DNA of 64,000 nucleotides from Eunapius fragilis (lineage: Eukaryota > Porifera > Demospongiae > Spongillida > Spongillidae), in NCBI GenBank assembly GCA_963681505.1, contig OY811991.1, positions 2,697,171-2,761,170 on the forward strand. The letters run 5' to 3'. Below, in pieces: positions 1 through 64,000 of this stretch; position 1 is the first letter of the stretch, and the number at the start of each line of letters is the position of its first letter. The notes beneath the pieces are model-generated. The model saw only the letters and a list, made by a program, of their open reading frames with translations, did no database searches and was not told where the DNA came from. A program made the position numbers and the translations under genes.

Positions 1-936
1 GCCCTAGACACCGTGCACTTTCATGATCTGTAGCGTTGTGCACGCATAAATGAATTGGAACTCAAGCAGCTTGACCGAGCCAACACACTCGATTTCTACG
101 TGCATGCGTGTACTAGTAGGCCTACAGAGTACGTACCGTGTTGCGCAGGCTGAGTTAGTTGAATTCACGCATTACGAATGTTTAGTCTGCTCGTTATGTT
201 AAAGAAGACAAGAAGGGGAACAGAACCAGATGTTTGCAAGAAGCGAAAACGCCGTACTTGTTGTATAGTGTATAGATGGGCGGAGACATAGTTATTTAAC
301 AGGAAGTAATTGCATATTCATGTCCTCGATGCCAGTCGTAATAGGTAAATGACGCGAAACGACCGGGAAATATGCAATTACTTTGCACAGTTGTATCCCC
401 GTAATGGAATAAGAAAAAATTAACGAACAGAACAAATCAATAGGTACAGGATCCCTCTACGTATAAACCAAAATAGGAGCCAAAATAGGAGTAAATTGAA
501 TTTTCCTGCCAATAGATATGGCGGGTTTGAACCCCAAGGGGTATCGGATGTTGTAACATGGCACAAAGCTAATGCAAGAGCCCATAATCGATTTTACCAG
601 AGAGAAATGATGTAGTATGAAGTGTTGAAAATAGAAAGTTACCGTTCCAAAGTTATAGTGATTCAAATGTGAGTCATCACTTTTTAAAATATATAGCGAA
701 GGCTCATTTTCTCGTGAACTGACCCATTTATTGTGATAATTGAACCAAGTACGGGTAAACAAGTTTTTTTTTTGCTGAATTCCAGCGATTCCCAAGAGGT
801 TTTACAAAAGGTAGGGGTTTGAACCTCATTCTTTTTTGAGCAGATTTGTGTTAATAACCGTAACTTAGACTATAGCGGAAGTGATTCGTGTAATATGATT
901 GGTCAATTGCGGGTATCTAAATGCAGTAGAAACCTT

Positions 937-1030
937 GCCAGAGGGTGGCGGGTATTCTAAGTGCAGAAGGCAGGTATTCTACCGTAGAATACCCGCCTTC
1001 TGGCACTTAGAATACCTGCCGCCCTCTGGC
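937..1030. repeat. near-perfect palindrome (foldback element)
   Basis: Two arms of about 47 bp, 937-983 and 984-1030, are inverted copies of each other with almost no spacer. Both contain GGTATTCTAAG-like motifs. It is probably a small foldback MITE downstream of NAA25. Confidence 0.85.
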
Positions 1031-1188
1031 ACTTAGAAGACGCCGTATACGTTTATAGATAATAGATAATTGTACCGCGTAAATTAGATAGATAATTGTA
1101 ACGCGTAAAGCAATTGGTTGCTATATAATTATAAACGTAAACATGCGCGTTCCTATAGTCTAAATTAGTTAGATACTGTCACCTTCGT

Positions 1189-1289
1189 GATCTACGTGAT
1201 TTAGAATACCCTCGGGCCCTTAGTAGCGCCCTCGCTACGCTTGGGACGCTACAGCCCAGGGCCCTCGGGTATTCTAAATCACGTAGATC
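1189..1289. repeat. inverted-repeat element with 31-bp arms
   Basis: Arms 1189-1219 and 1259-1289 are inverted repeats around a 39-bp GC-rich centre that can itself pair. It shares the GGGTATTCTAA core with the palindrome at 937-1030, so the two probably belong to one family. The rest of 1-1369 shows no supportable gene. Confidence 0.8.
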
Positions 1290-1369
1290 CCTCAGTTCCA
1301 ATATCTAACTTATATGTAGCGATGTACTAGGCAAGCTATGGCTCATTTAGTACTCACTTCCGGTAATTT

Positions 1370-4300
1370 TCAATGGAGATCATGAAGCCTCTCTTTGACT
1401 TGAAGTAGCTCTTCCATGCAATTATAAGCTTAAAAACTATGTCTCATGAGTTATGAATACAAAAGGAGGGCTTTTGCTAGCTCTTGCAATGCATGGCTTT
1501 TTAAATCACTACCCCTCGAACTAACAGAAAATGATCTAATATGGCAGCTTACCTTACCACTCTTCAAACATTATATAATACAAAGAATGCATGGTAAACC
1601 TTATATAATACGAACAATGCATGGGCATTGCAGATTCAAAACGACTGCAACAACATACATACAATAAATACAGAGAAATAAATGGCATGCTGGAAGTTAC
1701 AGTAATACAGATTAACAGTTTGTTTAAATGATAACTGTAGTCAGAACAAACCTTTATTTCTGGGTTCTTCATGTGCAGCTCATTCAATCGTTTTGAAAGT
1801 TGGCTGAATTCTGGCAGTGGCTTAAACTGTTGGCTTGATTCTGACACTATTTGCCTTAACTCCTTCAGGAATTCCACCAGCTCATTTTCTAATGCAGTCT
1901 TCAAATGATAAATGAAATAAACATTAGGTTTTGACGTGTCTACGCAACATATTACCCAATTCAAACTGATTGACTAAAAAGTACTAAATGATTGAAATTA
2001 AATTCCCGAACCTCTTTGAACAAACAGTCTAGCAACCTGCCAGAAAGCATATTTTAAACACACTCTTCTTGAACAACCACCTTCAAGACCATCATAGCTG
2101 CATTATTTGCCCATGCAATAGTTTTTTATTTCTGTGTGCAACAAGCAATTGCGCTCTGAGATGGAAAAAGAGATATGAAGTGCGCAAGAAGAGGTACGAA
2201 ACCATATTATAGGCTATCCCTGCTACATCGTACTAAGGTAGAACAGAGTATATGGAATTAGAATCAATGCTCGTGCGAGCATTTTTAAAATACCTATGAT
2301 CTAGCACCACCAATAAATGACTTGAGAAGCATTTCAAAGTATTTATGATCACGAATACTTAAATTACAACACAAATACAGCATTGGAATAACTTTTCTTA
2401 AACACAATGTGTTTAATAATCTACAAGTGCCGAAGTCTACCTAACGTTTGTGTTCGGTATGCCTAACACACACTATTGGGTTTTACCTAAAGGGGGGCTT
2501 GGACTAACTAAATTCGCATCATTGTGATGTTTGGGAGGGAGGGGGTTAAAACCTATGACGCTTCAAATTTTTATCGTCCGCAAATTTTGTTTTAATATAC
2601 AAAGCTGTATAAAGTCATGTTCCATGCTATTGTCATGGGTGCTTACTAATGTTAATTAAGGGTGGGAGGGAATGGGGTAAAAATGTTAATGTCACAATGA
2701 CACTAATTTTTTCCAAAAATAGTATGGACAAGCCGCCTGTGAATGCGCAAGCAGTACTCATATAGCCTGCGCTGTCGCCGCCGTTATCTGCGACGCACTA
2801 AAGCCAATTACTACAACAACACTATTCTTAATGTAAAGTACATGGTATATATACCGAAACATGCACCCATGCCCTTTACCCCACGATTCTATCGTATCAA
2901 TGTCAAGTTCTTGTACCTATTCAAGTGACCAATGTGACCTGTAACTCCAGTTCAATCGGTATTGACGAGTTCACACGTCTGAATGGGAAGCTGGTCTTCC
3001 ACACCGCCTAACAAGGTTTGTATAGCGCTAGTTTCTTGAGCATTAAACCATGCATGCTGAACACATCAGGAAGCTATATTTGTGACAGCTAATACAAAGG
3101 AGTAGGGCATGATATAGGCCCAAACATTGTTAGGTTTACCTAATGAATGTATAGTTATAACGCCCGGCACTTGTAGATTAACAACTAATTTCCCAAAATT
3201 GCTGCAAGATGACATATACACTGTACCATATCTTTGGGCTGCCCCTTCTTCTTTCTCTTCTTCTTCTTGCCATCTCCAAGGAATTCCACACATATGCCAC
3301 AGATCATGGCAACACAGCCTATCACCTATTGTTGATGGCAAAATCAATTTTTGATAAAGTTGCAAAGTAGATTATTAAGTGCAATAAACGCATTTGGATA
3401 ACCACCTGAGTACAGACATGTCATTGCTAATAGACTGTTGTGTGCCAATTCGTTTCCCCAGCCAACCCGTGTTTTTTAAATTGTACATTTGAGACAGTTA
3501 TATGCCTACTGCATTGAAACCTGCAATGAGACAACATATATGGACAGCACACAACGGTACTTGCTAAAGTCTAAATGTCAGTTTGCTTCTGAGTTGCTTC
3601 ATTTACTGTGTAACTTGGCTGCCACGTTTTGTGTGATATAAAATGTAACGTTTCAACCATATTCTTAGAAATCAAGACACCTCTACTATAAGCAAGATGC
3701 AAATGATACATGACGTACCTGCATAAATAGAACATACTTCTCCAAGTCAATATGTGTGTGCATCAATGTCTTGTATGGATGTTCTGTCTGGATATCCATG
3801 TCTCCTGTAAGCAGTAACGTACAAAGAGGTTTAAAAACAAATTGAGTACTAAAATTACAAGTGTACCTTGTGAAACCTTCTCAAACGCCACTCTAAGTGC
3901 TTCTGGTACTCCTTTGATCCTTCCACGCATTGCTGTGTGATTGTACAAACCCAGATACACATACTATTAATTACGTTAGTTGCAAACATGACACATAATG
4001 TAGCTGCCTGGCTTTAAGTCCTGCTCTAAGCATCTTTCACTTAGAACTATCAATACTAAATAACATTCATACTTCAATTATATGCTCCCAATTTTTTTTA
4101 ACACTGGATCCGTGAGATCACAACTTCTTTTTCTTTTCTAAAGCATATTTTGCGGAACTCTATTAGCTGGAAAGGCTCTGAATGAGTAATGTAATCCAAC
4201 ATTTTCAGCCTAGATTGGCTCATCAGTACATTCAAGGACAACGTCCTATTAAACAGTGGCCTGGGGTGAGGCAACATAATTGGTGCATGCATAAAACCAC

Positions 4301-7300
4301 CTGACCAAAAAAAGATGCACTTTTATCAACAGCATGCTTAATGTTCTAACTGCTTCCTTGCTTCCTCTCAAGCAGGCACTGACATGCCTGTTTCCATACC
4401 ACTGTCTGTGCTAGTTATTTCCGTTATCCCATCCCTTGATTTTAGGTCATGGGAATGACAATTGATAGATAGAGCCTTCTGTGAACAGAGGAAGTATCCG
4501 CCAATGATTGCCTATATAAAGCGCTTAACCCTGTTTCTGATGAAACCCAGTTCATTTCAGGTGTGCAACAAAAACAACTAGAACCTGCCATTTGTGCCTA
4601 ATACAGATTTGTGCGGCTGCTATGTGGTGGATTCTCCTCTTAAAATGCTTGGATTGAAATATACAATAGTGACCAGAAAGGGGGGAATCGGAACAGTAAA
4701 TCAGCTATAGTGGATTTATATATTACACACTGTGCCTCAGTTGCATGTAGCACTTGTACAGATTTGGATGGTGATTTGGTATTAATAGACCCTTCTCGCA
4801 TAGAGATGAGGAATTTGATAGCACATCTGAGGCAATCGCAACCATACTATACCAAGCAGCCATGATAATATTAAGTTCAACGCTTGCACTTTTGCTATCA
4901 CATTCCTAATCTTATACAAGAAGGGTCTATTAGTCCATGCAAGGTCAAGCTTAAAGGAATTCTGCCTTACGTTTGGTACACATTGACACTTCAGAGTGAG
5001 GCTTTCATGAGGCTTTCATGAGCACATGCACCTATTAGCAGCAGTGGGTCATCCTACCAATAGTCAGGTACACGGCACAGACTTACTTTTGCTTAGTAAT
5101 TAAGACTGATAATTAGTATTGATATGTTGCAAACTGGTTCTATTTACAGAACATATTCAAAATATATTCATATACCTTAAGGGAAGTAATAGAAACGAAT
5201 GCCATTGCTACCATCCCCAAACATTTGACCACCACCTACACTTAGCAACTTCAATGGCCTGCTGTAAGGCATCTTTTACTGATGAAGCTCCACGTGCTAC
5301 CTGTTCAAGCGCGCACAGAACTTGCACAACTAGTTGGTCGAGGTTGTTTTCAAGGAATGTGTAAGCAAGGGATGGTGGTGGGCTCTGGATAGGAAGCTAG
5401 AATACAAATGGTTGTACAGAACAGTAATTACATGGAGATAGTCAATTTAATCACATAATATTGTATTAGTTGTATTCTGTACATATATACATAAATGTGG
5501 CAAATGTTACCAGTGGGTTTTTCTCTCTGTGTTTCAACAACTCATAGCCTCTCAATCCCCTTGTCAGCTTTGAAATTTGTGATAGTTCCTTGATTCTGCC
5601 TTCCAAAGCATCCCCTGCCTCGCCAATGTGATCCTGGGGTTTGGATTGTGGTGCACCTGGCTGGACATCCAGGAGATTCAAGGCTTGCTTCAGACACTGA
5701 AGGATATTGACACGTATTCTCAACCAGTGACACTGGGGGGGGGGGGGGGGAGGGGGGAGAGAAAGGCAAAGTGTATGATTAGGACTAAAACAATGCTATT
5801 GTAGAGGTGGGGGATATGCCAAACCAATACACAATAGGGCGTCTACACAAAGCGTTAACTAATTATGCATTTCAGGCAATTAACCACAGTTGGAGGTGCA
5901 TCACAGTAAAGGAACTGTACCAGCCATAAATTAATTAGGCTCAGCGGTTACGACAATGTGAACAATTCCTTTTACTGGAGGCCATCTGGGAAAGCCTAAA
6001 GTAATTTATGCATTCACAGATATAAACAAAGGTAGAGAGCAGACATTTGCTATTTTGTTACAATACCATTTTATTTTGTGCACGCACCATTCACAATTTA
6101 GAAAACACACAATAAGATATTAAACCACAATGATTGGTGGCAGTATAATCAGTTTAATAATATGCAATAGCCCTGTGACAAGGTGATTGATTAGTTTTAG
6201 TTGCATCAAGTACAGTATGCTTCAAATAGAAATAGCCAGCATGGTCTTATTTATGCACAAAGTATCGAAAATCTTACCTCAAGATCAAACGATGCGTTCA
6301 CATCTTCTGGCTTCATTTTCCTGCAATAAAATGTTACCAATTACAAAAATAAATTGCAAAACACAAACACATGTAAAAACACATGTAACTATACAACCAT
6401 GGAAGGCAATGCTTTCTTGGGTTCAGATAATTACATTATATGAAATATGTACTGTGACCAACAAAAACAAATAAAAATTGACCTATCAGGTTTCATGTAG
6501 TCAACAAAGTCTTAGTTGAACTGTACTACAAAAGAATGAGACAAAATGCTCAGGGTAGATAAGGCTGCCATCAAATGTCATACAAGATGGCAGCTAGTAC
6601 CAAAAAGTTATATTTCCCACAAAGACCATCCACTTGCTTCAAACTTGACGCAAATATGTGTGTTAAATATCGCTACTTCTAATGGCTATGCTGTATGCTC
6701 TTTAACACACTGATCAGACAGAACCACTTGGAAAACGGCTATGTAAACAAATACGGATGTTGCGATACATTTAAATAAGTTAATTGGCTACAAACAATCT
6801 TCTTATGCTCACACACTATATTGGAAATTCTTTGCTTGCTGTTGTCGCAACAAACGTTAACAAGGGTCAAAATGGCCGAAAACTTGGACTAAATACGATA
6901 TATCTTCGATACCCTATGCTCAAAATATCCAGTCGCAGTGAATAACTAGTGACCTAGGAGCTTGCCTAAAGGTAGAAATTTACCTGAGAGTTGCGTTTCC
7001 CCCCCCCCCCCCCCCCCGCGTTTTCAATCTCCGATATTCCCATTCAAAGTACTTTGGTTATTATTAAATAGCTACTCGCCAAATTTGTATTGATTGGCAG
7101 CTGCACGCTCTTTTCATTATTCAATTGTGCATTTGTTTGCATTTCGTGTTACATTATGCTCTAGATCACTGTAATGTAACACGTATGAATGCAATACTGA
7201 AATAGTATCCTTGCACTAAATGAAGACAGAAACGTATTGAACCACATAATTATAACGTCATAACGATGCAATTATGAACATGAATGTTGACAATATGTTT

Positions 7301-10300
7301 ACATGATTTTTCCTTTCAGGCAGCCTTAATTACCCTGAGTGTGGATAGACTACAGAGAACTTAATGAGAGATATTTACTAGATGAAAGACAAATCTACTA
7401 CCATAAAAGAGCAAATTCCTTTGTCATTTAATTTTTCATGATCATGAATATATAAAGCACAAATGATTGTAGGAAAATAGAACCTTCCATATAACAGCCA
7501 TGGCCTTCCAGTACACTCATGCTTCCCTTTTATGCACCTAAGAGCAGTGGTGAGTATTTTTGTCAGGTGTCCAACTACTATATCTGGCTGCTTCACTTCA
7601 ACTGCATATCTATCATTAATAGTTTTCCTGGAACAGAGTGTAACCTCTCCAACAAATGGTCCCCCAGATGCTTGTCTGCATTCACAGGGAACATTTGAAA
7701 ATCTCACTGTTCTAATTTTTCATGGGTTCAATTGACACACCAATTTTTTAGCCTGTCTGCATATACAAACATTGCATTAGAGAATGTACCATGAGAAGGC
7801 TACAGCAATTAAAGCAAGTCAAATGTATAAAGGTGTCGCTATACAGTACCCACTTATAAAATTCCTACAAAACGAAATACAATAAATCGCGATTGAAAAT
7901 GCACTGAATCTTCGAACTAGTTGTCACTAGGATTATGATCCACTAATAGGAGCTGCCATGAAAAAAATGTATGGCTTGAAACGTGAAGAAATACCATTTT
8001 CTGTCATTTGAGGAACGAATTAGACAGAAAATATGCTCCCATCTAAATATGGAGGCATAGCCTACATGCAGTTGTTAAGTGCAAGCATTCATGTATAGAT
8101 GGATAAAGATACTAGTGTGGGAACTCAGGATGTGAACTACATAGCAGCATGTAGATCGATAAGGATCTGGTAGGGTAGGAAACAGGGGTTCCCAGGTGAG
8201 GTTACATCTGTAGACAGGTTCTGCAGCTGTATGTGTGTGCGCAGAAGGTCCGATGGCCTTAACATATAAGAAGTGTTAGAATCAGTCTATGCGTATTGTG
8301 CACGACCACTGGCAGATCTAACCCTGTTTTTTTTTTTTCAGTACATAATGCGAGAGTGCTGCTAGGAGTACCTGACGGTGGCTTAAACAAGTTGAATCGC
8401 AACAGTACAAGACTGATGATGACATGGTGGCGAGAAAGTCTGCTGCACTTCATGAACAATTTGAGCAGCTTGAACTCGGTTTTTCCCTTTTTGAGGGTTT
8501 TTTTCCAGGAGGAGGTGTGGTCCCACTTCCTCTAAATATAGGCAAAATAGTTGGCCCCTGCTCATGTGTTGGCAGTATGTGTAGTACATTGTGTACTGAA
8601 TGTATGGATGTGATGAGGCTAGTGCTGATGGCGTGCACAATGGATGCAGCCCCAATTAATATTGAAAGATATATGAGATTGGCATATACAATGCATGCAT
8701 GGCGGAGTATATGACGTTGGGAGTGATGCTCAATGTGTGCACAAGTATGGAATAAATGGTTACTTCCATTGTCACCAATATTGTCTTAACATTGATAGTG
8801 TACTTATTGTCTACTGTACCTGTATTTACAACTCGAAAGTTATTTCTTTAGCAGTATGCTATTTATTTGGGCCAAAGAACCCTACTCCGGAATTTATTAA
8901 AAGAAGCTGAAAATAAGACATGGAACATCTTTTGCTGATTGTGTAATATGGACTGCACTTCTGCAAAGTCACATATTCATACATTTTGGTGTGGGGCGGC
9001 GTTTCATTAAGTGTAGAATCATGTATAAAATGTGGATGTGTAACAAGGCTTCTGATTGAAAAGGAAAAATGAAATAGACCTATATTAGCACACGCATTTA
9101 AATATGACATGTTGCTTTTTTCCTTTTCAATCAGAAGCCTTGTTCCCTTGCTTTTTACACCACCATCACCTTTGATTCCTATACACCACCAATCTTTTCG
9201 TATAGAGAATGGTTTTATTACTTGTATAATGCATTTTAAATATTTCCAAATTATCCATATCCATAGCATACTGCCTACCTATGTGGAGGATTCCAGTCAT
9301 CAAATATGGTCAAGTTTCTTCCATCAGTAAGTTTATCACAGTAGGCTGCTTTTCAAAATAAAAATAAAAGTACTAGAAGCACCACACAAAGCTCTACTAC
9401 AGACATGCACATATCTCATTTGTACACAATTCACATTCTGTCAAGGCTTTATCAGGGATGAATCAAGTTGATTCAACTATAAGGTAGTTTTAATGCCATT
9501 CAATAAAATATGCCAATCCAGTGCCCAGGATATGAGTTTGAAGGATTATAGATGCACACACAAATGTAGACAATAACAGCAGCAGCTTACACAGATATGT
9601 ACATATACCCACCTCCAAGCTTCGAAGTAGAGTATGGAAGTCCTGAAAACCATTCCTTTGAGAAAAACTCCTTAGCCTTGTCAACACTGATGAGAAAGAA
9701 AAAAAAACTAATTAATGAGAGATTAAATTTACAATGCTACACAAAAGGTGATACTGTTAATTCCATGGTTAGCTACCAGTAGCAGTACTATTATTACCCG
9801 CAGCACTAACTATAACTATTATTACCCACAGCAATAACTACTATCATCTGGAGCACTAACTATTATTACATGCAGCACTTCGCACTCTTTAATTGGTGCA
9901 ATGTTTGCATATGTATTGACAGTTTAAAGATTCTGCAGGTGTAATTAGTAAGCGATTCACGAATTCAATTCACGTGCTCAAAAAGCAATATCAAATACTA
10001 TTAATCACTCCTCTCTCCACAAATGGTCCATTGGACTTGCCTGTGAATGGTTGTAGAAAATTCCATCATGTGCGTGTCCACAATAATGTATGCAAAGTTC
10101 AATGAACAACTAATTCTTTCCGCAAAATCAATCATTTCAGTGATCTAAAGAAATAAAATACCTTCATTAATTCATTCATTCAAGTGGCATAATGACGAGT
10201 GGGTGCAACGTTGATATAATACTTTCACTGGATTGTATTTTATAACCATAAAAGATTCAAATTCTGCTCTATAATCAACAATCCTTCCATTTTACCAAGT

Positions 10301-13300
10301 ATGTTACAATGTTAACCAACCTTGTGGAATGTGCCATTCTTGTAGGCCTGTATGACATACTCTGTAGTCTGTTATTAAGGTGAAAATATGCACATCCATT
10401 ATCATCAGCCAATATGTAATTCAGCAGATGTATGGGCCATCAGTTAATGATTTCATACCAAACATTAAAATTACGATTTGATTAGTAAAGTTACACTGAA
10501 AGTAATTGTAGCAGTATTATTTTAAAAAATGGATTTCTGTTCATGGGTGTAACTTAAGAATGGCAAATATTCAAGGAGAGCATTGTTACCATATCCTTTG
10601 TACATTTGTACTGTGTCGTCACTACAACCTCTAGTTGAAAGTAATGTGGTCCTGAAGCTTTTATGAAATAGCCTTCAAGTAAAAAAAAAAACAACAAATT
10701 TTAGCCATATAAATCATGCTCATGTCCATCTTATCTTTTTATAGGCTTCAGAAGCTTTGTTGTTTAACAAGAATGCCGTATTTCAAAAACTAATTTCCTT
10801 ACAACCCTAAGAGCTGCCAGTATTGAACGTTACCCAGTGGTTATCCATTGTATACTTATTAAGCCCAGTGACCACAGTACCATGATTTCATTTTTTTCAA
10901 CAAGATTGTCCTAACACGTACATTCAACGAAACATTATTAACATCACATCTGCAAGCCTACTAGTGTGGTTCGGTAGAGCCCACCTAATCAATTTATATC
11001 CCTTTGGCACAATCCAAAACGAAATTGTTAAAAGAAAGAATAGGCTGACGGTGATGTGCATTAATGAGTCACCTCTTTAGAACAGCTGTAGTAAAATCTC
11101 AGAGCAGTTCTATAGAACTGTCCTGCAAAGCCAAATGAACCAACTGCCTGCATGTACCGCATTGGAAGAAACCTGAAGAAGTAAAAATGGTAGGTGTAAC
11201 AGTGGTACTACATGCGGTAAATAAAGAATGCATTGAATGCTACCTTGGAGGGCACACTGAATTCATGCTACCTTGGAACGTCAACATACCCGAGACTTTC
11301 CACCTGGACATGTTTGATGGCAAGTGCTTCATAAAGTTCTGTGCAGGCATCCATTGCTCCAATGAAGCAATATAGTTTCATGAGGAACATCTTAATGGGC
11401 ACACTGAAGCTTCTTGCCTCTTCTAGTAACAAAACTGCCCTATACAACTGAGAGTAGTCGCCTAGATTTGGAATAAATGTACAAAAAAAAATCATCATAT
11501 TTACCAAGGCTGTTCGGTTTTACCGCCTTCTCTAAGCAAAGCTTTAATGGTGCCATTACTATCATTTATCAATACACAGTGATTGAGTCATGTAGACATT
11601 AGTGAATTTAGAAAAATAAATGATACATTTGTTACAAGAAAATGTTTATTATTAATCAAGTTTTATGATTATAAAATTTAATATTTCAAACCAAAATAAT
11701 CAAGTTCTATTTCATATGAATATCATTAAGTATTAAAATTTTCAAATATCCAAAATATGTTTGCAGACATCCTTATTAGTTTACACTAGTGAAGTAAAAA
11801 AAAAGTAACACTATATATACGAACCTTACTACATAAATATCAAAAATGTAAAATCAAGAATTAACAAATATGGTGTGAACGCTGCATGCTGACAAAGTTC
11901 AGATTATGTTCCTGTCTCCTGATCATCTGCAAACATGCAGGCAAGTAGATGTTCTTCCAAAGAGAAGCAACTTGATCTTGCATGCTTTTGTGTAAAAGAC
12001 TGGACATTGTGCTCCTCACCACAAAATGAGCATTTGACAGCATGTTGAAGCTTCTAACTATAGGATCAGACTTAATCCATAATTGTGTCATTACATCAGA
12101 CAAGTTGGCATGCTGGGTAGTTTTTCTAGCTAAATGCTCTCTGTATATGCGAAGGTTTTTATTGTTGTGCTCTAGGAGTTCTTCTGATAATGTTCCCAAT
12201 CCTTTAGAATCATTAGCACTAATCAACGCTGCAGAGTGAGCTGATGCACAGGAGTGAATTTAAATCCTGGCCAATGGCTCACAAGTTTAAGTGCAGTTTC
12301 TTTGCAAAGGTGGTCAAGGTGTTCAGTATTAATCCTTCGCTTTGAGGAAACAACTCTCAAAATGATAGAGAGATTTGTAACAAATTCATCAAATACAACC
12401 CTGTCACATTCTTGATCTCGCTTAACCTTTTGTGGGATACATTCAATGCGCACCTGATGCTTTTCAGGGTTAAACAGTAGAGCTCTTGCTGTGTTACCAG
12501 TCCCTCCAGCTACTACTGCATCAGGCATGTCTACTGCAATTCCTGTTTTAGCTTTAATCATTGCTATTATTCTCTTCTTTGCTTCTTTCTCCTTCATTTT
12601 CTGCTTCTGGTCTTCTTTCCAGCTTGTGAATCCTGCATTAAGCTTATAAGCTACTTTTAGACAATAATCTAAACCCCTTAGCAATGCACGCAATATAGAG
12701 AATGTAGCAACATTGTATGCAGAGATTGGATTCTGGGTTAGTTCCATTCTGTCCTTGTAATCGCCTTGATGTTTTTATAACTCCTTTGTCATCATCTGCT
12801 AAATTTTCATACAAGGCATTCAATGTCTCAATGTCTACATTACCCATCTCAAAGCCATCCTTAATCTGGTCCGGTGAAACTGCTTCATCAGCTGAGAAAG
12901 GACATAGAACACAGAATCCCCCACCTCTTCCTAATAACAGCTTCTGCATTTTTCCATCATTCATTGAGCGATGAAATTCTACATTTAATGTATACATTTT
13001 ACCATTATCCTCTACAGTAACACCATTCTGCTGTAGTTCACCGATTTCTACATCAACTGGAGGAAAAATCTTCGCAAGCAGTTCATGTTTTCTTTACCCA
13101 TGGTGATCATAATTGGCCTAACTGCATCAGGGCTGCATGGTGCATCTTCAACCCACACCTCAACTTGACTTCGGGATACACTTAAAGGTACCCCACATCC
13201 AGATTATCAAATTATGGATTTCCACATTGCCTAACTGGTTACATATAGCATGCCTTCCTGACCCATCTAAGCCTTCCTTAGCTACCATTGTATAGCTTCC

Positions 13301-16300
13301 AGGCTGCAATGCAATGCCCAGCAGTGTTATTAGTCGTTTAAAGTATATCTGCACTGATGCTACCAGGCTAAATGAAACACCCATGACCTCGGTAAGTGAA
13401 TATATCTGAGGAGTGATGATATCCTTGTGTTGCTTAACCCTGTAATAAGCAGGAAACTCCACCCTCTTCTTCATATCAAACCTGAGATATGTGTATCCTG
13501 AACGGCCAAGTTTGTATGCTGAGAGCATGTATAGTGCTTCATCCAAGCTTAGTTCCTTCGCCACTGGTTCTTGTTGGAATAGCTTCATGCCAATATCAGC
13601 CACAGGCCTATCATGTACATAGTTCTCCCTGCAACCAAATAATACTGAAGCAATTATTAACTGAACAATGTTACATGATTAATACCTACCTGCGCAAAAG
13701 ATATCCAAGTAATTGAGTTGTTGTGATATGTTGCTTCATTGCCTCTTCTCTCAGTGCAGAAAATAGATCATCTGTTCTTCTTTGAGTTTGGCGAGGGCTT
13801 AGCTCATTCAGTGGACTAACCAATCTCACTCTTTTATTCCCTGGTTCAGAAGTCTCAAGCTCCTCTGAGTCAGTCTCTTCCTCGTCAACATTTGACTGTT
13901 CATTTTCTGGTAAAGCTGACTGATCACGATCAAAAAATATCTCTAGCTTAAAGTTCTTAAAGGTTTCCTTAGACTGCTCACTCTTCCTGGCTCTACTAAG
14001 TTTTGCCCACTTGCTTTGAAGAAGCCTCATTCTATTCGCCCACTTTTTTTTTTTTCCATTCCTCTCATTTGGTCTTCATTGGCAACTAATTTTTCATCAG
14101 CGATGAATTGTTCTGCTGCCTCGGTAGTGCTTCTAAACCGCTTTACATATCTTTCCCAAACGTCACCATTGTCCATCTTACGTTTACTGGTATCTTCAAC
14201 CTCTTCAACCATAATCGAGCAGTCGCCAAAGAACAAAACGAAATGAACGAACGAACGAAACTCTAACTTTGATCACCAATGCGCAGAAAGATACAATCAC
14301 TTCAAAACTAGCCGTTACAATTGTTTGAACACAATCTTAAATACAGTATATGCACCCCAGGCCAGCACGCACACACACTGAACAAAACATGGGCTGTATT
14401 GTGTTATTGTCTGCACACAACAAAAGGACAGCGCAGCATAGCGTTGTGAAAGGCCCAGGTGCCAGAAGGTCTCGTAAGTCTTATTTCCACGGTCCACTCT
14501 TGTGTTAAATGGATGTCATTAATGAAATGATTATAAACATGGCGCTGTGTATACCACTTTTGTTTTTAACTTTTTGTCGCTCTAACTTAGAACGCGGCGG
14601 GAGGCAGCGATGATACTGCTAGTGTCAAGTGGTGGTTAATTGTAGTTATGTGTCATATATGGCCCAGATGGCTGTAGATTCGACTAGCCATGAGTTTAAA
14701 CTTGTACAAGTACAATTTTTGTGGAAAAATTCATGTGTTCAATATACCAAAACACTACAAATTAGTATCATTAAAATAGGAGACAAAATACTATGTAGTA
14801 CACATATATATAACTCAATCCTTTAATATCTATTGTCCTGGGAGTCCCATGCGGGGCACTTTTGTCCACCAAGAGGTACAGGAAACAAATTATTTGGCGA
14901 TTAGTCAATACAGCTTTCCAGTGACGTTTAATGGTTTGGCCACGTTGTACAAGTTCTTATCTGTTTGAGTCAAAGTTTTGAAGCTCTAACGTGTTTGGCT
15001 GTTCTTTTAGCAGCTCGTCTCAGCTGAACCAGCCGGTATGTAACACGCTCCCAGACACAGTTTGAAAATGCGTCGCGTAACTTAATAACCGAGGACCAAA
15101 GATCACATATTTAGCTAGAGCAAGGACTTTGTACCCCACGTGGCTATTTAGAAGATTTGTTTTTGAACGCGAGAGCTTAGAACAAGTCGCTTGTTCCGCC
15201 TAGCTATATATAGCCACCATTTACGGGCCAATTAAAAAATTTATTTATGCACGTCAAATGTATTGGGTATCTCCAATTTGGCAAGCTTTTATATAAGCAG
15301 CGAATATAGTTAGGTTTTCAAAGCTTCGGCCCAAACAGATAAGAACTTGTACAACATGGCAAAATCATTAAATGTCACTGGAAAGCTGAATTGACTAATT
15401 GTCAAACAATTTGTTTCCTGTGCCCCTTGGTGGACAAACGTGCCCCATGGGGGACTCCCAGGACAATAGACATTAAGATTCCAGCAAAATATAATTACCA
15501 TTACACTTTTAATAAAATTCTCCTTATTTATGCTTTGGCAGACTGGCACTTATTAACCATAAACAGTATGGAAATTTCTCCTGCAGATTATAGTGCTGCA
15601 AGATGTTATAAAAATAATAAACATATACATACCCTACTCAAATGTCAGGGTCCTAACCCACTGTGCAATAGTGTGTACACTTGTAATGATTAGGCAAAAT
15701 ACATCAAGGCCTGAGTATACTTGTAATGATTAGGCAAAATACAGACATAATTCAAGGCCTGATGGATCATTACATGTCCTGAGAGATTCAAGTTGGACAC
15801 TATGCTTTAGATTTTGGTGTATGTCCCGATACGAAAGTTAGTTTGGCCCAAAAAATGTTTCATAACTTGAATGGTTTACAAAATACACCTTCGTGAATTT
15901 TTTTCTCAAAATTTCTACTTCGGCGAATCATAATTTTATTCTCAAGAACTTGTTTGGCTGTTTAGTATCACATCGATGCTTTCTTTATGAACCCAAATAT
16001 AATATTGTTTATGAAGTAGGTGAAAGTGTTAAGAAATAATTAATATGTTTTTCATTTTGCAGAACGATACACCAATCTTTTTTTCATCTAAATGGAAGCC
16101 ACTCTTGTCTCCTCGTTTTTGCAAAATCAGTAACCTCTGGGAACCACAAAAGCTTTAACAGCAAGACGCCATTTTTCCTTTGTGGTTGTTTTTAACACTA
16201 ATGACAATTAAGTGTTGTTTACATATGCATATGTCACGAGTGGTATTGACACAATGCTATCACTACAAGTAGGTATAGTATTAGTAAAAATAGCTTTCTT

Positions 16301-18083
16301 AGTTATTACAAGCCCGCATCTTTTGCATATGTGCACTGACACTCTGGCTGTGTGTACCAGGCCAATTCCACCACCCCCCACAACTTGTACTTTGAAAAAG
16401 GCCTACGGACAAAGCTATGCTGACACATGTTTGCAGTGACGTCACAAACGAAAAAATCTCTATATGGGAAAGTGTCCAGCAATATCACCCTTCTGTGTAG
16501 TTTTTCAAGTTTCAAAATTTTTTGATTTTCTGCGAACATCAGAGACTCTGTGAAATGATCGTTACACACCCAAAATTGCTCATAAAGTTATTAGGCACTG
16601 CATTATTAATTAGCCACAATTTTCAATGAGAGTTACTTTTCTCTTGGTTGCCCTGAAGAGTGATTATGCTGGACACTGTTTCATATAACACAACATTTTC
16701 ATATTTAAAAATTTATCAGCTTCACTGTCCAACTCAATAAGTTGATTGCATTGTTTTTCATTGTTTACCTCATGCTATCTACAATAACTGCATGTACTGC
16801 CACACAATTCATCAAATAATGTAACATCTTATAAATACTTTTTGCTCTATATTGTCGAACTCTCTTTTCTGAAAAACAGTACCATTTCAAACACAGTGAT
16901 AGTGTTGGTAACTGATCTGGTCTATTGCCACTGAATACATATGTATATGTACATACTCATTAGCACAAATCATAACACATGACACAGAAGCAGTTGCAGG
17001 ACTTCAAGCTATACCTGAATCAGTTGGCCCCTAAAAAGCTGAACACGAGAAGAAGAAATATATAGAAGATTTCAAACATGGCGTTCAACTTTTGTTGTTT
17101 CCGTAGATGGGGTTTTAGGTTGTGAAGCAAATGTATAAAAGCACTTGACTGAAAAAATAGCTTTTAAGTGGGAGAAGTTCTTGAGTGAAGTGACGGGCTG
17201 GGCTCGGGTCAGAATGGCTTTTGCTATTCTAAGAGCAACCAATTTATGCCTACGAGGCAGCAGGAAAAAATGGAGGTCTGGGACTGGTATGGATGATGGT
17301 GCGGATTTACCCTTTAGTGAGGAAATAAATTTTCTGGCATATGTGTACTGTGTATATGTTATAAGTCTTGTACACATTTTTCCTTATATGGTGTTGGTAT
17401 TTAGTTTGTATGCATATCTACCCTATTGTATTTTGTTTTTGTCATATTATTATTATTGAAATTTGATAATATACAGTTACAGATATATGATACAGTATGC
17501 ACAAAACAAAATCTACCTACAGCATCAACATGCACAGTTTATAGGGAGCGGGATTATTACTATTATTTAAAAACACAGAATTTCATGATCTCATTATTTT
17601 GTACTCATGACGTGACATCACATAGCAGCGCCCGTTTGTACGTTACAAAGAAGCCTGTTGCCTCTAGCTTTTATTGTGCAGACAGTACCTAGCAAGTTTT
17701 ACTGTTCTTTACCTTGCAAGGAACCAGAGCTACAACTACGTGAGGTCACATCCAGAGTACAAAGAATCATATCCTGAAAAATTGTCTATATGGTACCCAA
17801 AATATTCTGCCCAACTAACCAGCCAATTGCACTGGGCCAATGCTTACATAATTCCCCATAGAGCTCAACCATGAGGTGAGCAGCAAGCAGACCATAGAAG
17901 TCTGTGTACTGTATAGCCACGGACGGCGACGTTGATGACAGTCTGACCCCTACACGGAAGTACTTGGTGCAATGGGCAATCAGTGCTTCCTTCTGGTCCA
18001 CAGTAAATTTATCATGCCTGCCACAGTGCCTTTGAAGTTGGAGGAGGGATATACTCTTCCGCATATTTGAGAGCTGAATGGCC

Positions 18084-18175
<92 letters not shown>

Positions 18176-21100
18176 GAAACAATACATATATATATGTACT
18201 TGGGACAGCCATCTTACATTTGCCTTGGCACTGTCTTCAGAACAACCTAAGTCAACCTCAGGTAGCTTGACAAACTGCTCAGCTAAATCTAAAAACTAAA
18301 CAAGCTGAAATGAAACACACATCCATGTGTACACACACATGGGTACAACACGCACACATCCACATTTACATGTACACACATGGGTTACAGGGTACAACAC
18401 ACACACATCCACATGTACACGTACACACATGGGTTACAGGGTACAACACACACACATCCACATGTACACGTACACACATGGGTTACAGGGTACAACACGC
18501 ACATCCACATGTACACACATGGTTACACCACACATCCACAGTCTTTTATCGCGTGCTCCCCTAACAGTAATGTCAAAATACCATATGAAACAACACAGTA
18601 CCGTCTGAATCAGCTGGCTCTAACCTGTTCAACCGCTGCAGACGGAAAGGCTGAAAGGAATATGTGAAGGTCGTCATAGCAGCAGCTGTTGGCTGAGAAC
18701 ACCATGAAGTAGTCCATCAAGAGTGGAACTGCAGAACCTTCAGGAATACAGGAGAGAGGAACCTTCATGGCTAAACATATTGTAAATTTCAGCTTGCTAA
18801 AATACCCCCACCCACCACCCACTTAGCAAAGATAATTAAAGGTGCACAGGAATACCAAAAAAAAAACAAACAATACTTAACTCTCATTAGTAGCCATGCA
18901 ATAACCATCACTGATTCTACAAGCAAAGAAAAACATTCTCCAATGAGTAAGTTGGTGGGATATTGGAATTGAAGGCAAAGGTGGTGGGGGGAAAAGGTTT
19001 TGGGGAAAGGAAAATGAGACAAAAACCTACCGTAAGCGTCATAATCTAAGGAATGTTACAATTAAGGAATCTGTGGGTTAACACGCAAGGATTTTCGTAA
19101 TTAAGGAAGGGCACTGCACGTAAGCAATAGGGCATGTGCCCTGATGAGCTGCCTCGAGGTGTTTGCACCCCATGAATTCTACCTAGCACTTGGTTTTGGC
19201 CCAGATTCGATCCCCTTTGTGAATTAATTATCAGAGTAGTTTGTTGGATGTAGCCTGATCTTAGTGAATGTGCTAAGGTCAGGCTAAACCAAACTTGAGT
19301 GGGGGAGAAGGCAGCAGTTTCGCAGTATCTTCTTTACTGATGATTATAAATACCAATTTGCTTTCCAACCACACCGACCTAAGCTGATTATTCTCTCCAA
19401 AGGACCACAGTATGTGCAAATATAAAAATTTCTAATAGCACACACTTTTATGGCATTTTTACAATTAAGGAATCCGCCTGCTTCGAAATATTCCAATGTC
19501 ACAATTAAAGAATTGTTAGTGACATTCCTTAAAATATGACGCTTACCGTATATTTTGCACTTATTTTGGTTCTGTTACATTTACACGTGCTAAATATAGG
19601 TTTTGTCTCATTTTCCTTTTCCCAAAACCTTGTTCCCATCCTTTTGACACCACCTATGCCTTCAATTCCTATATCCCACCAACTTACTCATTGGAGAATC
19701 TTGTTTCCTCTATTTTCAAAAATAGTACTGGTAAGCGTTGACAAGTGGAGTTAGGTTAATCAGGTGATGGATGATGTAGCTACTTTGATGTTCAATGTGT
19801 TTCTCGATCGGCGCCATAGTTACTGCATAGAGCAGCTAACTTCTTTTTGACATTCTCTTCGTAGCGAGCACAGGCTTTTGCGTTGCAAGCTTCTGATGAT
19901 AGATCTTTCCAATAAATGCTTTCCAATAATTACTGGAGGTACTTCTACTTGTCGCCTGGCTTCTTTAGTTGACATGACTAGCATTCTGAGAAAAACAACT
20001 TCACTACACGAAAGTGCTGAATGCCTAACAATGGATAACTTATTTTATGTTACGTCAGAGTTACATCGAGTGTTTAAATAGAAATATAGCACCTGAAATC
20101 ATATAAACAATCAACTATGAGTTTATTAGCTGGCACCACAAAAATATGGTATTTCAGGTATTTCAACACCTTGTGCACTGCTTATTAGTGAAGATAAAAT
20201 GTGAAATCATTACTACAAATGGCATCGTTTAAAATTGTTTCTATTGTGAGTTACACAAAAATAAAGGAAGGAGGAGAAGAACATGGGGAGCAATGGGACC
20301 AGAGGACCAGATACGAGAGTGAGCTATTGTAGCTCGCTAAAACCATACGTTTTTGCGGAGTCCAACTAGCACAAAATGATTCGTTTATAACTCCTCATTT
20401 GATTTCTACCATAATCTACATTGGCCCCTTGTCAGGAGTCTTACTAGGTGCAATATTCACAACCCAGTTCGATTCTTTTATAGGAAGTACTAATGTAGTT
20501 CCTGATGACACATTTTAATGACCATGCACTAATTCAGGCCCCTCCATCGTTAATTTCGGTCTAACCCACCACCCACTTCCCCCCCTACTCCCCCTACCTT
20601 TAAACCTTCACAAGGCTCACAACAGTTATAGATTGCCCCCCCCAACACTTCGTGCCAACAGCTTTCACAAAAACACTCACTCTGCATGGTCTCAAGTACA
20701 CATCCCCACACCAACGCTTTACAGGACAATCATACCTAGATCAACTCCTGTATTTAGGTCCATGCCACACTTTGTCACCTCTTTCAGAAGCTCTAACCGG
20801 CCAAGAAACGGACCTCTCAGAATATGAGAGTGTGCAAGTGGTTTTTCCTTGAGCTGTTCTATGCACTCCATTGCTTCCAGTAACGGACTATTGGGGGTTT
20901 GGTGAACAATCCGAATAATTCACCAAATCATGCTAACATTGCCCAAATGAATCAAGCAAACTACGTATAGGTGTGATTGTACTATCACTTATTTGGTTTT
21001 TACAGACATGTATATTACACAAAACTGAAACCCAAAACACATTAATTAACCTACCAAGCACCCCTGCATCCATCCTGGACCAATGGTTTGGACTGTCCAT

Positions 21101-24100
21101 CACCAGCTGATGCCACTCCATCATCAGCTGATGCCACTCCATCTCCGTTCAGTTGGTCCCTGCTCTCTGTAGGCATGCAGCACGGCTGAGTAGGCACATC
21201 CACACTGTTACCCTTAGCACAGTCTGCCTCTCTGTCACAGTTCCCATTTTTCCCTGCTACCAAGGTCCTCTTCAGCTGCACCTGGACGTACTCCCGGATG
21301 TAAGACCACTGGTCTGGGTACTCCTGCAGCAGCTCGTGAAGCCTCTTGCTAGCCTCGTCCCACTTCTGCAGTGCCACCAGGCATTTCAACTCAATGCTGG
21401 CTCTCTCGAGAGGGTTGCGAATAATTTTACCTTTGCAAAAGAAATGAGGGGGGGGGGGGGGGGGGGGGGGGGAAAAGAAAATTAAATAAATTCTGAACGC
21501 ATCAAGCACATGAAAGGCTGGTCATGCCCAGAAACCAGGTCCCTCAACTAACCAATTTCACCACTCACAACTTCCAACCGCTTTTCCGTTTTCCCCACAA
21601 GTTCCAGCACAATGAGGTACAGGCGAACCTCTGTCCGTAGCAGGAGAGATGACAGATATGAATGGAAACATGTGACAGGCAAGCTAACATGAGCGTGTCC
21701 ATGACAGCAAGGCCTGCATACTGGAGTGCAAACATAGATTGCCAAAACGTTGCAGTGTGAAAACAGTAACAACTGCATGACCAGATTCCACGAAGATAAT
21801 AAATGTCATGAATATTTACATATTATTCAAATACCTGAAAATCAATTTTAAAAATCAAAGTAACTTTAAATAGGTAGAGGCCCAGACTGCACATTATTAC
21901 AGAGAAATTTATTTTATTTTCATTGTGGGTATTTTATATAAATGAAAAACCATAATTGCATGACCCTATTTCGTTCCAAAACCATATCATTTTCAGTAAA
22001 TGGATATGAATAGAAAAAGAGGTACCTTTTGCTTGGTCACGTCAAATTTGGTGTGTTTATCGAGAAGTTCTTGTAGCTAATGTATTCCTCAGATCATTGA
22101 CTTGAATTGGTATGCTTAGAGAACAATGATGAGGGAAAACATGTACAAGATTTGAAAAGAAGGCTTTATACAGTTGAGGAGATAATGTTCATTTATGTAG
22201 CATACAATTTTTATGGTGATAAAATTATAGCCTCGGAAGGCTGATTTTGCTAGACACAGTCTCACATACGTGTTTTATTATTACACTGACATTTTAAGAA
22301 GTTATTTCTGTAACAATGAAAATTTTTATGTCCAGACTTGTTTAAATATCCACTGTAATATTTAACTGTTCTTTCTAAGTACGGACTAGCTACATGGGCC
22401 TCTAGGTACCCAAACATATATAACCCTTTGTGAAGTAGCTGAGCATAAGAAGTACCTCCGCTTTTTACAGTGGACTACAGTTTTAGCAATCTATGCCTTG
22501 GTGCACTCTAACATGCACCTAGCACTTGGGTTCTCACCTGCCTCTGTTTCTATCCGATTATCCTCAACATACTTCTGCAGCAATCTCTCGGCCAGAGGAA
22601 TGTATATCTTTTGACGATCTGTTGAATCATGAGCCTGCAAAGATGAGCCAGACCAATGCAAGGTCAACTAACACTATTGCGCGACCCCCCCCCCCCCCCC
22701 CCCCCCCCCCCCTTCCGCTTAATAAATAGAGCAACCCCCCCCATTGAAACGAAACAAATTGTATTCAAATGTGCGCATCCTGCATCTCCATAACAGCGAA
22801 CACTTCTGTGTACCTTTTTTAATGAATTTTAAAAATTGTACCATTCTATTTCCGGAAGTGTTGAAAAATGTCGTAGAAGTTATGATGGTTACAGAGATGT
22901 GCTTGGTTATACATGAGCCTTTTAATTTCTATGCGAGCAGATGGGAGCCTTATAAGTGGTACGCTTATAAGGCTCCGTTACATCTGTCGACTGATCCTTT
23001 TCCCTCTGGCATGGGCAGTTGATAGCATCCTACAGTGACATGCAAAGACAACAGTAGTATCCTTCCAGTTCGAAAACCCACCGCAAACAAAGGACGAGTC
23101 TTTGATAAAGTGAGAAGCTAAGCTTAGCTTCCCAGCACTGGCAGTTATAACAGTGTTTGAGTGAGCGGCCTTGAGAGGTATTGTAATGGAGCCAGCACCA
23201 GCTGGAAAATCACTGAGGGTCAAAGGCAATGTTTTACCAACTCTTTCTTGCTGAACTGTCATGTTGGAAAGGCAGAGTTCAATGGTCAATTTGGTGCATT
23301 GCCAACAGCAGGAGTTTTCAAAGATACTGAGCCTGAAGCAGGATTCATACAAGCACCCACAGTGGCTGTATAATCACGGTATGGTCACATAAAACATCAC
23401 TAGCACAATCAATTTGTTATTAAGTTTTGAGTTTCTTTCTATTTCTAGTAACTTTGTTCTAGCCAAACCCTGTACGGTTGTACTGTATAGGCTGTAGTGG
23501 TGGCTAACTACGCCCACAGTACTGATCCTACACATAAAACAACCTTTCTACGTACTGGCTTAGCAACATTTCCAGCCTAAGGAGAATTACCTACCTAGCC
23601 CAGTCCTAGTACCTGGCAGCCTATGCCCTATTCAGGGCTGTAACAAAAATATATTTGCCACTGTTACAGCTTACCGTCCCATAACAGAATCGCTTGATGC
23701 AAGACTACGATTTTCTTTGTTCATCAACATGCATATAGACTGCTGAGAACATCGGGGTGGGCACGCATTGGAGTATGTGTGATCAGACTTATTTTTCTGT
23801 ATAGATTGTTTATTTTATGATGCACTGCTAGAGCATCATACCAAAAGCATGCCTCACTTGCCTTGTAACTATTTGGCCAAACAAGGCATTGCACTATGAG
23901 GAAGTTGAAGGTGCAATTTTACGCAACACATTCATCTCTGGCCAATACATCAGCCCCAACTGATCACTTCAGTAAAACATAAGTCAAGCAAGTATACCAG
24001 TGCCCAAATCCAAAATGAATATTATGGGTTTGAACATTGTAAGAGTTATGGCAGATGAGGTAACAGATACCAACAAAGACAGTTTTCACACTGTTGATGA

Positions 24101-27100
24101 TAATTTGGGTGTGCAGATGATTTTGTTGAAGCATTTTACCTAACCACAATTCTACCCACTACTTAGCCCAATGCCTTCCACATACTGGAGTACCAGGACG
24201 TATCAATTCAGTACCATTTATCCCCCTTCTTTTTCAAAACATTGTTTTTCTACATTGAATTATTCCCCTTTTATTTCTCACACTCTTCTCAATATGCTTA
24301 GACTGTAGCATAACAATCTAGCAGGTATCCGATCTCATGGACATGTACTCAAAAGAGCTCTATGTACTAGTGTCGTTAAAAGGTGGACTCCGCCTTTTGT
24401 ATTGTTTATCACATAAGAGGGTCACCACACCCAACAACAACTCGTTAACTAACCAAGCAGCTGGAAAATAACTTCACAGTTTCATTGTTCGTTCAATACA
24501 CCATGTACTGATATAAGCTTCAAGCGTAAAGCATTATAGCTATGAAAGAAAAATGAGGCTGGAAAGTACGAAAATTATGCCGTAAAAATGATTTAAAAAT
24601 TGGTGCCTGACCTTAAGTGCATTGAGTAATGGGGGGACCAGATTAATGTTAATAATCCGCAGGCAAAGTTAATAATTATCGGTACTAATTGTTTACTCAC
24701 AGTTTTAAAGAATAATTCATTTCTATACGAAAATACTGTCCTGCTGTTGTTTAAAGATCATGACGTCTGTGCCATCCAAGGTATTAACAATGCCAACGTC
24801 ATGGGTGAAGTTTGCATGGGTGGAGACAGTACAGGGCAAATTTTGAATTTGGCAGGACAAGTCTAGCTACTTACTGTTACTTTTGCAGTACAAATGAAAG
24901 CCTACATATTAGGACCTGTCAGATGCGTAAATAAATTGGTTATGTACATGTGGCACACAGGACAAAACAGGCCGACAGTGGTGAGGGGTATAAACATTAC
25001 ACCTGTTCCAATATACAGTTACTACGCAACCCATATAACATGCCCACGTTTGTACATGTTTATAATTATTGTAATTATTGTTGTGACAACACCGTAGGAT
25101 GCAATTCATCACTTCATTTGATGCACATGACTCGCTGTACATGGCTTGTGGTTGCTATGTACCTTTGGGTCATTACTAGTGGTCACTAGGTATGCATTGC
25201 TATTTATAATATCAAACCCGCAAGTGGGGGCATGAGACTGAGCTAACCTGACTGAACATCTAACATTAATTCCCTATTTACACCGATTTACTTTATATCT
25301 GGAGCTTCAATACTATCTCACATAGCTAACAAATGTTGATTTAATTTGCTAGCTAGAACACTACTCTAGCCTTCAGCTACCAATGTTGAGTTGATTTACT
25401 TTGCTAAGCTAGAACACTACTCTAGCCTTCAGCTACCAATGTTGATTTACTCTGCTAGCTAGAACACTACGCTAGCCTTCAGCTACCAATGTTGATTTAC
25501 TTTGCTAGCTAGAACACTACGCTTGCCTTCAGCTACCAATGTTGATTTACTCTGCTAGCTAGAACACTACTCTAGCCTTCAGCTACCAATGTTGATTTAC
25601 TCTGCTAGCTAGAACACTACTCTAGCCTTCAGCTACCAATGTTGATTTACACTACGCTAGCTAGAACACTACGCTAGCCTTCAGCTACCAATGTTGATTC
25701 ACTTTGCTAGCTAGAACACTACGCTAGCCTTCAGCTACCAATGTTGATTTACTCTGCTAGCTAGAACACTACTCTAGCCTTCAGCTACCAATGTTGATTT
25801 ACTCTGCTAATGCCACAAGCTAATGCCACAAATTGTTTATTGTTTGCTACCACCATCTACTTTGCTTTGCTAATGCTTTCCGAATGAGTTCGATTATTTT
25901 CTCTGCTACCATCTATACTAATGCTTTCCCTGCTTAATATTTGCCCAATAATAGTAACAACCATCACCAGGATTTGAACTCCTGGCCAATATGGTGCACC
26001 AAACTGTGAAACAATCAACATTACCACTAGACCAAACTGCCAATTGATAAATGGAACAGTGTCCAGCAAAATCACCCTTATGACACTTTTTCAAATTTTC
26101 TAGGAACAAGCAAAAGAAAAGTAACACTTGCATTGAAATGTATGGCTAATTATAAATTCAGTGCCTTATAACTTTTGAATTTAGGATGCACAAGGACCAT
26201 TTGATTGAAGCTCTTTGGAGTTCATGGAAAAGCTAAAAATTTGAAAACTTGAAAAGCTACCCAGAAGGGTGATTTTGCTAGACACTGTCCCATATGAATA
26301 TAATTTAGCATACCACTAGTCTTTCCCCCCCTTGTTAGTAGCGCCACGTTTCTTCCCTGTGCTACTACCATACTTAGGGCATAGATTGCACATTGTAGAC
26401 ATAGATAATGTGTGGTACCCACATCAACCATGAATATAATTTTCAATACATCTAACGAGGGAATGGGCTACTAAGAGTGTGCCCTCAGACTGTACACTGT
26501 AGTGCCCCTTTTGATAAATATGTATGAATGTATTAATCCCCCGGACACCTGATGAAATGCCGCGATACCGCGACGAATAATCTCACTACCGCGACTTTTC
26601 CTAGAGCCAGTATATATCTGTACATCGTACGTAAAGAGGACGCAAATCCTATTGTCAGCAAAAGCTAACTTCAAACCGTTGATCATTTCGAACGTCGAGT
26701 GTTGGTCCGTTAGTAAATATTACGTCATTCGCAATCATTAAATTAAGCTGTTTAAAAAAAAAAAAATCTGGGAACGAGAACCGTGTATTTTGACGCTATA
26801 TAGCGTGTTTCGTTTGAAGACCTTGGATCCCACTGTCCGGACCGTTTCCCCAACCGTCCAAGTACTCTGCCCTATTCGTATAGCCTGTACTGTGCTGCAA
26901 GACGCCATCTTGACAAAACCACCATAGATTAATTATTGTTCTTATTATTAATCTATGACAAAACAGATAAATAGAATACAAACCGCAAATATAGGCAAAA
27001 GTAGCGGTACAGCTACCGTTTACGCGGTAGTGCCAAAACAGCAATACGGTATCGTTGCCGAGTAATAGTTTTGCGATTACCGGGTGTGCTCTTTGGTTAT

Positions 27101-30100
27101 AGTGTATGTTTTACAGACAAGAACTCAGTATAGTCTCATTAGCCACTAGAAATGCATTCAAATTTGATTACCAATGGCGCAAAAAGTTACTATTGAAGTT
27201 ACAAATGTGTCGCGGTACCGCAACATTTGTATTGGTAACGCTACATCAGGTGTCCGGGGATTAACGCTTAGTGGTCTACATGTATAAAGCTCACTTCCCC
27301 CACCACACACAATCAATACCACCACCACCCCACTATCACCACCACCATCACCCCTCACCTGCATCAGAATACTCATCACTCTCCAACAGTAGTAGGGGCC
27401 ATTATCAGGGAAGATCTTTTGAAGAGTGACTGCAACCTAAGAAGGACCAAACCAACAATTGAGGCATATTGAAATATCGTGCTAGACCGCACAGACCAAC
27501 CATAGAGACATCATGGTAGACAACACAGACCAACCATTGAGGCATATTGAGACATCATGCTAGACCACACAGACCAACAATTGAGGCATATTGAGCATGC
27601 TAGACCACCCAGACCAACCTGTTGCTGCTTCTGGTAGTCTCCAATTCTAACATAGGCCATGAAAAGCTGTGTGAGGATCTCTCCATTGGTGGGGTACTTG
27701 ACTGCTGCTGCAGAGTATAGTTCCACAATTTTTTTATCTATGAGGAGAAGAGTAACATACCAACTTGGGATTATGATACAGTAACAACACCATACATAGG
27801 GTGCTGAAGCACATGAACACAACACCATACATAGGGTGCTGAAGCACATGAACACAACACCATACATAGGGTGCTGAAGCACATGTACACAACACCATAC
27901 ATAGGGTGCTGAAGCACATAAAATCAAGCATAACAACAAAAATAAAAGTTTCTACCAATTTTATTTAATTCAAACTTTAAGAACAGAGTTACCATTATGA
28001 GTAGATGACAAACGCAGGGGTCCAGGACCGTAGCGATGAGCTAATACTAATTTGTTAATGTCTATTGTCCTGAGTGTCTTAGTGTACAGCAAAAAAAAAG
28101 ATTTTGCAGTTCAGTCTTTGAAGAGCTACACTGAATGCTATGGATACTTAGTACAAGTCTTTGTAGGATCGGGCCGAGATATCTAAGACTAAGCCTTAAA
28201 TCCTTTTGGTATTTGCAAAACAAGCCATGCTAGTGGACCTATCCATTACTTTTCCATGCGGTACATCGAACATGCAAGGAAGGTAAAGGAACACGTTTCT
28301 AGCTACACTTGAACAGCAAATAGAGGTGTTAATGACTAGTACTTCTTATCAAAGCTAAAGCGGTCAACAGATTTCAGCCTTATTTCATTTTCTCAAAAGT
28401 ATCAACTTATGCACATTATATAGGCTGTACCCATATGACGTTGATATATGTATCAGGGACCGATACAAAGTGATAAGATTAGCTTTGTTGGCTGACCAGC
28501 TGTACGATTGTGTTGTTCAAAGCGGCGGAGAAGAGTCATTTCACGAAACAGCATTCTCTACCTTGTTTAGTGCCACAACTAGTACTACTAAAAAACGAGG
28601 GTGGGATTTATATGTAATACTCTACATTGTGGCAACCAGGTACAGAAAGCCAAGCCTTACTGGGGTCCTGAAATCTCATCCTGCTTGTGTTGCTTTGAAC
28701 CACTCAATTGGTCAACAAACAAATTTTCCTATGGAAACATGCGGCTGGCTACATTTGAGTACTAGCATTAGTGCTACTGCTATACCTCTGTAACCTCTCC
28801 ATCGTCATTAACTGACGAGTACTAGTTCTTAAAACAGTTATTTGCCGTTTGTGTCAAAACCTTTTGATGTGTAGCACGTTCACTAACGTACACATGTTCC
28901 ACGTGTAACATAATGGATAGGTCCACTTGCAAGGCTTGTTTTACAACAGTCCAAAGGATTTAAGGTTTAGTTATCTTGGTCCGATCCTAAAATGACTTGT
29001 ACTACGTGTTTGTAGCATTCAGTGTAACTAAATCCCTTGAAAGACCGAATGGCAAAAACTTTTTTTGCTGTTCACCCCCCCCCCCCCCCACCCTCCTCCC
29101 CTCTGCAATTGAGCAAGCAGGCAGCAAACCTTACAACTGGACATGTCACACACATGCATGCACCCCCACACACAATGGCTAAACCTCCCAACTCACAGTC
29201 CCCTGTTTCTCTGTGGTACATGGAGACAGCTTGAAGCGTAGCCTGGTCCCCGCATTGAGATTTGATCACTTCATCAATAAGGGTTGAACTCTCATCGCTG
29301 CGGCCCATTCTTAACAGACCAATTGCCTTGAGTGCCTATATGGCAGACACAATGGAGGTATTTCTATGTGCTGTATGACAGCCAGGATGCAGGTATTGCT
29401 TATGTGCCTATACACGACACAATGTAGGTATTATATGACAGTAGGTATGGAGTCCAAATACACCAGCAAAACATATCAAGTTAAACTCTTCCATGGACTG
29501 AAGACTTCATTTTTTACACTTCTAACCTCTTGTCCAGTAGCTTAGAAGCTTTATTTCATTGAGAAGGAAAATAATTTCGCCAAGCTGGGTGCCACATCAG
29601 CAATGTAACATCACCCTACTGATTCTTAAAGGTACCACATCAGCAATGTAACATCACCGTACTGATTCTTAAAGGTGCCACATCAGCAAATACTTTACTT
29701 TATGAAAACAATTGAAATTCACCAAATATTTTATAACTCTCCCTAACATCAAGCCCAACCAGCCTTTCAACAGAGAGAAAGGTAACTATCTGGGCTTAGG
29801 TTAGGGTCAAGTTTAGGGTTAGGAAAGGTTATAAAATATTGTCCCCTTAAAGTAAAGTACCGTATTTACCCAATCCCATTCTGGTACCACATCAGGGCTA
29901 GCATCCTACCCAATCCCATTCTGGTATCACATCAGGACCAGCAGCCCATTCTTAGTTGCTGTTATGGTGCAGTCACTTTACATTTCCCCAGAAAAAATAA
30001 AAGTTTTCTGTGATAGGTTTCACGGGGCTAGATTTACAACCCAAGTCATCCCGCAAGATATTGCACGAACGTCATAACTTCTTAGGAATGCTGAGCACGC

Positions 30101-30528
30101 AGTAACCTTAGATAAGCAGTTTAACCCCAAGCCCACCTCGTCGGGGAGCAAAGGCCCGGGTGATGTAAGCTAAGTTACCACTGGATCCACTACAGCCCAA
30201 GCAAGAGGGAGTGCTAAGCGCACTAATGGATGGCGCACCTTGGCACAATGCATGGTATCCTGCTTCTTCAGAATTTTGTCCACCATCTGAACAGCCTTCT
30301 TGTTCTGCCCATTGTCGATCGCATCTGCAACACAAATGCAGCCGCGACTGATGTCAGCGTTCGGAACTTTCGTGTAACACCCAACCCCCTCCCCCCCGTA
30401 TGCACGTGGTTGCGAAGCGTACAACGCCACCCTTTGAGTAAGGCAGCCCGAACAAGGCAGACAATCATACCATATATTGGGCGAAGTTTGCGCTCCATCA
30501 ATTCAGCTTCTGCTTGAGACGTTGCCAT
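1370..30528 (-). CDS. NAA25: N-alpha-acetyltransferase 25, NatB auxiliary subunit
   Basis: TPR-type auxiliary subunit that anchors the NatB catalytic subunit (NAA20) on ribosomes for N-terminal acetylation. The translated exons follow the whole family in order, for example KLRPIY, HCAK-LKAIG, LFMAYVRIGDYQK, QYTDFYGLLAAH and WLRIR. Exons (high-low): 30528-30471, 30324-30239, 29335-29197, 27737-27619, 27436-27359, 22634-22538, 21630-21553, 21430-21055, 20887-20736, 18770-18625, 18277-18200, 18073-17848, 11461-11290, 11172-11073, 10368-10321, 10144-10041, 9686-9613, 9345-9279, 6320-6278, 5732-5511, 5396-5240, 3932-3867, 3804-3719, 3325-3227, 1898-1752, 1428-1370. Phases agree at every junction except the last, where a short exon between 1752 and 1428 seems to be missing. 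The product is about 1,025 aa, against about 970 in vertebrates. Exon 8 carries an extra Asp/Gly/Ser-rich tail. Exon 16 ends in a GC donor. The promoter is shared with RWDD4. Confidence 0.93.
4783..4931. mobile_element. MITE with about 45-bp terminal inverted repeats
   Basis: The ends read TAATAGACCCTTCT and its complement. The similarity continues inward for about 45 bp with mismatches. The 149-bp element has no coding capacity and lies between NAA25 exons 21 and 22. The termini suggest a Tc1/mariner-like MITE, but no target duplication was established. Confidence 0.7.
7378..7707 (-). pseudogene. HIRAN-like domain ORF remnant
   Basis: An open frame of about 110 aa in the intron between NAA25 exons 18 and 19. 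The stretch around GEVTLCSRKTINDRYAVEVK followed by VVGHLTK resembles the HIRAN-type module (DRYAV-VK...VGHLPKKI) that is common in mobile-element-associated proteins of sponges and cnidarians. No upstream or downstream partner domain was found, so it is probably a fragment. Assignment is from memory of the motif only. Confidence 0.4.
9046..9147. repeat. palindromic MITE segment, family also at 18.9-19.7 kb and 63.75 kb
   Basis: Inverted copies of a sequence ending AACAAGG lie at 9046-9078 and 9113-9147. The sequence that follows, to about 9210, matches the right arm of the larger palindrome at 18938-19716. A related end (CTTGTTTCCTTGC...) occurs near 63757. Confidence 0.7.
11861..14212 (-). 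pseudogene. RAG1/Transib-like DDE transposase, frameshifted
   Basis: Cut-and-paste recombinase core of the RAG1/Transib type, inside NAA25 intron 12 on the same strand. Visible landmarks in order: first acidic motif KEGLDGSG (about 13275), second motif VEDAPCSPDAV (about 13125), zinc CVLC (about 12910), an HQL..AH pair (about 12245) and the third acidic motif LSEELLEHNNK (about 12170). These correspond to the D...D...CxxC...HxxxxH...E order of RAG1. Translation from ATG 14212 breaks in an A12 run at 14043-14054, then near 13150, 13000, 12740 and 12240. The most C-terminal piece stops at 11861. It has no RING or other RAG1 N-terminal domain. The N-terminal 230 residues are charged and unlike anything I recognise. 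The copy is inactive unless some breaks are introns. Confidence 0.72.
14827..15475. mobile_element. MITE with about 165-bp terminal inverted repeats
   Basis: Segments 14827-14995 and 15310-15475 are inverted copies about 85-90% alike. They start with ATGTCTATTGTCCTGGGAG-like ends and separate a 310-bp centre. It has no ORF of its own. It lies about 600 bp upstream of the RAG1-like ORF in the same intron. The terminal word TAATGTCTATTGTCCTG recurs at 28066, at the left end of another palindromic element. Confidence 0.88.
16461..16688. mobile_element. MITE, GTGTCCAGCAAAATCACCCTT family, copy 1
   Basis: The left end contains AGTGTCCAGCAATATCACCC and the right end its inverted counterpart GTGATTATGCTGGACACT. 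It is about 228 bp, in NAA25 intron 12. A second full copy is at 26048-26297, and a lone right end is at about 22230-22275. Confidence 0.75.
18084..18174. repeat. (CA)n microsatellite next to a splice acceptor
   Basis: About 90 bp of (CA)n. On the NAA25 strand this is (TG)n ending about 10 nt before the acceptor of exon 12 at 18073, so it replaces the expected polypyrimidine tract. Confidence 0.97.
18310..18540. repeat. 46-bp minisatellite
   Basis: Four to five copies of a unit containing CATGGGTTACAGGGTACAAC and a CA-rich part, in the intron between NAA25 exons 10 and 11. It is open in several frames, but this is a repeat artefact and not coding. Confidence 0.9.
18938..19716. mobile_element. 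palindromic MITE, about 780 bp
   Basis: Arms of about 105 bp (from CCAATGAGTAAGTTGGTGGG to the complement ending at 19716) are inverted repeats. The pairing continues inward with a TACAATTAAGGAAT motif repeated several times in the centre. No transposase is present. It lies between NAA25 exons 9 and 10. Confidence 0.85.
21448..21472. repeat. poly(G) tract, 25 bp
   Basis: Uninterrupted G run just upstream (in transcript terms) of the NAA25 exon 8 acceptor at 21430. On the transcribed strand it is poly(C). Confidence 0.95.
22685..22712. repeat. poly(C) tract, 28 bp
   Basis: Uninterrupted C run in NAA25 intron 5, about 50 bp from exon 6. It is one of roughly eleven G/C homopolymers of 13 bp or more in the window. 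Confidence 0.95.
22978..23352 (-). pseudogene. TTF-type zinc-finger fragment of a hAT-like transposase
   Basis: An open frame of about 124 aa in NAA25 intron 5. Its centre, F-CGGFSNWKDTTVVFACH followed by STAHA, resembles the TTF zinc finger (GFSNWK-A---F--H--S--H) found at the N terminus of hAT/ZMYM-like transposases. The catalytic part is absent, so this is a relic. Recognition rests on the GFSNWK signature only. Confidence 0.45.
25348..25808. repeat. 50-bp minisatellite, nine copies
   Basis: Nine tandem units of GCTAGCTAGAACACTAC-type sequence ending TGTTGATTTACTCT, with period 50-52. Point variants alternate between units (ctct/cgct). It lies in NAA25 intron 5. Confidence 0.95.
25965..26043 (-). 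mobile_element. tRNA-derived SINE head
   Basis: On the minus strand a TTTGGTCTAGTGGTAATG box resembles a tRNA A box. About 45 nt later GAGTTCAAATCCTGG is a good B box (GTTCRANNCC). The spacing and the GGTCTAGTGG start resemble tRNA-Glu-type genes, but the acceptor and anticodon stems are poor. It is therefore read as a SINE head, abutting a MITE. Confidence 0.55.
26048..26297. mobile_element. MITE, GTGTCCAGCAAAATCACCCTT family, copy 2
   Basis: The left end has ACAGTGTCCAGCAAAATCAC and the right end its inverted copy ending CACTGTCCCATATG. Inner AAATTTG/CTTTTCAAG segments also pair. Same family as 16461-16688. Confidence 0.82.
27445..27618. repeat. 44-47-bp tandem repeat next to NAA25 exon 4
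   Basis: Three to four diverged copies of a unit with CACACAGACCAACAATTGAG and GAGACATCATGCTAGAC. The last copy merges into the exon 4 donor (CAG|GTTGGTC) at 27618/27619, so the repeat unit includes donor-like sequence. Confidence 0.8.
27783..27920. repeat. 36-38-bp minisatellite
   Basis: Four copies of CAACACCATACATAGGGTGC + TGAAGCACATGAACA immediately upstream of NAA25 exon 4. Confidence 0.92.
28065..29076. mobile_element. palindromic element, about 1 kb, with about 170-bp arms
   Basis: Segments 28085-28256 and 28912-29072 are inverted repeats about 80-85% alike, with weaker pairing further inward. A 107-aa open frame at 28470-28793 in the centre matches nothing I recognise. The left end shares the TAATGTCTATTGTCCTG word with the MITE at 14827-15475. 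It lies in NAA25 intron 3. Confidence 0.8.
29690..29873. mobile_element. short inverted-repeat MITE
   Basis: The left arm AAATACTTTACTTTATG...ATATTTTATAAC and the right arm GTTATAAAATATTG...TAAAGTAAAGTACCGTATTT pair over about 50 nt. A 43-bp direct repeat (CACATCAGCAATGTAACATC) lies just upstream, at 29595-29690. Confidence 0.7.
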
Positions 30529-30623
30529 GTTTGATCCACATGCACGAGGGAGACGGCGGCCCGCGTCAAGTGGCCTTCAAAATTAAAGCTTAAATTTTTA
30601 ATTAAAGTGCACTAAATAGAATC
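30529..30623. promoter_or_regulatory. bidirectional promoter NAA25/RWDD4
   Basis: Only 95 bp separate the divergent start codons, so both transcription starts and both 5' UTRs must lie within or overlap this interval. It has a GC-rich half (GGCGGCCCGCG) and an AT-rich half (TTAAATTTTTAATTAAAG). No canonical TATA box can be assigned. Confidence 0.7.
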
Positions 30624-31684
30624 ATGGCTCACAAACAAGCTCAACAGGTCAGTTCAACAGACATGTAATCGCTAATTGGAAAACAGAAGACACCTTTTGT
30701 TACAGGAAGAGCGAGAAGTGTTGCAGTCCATATATGAAAATGACGACCACTTCAAACAGCACAACGAAACAGTATTCACTTTTAGGGTATAGGATGTATG
30801 GTGTCCTGGCGTGATGGTTATTTACGTTGCGCTAACTGGAAGATAGGTGAACCTGGAGACGTAAAAACCTACTCACTTGAGGTTAGGTGGGGAGAAGGAT
30901 ATCCCGACGAGCCGCCCGTTGTTAGCCTCGACTCCGTTTACAATAACCGCCTGTAAGAGGCTTCTGCCGAACATGTGTATGTCGACCATCTTGTCTTCCA
31001 AGCAGAACTTTAGAATCCAAACGTGCTATCGTTGCATCCCTCCTCACAGAGGTAAGCTCTGAAAAAAGGGGGGGGGGGGGGGGCCTCTGCATTTGCTGAT
31101 AGATGGTGTTCCGTGTTGTCATCCGAATGCTTCTCTGTTCAATTTCAAGGCGCAGTCTCTTATGGGTTCCCCGATGACGTACTCCATATTTGAGTATGCC
31201 AAAGAGCAAGCTATAGGGCTTTTAGAACTAGAAACTGTCGAGGCTGTGAGTGAGTTAGCCCTGGTATCACTTGATGTGAAGACCATGTGTTGTTTGTCCA
31301 TATCCTAGGTGCAAAGCGCAGCTGCAGCCAGCGACCAAGATTCTTCAGTGAAGAAACAAAAAGAGAAAAAGGAGGTGCTTAGCAAGCAGGCAAAGAGGAG
31401 GCTTGCGGACAAGACTAGTAAGGTTATTTTGATCTACCATCATGGTCTCACATGTGCAATTGCATGTGGTACACAGATGCCCAGGGTGAATTATCCCGCG
31501 GCTGGAACTGGATGGACATCATACGAGTAAGCTGTTCTCTTTGCACCCAACATATGAAATATTCCCTTTTTTTTTCCCCTTTCATTTCAAGCATGTGAGT
31601 TTGTGCTCCAAATAGAAATGCATCTCCTAAGTGCTCACCACATTACAGCTCAGCAAAACTGATGGCAGCCATGCATCCACATGA
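30624..31684 (+). CDS. RWDD4: RWD domain-containing protein 4
   Basis: Small RWD-fold protein, 184 aa, against about 188 in vertebrates. Exons: 30624-30647, 30706-30786, 30843-30952, 31003-31051, 31150-31245, 31309-31417, 31477-31526, 31649-31684, with all phases consistent. The RWD core shows EVLQSIYEND, the YPDEPP motif and MTYSIFEYAKEQ. A basic linker (KKQKEKKEVLSKQAKRRLADK) leads to the family's C-terminal GWNWMDIIR...LSKT signature. Molecular function is not well defined in the family. RWD domains usually mediate protein interactions. Exon 4 has a NAGNAG acceptor (CAAGCAG), so forms with one residue more or less are expected. A poly(G)16 follows in intron 4. Confidence 0.93.
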
Positions 31685-31865
31685 CATCAGAGTCTTACTG
31701 TCTAGTTTATGCTCGTTCAATTTATTACAAAGAAAATAAGTATAGGGGGGTTGGGAATGGCTAGAAGACGTTTCACGTAAACAAGATCTTATTAGTTTAG
31801 TTACTACATTCTCTTTGGAACTACGCTATCTAACAGGATTGATTAAATTACTAGTTTTTTAAATC

Positions 31866-32199
31866 ATTCATCACCGGTACCTGATTCTGTTACATGTAGA
31901 CGACATTGGGCTTTAAGGCTGATGTCAAAACTAACTAAACAGTTTTTGCTCATTCGAATTATTATAAAGGAAAGATTTTGACAGGAAGTACAACAGGAGT
32001 GATTCAATCAAACAAGCCGAAGCCCATGTCGTTCATCACCGGTACCTGATTCTGTTACATGTAGACGACATTGGGCTTAAAGGCTGATGTCAAAACTAAC
32101 TAAACAGTTTTTGCTCATTCGAATTATTATTATAAAGGAAAGATTTTGACAGGAAGTACAACAGGAGTGATTCAATCAAACAAGCCGAAGCCCATGTCG
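31866..32199. repeat. tandem duplication of the RPLP2 3' end
   Basis: A segment of about 165 bp is present twice, 31866-32029 and 32030-32199, almost identical. Each copy contains the RPLP2 3' UTR and the last codons (MGFGLFD plus stop). Only the inner copy joins the intact gene, so the outer copy is a 3'-terminal relic. Confidence 0.93.
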
Positions 32200-32670
32200 T
32201 CATCTGACTCCTCCTTTTCTTCCTTCTTCTCTTCCTTCTTTTCCTCTTTCTTCGCCTCTTTCTTTGTCTCGGCTGCTGGGGCGGCCGCTCCACCCTTAGG
32301 AGCAGCTGATGTTGTTGCGGCAGCTGCTGACGCAGGAGCTCCTTATATGGTACAAAGGTGATGGTCAAAAATATGCACGATAGCTAACCAGTTTTACTTA
32401 CCGCTTGGTATAGATGACAGCTTTCCAAGCCCTTCTTTTACGACCTGATTGATGTCCTTTCCATTCAGCTCTGAAATGACCTAAGGGACAAAACGTGCCG
32501 GATGGGGGCGATCGGTTCGTTGATTCGATCTAGCAAAATAATTTTACCTTCTGTAGCTTATCGTCTTCTACATCGATGCCGATGCTTTCCAAGATCTTCT
32601 GCACATCTTCGGCACTTGGTTGGGCTTTACCACCAAGGACAGCTAGCAAATAGGCGGCCACGTAACGCAT
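32172..32670 (-). CDS. RPLP2: 60S acidic ribosomal protein P2
   Basis: Component of the ribosomal stalk that recruits elongation factors to the GTPase centre. It has 123 aa in three exons: 32670-32548, 32480-32402 and 32341-32172, all GT-AG and in phase. The N terminus MRYVAAYLLAVLGG, the dimerisation helices with GIDVEDDKL, the alanine-rich hinge and the acidic tail ending SDDDMGFGLFD are all diagnostic. The Lys/Glu-rich stretch before the tail is slightly longer than usual. It is convergent with RWDD4 and head to head with MED21. Confidence 0.98.
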
Positions 32671-32878
32671 TTCTGTTGATCATAGCCGACAGAGAACGGA
32701 GATATTTTCACACTTGCCATTTTTCGCTTCACGAAAACTTACTTTAAGTCACTGAGACACGAAACGTAGTGCTCGCACAAAATGATTTCACGTGTGGAAG
32801 GATGGCTCCCGAGAGAAAAAGGAAAAGAAAGACACGTGCTTCCGGTCACATTATTTCACGTGATTCTCATGTGATGTA
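32671..32878. promoter_or_regulatory. bidirectional promoter RPLP2/MED21
   Basis: 208 bp between divergent start codons. It contains a CT-rich stretch on the RPLP2 strand (TTTTTCTCTCGGG), a possible TOP-like start as expected for ribosomal protein genes, and a repeated TTTCACGTG/TTTCACGTGA E-box-like word at about 32787 and 32855. Confidence 0.6.
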
Positions 32879-33803
32879 ATGGCGGATCGGCTGACACAAC
32901 TTCAAGAGGCAGTGAACAACGTATGCTAACTTATTGTGTCGATTGTTGTTACTGCGACGCTATTGGCTGCAGTTAGGAGAACACTTCTGCAATGCCATTG
33001 GCGTATTGCAACAGGCAGGGAACGAGGAGCAGCGGAGTGGTGCGTTTATAATCCCCATCCTATTGCATACTATAACTTAACTGAACACCAACAATGGCGA
33101 ATTCCAAAGTTTTTTACTCACAACAACACACCGGTAGAGCAAATTAAATGGGCTCTTCGTTTAGTTTTGCATGTGTTTTACCACCGGCAGCAGTGCAGTT
33201 ATTTTTGTGATGCAGATTAGATTACATATTCAATTCACGAGATGTGTGTAACAATATTTTTTTGCAACTTACAAAATTAACCGTTATACCTCCAGACACA
33301 GGGGAACAACTGCCTTCAACAGAAGGTAAAGCAGTCATCATCATCACATATGAATTAACAATAACAATCCCCTACCCTCTCTCTCATCCCCCTTCCCAAA
33401 GAAAATTGTGCCGTGTTTGCAGCTGCAATCACCAGGACAGCGCAAGATATAGATACCCTGATTGAGTCTCTCCCAAACCAGGAATACACACCAGAAATGC
33501 AGGTTTGTTTTTAGCACAAGCTCAGCCCCCCCCCGCCCCCTCTTCCGCCTTCTGTGACATGGTGTGCAACACCATATACAGAAAGAAAGTCTGTGGAGGC
33601 TAGAAGAGGAGAACAGGAGAAGTGCTGAAAGGCTAGTCAAGGCTGTGGATGAAGGAGGTAAAGTAGGGCATGGATGTGCAACCCCTTCCATTACGTCATT
33701 GTGTGTTTTGCTGGTGTGTGGTTGTGCAGAAGCACTTTTACAAGAAATTCAGGAGTCCCTACGGCAGATATGTGATTCGCAATTACGGAAACCGAATATA
33801 TAG
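32879..33803 (+). CDS. MED21: Mediator complex subunit 21
   Basis: Middle-module Mediator subunit that pairs with MED7 and bridges activators to RNA polymerase II. It has 127 aa in six exons: 32879-32920, 32973-33039, 33302-33325, 33402-33502, 33582-33657, 33730-33803. The N terminus MADRLTQLQEAVN is nearly invariant in the family. HFCNAIGVLQQ, AAAITRTAQDIDTLIESLP and LWRLEEEN follow, and the C terminus is the usual helix (LLQEIQESLRQICDSQL). Exon 3 is only 24 nt. It is shorter than vertebrate MED21 (about 144 aa) because the C-terminal tail is missing. The stop codon is 49 bp from that of MMAB. Confidence 0.97.
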
Positions 33804-33852
33804 CACAAATGTGACAGTGCACACATCATATCATCATCATCATCTGTGTCCA

Positions 33853-36373
33853 TCAGTCTGTTGGGTCTACTCTGTGATAAATAATCTCGTCCTTCCCTTC
33901 TTTCTTTGCTGTGTGCCTTGCAGCGACAAAGAGAAAGTCGCTCAACCTGCATGTCGTGCAAAGAGACAAGTGTGTTTTTTGTCACGTGTCTGTTACATTG
34001 TAGTTGTGAACAACTCAAGGCACTAGCAAGTCATAATACATCTTCAGCAGAACTTTGCCTGCTTCACACACACACACACACACACACACACTAACGTATT
34101 CGGTTTGGTTTACTGTCCTAGTTTTCCCACTTCCATGTAAATAAGTCAGTGGGGTAAGCTCTTGGCTGCATACCTCCCCTTCACCAGGCACAATGATGTC
34201 ACCCATTTGACAAAAGGGGTGTGGTGTAACTGCTTCATTTTGAATACAAGGGAGCTAGCTAGTTTGGACACTAGTATATCCTTCCCCCCAAAGTGAAGAA
34301 ATGCACACACACACACACCCTTTGCTATTTATCACTTCATGCTACCATTACCTATTAATGTACTTGAATACTTCTTGGTCAATTTGACCATCACGGTAAA
34401 GTGGAACAATCCTAGGCATGAATATAATATTGATTTTAAAAACGGGAGCTTTCATCCCCTCTCTGTAGCACCACAGACTTACTTCCTCTCAGCTCTACGG
34501 CATATGCTCCTTGCCAGGTGAAGGGCTGCACTGGTTTTGCCCCCAGACTAATCAGGTATGTATAAGTATGGGAAGGGAAGGGAGGGGGGGGGGGGGTTTA
34601 TAGGAAAGAAAGGAAAGCTGTTTTATATATAGTCACTCTACCACTTACTGGAAGAATGAAGTTCTTTAATGGAGGCAACTCGTCTTCCATTTTGTCTATC
34701 AGTTGTTCCAGATTCTCCACATGTTTGGCACTGAATTCTGTTTGAGCTGCAATTATAGATACATGGGGATTGTTGCAGCAAAAAGGGATCTAATGTGATA
34801 TTTTCCAGGAATGAGCATCAGAGTTGACACGTGCAATTGAAATGCACACATAATTTAAAATTCAGGTCCACAAAGGACAGGCCAATTTCCAGTATGTAAG
34901 AAGAAAACAGTTGTCGAAGATGTAGGTATCTAAATAATTAGAATACTTGAAAAAGCATGTGCTAAGTTCCTTTACACTGCAACGATCCCAGACATTGATA
35001 ACAAAAGCAGAGGAACTGAGGTTGGAGCAAGACAGAGGGTGGAGTACGATGAGGCACCAAGCCCCATCTCACATGCACATCTTTTTAAAGTTAAAATGCT
35101 GCACACTTCACATGCATTAAAGTAAAGTACTGCAATGTATCACAACACAGTATTGCTCATTGTGGCTGTGATTAAAATAGTTCCTTCCCACTATAGCCTC
35201 TACCAATAGCAGGGAGGTAATGACACATGGTTGCACAGCTAAACACAAGGTAAGTAATGAATATGATGATTTAAGGTTACGTTGCTTAAGTCTAGCGCTA
35301 GCTGAGAGCAGAGATTTGTACAGTAATCTGAGTAAGCACTGTTTTAATGTAGGATCAGGGCAAGATTTTTGGATTGGTCGTGCATGCTTAATGGGTCTTA
35401 ACTGATGCAGACCCACACCTCACCTTCCTCTGTCCCCACCCCCTCTGCTTCTGTCCCATGTCCTCACCTCCTCATCCATCCTCTGTCCCCACCCCTCTTC
35501 ACCACCCCCTCCGCCTCTGTCCCATGTCCCCACCCCCTCATCCTCTATCCCCACCCCTCTTTACTACCCCCTCCACCTCTGCCCCATGTCCCCACCTCTC
35601 TGTCCCCACCTCCCCACCCTTCATCCTACTTTTTGCATTCTAAGCGCGAAATCTGCTGAGCTATCTAAAGCAGCCAGTATATTTTAAAAACCCATCAATT
35701 TGAACCCACCTAGCTTTTTATCTGTTGCTATGGGCCTTGGGGTTGCTATGTGAGATGCGGCTTCTTGCAAGATGCATTGAATCTACAGGCAGAGAGAACA
35801 GGCTGGTGGCAAGCTACAGGGATCACGTGATCATTACATCCTGTAGAATGTGGCTGATGTCATGCTTGGCGTCATGAGAAAGCTCCGATGCCAGCCTGGT
35901 GGGAATGTAAACAGACAACCAGCTGATTACCACCACCGAACGCAACCCCGTGTGCATATACCGTATATGTAAGCTTGCTGAGTTGCGGACTTACTCACCC
36001 TATTGCGCAGCTCAGTTCGTCTGTGGTACCAAGCGCTTCGAAAGTACGATCGTCCTTCGGCAACCTCTGGCCGGCGAAGTTACTTGTCTTGCCTGCGCGA
36101 TGGGAAAGAGCACGCACACGTATGGCGCATACATACAAATTTATTCCACCATAGTTTATATTGCGACTACAGATCTCACCTTTGTCTCCCGTCCTTGTGT
36201 AAATTCTCAGCCTCCCATCTGTTGCACCTGGCGACTCGTCAGAGCTACATCTGTTCGATTGAACTGTTTCTGTGCGCTGGCTGGAATGAATTCGAAGCCT
36301 GTTACCTTATGGAGGTCCTCAACATGGGGAGGAGTGCGTGTCTGCGTACGAACACCCGAGCAATGTTCGCCAT
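33853..36373 (-). CDS. MMAB: cob(I)alamin adenosyltransferase, mitochondrial
   Basis: Transfers adenosyl from ATP to cob(I)alamin, making adenosylcobalamin for methylmalonyl-CoA mutase. It has 236 aa in nine exons: 36373-36306, 36280-36180, 36092-35999, 35895-35838, 35782-35710, 34746-34649, 34547-34483, 34411-34352, 33946-33853, with phases all consistent. The N terminus ([19 protein letters not shown]) is Arg-rich and hydrophobic, a typical mitochondrial presequence. Family motifs: IYTRTGDKG (ATP binding), [36 protein letters not shown] and [12 protein letters not shown]. The EF-type acidic C terminus of vertebrates is shortened. The 3' ends of MMAB and MED21 transcripts very probably overlap. 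Confidence 0.97.
35405..35640. repeat. C-rich minisatellite in MMAB intron
   Basis: Irregular tandem copies of CCTCTGTCCCCACCCC/CTGTCCCATGTCC in the intron between MMAB exons 5 and 6. The open frames it creates are not genes. Confidence 0.85.
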
Positions 36374-36467
36374 GTTTTTGTTTACAAATTCACAAGCAAT
36401 CATTAATTAAAAAGTGGGCGTTTTCACAGCTGCTGCGCTGGCGTAGATTGCAAAGTAGTAATTAATT
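36374..36467. promoter_or_regulatory. bidirectional promoter MMAB/TPCN1
   Basis: 94 bp between divergent start codons, AT-rich in the middle (CAATCATTAATTAAAAAG), with no clear TATA box in a fixed position. Both 5' UTRs must be very short or overlap the partner gene. Confidence 0.65.
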
Positions 36468-37273
36468 ATGGCCAACGCAAGGCATCTCAGCAATTCCAGG
36501 GAAGCACCATTGGCTCCCGAAGAGCGGCCTACGCTTGGAGACGCGGTTAGATGGGGCGAAGTTATGGAGCGTGATAGCACCGCTAAATATAGCCCGGGTG
36601 TCCGACCTCCCTCACCAGACAGAGACATAGAGCTAGCGGTAGGCGGCGACTATACACCTAAAGATGAACGTACTTACGGAACTACGGATTTAATAGGTAC
36701 AATTTAGTTTCGTACTATGCTAGTACACTGCGTCCCGAAATGACATGCGCTGTGCTTTCTTTCGTTTTAACGATACTTATGGTCCACTTAGACAGTATTC
36801 CTACCAACTACCGACGCTTGGCCACGAACTGTTCAGCATGGGAGGTAAGGAGGTGACTACATTGTTAGCGAGTATCTATGTTTGTACTAATTGTGTGGCA
36901 CTGACGTAGCAATAGTCACATGACACGTCTATGATGCATGTATCACCGCGGGAGATCTATGGTGGTTTCATATCCCACCGCATTGCAGGAAGCCGCTATT
37001 TACGTCAGAGAGGGTGAGGACAACGACAAGTTCCACGAGCACCCTAGTGGCAAGCGCTCCAAGCTTGCCTACTCAATACTCCACCACCCCTTGTACCATG
37101 TGTGTAGCCTTCTGGCCTGCACTGGCCTGCTCCTCCTGACACTATTCGAGCAGCCAGCTGCAATCAGTGTTCAGTATGGTTCGACCAACCAGTCACAGCA
37201 AACTGAGCAGCAGGAATCTCAGGCTAAGGTATGGAAGAATAAGCTGCCATGATGTAATCAACACTTCTGTCTA

Positions 37274-37341
<68 letters not shown>

Positions 37342-40300
37342 TCCACAGGTCATTGCTGTACTTGAGATACTCATTCTGCTGTATTTTGCCATCTATTTCT
37401 TTCTAACCATGATATGGTTGGGGCCTTTCAATTACTTGAAGCGGATTAGAACCATGTTGATGGTGAGCCTGTGGGGAAGTGACCATGCGATTGTAGGTGG
37501 CACAGCCTCACTTGAAACTTGCAACTAATTTAAGAAACCATATACATGTATTAATCAGTGCTGTTCCATTGTAGCAACGCAGCTATACCCTGGCCACACC
37601 CAGACCCTCCACCCACCCTACTTATGCCCTGGCCCAGACCCACCACCCACCCTACTGGTGCCCTGGCCACACCCAGACCCCACCCACCCTACTTATGCCC
37701 TGGCCACACCCAGACCCACCACCCACCCTACTTATGCCCTGGCCACACCCAGACCCACCACCCACCCTACTTATGTGTTGTCCACACCCAGACCCCACCC
37801 ACCTTTGGTACTTAATTGGCACGCCATTGTTTTGTGGACCTGCTTGGGAGAATCTGCTTTAGAATTTTAACCCCTAAACTTACTTAAAATTTGAATTTTA
37901 ACCCCTGAACTGCTGGGTGCTGGAAGACAGCGTACACCACCAAATGTGCATGTATAGTGAGGTCATTGAGGAGTTAGGGGGAAGGTGGGGGGTGAGGACT
38001 AGGGGGTTCATATTCTGTGCAATCGTGTACTGTGCCATTATATCGTTCCTCTGCAGACCCTTATCCTTGTGGTCCTGCTCATTGATGCCCTTGTGGTCAT
38101 TGCTAGGACGGTCCCTCCTCACATTAGGGTCACCAGAGCTCTCAGACCTCTGTTCCTCATCGACACACACCTCATGTATGAGGTGCGTAGGTAAGGACTG
38201 GGAACTGGGGCACATATGTTTGCCTTTGGACCATTGACACATACCAGTATGGGATTGCCAGTACTTATACCAGTATGGGATTGCCAGTACTTACATGTAT
38301 ATCAGTATGGGATTGCCAGGACTTATACCAGTATGGGATTGCCAGTACTTATACCAGTATGGGATTGCCAGTACTTATATCAGTATGGGATTGCCAGTAC
38401 TTATACCAGTATGGGATTGCCAGTACTTATATCAGTATGGAATTGCCAGGACTTATACCAGTATGGGATTGCCAGTACTTATACCAGTATGGGATTGCCA
38501 GTACTTATACCAGTATGGGATTGCCAGTACTTATACCAGTATGGGATTGCCAGGACTTATACCAGTATGGGATTGCCAGTACTTATACCAGTATGGGATT
38601 GCCAGTACTTATACCAGTATGGGATTGCCAGGACTTATACCAGTATGGGATTGCCAGTACTTATACCAGTATGGGATTGCCAGTACTTACATGTTTATTT
38701 AGCTAATTACCAAAACTGTGTTTGCCGCTGCAGATGTTTGTGTAACCCTGGCAATGTGAAGGTTTGTAGCATAATCCCAGCTGGTTTTGATGGTTTGTAT
38801 CCCAGGGTGATGCGGCAAATTCTGTTATGCCTCAAGCGTATTGCCGATGTGCTGATTCTGCTGATGTTCCTTCTGGTGTTCTACTCCCTGATTGGTGCGT
38901 TAGGGTGTCCTCCAACCCTGCCCTGATCTCACCTTACTTACACAGGGTACTTATCTTTTGGTGACACTGATGTGGATGTAAGTGAAGTACAAATGTACCC
39001 TGGTGTGCATGTATGCATGTACACTATGATCATATACACATGTACACTATGATCACATACACATGATTCTATACTAATTCTAAATGTTTTCTTTTCTCTG
39101 GTACTGTGGGGTGGAGCTCTACACGTCCTCATGCATGGGGTGTACTTGTTGGATTACATGTTGGTTGATTTTGTGCTGCTTTTGGTTTCATTGGTTGCAG
39201 TACTTCAGAACTTTGGATAAGACCATTGTAAGCATGTTCATTCTCTTTACTACTGCAAAGTAAGTGCAGTAATGTCCTCCATTTCTTGATATCCTCCATC
39301 TGCTTTATTCATTGTTCATTTCCTCTTCCCTTCTCCACACATGTACACACATGCATGCACACACACACACACACACACACACGCACATACACACACACAC
39401 ACATGTACACATACACCTGCAGTAGTCCAGATATCATCATGGAGGCTTATTCACAAATTTATTGGGCACCTGTGTTTTATGTGGTTTTCCTTATTACAAC
39501 TCTGTACTTGGGCTCCAACCTTGTAAGTGGCCAAAATAGTGGGGGTCAAAGTTTGTTGGGGGTCGAAGTTCACAGTGAGATTTGTTTTACTCCCATCCCA
39601 CTGGTCATGTGATCCCACTGGTCATGTGATCGCACTGTTCATGTTATTGCACTGGTCATGTGATCCTACTGTTTATGTAATCCCACTGGTCATGTAATCC
39701 CACTGGTCATGTGATCCCACTGGTCATGTGATTGCACTGTTCATGTGATCCCACTGGTCATGGGATCCCACTGGTCACATGTTCATGTGGAATACTATTT
39801 TATGGAATTATTTGGAGTGCTGGAACCTTATAATTGCTATGTTGTTACTACCAGAGTCATTGAAACCAGGGGGTGGAGGCAAACCTCCACATGCCACATT
39901 ATACCATAACAACTTGCTAATAAACGTTCTATTTATTGCATTCGTCAATTCAACAAAAGGTTAAAAAATACGTGTACAAAGATTGGGGGGGGGGGGGGGG
40001 GGGGGGGGGATTTCATATCGATGACATGGGTGTGGTCACGATAAAACCACAGTTTTTAATAACCAGTTCATTGTAACCGGTATAAAGGCACACATGCAGT
40101 CCATCAGTACCTGCTCCTGCCTATAAGTCTCCTCCCCCCATTGCCTTCTCTTTCTCCCCGTTCCTCCCACCCATACACACACTTCCCACCATCTGTTAAC
40201 CCAAGTTACTCCCAGTGGTGTACAGCAAGTTCAGGGACACTGAAAAGGAGAAGTTCAAAAAGTTATTCTTTCACAAAAGGTTGGTGCCTGAATTGGCATG

Positions 40301-43300
40301 TGCAGTATGGAGCCATACTTAAGGTACATGCACGCTGATGACATAAGATTAAGCTTTATGTTGTCTGATGTCTACAGTAGTGTGACTTCTGTCCCTCCTG
40401 TTGGTGTCTCCCTTCTGTTGTCCCTTTAGTTGGTAGTGACCTTTCTATTGGTAGTATCTTTCCCTCTTACTTCTGTCCCCTTGTTCCCTGTGCACCAGAG
40501 AGGCACTCAGGAGGGCATATGCTGTCATTGCAGGACCTGATGGTATTGAGTTCCACGAGTTCCTTCTGTTCATGCAAGAATACCAGCCAAGGATACGTGA
40601 GTCATACACATCCACCCAAGGATACGTGAGTCATGCACATCATGGGGAGAATACCACCCAAGGATACGTGAGTCATGTACATCATGGGGAGAATACCACC
40701 CAAGGATACGTGAGTCATGTACATCATGGGGAGAATACCACCCAAGGATACGTGAGTCATGTACATCATGGGGAGAATACCACCCAAGGATACGTGAGTC
40801 ATGCACATCATGGGGAGAATACCACCCAAGGATACGTGAGTCATGCACATCATGGGGAGAATACCACCCAAGGATACGTGAGTCATGTACATCATGGGGA
40901 GAATACCACCCAAGGATACGTGAGTCATGCACATCATGGGGAGAATACCACCCAAGGATACGTGAGTCATGCACATCATGGGGAGAATACCACCCAAGGA
41001 TACGTGAGTCATGTACATCATGGGGAGAATACCACCCAAGGATACGTGAGTCATGTACATCATGGGGAGAATACCACCCAAGGATACGTGAGTCATGTAC
41101 ATCATGGGGAGAATACCACCCAAGGATACGTGAGTCATGTACATCATGGGGAGAATACCACCCAAGGATACGTGAGTCATGTACATCATGGGGAGAATAC
41201 CACCCAAGGATACGTGAGTCATGTACATCATGGGGAGAATACCACCCAAGGATACGTGAGTCATGTACATCATGGGGAGAATACCACCCAAGGATACGTG
41301 AGTCATGTACATCATGGGGAGAATACCACCCAAGGATACGTGAGTCATGTACATCATGGGGAGAATACCACCCAAGGATACGTGAGTCATGTACATCATG
41401 GGGAGAATACCACCCAAGGATACGTGAGTCATGTACATCATGGGGAGAATACCACCCAAGGATACGTGAGTCATGTACATCATGGGGAGAATACCACCCA
41501 AGGATACGTGAGTCATGTACATCATGGGGAGAATACCACCCAAGGATACGTGAGTCATGTACATCATGAGGAGAATACCACCCAAGGATACGTGAGTCAT
41601 GTACATCATGGGGAGAATACCACCCAAGGATGCGTGAGTCATGTACATCATGGGGAGAATACCACCCAAGGATACGTGAGTCATGTACATCATGGGGAGA
41701 TGTTACCTGGCTGTGCATTTCTCTCTCACCCCCTTTACTGTATCCCTTCCCATCTCCACCTACTCCCCTCTCCTTTTTCCCTTTCTCATCTTCCTTCCTT
41801 CTTCTCTCCCCTCCTCCTCGTCTCCTCCTCTTCTCCTCCCTGCTCTCACCCCTCTCCTTCTCTCTCAACCTCACCTATCTCATCCTCCTTCCCTCTCCCC
41901 CTTCTCCTCCTTCTCCCCTCTCTTCTTCACTCCTTCTCTCTCTTCTCTCTCTATCTCTCTGTCTTCTCTCTCTATCTGTCTCTCTCTCCTCTTCACTTCT
42001 GCCCTCTCTTCTCCTCCTCCTGCCCTTGTTCCCTCCATATTTTATCAGCGGAGTGGCAGGTGATGTGTATGTTCAAGGCTCTACAGGACAATCCTAGTAA
42101 TCCTCATGAGGCGCTAACACTCCAGCACTTCTATAAATTTTACACTGTCACTAACTATAACTGGAAATCCAAAAATCGCGACAACATATACTGGTTTTCC
42201 AACTGCTCCAAGTGTCTCAGGATACCATTACAAGGTTAGGTTAAAATCTATGTTGTTTATATGCTATTAATGTTTGATTAGTTGCTACTTGGATAATCAA
42301 TGATTAATGTGCATTTTTCATGTGCATGTGTGGATGTAAAGTAAAAAAACAATGATTGGAACCACATGTATCTTTTCTGATACTTTGCAGTTGTCAGCAG
42401 GCTGGTGGAATGGCAGTGGTTCAACCCTCTTATAAGTATGCCATTATTCTCTCTTCCCCAGTCTATTCCTCTCTCTTCCCCAGCCTACTCCTCTCCCTCT
42501 TCCGCAGCCTACTTTCTCACCCTCTTCCCCAGCCTACTCTCCTCTTCCCCAGCCCACCTCTCCCTCTTCACAGCCTACTCCTCTCCCTCTTCCACAGCCT
42601 ACTCCTCTCCCTCTTCCCTAGCCTCTTCCATAGCCTATTTTTAACCCTTGTCCCCAGTCTAATCCTCTTCCCCAGCCTATTTCCCAGCCTACTCCTCACC
42701 CTCGTCCCCAGCCTACTACTTATTGCCATTTTCCCTTGCTTACAATGCAGACTGCATACTGTTGGCAGACATCTTGTTCCTCCTCATTACAGTATCACAG
42801 ATTAATAGTAAGCACTGCAGCACACCTACAAGTGCCATTTCACCAACATTCCACCTCCTCATCCTACCCCCCACCTCCTCCCCTGACATCCTACCCCCAC
42901 CTCCTCCCCTGACATCCCACCCCCTCCCCCCTCCCCCTCCTCCCCTCCCCCTCCTCCCCTCCCCTCCTCCCCTCCCATCCCCCTCCTCCCCTCCCCCTCC
43001 TCCTCCTCCTCTCCCCCTCCTCCCCTCCTCCTCCCCTCCTCCCTCTTCCCCCTCCTCCTCCCCCTACCATCCCAGACCCTTCTGATCGCTTTGACATACT
43101 GCAGCACCTAGCTCCTGTGTCTTTTACATTGGTGTCAAGTAAGTGATGTATCCTTCAGGGGGTTGGGTTTAGCATCAGGGATTGTCATTAATCTTTCATC
43201 ACTATTTCATGATGATTCCCTCTTCTTTCACCTTCACTCTACTCTGCCCCTTTACTCCTCCCAGTATACTATCTGGAGATCGTACTGAAAATGCTGTCCT

Positions 43301-43497
43301 CAGGCTGTATAGCATACTTCTCAGTCTTCTGGAATGCGTAAGTACAACCATCTGGCCTCACACGGTGTGTGCAACACTTGTATGGTACCAGGTTTGACTT
43401 CATCATTGTAAGTGTGAGCTTTGTGGCCCAGATTGTGGAAATAAGTGGACACCCGTCAGCAGCCTTCCTCCGCCCTCTGAAGACATTCAGGTGCAGT

Positions 43498-43554
<57 letters not shown>

Positions 43555-45567
43555 TTTATCTCTGTCTCTCACTCTCTGTAAACATGCATATAGTTGCATG
43601 TACATGTATTTTGTACTTTATAGTTGCGCACCAATTCAATACCTACACACATAAATCTGCCAAGAGTTCAGAAAATTTTAGCCTGTGTTGTCCATTACAG
43701 TACCATAGTGACTTAAAAAATAATTCCTGTTCATTGGACGGTTTAGATAAGCTGTCAGCAATCGTAGTGCGGTGTAAACATAATTGCATAACCAGTATAC
43801 CAGGTAAGGGCCTAACGGAGTACATGTATGTATCACCTGCTGGTAGTGTCCATTGCTATTGTGGCCCTGGCACTGAGTGGAGGCGAAATGCAATTGATAG
43901 GCAATCGATAGGCAATAGATAGGTCATGCTATGAATACTGACAGGTTGCCTAAAGCCACCAATGAATTTTTATTTCCAGTCTTTGATAAACAAGTACATG
44001 ATATTGTGGTCTAATGTTTATAGAATACTGTTTCACAAGAAGAGGTATCGCAGAATATTGAACGTGATGTTGTCACTAATGCCAAGACTTGTGACGTAAG
44101 TTTTACAAGGCCTTCTTTATTTTCACATTACTTTGCATGCCACACCCACTTGCTCAGCATTGGTCTGATTCTCACTGTTGAGTACTACTTCTTTGCTATC
44201 ATTGGGATGGAATTCTTGCAGGGGAAAGTGTACGAAGGTTGCTGGTATGTTCAGATGCCAATTACCGTATATGATAATGTTAGAAATTTCTCTTTGCACT
44301 GATTCATTACTGTAGCGCCAATGCTTCGTATAATGTGGGACAGTACTTCAAAGACCCACTCGATTCCAACTCATCCAATGTGTTCTATTTAAACAACTTT
44401 GATAATGTGGCTCGGAGCTTTGGTATGGCAATGAAACAGTAATACCTGAAAATGGCATCAGTTTTGATGTTGCCCCCCCCCCCCCCCCTTATAGTGACAC
44501 TATTTGAACTGATGGTAGTGAATAACTGGTATATCACCATGGTAAGCCACACCTACATTGGTTACAGCCCTGATAGGTGCACCCTTTCAGGAAGGGTTTG
44601 CTAGTCAGTCAGCCTCACCTCACCTGACTAGACTGTTCTTCATGTCCTTTTACATCTGTACACTGGTGAGAGGTGGCTATTTATCATGCCAGGTTGCCGT
44701 GACAATACCTGTCCCTCAATGTGTGTACAGGTCACCATCACTGTAGCCATCTCCTTCATGGTGGAGGCTTTTGTCTCCAACGTGGAAGCAATTTCAGAAG
44801 ACAAACAGCGGGGTGAACAGGCCTACAGAACTGATGGTACATCTGTGGGGCAATAATTTGTTTTTTAAGGTGCATGATTTGCTCACTACCTCTTCTTATC
44901 TTTGTTTTTGGGCAATGTCTAACTGCACAGCCCTCTCTTTTCAGACTATGATGTGCAAAATGTGACAAAGACTGTGAGATTACTGAAGGAAGACATAGAC
45001 AAGCTGAGGTATGAGACGGCTTACTATGACCACAGAGTATCCAAAGGGGGAACGCTTAGCCGCTTTATCAGAAGGTGGAGGAGGATCGACCTTATACCGG
45101 TATTGCCCAATCCATCCATATCTTCCTATGTCTTGTATGTCCCAATCCATCCACATCTTCCTATGTATTTCATGTGCTACCTGTCCTGCATGTGTTAGTT
45201 GTTTAATGTTCCCTTCCCTGTTGTGAATATACCACCCTCTCACAGGGGGACCACTGCTACCAGGGTCGTCGGAACAATACCAGAGAGGACATCTACCTGT
45301 CCATTTACTGCTCTTCACTAAGCGTAAGGAAGCAGTCATGTCTTGTAGCCTTTCAATGATAGATAAAATGGATAGGGCCTTTTTATTAGCTTTAATCTAG
45401 CCAATCACTTTTTTAACTCCTTCCTCTCTACTCAGGCATGGACTCAAGAATATGATGAACGTAGGAAAATTTTGAGACAGCAGCAGCCACAGGATGAGAG
45501 TAAAAGTAGTCTATGGAGAAGAATTGCAACTGGTTTCCTTGCAGTGGTGAAATACATTGCAGAGTGA
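36468..45567 (+). CDS. TPCN1: two-pore channel, TPC1 type
   Basis: Endolysosomal cation channel with two six-helix domains. 867 aa. Exons: 36468-36696, 36792-36844, 36989-37228, 37349-37462, 38057-38190, 38806-38894, 38946-38977, 39201-39259, 39423-39522, 40206-40279, 40499-40596, 42049-42234, 42391-42435, 42751-42807, 43076-43138, 43265-43337, 43392-43490, 44024-44095, 44158-44244, 44316-44422, 44495-44541, 44591-44665, 44731-44836, 44945-45099, 45246-45323, 45436-45567. All junctions keep frame. Exons 3-10 are domain I: S4 RVTRALRPLFLID and filter TTANSPD. Exons 11-12 are the EF-hand-like linker. Exons 13-23 are domain II: S4 with RPLKTFR, filter FELMVVNNWY. The VNN filter and FMSFYICTL...VEAFV in S6 point to TPC1 rather than TPC2. 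Exons 24-26 give a helical C terminus. An AATAAA lies at about 45861. Confidence 0.96.
37273..37341. repeat. (CA)n in front of TPCN1 exon 4
   Basis: About 66 bp of CA dinucleotides ending 8 nt before the exon 4 acceptor (CTGTCCACAG). No conventional polypyrimidine tract is present. Confidence 0.97.
37570..37805. repeat. 41-bp minisatellite in TPCN1 intron 4
   Basis: About six copies of CCTGGCCACACCCAGACCC + ACCACCCACCCTACTTATG. Confidence 0.93.
38241..38697. repeat. 26-bp minisatellite in TPCN1 intron 5
   Basis: About 17 copies of ACCAGTATGGGATTGCCAGT + ACTTAT. The period of 26 is not a multiple of 3 and the unit has no stop in any plus-strand frame, which explains three overlapping open frames. 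It occupies three quarters of a 615-bp intron. Confidence 0.97.
39358..39402. repeat. (CA)n in front of TPCN1 exon 9
   Basis: Interrupted CA run ending about 20 nt upstream of the exon 9 acceptor (ACCTGCAG). It is the second CA tract at an acceptor in this gene. Confidence 0.93.
39598..39782. repeat. 17-18-bp minisatellite in TPCN1 intron 9
   Basis: About ten copies of CCACTGGTCATGTGATC with small changes (GTTCATG, TGTAATC). Confidence 0.93.
39985..40009. repeat. poly(G) tract, 25 bp
   Basis: Uninterrupted G run in TPCN1 intron 9. Confidence 0.95.
40588..41700. repeat. 42-bp minisatellite built from a splice-donor junction
   Basis: The unit GGATACGTGAGTCATGTACA + TCATGGGGAGAATACCACCCAA repeats 26 times in exact 42-bp register (donor motifs at 40626 to 41676), after a first irregular copy at 40597. 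The beginning of the unit, AATACCA-CCAAGGATAC|GTGAGT, is the end of TPCN1 exon 11 plus its donor. The array fills most of intron 11. Because 42 is a multiple of three, both strands show long open frames. Variants are few (GCACAT/GTACAT, one GAGGAG, one GGATGC). Confidence 0.98.
41705..42040. repeat. polypyrimidine (CT-rich) tract in TPCN1 intron 11
   Basis: About 330 nt of CCTCTCCTTCTC-type sequence leading to the acceptor TTTATCAG at 42048. It has no stop in the exon frame. Confidence 0.9.
42440..43070. repeat. CCTACTCCTCTCCCTCTTCC and CCTCCTCCCC arrays
   Basis: Pyrimidine minisatellites occupy TPCN1 introns 13 and 14 on both sides of exon 14 (42751-42807). Confidence 0.9.
43499..43552. repeat. 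(CA)n microsatellite
   Basis: About 52 bp of CA, starting 9 nt after the TPCN1 exon 17 donor. Confidence 0.97.
44473..44488. repeat. poly(C) tract used as acceptor pyrimidine tract
   Basis: C16 ends 6 nt before the exon 21 acceptor (TTATAG) of TPCN1, so the polypyrimidine tract is a C homopolymer. Confidence 0.9.
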
Positions 45568-45724
45568 TGAGGATTCCCTCGGCAAATTGCACGATTCATT
45601 TCATTTTCAAAACTGTGTATCTATGTGTATATGGTTCTTAATGTATTGTGTTTGTGTTATTTATTACTGCTACTGCTTGCAGTCTATTGGATTGTACTTT
45701 GTACTAGTGTAATGAAGTCTGCAG

Positions 45725-45769
<45 letters not shown>

Positions 45770-48050
45770 GTGCAACACATCATGTTTACTCTTGAATGTT
45801 TCTACATGATTCACTTGATTTTTTATCAAGCTAGCACCTATTGTTGACAAAAGGTGAATCAAATAAAGATTGCAATATTAATTAAATTGCACATTGCAAC
45901 TATATTCAAACCACATTGATCGTATACTAGTATTGATAGTGTACACCTTTTTTTTCCCCTCCCATGGCCACATGCGCTTGCAACTATAGGAAATTTTTAA
46001 CTTTACAATTAATATTCCTTTCTACTGGGATACAGTAGGGACTCGAAGATACGGAAAATAAGGCACATTCATTAATTGCTCTTTAAATAAACAGTCCGTG
46101 GTCTTAACAAACCAACCACGTTGCCCTCTAATGCGATTCACCGCTGAAGGCACCCTTACCTGAAATGTAATTCACTTGAGCGCGCCGCTTCGTTGTGCCT
46201 GGCAAAGTATAAACAATCTGTTGTCGACTATTTCCATATTGTCCTCGTGCCAGCCATAGGTTCCGCGCGTTTGCAGACCTAGCGTATGTATTTACATATA
46301 CCTGCCCCGCGCAATGCCCACTGCGTGCATGCATGCATGTGGATGTAATATGCATTATGAGTTCTCCTTTCACACTCACCAATTCAAGTCTGTTGGTAAG
46401 ACAATATTATTCAAAGAACTTCAAACAGGGGCCTACCTGTGACATTATTCATGTTCGTGTCCATGTTGGTGCAATGATGTCTATGTTCACAGTTTATTTT
46501 TTAAAAAACTAAACAATTTTAAAACTAAACAAAAATTGGCTAACCTGAGTACAATCCCAGTTCATTGAGTGCCGGTATAATTTTATAATCTGATGTCTAT
46601 GCATGCATGCATGTGTGACTGTATCAAAGAACATTTGTAAACTTTCAATTGCATCATTATAACTTTAAATTGTTTACCTTTACATGCATGCGAGTGTGTG
46701 TCCCATTACGAATGCATTACTTATGACAACCTAGCCACATGTCCACACAGAACAATCACAGATCAATTGCTTTCTGGTCTCTGGCACCATGAGGTGAGAT
46801 GGACATTGCAGACAAATGTCTGTGATGTATGTATGATCAGGTTTGGCCAGTTGACACTTTTTATAGCATTTAGGAATTTACCAGTACCCCAGCTACACTA
46901 TGTAGATGCACATTTCATAAATTGGTCCTTCTGTGTACCTCACCAGAATTAGCATACCCATTGTACATTGTCTATCATTTGTGTTTAATGCAGACTTGTC
47001 TTTTTTCAACCATCCAGAATGTTGGCAACTGAAAATAATAAGCATTTTGCCATGTGCACAAAATTTAGATTTATAGGGAGTATCTTACCATGTCAAGGAC
47101 AGGTTCCTCCACAAAAAATGCACGCGAAGAGTGAAACCAGAACCTTTCAGAATAAATAATTGTTCCATGTCCATAACTTTAGCTTCCTAATTCTTACTAG
47201 GCGCGCGGTGGAATGAGTTCTCTATTTGTTTTGAGCCAGGTAATTAGTTATGACGACACGATAATTAGTACTATACACAACGAAAAGTTTGATCTCGGTA
47301 CAGAGGTGTGTACAATTTGCAACGGGATGTTTACTGGCTTAATTCGAGACGTGTAGAATAACTCGGTACACGCCTGACGGGAAACATTTTGATGTAGTAT
47401 TCATTGTGATTCATACAAGTATTACACGAGGGTTACCAAATATGGTTATCAGTCTGAAATATGGCTGCGTACAGGTATGAATCAACGTGGTATCCGATGA
47501 AGGCCGGGACGCATTTACGTATGTTTACCACGTTCCCAGCCCTTAATGTATTCACGAGGGGTCCATTCGCAATATAATACAAAGTTGAAACAAAACACGT
47601 TACAAACAATACAATACGCATTAAACACAACACACGTTTGAAACAGTACATCATATTACACCAAATGTAGAGCCTTTCCATTGGTGAGTTTCCTTTCAAT
47701 CCTCCTGGACAAATCCCTCTCTTCAAATGTGCTAGTATCCGTGCAGTCATGGACAAGGGACACAGAACGCTTCACCTGGTTACAATCCACAGTACTTGGT
47801 TAAAGAAACCAATGGGCATTCGTAGTCACTCAACACAGGTTGTCCATTTAAGGTGTAATCTTCACAGCCTTGCAGCAGACAGAAGCATTGCCCAGAGCGT
47901 AACTGGCATGCAGCCATGAATAGGGAATACCTGTACTGGAATGACATTTATCACGTGAACATACAGCAGTGGATCGTGGAGGGGTGCAGTTACAGTGAGT
48001 GCGTGCCCTCACCAAGGTAATAGGCTATAACTGGGGCCCACTGCTAAACT
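45568..48050. other. TPCN1 3' region and gene-poor spacer
   Basis: Holds the TPCN1 3' UTR with a (CT)n run at 45720-45766 and an AATAAA at about 45861. Beyond about 46 kb I see only short chance open frames (for example 46128-46382 and 47433-47756) with no recognisable domain or splice pattern. Confidence 0.6.
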
Positions 48051-48057
48051 TCGAAAT

Positions 48058-48465
48058 GCATCCTCCTAGTACCCTCCACCACCACACCCCCTACCTCCAT
48101 CACCACACCCCTACCTCCATCACCACACCCCCTACCCTCCATCACCACACACCTACCTCCATCCCAACACCCCCTACCCTCCATCACCACACCCCCTATC
48201 CTCCATCACCATACCCTACCCCCATCATCACATACTCTACCTCCATCACCACACCCCTACCTCCATCACCACATCCCCTACCTCCATCACCACACCCCCT
48301 ACCTCCCCCATCACCACACCCCCTACCCTCCATCACCACACCCCTACCTCCATCACCACACCCCCTACCCTCCATCACCACCCCCCCTACCTCCATCACC
48401 ACACCCCCTACCCTCCATCACCACACCCCCTACCCTCCATCACCACACCTTCATCACACCTCCTA
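48058..48465. repeat. CCATCACCACACCCCCTACCT minisatellite
   Basis: About 19 irregular 20-22-bp units. The open frames on both strands (His/Pro/Thr-rich and Gly-rich) are repeat artefacts. Confidence 0.95.
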
Positions 48466-48553
48466 TCTGCCACTAGCTGCATAACACATTACTTTACCTG
48501 ATTAGAGACAGTTTCAACGAAATCTCCTGTGTTCACTAGTTCTGAATCACGTG

Positions 48554-49700
48554 CTATGATCCCAGCAAAAGCTTAACATAACCCTCAGGTAGGCAGTGCA
48601 GAAGCTGAGTGTTGACTCCTTGATCGTTCTGAAGTCCTTCAATACATGTAGTTGGGTACAATTCCAAGGTTGACATGTTTGAGGATATGTTTGGACTTAA
48701 GCAGTATGTAACATTATGTAAATGTACCTTATGTATGTACAGATAGGTGTGCTCACTTTCCTTAGTGCTCCTGGATGATGTATACTTCTGCCTGCAATAA
48801 GTTCTTCAATGGGAACATTATTGAAGAAATGTTGCATCATAGGAGAGAGATACATTCTTTTCACCACATCTAAATATGAGAGACACATTATTTCATATTC
48901 CAATACAGCTATTATTTGTTTTAGCATACCGTACATCGCCAGACGATGGGGCATCACACAGGTAACGGTGTACAGCAAAATGATGGCAGATATCACGACT
49001 AGGTGAGAGTTGGTTGCTGTATATATTCTGCGCTCTCACTGTTGTATTGAATGATTCACATCTAAAAAATAAACAAGAATGTCTCAGCCACTTACCTGTA
49101 AAGATTTACTCTTATTTCCAACATAGGATTAGCTTAGCTCTTAAGCCATACAGTGTCTGCATTTCTTTAGCACTCTGTACCATTGGTTGAGAACGAATAG
49201 CTGCAATCTGATCGAGACATTTTTCAAGTGTTCTTTCTTCATCTATCTTGGACACCTTTGTCAACCTAGGAATATGCATAAGTACTATAATCCAAAGGTT
49301 TTTCAACGTACCTCACAGATACAGCAAAACTTATTGGCTGCACTACCCAGATGGCTCACCAGTTGAGAGGCATGTGGATTGTCACAAATAATGACCATCA
49401 AAGGCGCCACAACCAAAACTTTCTCCTGTCTGTACATGTCCACCCAAAAAGGTATCAAAAGCTGTTAGCCAGGTATATCCTCAATTGAATATGCGATCCA
49501 AAATGAACATACCATTTACTAGCTCTTCATCATGTGCATCACATTGATCATTAGTACTGGAAGTATTATCATTAACCTCAGGTTCACCTTCGTGAGAACA
49601 TGCTATGGTATGTATGACAAATGAATATAAAGTATACCTGCATTTCTGGTGGTAAGGAGTTAAATAGGCTCTCATCAAAATCAAGCCATATCTGCCGATG
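48554..49700 (-). pseudogene. transposase-derived gene, diverged paralogue
   Basis: Exon-like pieces on the minus strand: 49700-49640 (WLDFDESLFNSLPPEMQ), about 49595-49512 (acidic), 49306-49120 (IDEERTLEKCLDQI), 49006-48930 (RDICHHFAVHRYLCDAPSSG), 48868-48757 (MMQHFFNNVPIEELI and HHPGALRK), and a last piece ending in a TAG at 48554. The fourth and fifth pieces align with the gene at 51.9-52.2 kb: SRDI--HFA-----RY-C, Q-F-N-VP and PG--R in the same order. It is therefore a diverged copy of the same transposase-derived family. The first three pieces could belong to another gene. Confidence 0.4.
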
Positions 49701-50303
49701 AAGATATACTTTTTGTATTAGGATACCTCTATATAGCGACGGAGGGGCATTTTCAGGGTTTGGTTTGGTACTTCGGGTTATGCCCTTCGTACTGCCGATA
49801 TGGAATGGAAGGGTTAACAGCTACGTACAGTAAGGGTAAAATTATCACCCTGTCCGCCTCAAAAAAAAGGTCTTGGGGTATTAACTCCCTACATTACATA
49901 CCTCGCGAGGCGCATCCTTCAGTATTGCGAGACTGCATGCTAGCAAAAGAAGTGTGAGACGCTCTCAACATAATTATGTCGATCGAGATTGAACTGGCGT
50001 GTAAAGGTCTCCTCACACACGTGGCAACAGTACAGAACTAACAGAGATAATGTACATATAATGCAGTTATTTAATCGATAAACTTACGTTTTCGATCGCC
50101 ACGGTTTAAGATGTAGCCATGTTTTTATTATTCGAGGCGTGCTTACCGTAATTCGTTTTAAATTTTTTTTTTAATGGTACGAAGGTCAATTCATAGGCAG
50201 GGGGGTCCCGGGGGGCCCCTCCCCTGGTTATACCATACTTACTCTAATATCTATGGTTATACTGCATGTAGCTATGTGTTTCTAAAGTAAAATAGCTACT
50301 AAC

Positions 50304-50483
50304 ACCAGGGGCGGATACAGGATTTTACAAAAGGGAGGGTTTGGACCCGCGATACGAAAAGCGGGTGTGGGTGTGGGTGGGGCTGTACGATTCAGGGGAG
50401 GTACCTTACATGAAAGGGGGGGGGGGGGGGGGGGGGGGGGTTGCAACCCCCCCCCCCCCCCCCCCTCCCGTATCCGTCACTGA
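50304..50483. mobile_element. MITE with CAGGGGCGGATAC ends around a poly(G)/poly(C) hairpin
   Basis: The left end CAGGGGCGGATACAGG and the right end CCCGTATCCGTCACTG are imperfect inverted repeats, flanked on both sides by AACAC (possible 5-bp target duplication). The interior holds G25, TTGCAA and C19, a long perfect hairpin. Confidence 0.6.
50416..50465. repeat. G25-TTGCAA-C19 palindrome
   Basis: A poly(G) run is followed by its own complement through a 6-bp palindromic loop. It could form a GC-only stem or a G-quadruplex on either strand. Confidence 0.95.
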
Positions 50484-50899
50484 ACACAAGCGAACATATC
50501 AATAATGCCCCTCCCTCTTTGGCGCCCTTCGTGGGGGTTGGCCCCTCCTTTCGGTAAGCGCTGGGGCCGCCTATGGTCAATAGTTAATTTTACCTATTTA
50601 TTGCTGTGGCAACTGCTGTCAATGTGCATTTTCCTCTTGTATTCCTGCTGTATTACTTCCAATGATAGCTTCGTGTGTACCTTCCGCATGTCATCATTGC
50701 TATATACTCCGAATGATAATTAACGAGGCTCGAGTACAACGTTTACCATATGTGTGGCCATCTATTACAGAAACTGGCTGTAAGGATACATCAAGAAGCA
50801 ACGTTGTCTTACGACCCGCAGTTGTAATACTACGGGTCTGCGATCAGTGAAGCAGTGTCTGGGCACGAGTTAAGCACGTGATCATACTTTGAATCAATC

Positions 50900-51080
50900 C
50901 TGTAATAACGAGCTGGTTCAAACTGTTAAAACATCTGGTTCAGATTGAATCAAAAAGTCATTATCAGGTTGTAATCAGTTTGAATCAACCTGGTACAACA
51001 GCCCACAATCAGACTGTGGTTATCAACAGCTTTGGTTCAGACTGTGACCCACCCCCTGGTTCAAACTGTTAGGCACCATC
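50900..51080. repeat. degenerate GGTTCAAACTG/GGTTCAGATTG repeats
   Basis: Seven or so diverged copies of a word of about 11 bp (GGTTCARAYTG, also as AATCAGTTTGAATC) spaced 25-35 bp apart. The stretch 49701-51100 otherwise shows no gene. Confidence 0.6.
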
Positions 51081-51479
51081 AGGTTTGAATCAGATTGGTA
51101 ACTTCTGGCTGTGTACTGTAGATTACAGTTAGTATCGAGCCAGTAAACGTCCTGTAACGGGACCGTATACTACCTGTAGACGAACAGATGGTATTCTTTT
51201 ACGGACATAGCTACCGTTAATCCAATTAACTGTTAATACATTCATTTCAAATGTTCTTAACGCAACAAAAAAACACAAGTTTTGTATCTTCAATATGTTC
51301 TCGTTCCAGTGTTGACAGCTTGTGTATGCTGAAATGTGCAGTTGTTTCCACACTCATATGCATGGACTATTGACACAGCCGTCTGAATTCTTGTGCTGTC
51401 TACAGAAAACAGTGTCCTTGACTGGGTGAACAGCGGGCATTTATGGTCATTCATAAGTTGGCTTCTTGCATTGGCAAGA

Positions 51480-52566
51480 AACCATGTAGCAGGCAAAGGG
51501 TACGTCCTGACTTCAGTTTTACCGTTGCCAGTAGCTGCCCATATGTGAACTGGAATGAGATGAGGGTTCATCATGACAAAAAACATTACTCTCAACTAAG
51601 CAATTTACCTCACAGAACGAACGATGTAATTTAACATAATCCTCAGTATGTACAAGCTCGAAACAATTGGAGACGACTGCTCTGAACTCCTGCACACTGT
51701 CATCTATAGTGCCCAGGTGAGTGATGACACTGTTGGGAGGCTCGAGCTGTTCTAGTTGCTCAATCGTCCCATCAAGTGTCTTCGAATGGAGCTTGAGCAG
51801 GTTTATTTTTCCAAAGTAAGATGTTGCCTGCAACAGACTTTTCATTGACACACAGTCTGATTTTATGAACAGCTTACAACTCACCATACGTCCTGTTCCA
51901 GGCTTATAAATTTCTCTGTCTGCTTTCGAAACCTTACTTGGAACAGAGTTTATAAAGCTTTGCACCTCATGTGAGTTGTAAAGATCTTGAACACATCTGT
52001 GTAAGCTTTGAATACATTTATATAAGTATCAGAGATGACTAACCTTTCATCACCATTATGCTTTCCTCCACCACAAATGTAGCGCAGGTGTTCAACAATT
52101 GCGAAGTGGTTAGCTATATCTCGACTAGGAGCTTGCTTGTTACCAAAGATGTTTTGAAGACGCACGGAGGAGTTAAAAAACTCACACCTATTTTGAGGAA
52201 AACATTAACTCCATACACATGACCAAAATGCATAAAAACATACACACACACCAACATAAATATACAGACATACACTGTCACACATGCACAAACACACACA
52301 AACACACACATGCACACATACATAACATAGATATACACACTGAAAGTACACACACATGACACACAGATTTACCGCTCTGCACTGAAAGCCGAAGTTGGAC
52401 CGTAGTTCTCCATACTCTCCACAAGATGAAGAAAGTAATGAACTTTCTGCTTGTGTAAGAGGGAGGGCATGAATTCTTTTACGGTTTGCACAAACTCCAC
52501 ACAGATCTTCTTCCAGGTGTCTGCTTCAGCAGGATCAAAGAAATCGCAATATGCAATGCGAAACAC
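51480..52566 (-). pseudogene. APSRDIA-type transposase-derived gene, spliced
   Basis: Three exons can be read with matching phases: 52566-52373, 52187-52044 and 51957-51885. Joined, they give KVHYFLHLVESMENYGPTSA, then the SAER/FFNSSVRLQN region, FGNKQAPSRDIANHF, HLRYICGGG and FINSVPSKV. Another open stretch runs to about 51519. The GP-S-F--ER-E-FNS--R and N-QAPSRDIA signatures belong to large eukaryotic DDE transposase families of the CACTA/Plavaka/KDZ assemblage (C-terminal part). The catalytic region upstream of 52566 is absent and is replaced by R2-like sequence. The family name is uncertain. Confidence 0.55.
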
Positions 52567-52639
52567 CTGAAAAAGCGCAAGGTGCACCTATTACACATGT
52601 ATAATGTCAATTCATACTCCTAACCTTTGACAGCGCCAA

Positions 52640-53241
52640 TAGCACTGTTTGCTGTCCGTCTGTGCTCCCAACCAAGAGGACATGGAGACATTCCTCAATG
52701 CCACCCCCAACCCCGGTGAGGGCAAGACAGGAGATATCCAGTCCCTCTGGAGCACAGTAAGAACATCACTTGCTCAATGCGATGCCCTGATCAACCTGAA
52801 GGACAGCAAAATTCTCTGCAGTGAAAAAGCAATTAACTGGACAGGGAAGAAAAAGCTGGGGAAGGCACTAAGAAGCAAACTACAGTGGAACTACCTCTGC
52901 TGCCTGCAAGAGGCCTCTGACCAGGGCAGAACTTTCAGGTGTGTTGCCCTCCACCCCTCCAGCAACCACTGGTGTACCGTTTTGCCACCAAAGGTAGACT
53001 GAATCTCCTTCTCACCAGAACAGTGCTCAGACAGTCTGGAAGGCAACAAAACACCAGCTGCCCCAGATGCAATGAGGAGCAAGAGACCCTTGCACATGTG
53101 CTTAATCATTGCCCTAGGAACGTGGGCCTCAGACATCGGGGCACCATGTACCTTGAACATACTGTACCAGGTGACCCTCAGGGTCTCAAACCTGATCTGG
53201 TCCTACTAAATGAGATCACTAGGCAGGCTTACAATACCTGA
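52640..53241 (+). pseudogene. R2-like retrotransposon copy A, C-terminal fragment
   Basis: Contains the region after the RT (FLNATPNPGEGKTGDIQSLW), the CCHC knuckle CPRCNEEQETLAHVLNHC and the start of the restriction-like endonuclease (VPGDPQGLKPDLVLLNE). Two internal deletions are visible against copy D, one after NHW (with a frame change) and one after NVGLRHR. It ends abruptly at 53241, where proline-rich ORF sequence begins. Confidence 0.85.
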
Positions 53242-55745
53242 GAGGAAAGGAGGCCCCAGACACCCCCTCCCCCCTCTCACACCACCATCCTCATCTGTGC
53301 ACACCCCACCCCCCAGCTACGGTCTCCGCAAGGCAGCACCGTAGTCTGGGCGTGGTTGCTAGTCAGCTGCTACTACCCCACATCGCCAGCTGCTGTGGAG
53401 TCGGTCCCGCCCACACCATCAGCTAGACAACTGGAAGCCCATCGTGCTGCAAAACACAATATACAAGATCTACACAGCCATCATAGCACGAGGGGTCTCA
53501 GGCTGGGCACGCAGTGAAAACATCATCAGCCCCTCCCAGAAGGGATTCCTGCCGTATGAGGGATGTCTGGAACACGGCTTTGTCCTGCGAAGTGTGCTCC
53601 AAGACGCATGTCGCAGAAAGAAACCAGCTAACGTGGTGTGGCTCGACCTCAAGGATGCCTTTGGTTCCGCCCCCCACAACATCCTCATAGAAGTCCTAAG
53701 GATGGCAGGCCTCCGTGATACCACCATCAAAGCCATCAAGGACATTTATGATGGCTCCACCACAGCCATCAGGACTAAATCAGAAGTCTCCCCTCAGATC
53801 CCCTGCCGAAGAGGAGTAAAACAGGGTTGTCCCCTCAGCCCCATACTCTTTGACCTAGTAGTGGAGGTAGTCATCCGGGCAATGGAGGGAGTCCCGAGGT
53901 CAGGATACCAGCTGGCTAACTCAACTGTCAAGACCCTGACCTACGCAGATGACCTCTGTGCCCTGGCCACCAACCAAGCCACGACCCAGAGGATGCTTGA
54001 CAAGGCCCAGGCAGCGGCGAAGTGGGCTGGCCTTAAATTCAACCCCAGAAAATGTGCTACCCTCACCATCCACCGAGACCATAGCTCAAGACAACGGGTG
54101 GACACATTCCAACCCACCCTGGATGGAGAACTGATCCCAGCACTCCCCTGGGAAGGGAGGTACAAGTACCTCGGTTGTAAAGTGGGAGCAGGCCCTAAAT
54201 CCGAGCTGCAGCAGGTGGGCACAGAGTACCTGGCTGACTGCGAGGCCATCCTCAAGTCAGGTCTGGCAGACTGGCAAAAGCTTGACGCCATCCACCACTT
54301 TGCCAGGCTGCACCTCATCTACCTGCTGCAGAACGCTGAACCAGCTATTGGGTGGGCGAGGTCACTAGACAAGGCATTGAGGGTCCTCACCAAGCTCCAC
54401 CTCAAGCTCCCACGTCGTACTATCTCATCCTTCCTTTACACCCCACCTAGGTTGGGGGGGCCTGGGCCTACCAAACATCGAGGATGAGGTCCACATCTTT
54501 AGAATTTCCTCGGCCTTCAAACTACTGTTCACCCAGAATGACAACCTTGTCAGTGACATTGCCAACTCAGCTCTGGCACAGACAACTGAGATTTGTTCAG
54601 AAGGCCAGAGGGGTGCCAGGAGTTCATCAACCGACCCTTGGAACCTGGTGAGGGCCGGCGTGGAGACATCACCACGATGTGGAGTGAGGTTCGAGCCTCA
54701 CTAACCCACTGCTAGGCGGAACTCCTCTTATACAGGAATGCCATCTCCTGTGGCGGGAAGACCACTGGATGGGCAAAGCGGAGGCTGGTGACCAGTCAAC
54801 TCTGATCCACTCTCCACAAGAGATACCAGGAGCAATGGATGCTCGCCAGGGACCAGGGCAGATCGGCAGCATGCATATCCGCCCACCCTGCGAGCAACCA
54901 CTGGATCAAGACCGGCAAATTTACCAGCTTTGGGGAGTACCGGTTTGCTCTGAAGGCCCGCCTTAACCTGCTCCACACGAGGACTGTAAGGAGCAGAGCC
55001 GGTGAACGGATCCCTGACCTCAGCTGCCCACGGTGCCAAGAGACTTTCGCTCATGTGCTCAACCTCTGTCCCAACCATGTTGGCCTACTGCGCCATCGTC
55101 ACAACAAGATCCTGGCTCGATTGGCAAATGCAGTGCCAGCGTGGAAGGGGCAGCAGTACAAGGAGCAGGTCATCCCAGGGGACACGCAGGGGCTAAAACC
55201 GGACTTAGCCATCTTCAATGAGGCCACCAAAGAAGCCTACATTGTGGACGTCACAATGCCCTTCGAGGACACAGAGGCATTCCCTGCAGCCCGAGCAGCA
55301 AAAGAGCAGAAGTACCACCACCTGAAGGCACTGCTCAGGTCCAAGGGGTACCACAAGGTAGAGGTGGATGCCTTCATTGTGGGCCCTCTGGGAAGCTGGG
55401 ATACAGCCAACAACTCAGAATCTGTCTGTTGGCTGAAGGTATGCCCGACAGTTTCGACAGCTCTGCTGCACTGAGGCCATCAAGGGCAGCTACACTATTG
55501 GAGAAATCTACTGTCAGGTGCCCAGGACCAGGATGACCCGTAAACTGCATCTCCACACTGCCCTAGGTGCCCCACTTGCTCCCTCTCCCCTTCGCAGGAT
55601 GTACTTTTTAGTGTGTCTGCAGCACAGTGTTTTTTTCTATACATGTATGTATGTACCTGTAATACCCAGCTATAATGCTAGAGAGTGTCGCCCCTTCGCG
55701 GGGGCCACCTCTTTGGCGGTGCTGACCTTGCTCATTTGCAATTAA
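53242..55745 (+). pseudogene. R2-like retrotransposon copy B (internally deleted)
   Basis: Starts inside the proline-rich N-terminal region (a degenerate copy of the RQH-SPG motif near 53330), then jumps to the reverse transcriptase. The RT frame 53444-54487 has motif QNTIYKIYTAIIARG, WLDLKDAFGSAPH, GVKQGCPLSP and the YADD box. After about 54460 the frame breaks twice. The C-terminal piece 54839-55474 has a CCHC knuckle shortened by about three residues and an RLE with KPDLAIFNE...EAYIVDV. The 3' UTR runs to about 55745. Not active. Confidence 0.87.
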
Positions 55746-57530
55746 AATTTAACTGTTCTTATGAGTGTAATTGATTTCAGTTTCTGGGTGTTTTTCAGGT
55801 GGGGGAAAGCCTTAGGTTAGGTAGAGTGTTAGGTCTAAAGGGAAGGGTTGGAGTCAGAATTGGCCGAATGGCAAAAGTTAGATGCATACCGCCGCTTCTT
55901 ATTCCCAAGACTATCCTATGTCCTGAAGATATTCTTCCCTGGGTCTCTGTGGTGCCGTAAGTTGGACACGGGGACGAGGAAATGGCTGAAGAAGGCAGTG
56001 TGCATTCCATCCTGCGCCTGCTCAGCATTCCTGTACACTCCACGCAGTACCTCAGTGGGCTCAGCGTCCCATGTATTGAGGATGAAATGCATGTCACCCG
56101 GGTAGCCCAAGCTTTCAAATTCCTTGCTGAAACCCGGGACCCCACTGTACGACGTCGCACGTCTCCAGTTGGAAGAGGTCGTCTGGAAAGCATGTGTGTC
56201 CCTCGGTCGGTACCGCTATCAATCGATCAGCTTCCCACCTTCCTCAACACACCTGCCCCATCCCAGGATGATGCACGCGGCGACCTCAAAAGTTTATGGA
56301 GCTCAGTGAGACCTATCCTTCAACATACGCACGCCACCATCCTCCTCTCCCAGGAATCTGCCTCAGTCAATTGTGATGGTTTTGAAGTCTGCTGGGCGAA
56401 AAGACACGACATCAATCGAGTGTTGAAACTCGCAACCCAGACCAGACACTTGAACATGCTGCAAGAGGAAGGAAGAGCGAGCTTTTCTACCTGTCTCGCA
56501 AATCGTCAAATTACTTTACTTACTCAGGCGCGTACCTAACGTTTCCCCAACACCATTTCGCCCTGAGAGTCCGCCTGAACCTCTTACCAACTAAAACAGT
56601 CCAGACAAGATGTGGTAAAGTAATCCCCGACACTCGCTGCCATCAGTGCCATATGGTCCCCGAGACGTTGTCTCATCTACTTAACCACTGCCTTCACAAC
56701 ATGGGTCAGATCAGAGAACGTCACAATGTAGTGTTAGAGAGACTAATTCATTATATTCCACCATCGGTGGGAGACAAGTTTAAAGAACAACCTCTGCCTG
56801 ACACAACGGGAGCCAACCGCCCTGATCTAACGATCATTGCGCCAGACGGTCGTTCTGCAGTCCTTGTGGGCGTTTGTGTGCCGTTTGAAGGAGTTCCAGA
56901 AGCTCTCCAGGAAGCGGCTGAAGAGAAGGTCAGAAAATACAAATCATTGCGGCGAACCCTCCTGGGCCTTTTTGAAACGGTTAAAGTACTCCCCTTCGTG
57001 GTAGGAAGCTTGGGGAGCTGGTTTCCCCCCAATGATGAAGTCCTCAAAAGGCTTCACATTGGGTGGAAATGTACTGCGCTAATGCGCAGACTCTGTGTAG
57101 CCTCTGTTATTGTGGGCTCACAGGACATCTGGTTCCATTCAGCCTGCCCCCACCCTGGTACCAACGCTCCCAGCCACCTCCAAACCCACGACTTGCCACC
57201 GCTATCCGCCAACCCGTCCTGTCTATAACTAAGAAGTTAAGATTAATAATACGAACTTTACCTACACGCACTCATATAGTACACTCATTTATGTTGCACT
57301 TTGTTTGTCTCTGTGCTACTGTGCAGCATAGCCTACTTACTCACCCCCGCTCAAGTGCTCTGGACAGTCTGCAGTTCCCTGAATGCCCCGCGCTCCATGG
57401 TCCTGCGAAAGAACATATATGTGTGAAGCATTTGTATATCTCTTAGTATTATTTGTTTAGATAGTCCTTAGTTATAGGTTGCTGTGCATTGTACTTCTCC
57501 GCCAACCTTGGTTGAGGGGCCCCTCTGCGA
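55746..57530 (+). pseudogene. R2-like retrotransposon copy C, second subfamily
   Basis: Begins with the same 105-bp leader that precedes copy E, then jumps at about 55851 into the RT thumb (LAEWQKLDAYRRFLFPRLSY). Frames change near 55990 and 56535. The CCHC is CHQCHMVPETLSHLLNHC and the RLE reads NRPDLTIIAPDG...LVGVCVPFEG, ending at 57228. The C-terminal sequence is clearly different from copies A, B and D and like copy E. Confidence 0.85.
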
Positions 57531-58758
57531 AGTGGCCGTAGGTCGCACCCATTGAAGGCCCGACTCCAAACGTTGCAAACACGACCTCCTCCTCACCTGG
57601 CTGGACCTACGGGACGTATTTGGATCAGTCAACGCTCCCCCAGAGAATGGAGAAGGCCTGCAGGGGGACATAAAGTCACTCTGGAGTAGAGTGAGACGCT
57701 CACTACAGCTCTGTAGAGCCACCATTGACCTCACATCGAGGAGAATATCCATAGGGGGCATGGAATATGGCCCGTTGAAGAGGGGGATGATTTGCAGAGC
57801 AATGAGGGCAGTCATGCAAGAGGGTCACCTCTTGAGATGGAAAAGTGCTAGAGACCAGGGGAGGGCAGCAGAGTGTGTGGCAGCCCATCCAGCCAGCAAT
57901 CACTGGATCAGAGGTGGCAAATACACCTCATTCAGTGAATACCGATTTGCACATAAGGCCAGACTGAACCTCCTCCCCACACGTACCGTGAGAAGGAGAT
58001 CTGGGGAAGCAATAGCGGATGTGAGCTGCCCCAAATGTCACCTGGAACAAGAGACACTAGCTCACGCTCTTAACCACTGCCCACCACACGTGGGTTTGAT
58101 TCGGCAGCGACACAATAGGATCCTCCATCGGCTTGCCAAGGCAGTCCAACCGGCAAAAGGAAGACAGTTCCTAGAACAGATGGTACCGGGGGATAACAGG
58201 AACCTCAGACCAGATTTGGTCATAGTGAACGAGGCCAAATCGGAGGCCTACATAGTTGATGTGGCAGTACCATTTGAGGGAGAAGAGTCCTTCCCAGCCG
58301 CAAGAAAGTCCAAGGAAGACAAATACCATCACCTCAAAGCCCTTCTGCACACGAAAGGCATCCAAAAAGTTGAGGTCGATGGTTTTGTGGTGGGTGCACT
58401 GGGCAGTTGGGACCCAGAAAACGAGGGGGTCCTAAGAAAGCTGTCCATTGGGTCCAGATATGCGACCCTCTTCAGAAAATTATGCTGTACAGAGGCCATT
58501 AAGGGCAGCTACGCCATCTGGAGGGCAAAGACAGGGTGACCTGGAACCCCTAAATGAAGAGTGATGGAACTTGGACTCTATATTGCAAACAATTTTACTA
58601 GATGTGTTTCTCTATGTGTACGTGTACGTACCGCCTTGGCGGAGGGCCCTACATGTGTACTCACTTTCACCCGGCCGATGAGCCGGAGAGTGCCACCCTG
58701 CGAGGGGTCACCTCTTCGGAGGTGTAGGCCTTACTTGCTTTATGCAAATCAATTTTTA
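57531..58758 (+). pseudogene. R2-like retrotransposon copy D (RT deleted)
   Basis: Starts with RT motif A (LLTWLDLRDVFGSVN at about 57588), which is fused after a large deletion to the post-RT region (PPENGEGLQGDIKSLWSRVR). The remaining frame to 58539 is intact: CCHC CPKCHLEQETLAHALNHC and a complete RLE domain (RPDLVIVNEAKSEAYIVDVA, then KYHHLKALL and GALGSWD). It gives the reference C terminus of subfamily 1. The 3' UTR is about 220 bp and resembles that of copy B. Confidence 0.88.
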
Positions 58759-61700
58759 AACTGTTCTTACGAGTGTAATTGGTTTCGGTTTCTGGGTGTT
58801 TTCGGGTGGGGGGAAAGCCTTAGGTTAGGTAAAGCGTTAGGTTTAAAGGGAAGGGTTGGGATAAACTCTACTTGGTCTTGGTCAGGAGGTCTGAGGGCGT
58901 AGGCCCACCTTATACCCGCCGGAGATTATTTTGCCCGAAATGGACTTCCCACCGGACGAAGACGAAGAGACCGAAAGGAGAAGTCCGCGTGAGTGCCCAG
59001 AGGATGTAGACGAGAACCGCGTGACTCCGACAGCTGGTGGCGAGTCAGAAGAGAACCACGTGACTCCGACCAATACCGGTGGAGAGCCTGAGGAGACGGA
59101 GGAGAACCACGTGGCTCCTAATACAGGAACAACCAGCGCGCGGGCCCAGAGTACGGACTTTACCGTCGTACATCCAACGCAAGTCCGCTTCACCTGCCCA
59201 GTATGCGCGCTGACGTATCCAAAGCACGCCTCGCTCATTCGTCACGTGGGTGTGTCACACAAGAACGTGAACCTCAACATCAAGTTCAAATGCGCTCTGT
59301 GTGACTACACTCACGCGAACAAACGGTCGACATCGCTCCACTTCCGGCACGCCCACGGCGTCGCTATCCCTCCGGCGACGATTGACGGGTCCAAAGAGAA
59401 GGCGTGTCCCTTCTGCCCTCTGACGTTCCCATCCAGCCACTCGTGCTCCACCCACATCAGGGAAAAGCACATGACTGAGGCGTGTCAGCAACGTTCCCGA
59501 GAGGCAGCACAGAAGGAGGCCCAGCAGGGTGTGTCAACAGCCCGTACAAAGTGGACCCAGCGCGAGATAGAACTTTTCAAGGCCGCGCTCGCAAAGTACG
59601 GGCCTGGATCCAACATCAAACTGGCCAAGGAGATCGGGACCAGGTCTACAGAGCAGGTCAACGTTTACAAGTGCAGGTTCCTAAAGGCCTACCCAACTTG
59701 GGTATCGGAACACTACCACCCGGCCATACCTGTAGACGGAACCGCCCGCTCCTCCGCTACGACACGTAGCCCATCCTCGCAGCCACAGGTTGGCCACACA
59801 CCTCCAGGCCCCAGCAACACCCAGGGGAGCAGGACAGCGGGCCCCAGGGCACTTACAGTCCCAACAGTAAACCGGAGGCGTGGGGCGCTCCCCGCATTCC
59901 CCACATCGCCACCATCATCACCACCAGATGCAGCAGCTGCCGGGCAACAGCTGCCTACCAGGTCCCCAACATCTACCACCCCACACCAGGCTGTGGCCTC
60001 CGCAAGGCAGCACTACAGTCCTGGGGTGGGTGAGGCACAACCACAGACCCCTGCAGCGACGCCACCTCCGACCCCACCAATCACCGTTTCCCCAGTCACC
60101 GCTCAACCCAGCCAAGAGGAAAGGACCCCCTCACCACCACCTGTGCCTGTCTCAGAGGGAGGGGTACTGAGGCTCCAGCTCCTTGACCAAGCGCTGACCA
60201 TCCTAAGGTCCAACAACATCTCCGTGTGGGACCCTGAAGACTCTTGCTTCTCCCCACCGGCAACGGACCTGGCCACCCCGACATCCTCCTCACCTCTGAC
60301 TACGGTCCCCGCAAGGATGCACTGTAGCCCAGGGATGGGTGGGGCCTGCCAGCCTCAGCCACCACCAGCTACCATCCCACCTGCTCCAGCAATCACCCCA
60401 CCTCCGGCTCCAGTCACCGTAAGGAAGCCCTATAATACAGAGGTGAGTGTGGATCACCTGATGTCGCCGCTCGCTGCATATCCAGAGGAGGCACCAGTGT
60501 CACCACCCTCCATCTTCCAGTCCCTCCTGCACGTCCCGCCATTCGTCCCGGCTGTCCCACGTACATCCATGATGACACGACGACTGGATCAGGCGCTACA
60601 ATCCCTGAGAGGAGAGGCTCCAGACACCTCCCCCCCTCCCACGCCACCATCTCCACCTCAACACGCCTCACCGCCGACTGTGGTCTCCGAAAGGCAGCAC
60701 TGCAGCCCGGCGGTGGACGTGGTCATCAGCCAGCCGCTACCTATGTCGCCAGCTGTGGGAGGGACCAACCCGCCAACACCACCGTCGTCACCTGGCCAAC
60801 TACCACCTCCGGCTGGGGTCCCCGGTCCACCAGCTACCATCACCATCGACCCAGAAAGGATGGATGAAACCCTGCGTATGCCCATGTACCAGGAGCTCAC
60901 CCCCTTCTCTGGGAGGCGGCTGGGGACCTTTGAATGGGTGGCCTTCGAAGAGGTACTGAAGCGCTGGTCCACTGCCATTAAAGAGGTGGTGACAGCTCAG
61001 CGTCGCCGCCCCCCCAACCCCACATCTCAATGGGCACGTCGACCACAGGGACGCGGCAACAGAAGCGGAGCAGCGGCAACACTTCCAACTGACCTACCTG
61101 CTCCTGGACCAGGCCAGCCAGACAGCCAAAATGGGGATAACACCGCCGGCAATCGGCGCTACCGAACACCAGGCATAGCTCGGCGGGCAAACGAGGCAAG
61201 GACCATACAGCGAGCGTATCGTACCAACCCGGGAAACTGTATGCGCCGCCTCCTCCAACCCTGGACCCCCAGTGTTCTGCAAGATCGGGGACGCAGAACT
61301 GGTAGAACATTTCAATGCAGCCTACTCCGTGCCACCTCCTCTGGGACCCCCACCCCTGTGGCTGTTCCCTCCAAGGCACCCAGAATCTCCTGCAGAGAAC
61401 GTAGAGGGTGATGTCCTCAGCGAACCGTTTTCCCCAGATGAGGTGCTTGGGCAGCTTAGGAGGACAAAGAGATCTGCTCCAGGGGTGGACGGCATCACCT
61501 ACTCAGATTGGAGATGGGTGGATCCCCTAGGCTCGATCCTGGCAGCCATATTCAACACCTGCAGGCTAAACAGGAAGATCCCTACTGCATGGAAGCATTC
61601 CACGGTGACCCTGATTCACAAGAGGGGAGATGTGGCCATAATACAGAACTGCAGCCTGCAGCTAACAATCTATAAAATATACTCTGCCCTGATTGCCAGA

Positions 61701-63478
61701 CGCATAGCTGCCTGGGCTATATCAAATTCAGCGTTCTCACCGGCCCAGAAGGGCTTCCTGGCCTACGATGGCTGTGCAGAGCACAACTTCCTGCTACGCT
61801 CCATGTTCACAGACTCCAGGCGAAAAAAGAAGAACCTACTGTTGACATGGTTGGATCTCCGTGAAGCTTTTCCATCGGTGTCACACGACCTCCTGTCCCT
61901 CATGATGGAGAGACTTGGCCTTTCTGGGTCCACCCTTGACATTGTGCGGGACATATACACCAACGCCTCCATCGCCATCCGCACGGGTAGGGAGTCATAC
62001 ACTCCTCCCATCTTCCAGAGGAGGGGTGTGAAGCAAGGGTGCCCACTGAGCCCTATCCTATTCAATATTGTGTTGGAAGGGTTGCTACGCCACCTATCGA
62101 GCTGTGATGCTGGGTACACCCTAGCTGGATGTAGGGTGAATTCACTAGCATACGCTGATGACGTCTGTATAGCAGCCTCCAGCAAGGAAGAGAACCAGCA
62201 CCTGTTGGATAGAGCAATGGAATACGTGGAGTGGGCAGGGTTTGCCTTCAACGCCAAAAAGTGTGGTTCCCTGTGTATGATCAATCAGGCTCCTCGAATC
62301 TCTGTAGATCACCTCTACACCCCTCGTCTGGGAACGGATGTCATCCCTGCACTCTCGTGGGAGGAACGCTACAAGTACCTGGGGTGCCCTACGGGTGCCT
62401 TCCGCTCGAATGCCAAAGTGCTTGAAGAGCTACGACAGTCCCTTGTGAAGGATACAGATACTGTCTTCCAGTCGCCCTTGGCGGAATGGCAGAAGTTGGA
62501 TGCTTTTTGGAGGTTCCTGTTCCCCAGGCTATCATTTGCAATGAAAGTCATGTTCCCCGGAATAACGTGGTGCAAGAAACTAGATACCTCTCTAAGATCC
62601 ATCATCAAACGTGGCCTCCACCTACCCAGGAGGACCTGCACCCATTACTTCTATCTATCTCACGACCTAGGAGGACTGGGGATCCCGAGCGCAGAAATGG
62701 AATCCCATGCTGTCAAGGCAGGGCAAGCATTCAAGTTTCTCGCAGACACCAGGGACCCGTACATCAGAGCGGTAGCACTGGACCAGCTGACAGACACAGT
62801 GAAAAAGAGAGCTCGCCACCTCGACCCCAACAAACCCGAACATCTGTCAGAGTTCCTAAACAGTTCGGCGCCCCCAGGGGAAGGTGGAGCAGGGGACATG
62901 CAAAGCATCTGGAGTCAGTGTTGGGATAGCCTTGCCACTGGCGGGGCAACCATAGAGCTAACACAAGACTCGGCAACACTCCATACTGTAGACCAGCATC
63001 TGTCCTGGATAAAGCGGAACCAGATAGTCCAAGTCCTGAAACAGGCCATGAAGTTGCGTCATCTGAATGGACTCAGAAGATCCATGGACCAAGGCAGGGC
63101 GTTCGACTCGGTAGCTCAGCACCCGGACTCGACCTTCTTTACATACACCGGAGCATTCCTAACCTTCCCACAGTATCGATTCATACACAAAGCGAGGCTC
63201 AACCTGCTTCCTGTGAGAACGGTGCAAGCCCGATGTCGCCAGGCAGTCCCTTCAACCCAATGTCGTTTGTGTGGGAGGATGCCAGAGACACTTGCACATG
63301 TACTGAATCACTGCCACGCCAACCTGGGACTAGTACGAGAGCGACACAATGCCATCCTCGATAGGATTGTGCGGGCTGTTCCTCCCAGCCTTGGAACAAA
63401 GTACAAGGAGCAGGCAATACCTGGCACCACGGGAAATAATAGGCCTGACCTCACAATCATATCTCCGGACGAGTTGTG
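58759..63478 (+). mobile_element. R2-like non-LTR retrotransposon copy E, nearly full length
   Basis: Leader from about 58759. The first ATG that fits is 58940; an earlier in-frame TTG is not needed. The N terminus has three C2H2 fingers (C86/C89/H102/H107; C118/C121 with H134/H139; C156/C159/H172/H177) and a Myb-like domain (about 203-250), then about 450 residues rich in proline. Around 61250-61265 a one-base shift moves the frame to the RT ORF that ends at 63478. RT motifs: TVTLIHKRGD, TWLDLREAFPSVSH, GVKQGCPLSPILF and LAYADDVC. CCHC CRLCGRMPETLAHVLNHC and the start of RLE (GNNRPDLTIISPDEL) close it, and the remainder is cut off by unrelated sequence. Three N-terminal fingers plus RLE place it in the R2-type (A-clade-like) group. 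Confidence 0.9.
59990..60720 (+). repeat. degenerate ARQH-SPG motif repeated in the R2 proline-rich region
   Basis: Three copies of about 45 nt coding for (A/E)R(Q/M)H(Y/C)SP(G/A), at about 60000, 60308 and 60686, separated by about 300-380 bp. A fourth, decayed, is at about 53325 in copy B. Confidence 0.75.
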
Positions 63479-64000
63479 ATGGTGTAATAGTCACTGACGA
63501 AACATGAACGCTTATGTTCTCTCGCTTTATTGACACGACCAAAGCCGATTTCTTCGAACGTTCTTCATTCTTTAGGTGTGGCGCTAGTCTGAATTTTCTC
63601 CCACCCATCACCTTTGAAGAAGCGCATGCCGTGAAAAAGTCACTAGTTACACAAAAAAATTCTTGAACTCAAAAATACAAAGCAAGAGCTACAAGACAAT
63701 ACCACTTTTAGACATGTAACGTGTATGATGAGGGGTACATTTTCCCTTCTGATAAAACTTGTTTCCTTGCTTTTTACACCAGTATACTATTTGCCTGCAA
63801 AACTACATACACATACATTGAGTAAGTTAGATACTGCTTAATCACCAGGGAAGCATGGTACTGGTGAGGCTGTGCATTCTGGACCTCACCCAGAGGTTGC
63901 CTGACATGGTAAAGTCTAGCTCATGTCATTGGCCCCTCCCATCTGAGGGCCCATGGCTATGTCATCATTACATACACATACATTGAGTAAGTTAGTTACT
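63479..64000. other. repeat DNA truncating copy E
   Basis: Unrelated sequence follows the R2 frame directly. A 31-bp direct repeat (ACATACACATACATTGAGTA...) is at 63806 and 63971, and a MITE end (CTTGTTTCCTTGC) of the family at 9.1 and 19.6 kb is at 63757. No gene is seen. Confidence 0.6.

Follow-up and report, generated by a model that had tools for sequence, protein, structure and literature searches.

A minisatellite in the human gene IFI6 (6-16/G1P3) was reportedly found by Turri et al. in 1995 to provide multiple splice donor sites. Two downstream repeat units of this gene are stated to be used as donors, giving three mRNAs (PMC4526556). In amphioxus, tandem duplications of exon–intron boundaries termed 'mirages' have been described in Adh3, the globin genes BflGb6 and BflGb9, troponin C and PGBD5, and they are stated not to interfere with regular splicing (PMC3087553, PMC3902484). 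The amphioxus work also proposed that boundary minisatellites are a source of new introns (PMC3087553). Internal tandem repeats (on average 30-bp units, 4 copies), some of them at exon–intron boundaries, are reported in a study of human segmental-duplication genes (PMC2812944). Our literature search returned mirages by name for amphioxus alone, whereas repeats at boundaries were returned for human genes too; other cases in print are possible. Here, we analyse an array of 27 splice donors at an exon boundary of a TPC1 gene and its counterparts in the same genome.

The TPC1 gene and its array-bearing intron

The whole 64,000-nt stretch of Eunapius fragilis DNA that was analysed (hereafter the window) contains a gene in whose 3' half 12 exons (40216–40279, 40499–40596, 42049–42234 and nine more) encode 352 residues without a stop. 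When these residues are compared with proteins of solved structure, the best match is TPC1 (6c96, which we take to be the mouse protein; E = 6e-62), well ahead of a sodium channel (9iti, 3.8e-30), TPC3 (6v1q, 1.9e-26) and TPC2 (8ouo, 3.5e-16), and the name TPCN1 given to the gene in a first-pass annotation is thus supported. The alignment with 6c96 is gap-free over the junction of interest (YQPRI-PEWQ against YKPRM-SARE). The exon before the array is bordered by the acceptor CAG/AGAGGC and the donor GGATAC/GTGAGT (slashes mark exon–intron boundaries), and is 49% identical over 35 residues to the corresponding exon of a paralogue.

This paralogue is another TPC gene, located on the opposite strand at a distance of about 120 kb (G000:C21, about 2851800–2857600, minus; L012–L014). 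Its intron positions match those of the window gene, and its introns contain other minisatellites. The intron in question is present in the same phase (AAGATGC/GTAAGT ... CACACAG/CTGACTGG); it is 886 nt long, which is not a multiple of three, has 14 stops and carries an unrelated 44-bp minisatellite well inside, clear of the donor. The TPC1 intron predates the array, since the paralogue shares this intron, phase included, but has a different minisatellite in it; the array is confined to one of the two gene copies. TPC1 homology and the paralogue intron of equal phase together confirm, at the level of predicted gene structure, that the real junction is the intron 40597–42048. The coordinates of the main features are reported in table 1.

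Table 1. Features of the TPC1 array and of related arrays elsewhere in the genome. Positions without a contig name refer to the window.
Feature	Position	Strand	Remarks
594-codon open frame through exon, entire intron and next exon	40455–42239	+	intron 1,452 nt = 3 x 484, stop-free
TPC1 exon before the array (exon 11 of the first-pass annotation)	40499–40596	+	98 nt, encodes REALRRAYAVIAGPDGIEFHEFLLFMQEYQPRI; aligns to 6c96
Source segment of the repeat unit	40571–40611	+	last 26 nt of exon and first 15 nt of intron
Authentic 5' splice site GTGAGT, copy 1	40597–40602	+	TPC1 frame across junction; paralogue intron position and phase match
42-bp minisatellite, donors 2–27	40612–41700	+	TRF 25.9 copies, 99% matches, score 2129
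Pyrimidine-rich intron tail	41703–42048	+	346 nt, 90% C/T
Authentic 3' splice site AG	42047–42048	+	extra AGs at 42052–42053 and 42058–42059
Next TPC1 exon (exon 12 of the first-pass annotation)	42049–42234	+	PEWQVMCMFKALQDN...; gap-free 6c96 alignment; paralogue exon TADWQVLCVFNAL
GEN1 junction array	L045 and L049, G000:C5:9005900–9008650	-	19-bp donor array after one exon
IFT140 junction array	L052, G000:C11:2408400–2409300, junction near base 471		CCTGGTGCAGAG/GGTATGCA, then four more copies, 49-bp steps
Junction array of predicted coiled-coil gene	L037/L048		GGAGGATGGAAG/GTAAGACT and five more copies, 25-bp steps, one AT for GT
Dispersed 30-bp repeat arrays	G000:C1:10833213–10834840 and C1:17146096–17147033		among the matches listed

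The acceptor AG at 42047 is separated from the preceding AG, at 41698, by a 349-nt AG-free stretch. This stretch is mostly pyrimidine, and the branch point might be located a long way upstream, even adjoining the array. Two other features of the window were observed. An array of about 24-bp units (CTCTTCCCCAGCCTACTCCTCTCC) at 42451–42624 directly follows the donor of a following TPC1 exon and multiplies the acceptor-like CCCCAG within the intron, a mirror image of the donor array. Further on, at 53363–63479 on the plus strand, long open frames resemble by eye the proteins of non-LTR retrotransposons, with reverse transcriptase and zinc-finger-like motifs.

Structure and origin of the array

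The word GTGAGTCAT is found at 40597, at 40626 and, from 40668 on, at intervals of 42 bp up to 41676, which makes 27 sites in the window; TRF additionally reports a 29-bp pair at 40583–40641. The first-pass annotation described 27 identical donors. This is accurate for the hexamer GTGAGT, kept in 27/27 sites, and slightly too strong for its surroundings: AAGGATAC/GTGAGTCAT is identical in 26 of the 27, the deviating copy at 41634 reading TGC/GTGAGT (G at -2).

The same annotation derived the unit from the end of the exon plus its GTGAGT donor, and the alignment agrees with this: the 41 nt from 40571 align with the 42-bp unit with 36 matches, five mismatches and one 1-nt gap (36/41), and the exon part of this segment scores 37 against the unit, the maximum among 2,000 shuffles being 24. 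CAT is found at both ends of the source stretch 40571–40611, which suggests a short-homology duplication. The first two donors are spaced by 29 instead of 42 nt because copy 2 is devoid of 13 nt of the unit. From the observed sequence relation and homogeneity, we infer the following steps: a segment of about 41 bp, bounded by CAT on either side, would have been duplicated in tandem, bringing 26 nt of exon end and 15 nt of intron start into the intron, and slippage or unequal exchange would have enlarged the array to 26 copies and homogenized them.

The consensus is matched exactly by 18 of the 26 array copies. The others lie on the 5' side (copies 2, 6, 7, 9 and 10) and at the 3' end (41550, 41592 and 41676, the last of which runs off the array). 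The variants are ordered: a T to C change at +11 is common to copies 2, 6, 7, 9 and 10, and single changes occur at 41569 and 41632. A whole-genome search with 201 bases of the region gave 12 matches, all at the TPC1 array, with a method that under-counts repeats. Assemblers can miscount repeats as uniform as these, with 99% identical copies and 18/26 of them exactly consensus, and the copy number might thus be an artefact of a shorter array; but the array is 1.1 kb long, its copies carry the ordered variants and the window has zero N, so that we attach next to no weight to this explanation. A length of 1.1 kb falls within the common span of long reads.

Predicted splicing outcomes

Splicing from donor 1 to the acceptor that ends at 42048 yields the conserved protein. 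With the same acceptor, all of donors 2–27 are predicted to lead to RSGR-stop (26/26), the TGA being at 42061–42063, 171 nt before the end of the exon; the displacement of 29+42n nt and the reading CGG AGT GGC AGG TGA in the first-pass annotation are both correct for the acceptor ending at 42048. The two AGs 5 and 11 nt past this acceptor (exon starts 42054 and 42060) each restore a stop-free frame for 26/26 downstream donors. The earlier claims that only the first donor is in phase and that the 26 others are unproductive hold for the first acceptor and fail for either later AG; retention of the intron is also in frame. The 'unproductive' outcome is one among several that can be predicted from the sequence.

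On that outcome the first-pass annotation built a model in which the competing donors cause copy-number-dependent nonsense-mediated decay, tuning TPC1 expression. It is consistent with the TGA met by 26/26 downstream donors with the first acceptor, with the presence of further introns downstream and with the gain of one more such donor per added unit, but the frame-restoring acceptors and the published mirages argue against it, and we regard it as very unlikely.

Another possibility is that the intron is an exitron, retained and translated, which would add 484 residues, mostly 14-residue repeats (YVSHVHHGENTTQG), to the cytosolic linker between the two channel domains. Among the 11 introns examined in the window gene, this is the sole one that is both a multiple of three and stop-free, and since the unit length is also a multiple of three, changes in array length preserve the frame. 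Against this, the chance of a stop-free intron of 3n nt at the given composition is about 5%, the paralogue intron has neither property and the 346 nt of the tail are simply a pyrimidine tract; such a function is most improbable. As the paralogue has an ordinary intron at the same place, the sequence is an old intron rather than a piece of an ancestral exon. The array was likewise rejected as coding sequence: the frame of the 14-residue repeat is open, but at a chance level of about 5% for such an intron.

Choice of the splice donor

The predicted duplex with U1 has the same energy for the four copies tested (1, 2, 3 and 26), -5.8 kcal/mol, compared with -5.7 for the paralogue donor and -14.0 for the consensus. 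Because these duplexes are equal and 26/27 copies share the letters concerned, nothing intrinsic favours copy 1. A GGGG element can enhance a 5' splice site; it is present at +19 in 25/26 of copies 2–27, and the first GGGG of copy 1 is at +48, a placement that, if anything, advantages the copies over copy 1.

Two candidate roles of RNA structure and of the donors themselves were considered and rejected. In predicted RNA folds, the donor 9-mers are mostly paired, copy 1 included, with opening probabilities of 0.001–0.035 for copy 1, means of 0.000–0.057 for copies 3–27 and a background of 0.145–0.204; folding was discarded as the selector of copy 1, which is buried like the other copies. Neither AATAAA nor ATTAAA is found in the intron, and shielding from premature polyadenylation by an array of U1 sites was discarded since there is no obvious signal to shield.

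What would favour copy 1 is that the authentic 98-nt exon ends right at it. Several exon-near donors might be used nonetheless, with in-frame lengthened isoforms from the later acceptors or truncated ones from the first. Equal predicted strength in the four copies tested is in keeping with such use, as is an extension that is stop-free in the exon frame, with 26/26 downstream donors in frame into 42054 and 42060. An AG downstream of the first AG is usually disfavoured as an acceptor, and the AGs that would rescue the frame come after a first AG that is itself preceded by 349 AG-free nucleotides. The published cases point both ways: two downstream repeat units of human IFI6 are stated to act as donors (PMC4526556), but the amphioxus mirages are stated to leave splicing intact (PMC3087553, PMC3902484). 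Undisturbed splicing, as in the mirages, is by analogy the more likely outcome, and IFI6-like use of several donors seems unlikely but not negligible.

With a probability of about 0.7, we interpret the array as a neutral boundary minisatellite, or mirage, which would be spliced mostly at 40597, the other 26 donors being mostly silent. Since all the new copies fall inside the intron, the gene would still be spliced from its first donor. By analogy with amphioxus mirages, we infer that splicing continues from 40597 to 42048, donor 1 standing directly after the authentic 98-nt exon with its exonic signals. The array would then be an effectively neutral product of a minisatellite-rich genome.

Minisatellites and donor motifs in the genome

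A sample of 264 kb, composed of the window, 30 kb around the paralogue and 17 pieces of other contigs, 10 kb each, contains 72 arrays with at least three copies (period 12–120), 31.5 kb in total; 29 of them have at least 10 copies. Donor hexamers are not enriched in these arrays: GTRAGT is present in 4/72, and four other letter orders in 3, 7, 4 and 5/72. In a second scan of the same sample, GTRAGT formed four clusters, and the three controls formed 10, 10 and 5. The genome-wide counts, which are of matches and not of arrays, vary with the motif. Triplets of AGGTRAGT gave 355+263 matches, fewer than the reversed control (619+432), and ACGTGAGT gave 51+6, also fewer than its reversed control (583+357). 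Three copies of CAGGTAAG gave 515+263 matches, far above the control (10+24). This is the single count that speaks for enrichment, but 83 of the 100 places listed out of 778 are one dispersed 30-bp repeat. This tandem repeat carries a near-consensus donor, CAG/GTAAG, in each unit and makes up two or more long arrays on a single contig (table 1). Because donor motifs are not consistently enriched in the abundant minisatellites, chance seeding suffices to account for arrays that include a donor.

By our own estimate, which takes 72 units of about 35 bp for the 264 kb, array seeds would cover about 1% of positions. Many boundary hits are to be expected genome-wide on our assumption that donors number some hundred thousand. 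A repeated junction, defined as one whose 20-nt sequence recurs with at least 16/20 matches, was found at 1/12 donors of the TPC1 3' half in the window (the array itself), at 0/10 donors of the paralogue and at 0/11 acceptors of the window gene. This control took in exons 40216–44836, the exons before and after being left out; two paralogue donor positions are one base out, and the least certain of the window donors is that at 44837, since the exon after it is not joinable in frame. One repeated junction among 22 donors is unremarkable, given the seed cover of about 1% and the fact that the window was picked for its array.

Junction arrays in other genes

Among 100 of the 618 AGGTRAGT places that were listed, there are 16 distinct donor-like arrays, two of which begin at an apparent coding exon (L037 and L045); the remaining 14 have no exon start, or a start that cannot be judged. 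L045 belongs to GEN1, of which two joined exons match PDB 5t9j (E = 1.2e-21). Exon A ends in NLRE; after it, ...AGAGAG/GTGAGTAA recurs five more times, the final copy reading GTGAGGAA. More GTGAGT copies come after the next exon, exon B, without a repeat of the exon part. By eye, the intron after exon A also contains another minisatellite, a long one built of units like CACAGGTGTGGGTAGTGACCATCTT. L037 lies in a predicted coiled-coil gene, for which no family match above the cut-off was obtained. As both genes were found via a search for donor arrays, they give no rate.

A third array, in IFT140 (match to 8fgw, E = 1.5e-12), was found by accident beside a ACGTGAGT array. It has at least five copies in all, and its donor may start one base later than given in table 1. 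The 16/20 rule is passed by GEN1 exon A, by IFT140 and by a later exon of the coiled-coil gene; it is failed by GEN1 exon B and by an earlier exon of the coiled-coil gene, where the donor is repeated and the exon part is not. ACGTGAGT itself is found in six arrays genome-wide (57/57 places), of which that of TPC1 alone begins at an exon in the sequence examined.

One further array with units of 38 bp (L047 and L050; G000:C5, about 10590963–10593520, minus) has 43 AGGTRAGT motifs in two joined pieces. Its units carry CAG/GTGAGT, and it begins right after a C-run ending in CAG, with no evident exon.

The TPC1 array has company: at the sequence level, similar junction arrays are present in GEN1 and IFT140, both supported by homology, and in one predicted gene. 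The GEN1 and IFT140 cases suggest that exon boundaries have been repeatedly caught in minisatellite growth in this genome. A more far-reaching interpretation is that boundary minisatellites recur genome-wide in this early-branching animal and that in TPC1 the 27 equal donors compete, the 14-codon unit, the stop-free array and the two rescuing acceptors allowing some transcripts to carry in-frame inserts in the cytosolic linker that vary with copy number. We consider this improbable; if true, the length of the array would heritably tune the TPC1 isoforms. An intron with 27 donors predicted to be equally strong constitutes a natural test of 5' splice site choice, the candidate deciders when sequence cannot decide being distance to the exon, exon definition and the order of transcription.

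Comparison with described boundary minisatellites

The TPC1 array has in common with the amphioxus mirages a tandem, minisatellite-like duplication of the boundary in which many repeats retain the splice signals. Its unit spans the boundary (26 nt of exon and 15 nt of intron), the AG/GT signals are kept, with GTGAGT in 27/27, and a homogenized interior is flanked by divergent edge copies (18/26 consensus), as in concerted evolution. The unit length of 42 bp is inside the range of 10–72 bp stated for the Adh3 mirages. The array is larger and more uniform than those of BflGb6, with 27 donors against six and three units in two haplotypes, and copies 99% alike against 81–100%. Normal splicing, length polymorphism and somatic instability belong to the description of the amphioxus mirages, whereas the TPC1 array is known from the sequence of one assembly.

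The hosts also differ. A search of the 219-Mb genome for Antennapedia-type homeodomains, reading exon by exon and scoring the best candidates only, gave seven matches, none of them above 49% identity. A bilaterian would be expected to show matches of more than 80%, so that the host is probably an animal lacking Hox-like genes, most like a sponge. Five of the seven lie within 110 kb of one contig (G000:C16:2877845–2986792) and may form a cluster of NK type in such an animal. The host of the TPC1 array thus gave no Hox-like homeodomain in one search and is probably not a cephalochordate, and what is new is the presence of several boundary arrays in one such genome.

With human IFI6, the array shares the principle that minisatellite units can be donors; it differs in the gene, in the unit and in the use of the units, which is stated for IFI6 at the level of mRNA (PMC4526556). 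The internal tandem repeats of human segmental-duplication genes are likewise minisatellites that modify genes, some of them at boundaries; they are variable between paralogues, almost all supported by RNA and read as possible new introns (PMC2812944). In TPC1, by contrast, the intron is old and common to the paralogue. The TPC1 array thus joins the known boundary minisatellites as a large and very uniform member, likely of neutral origin.
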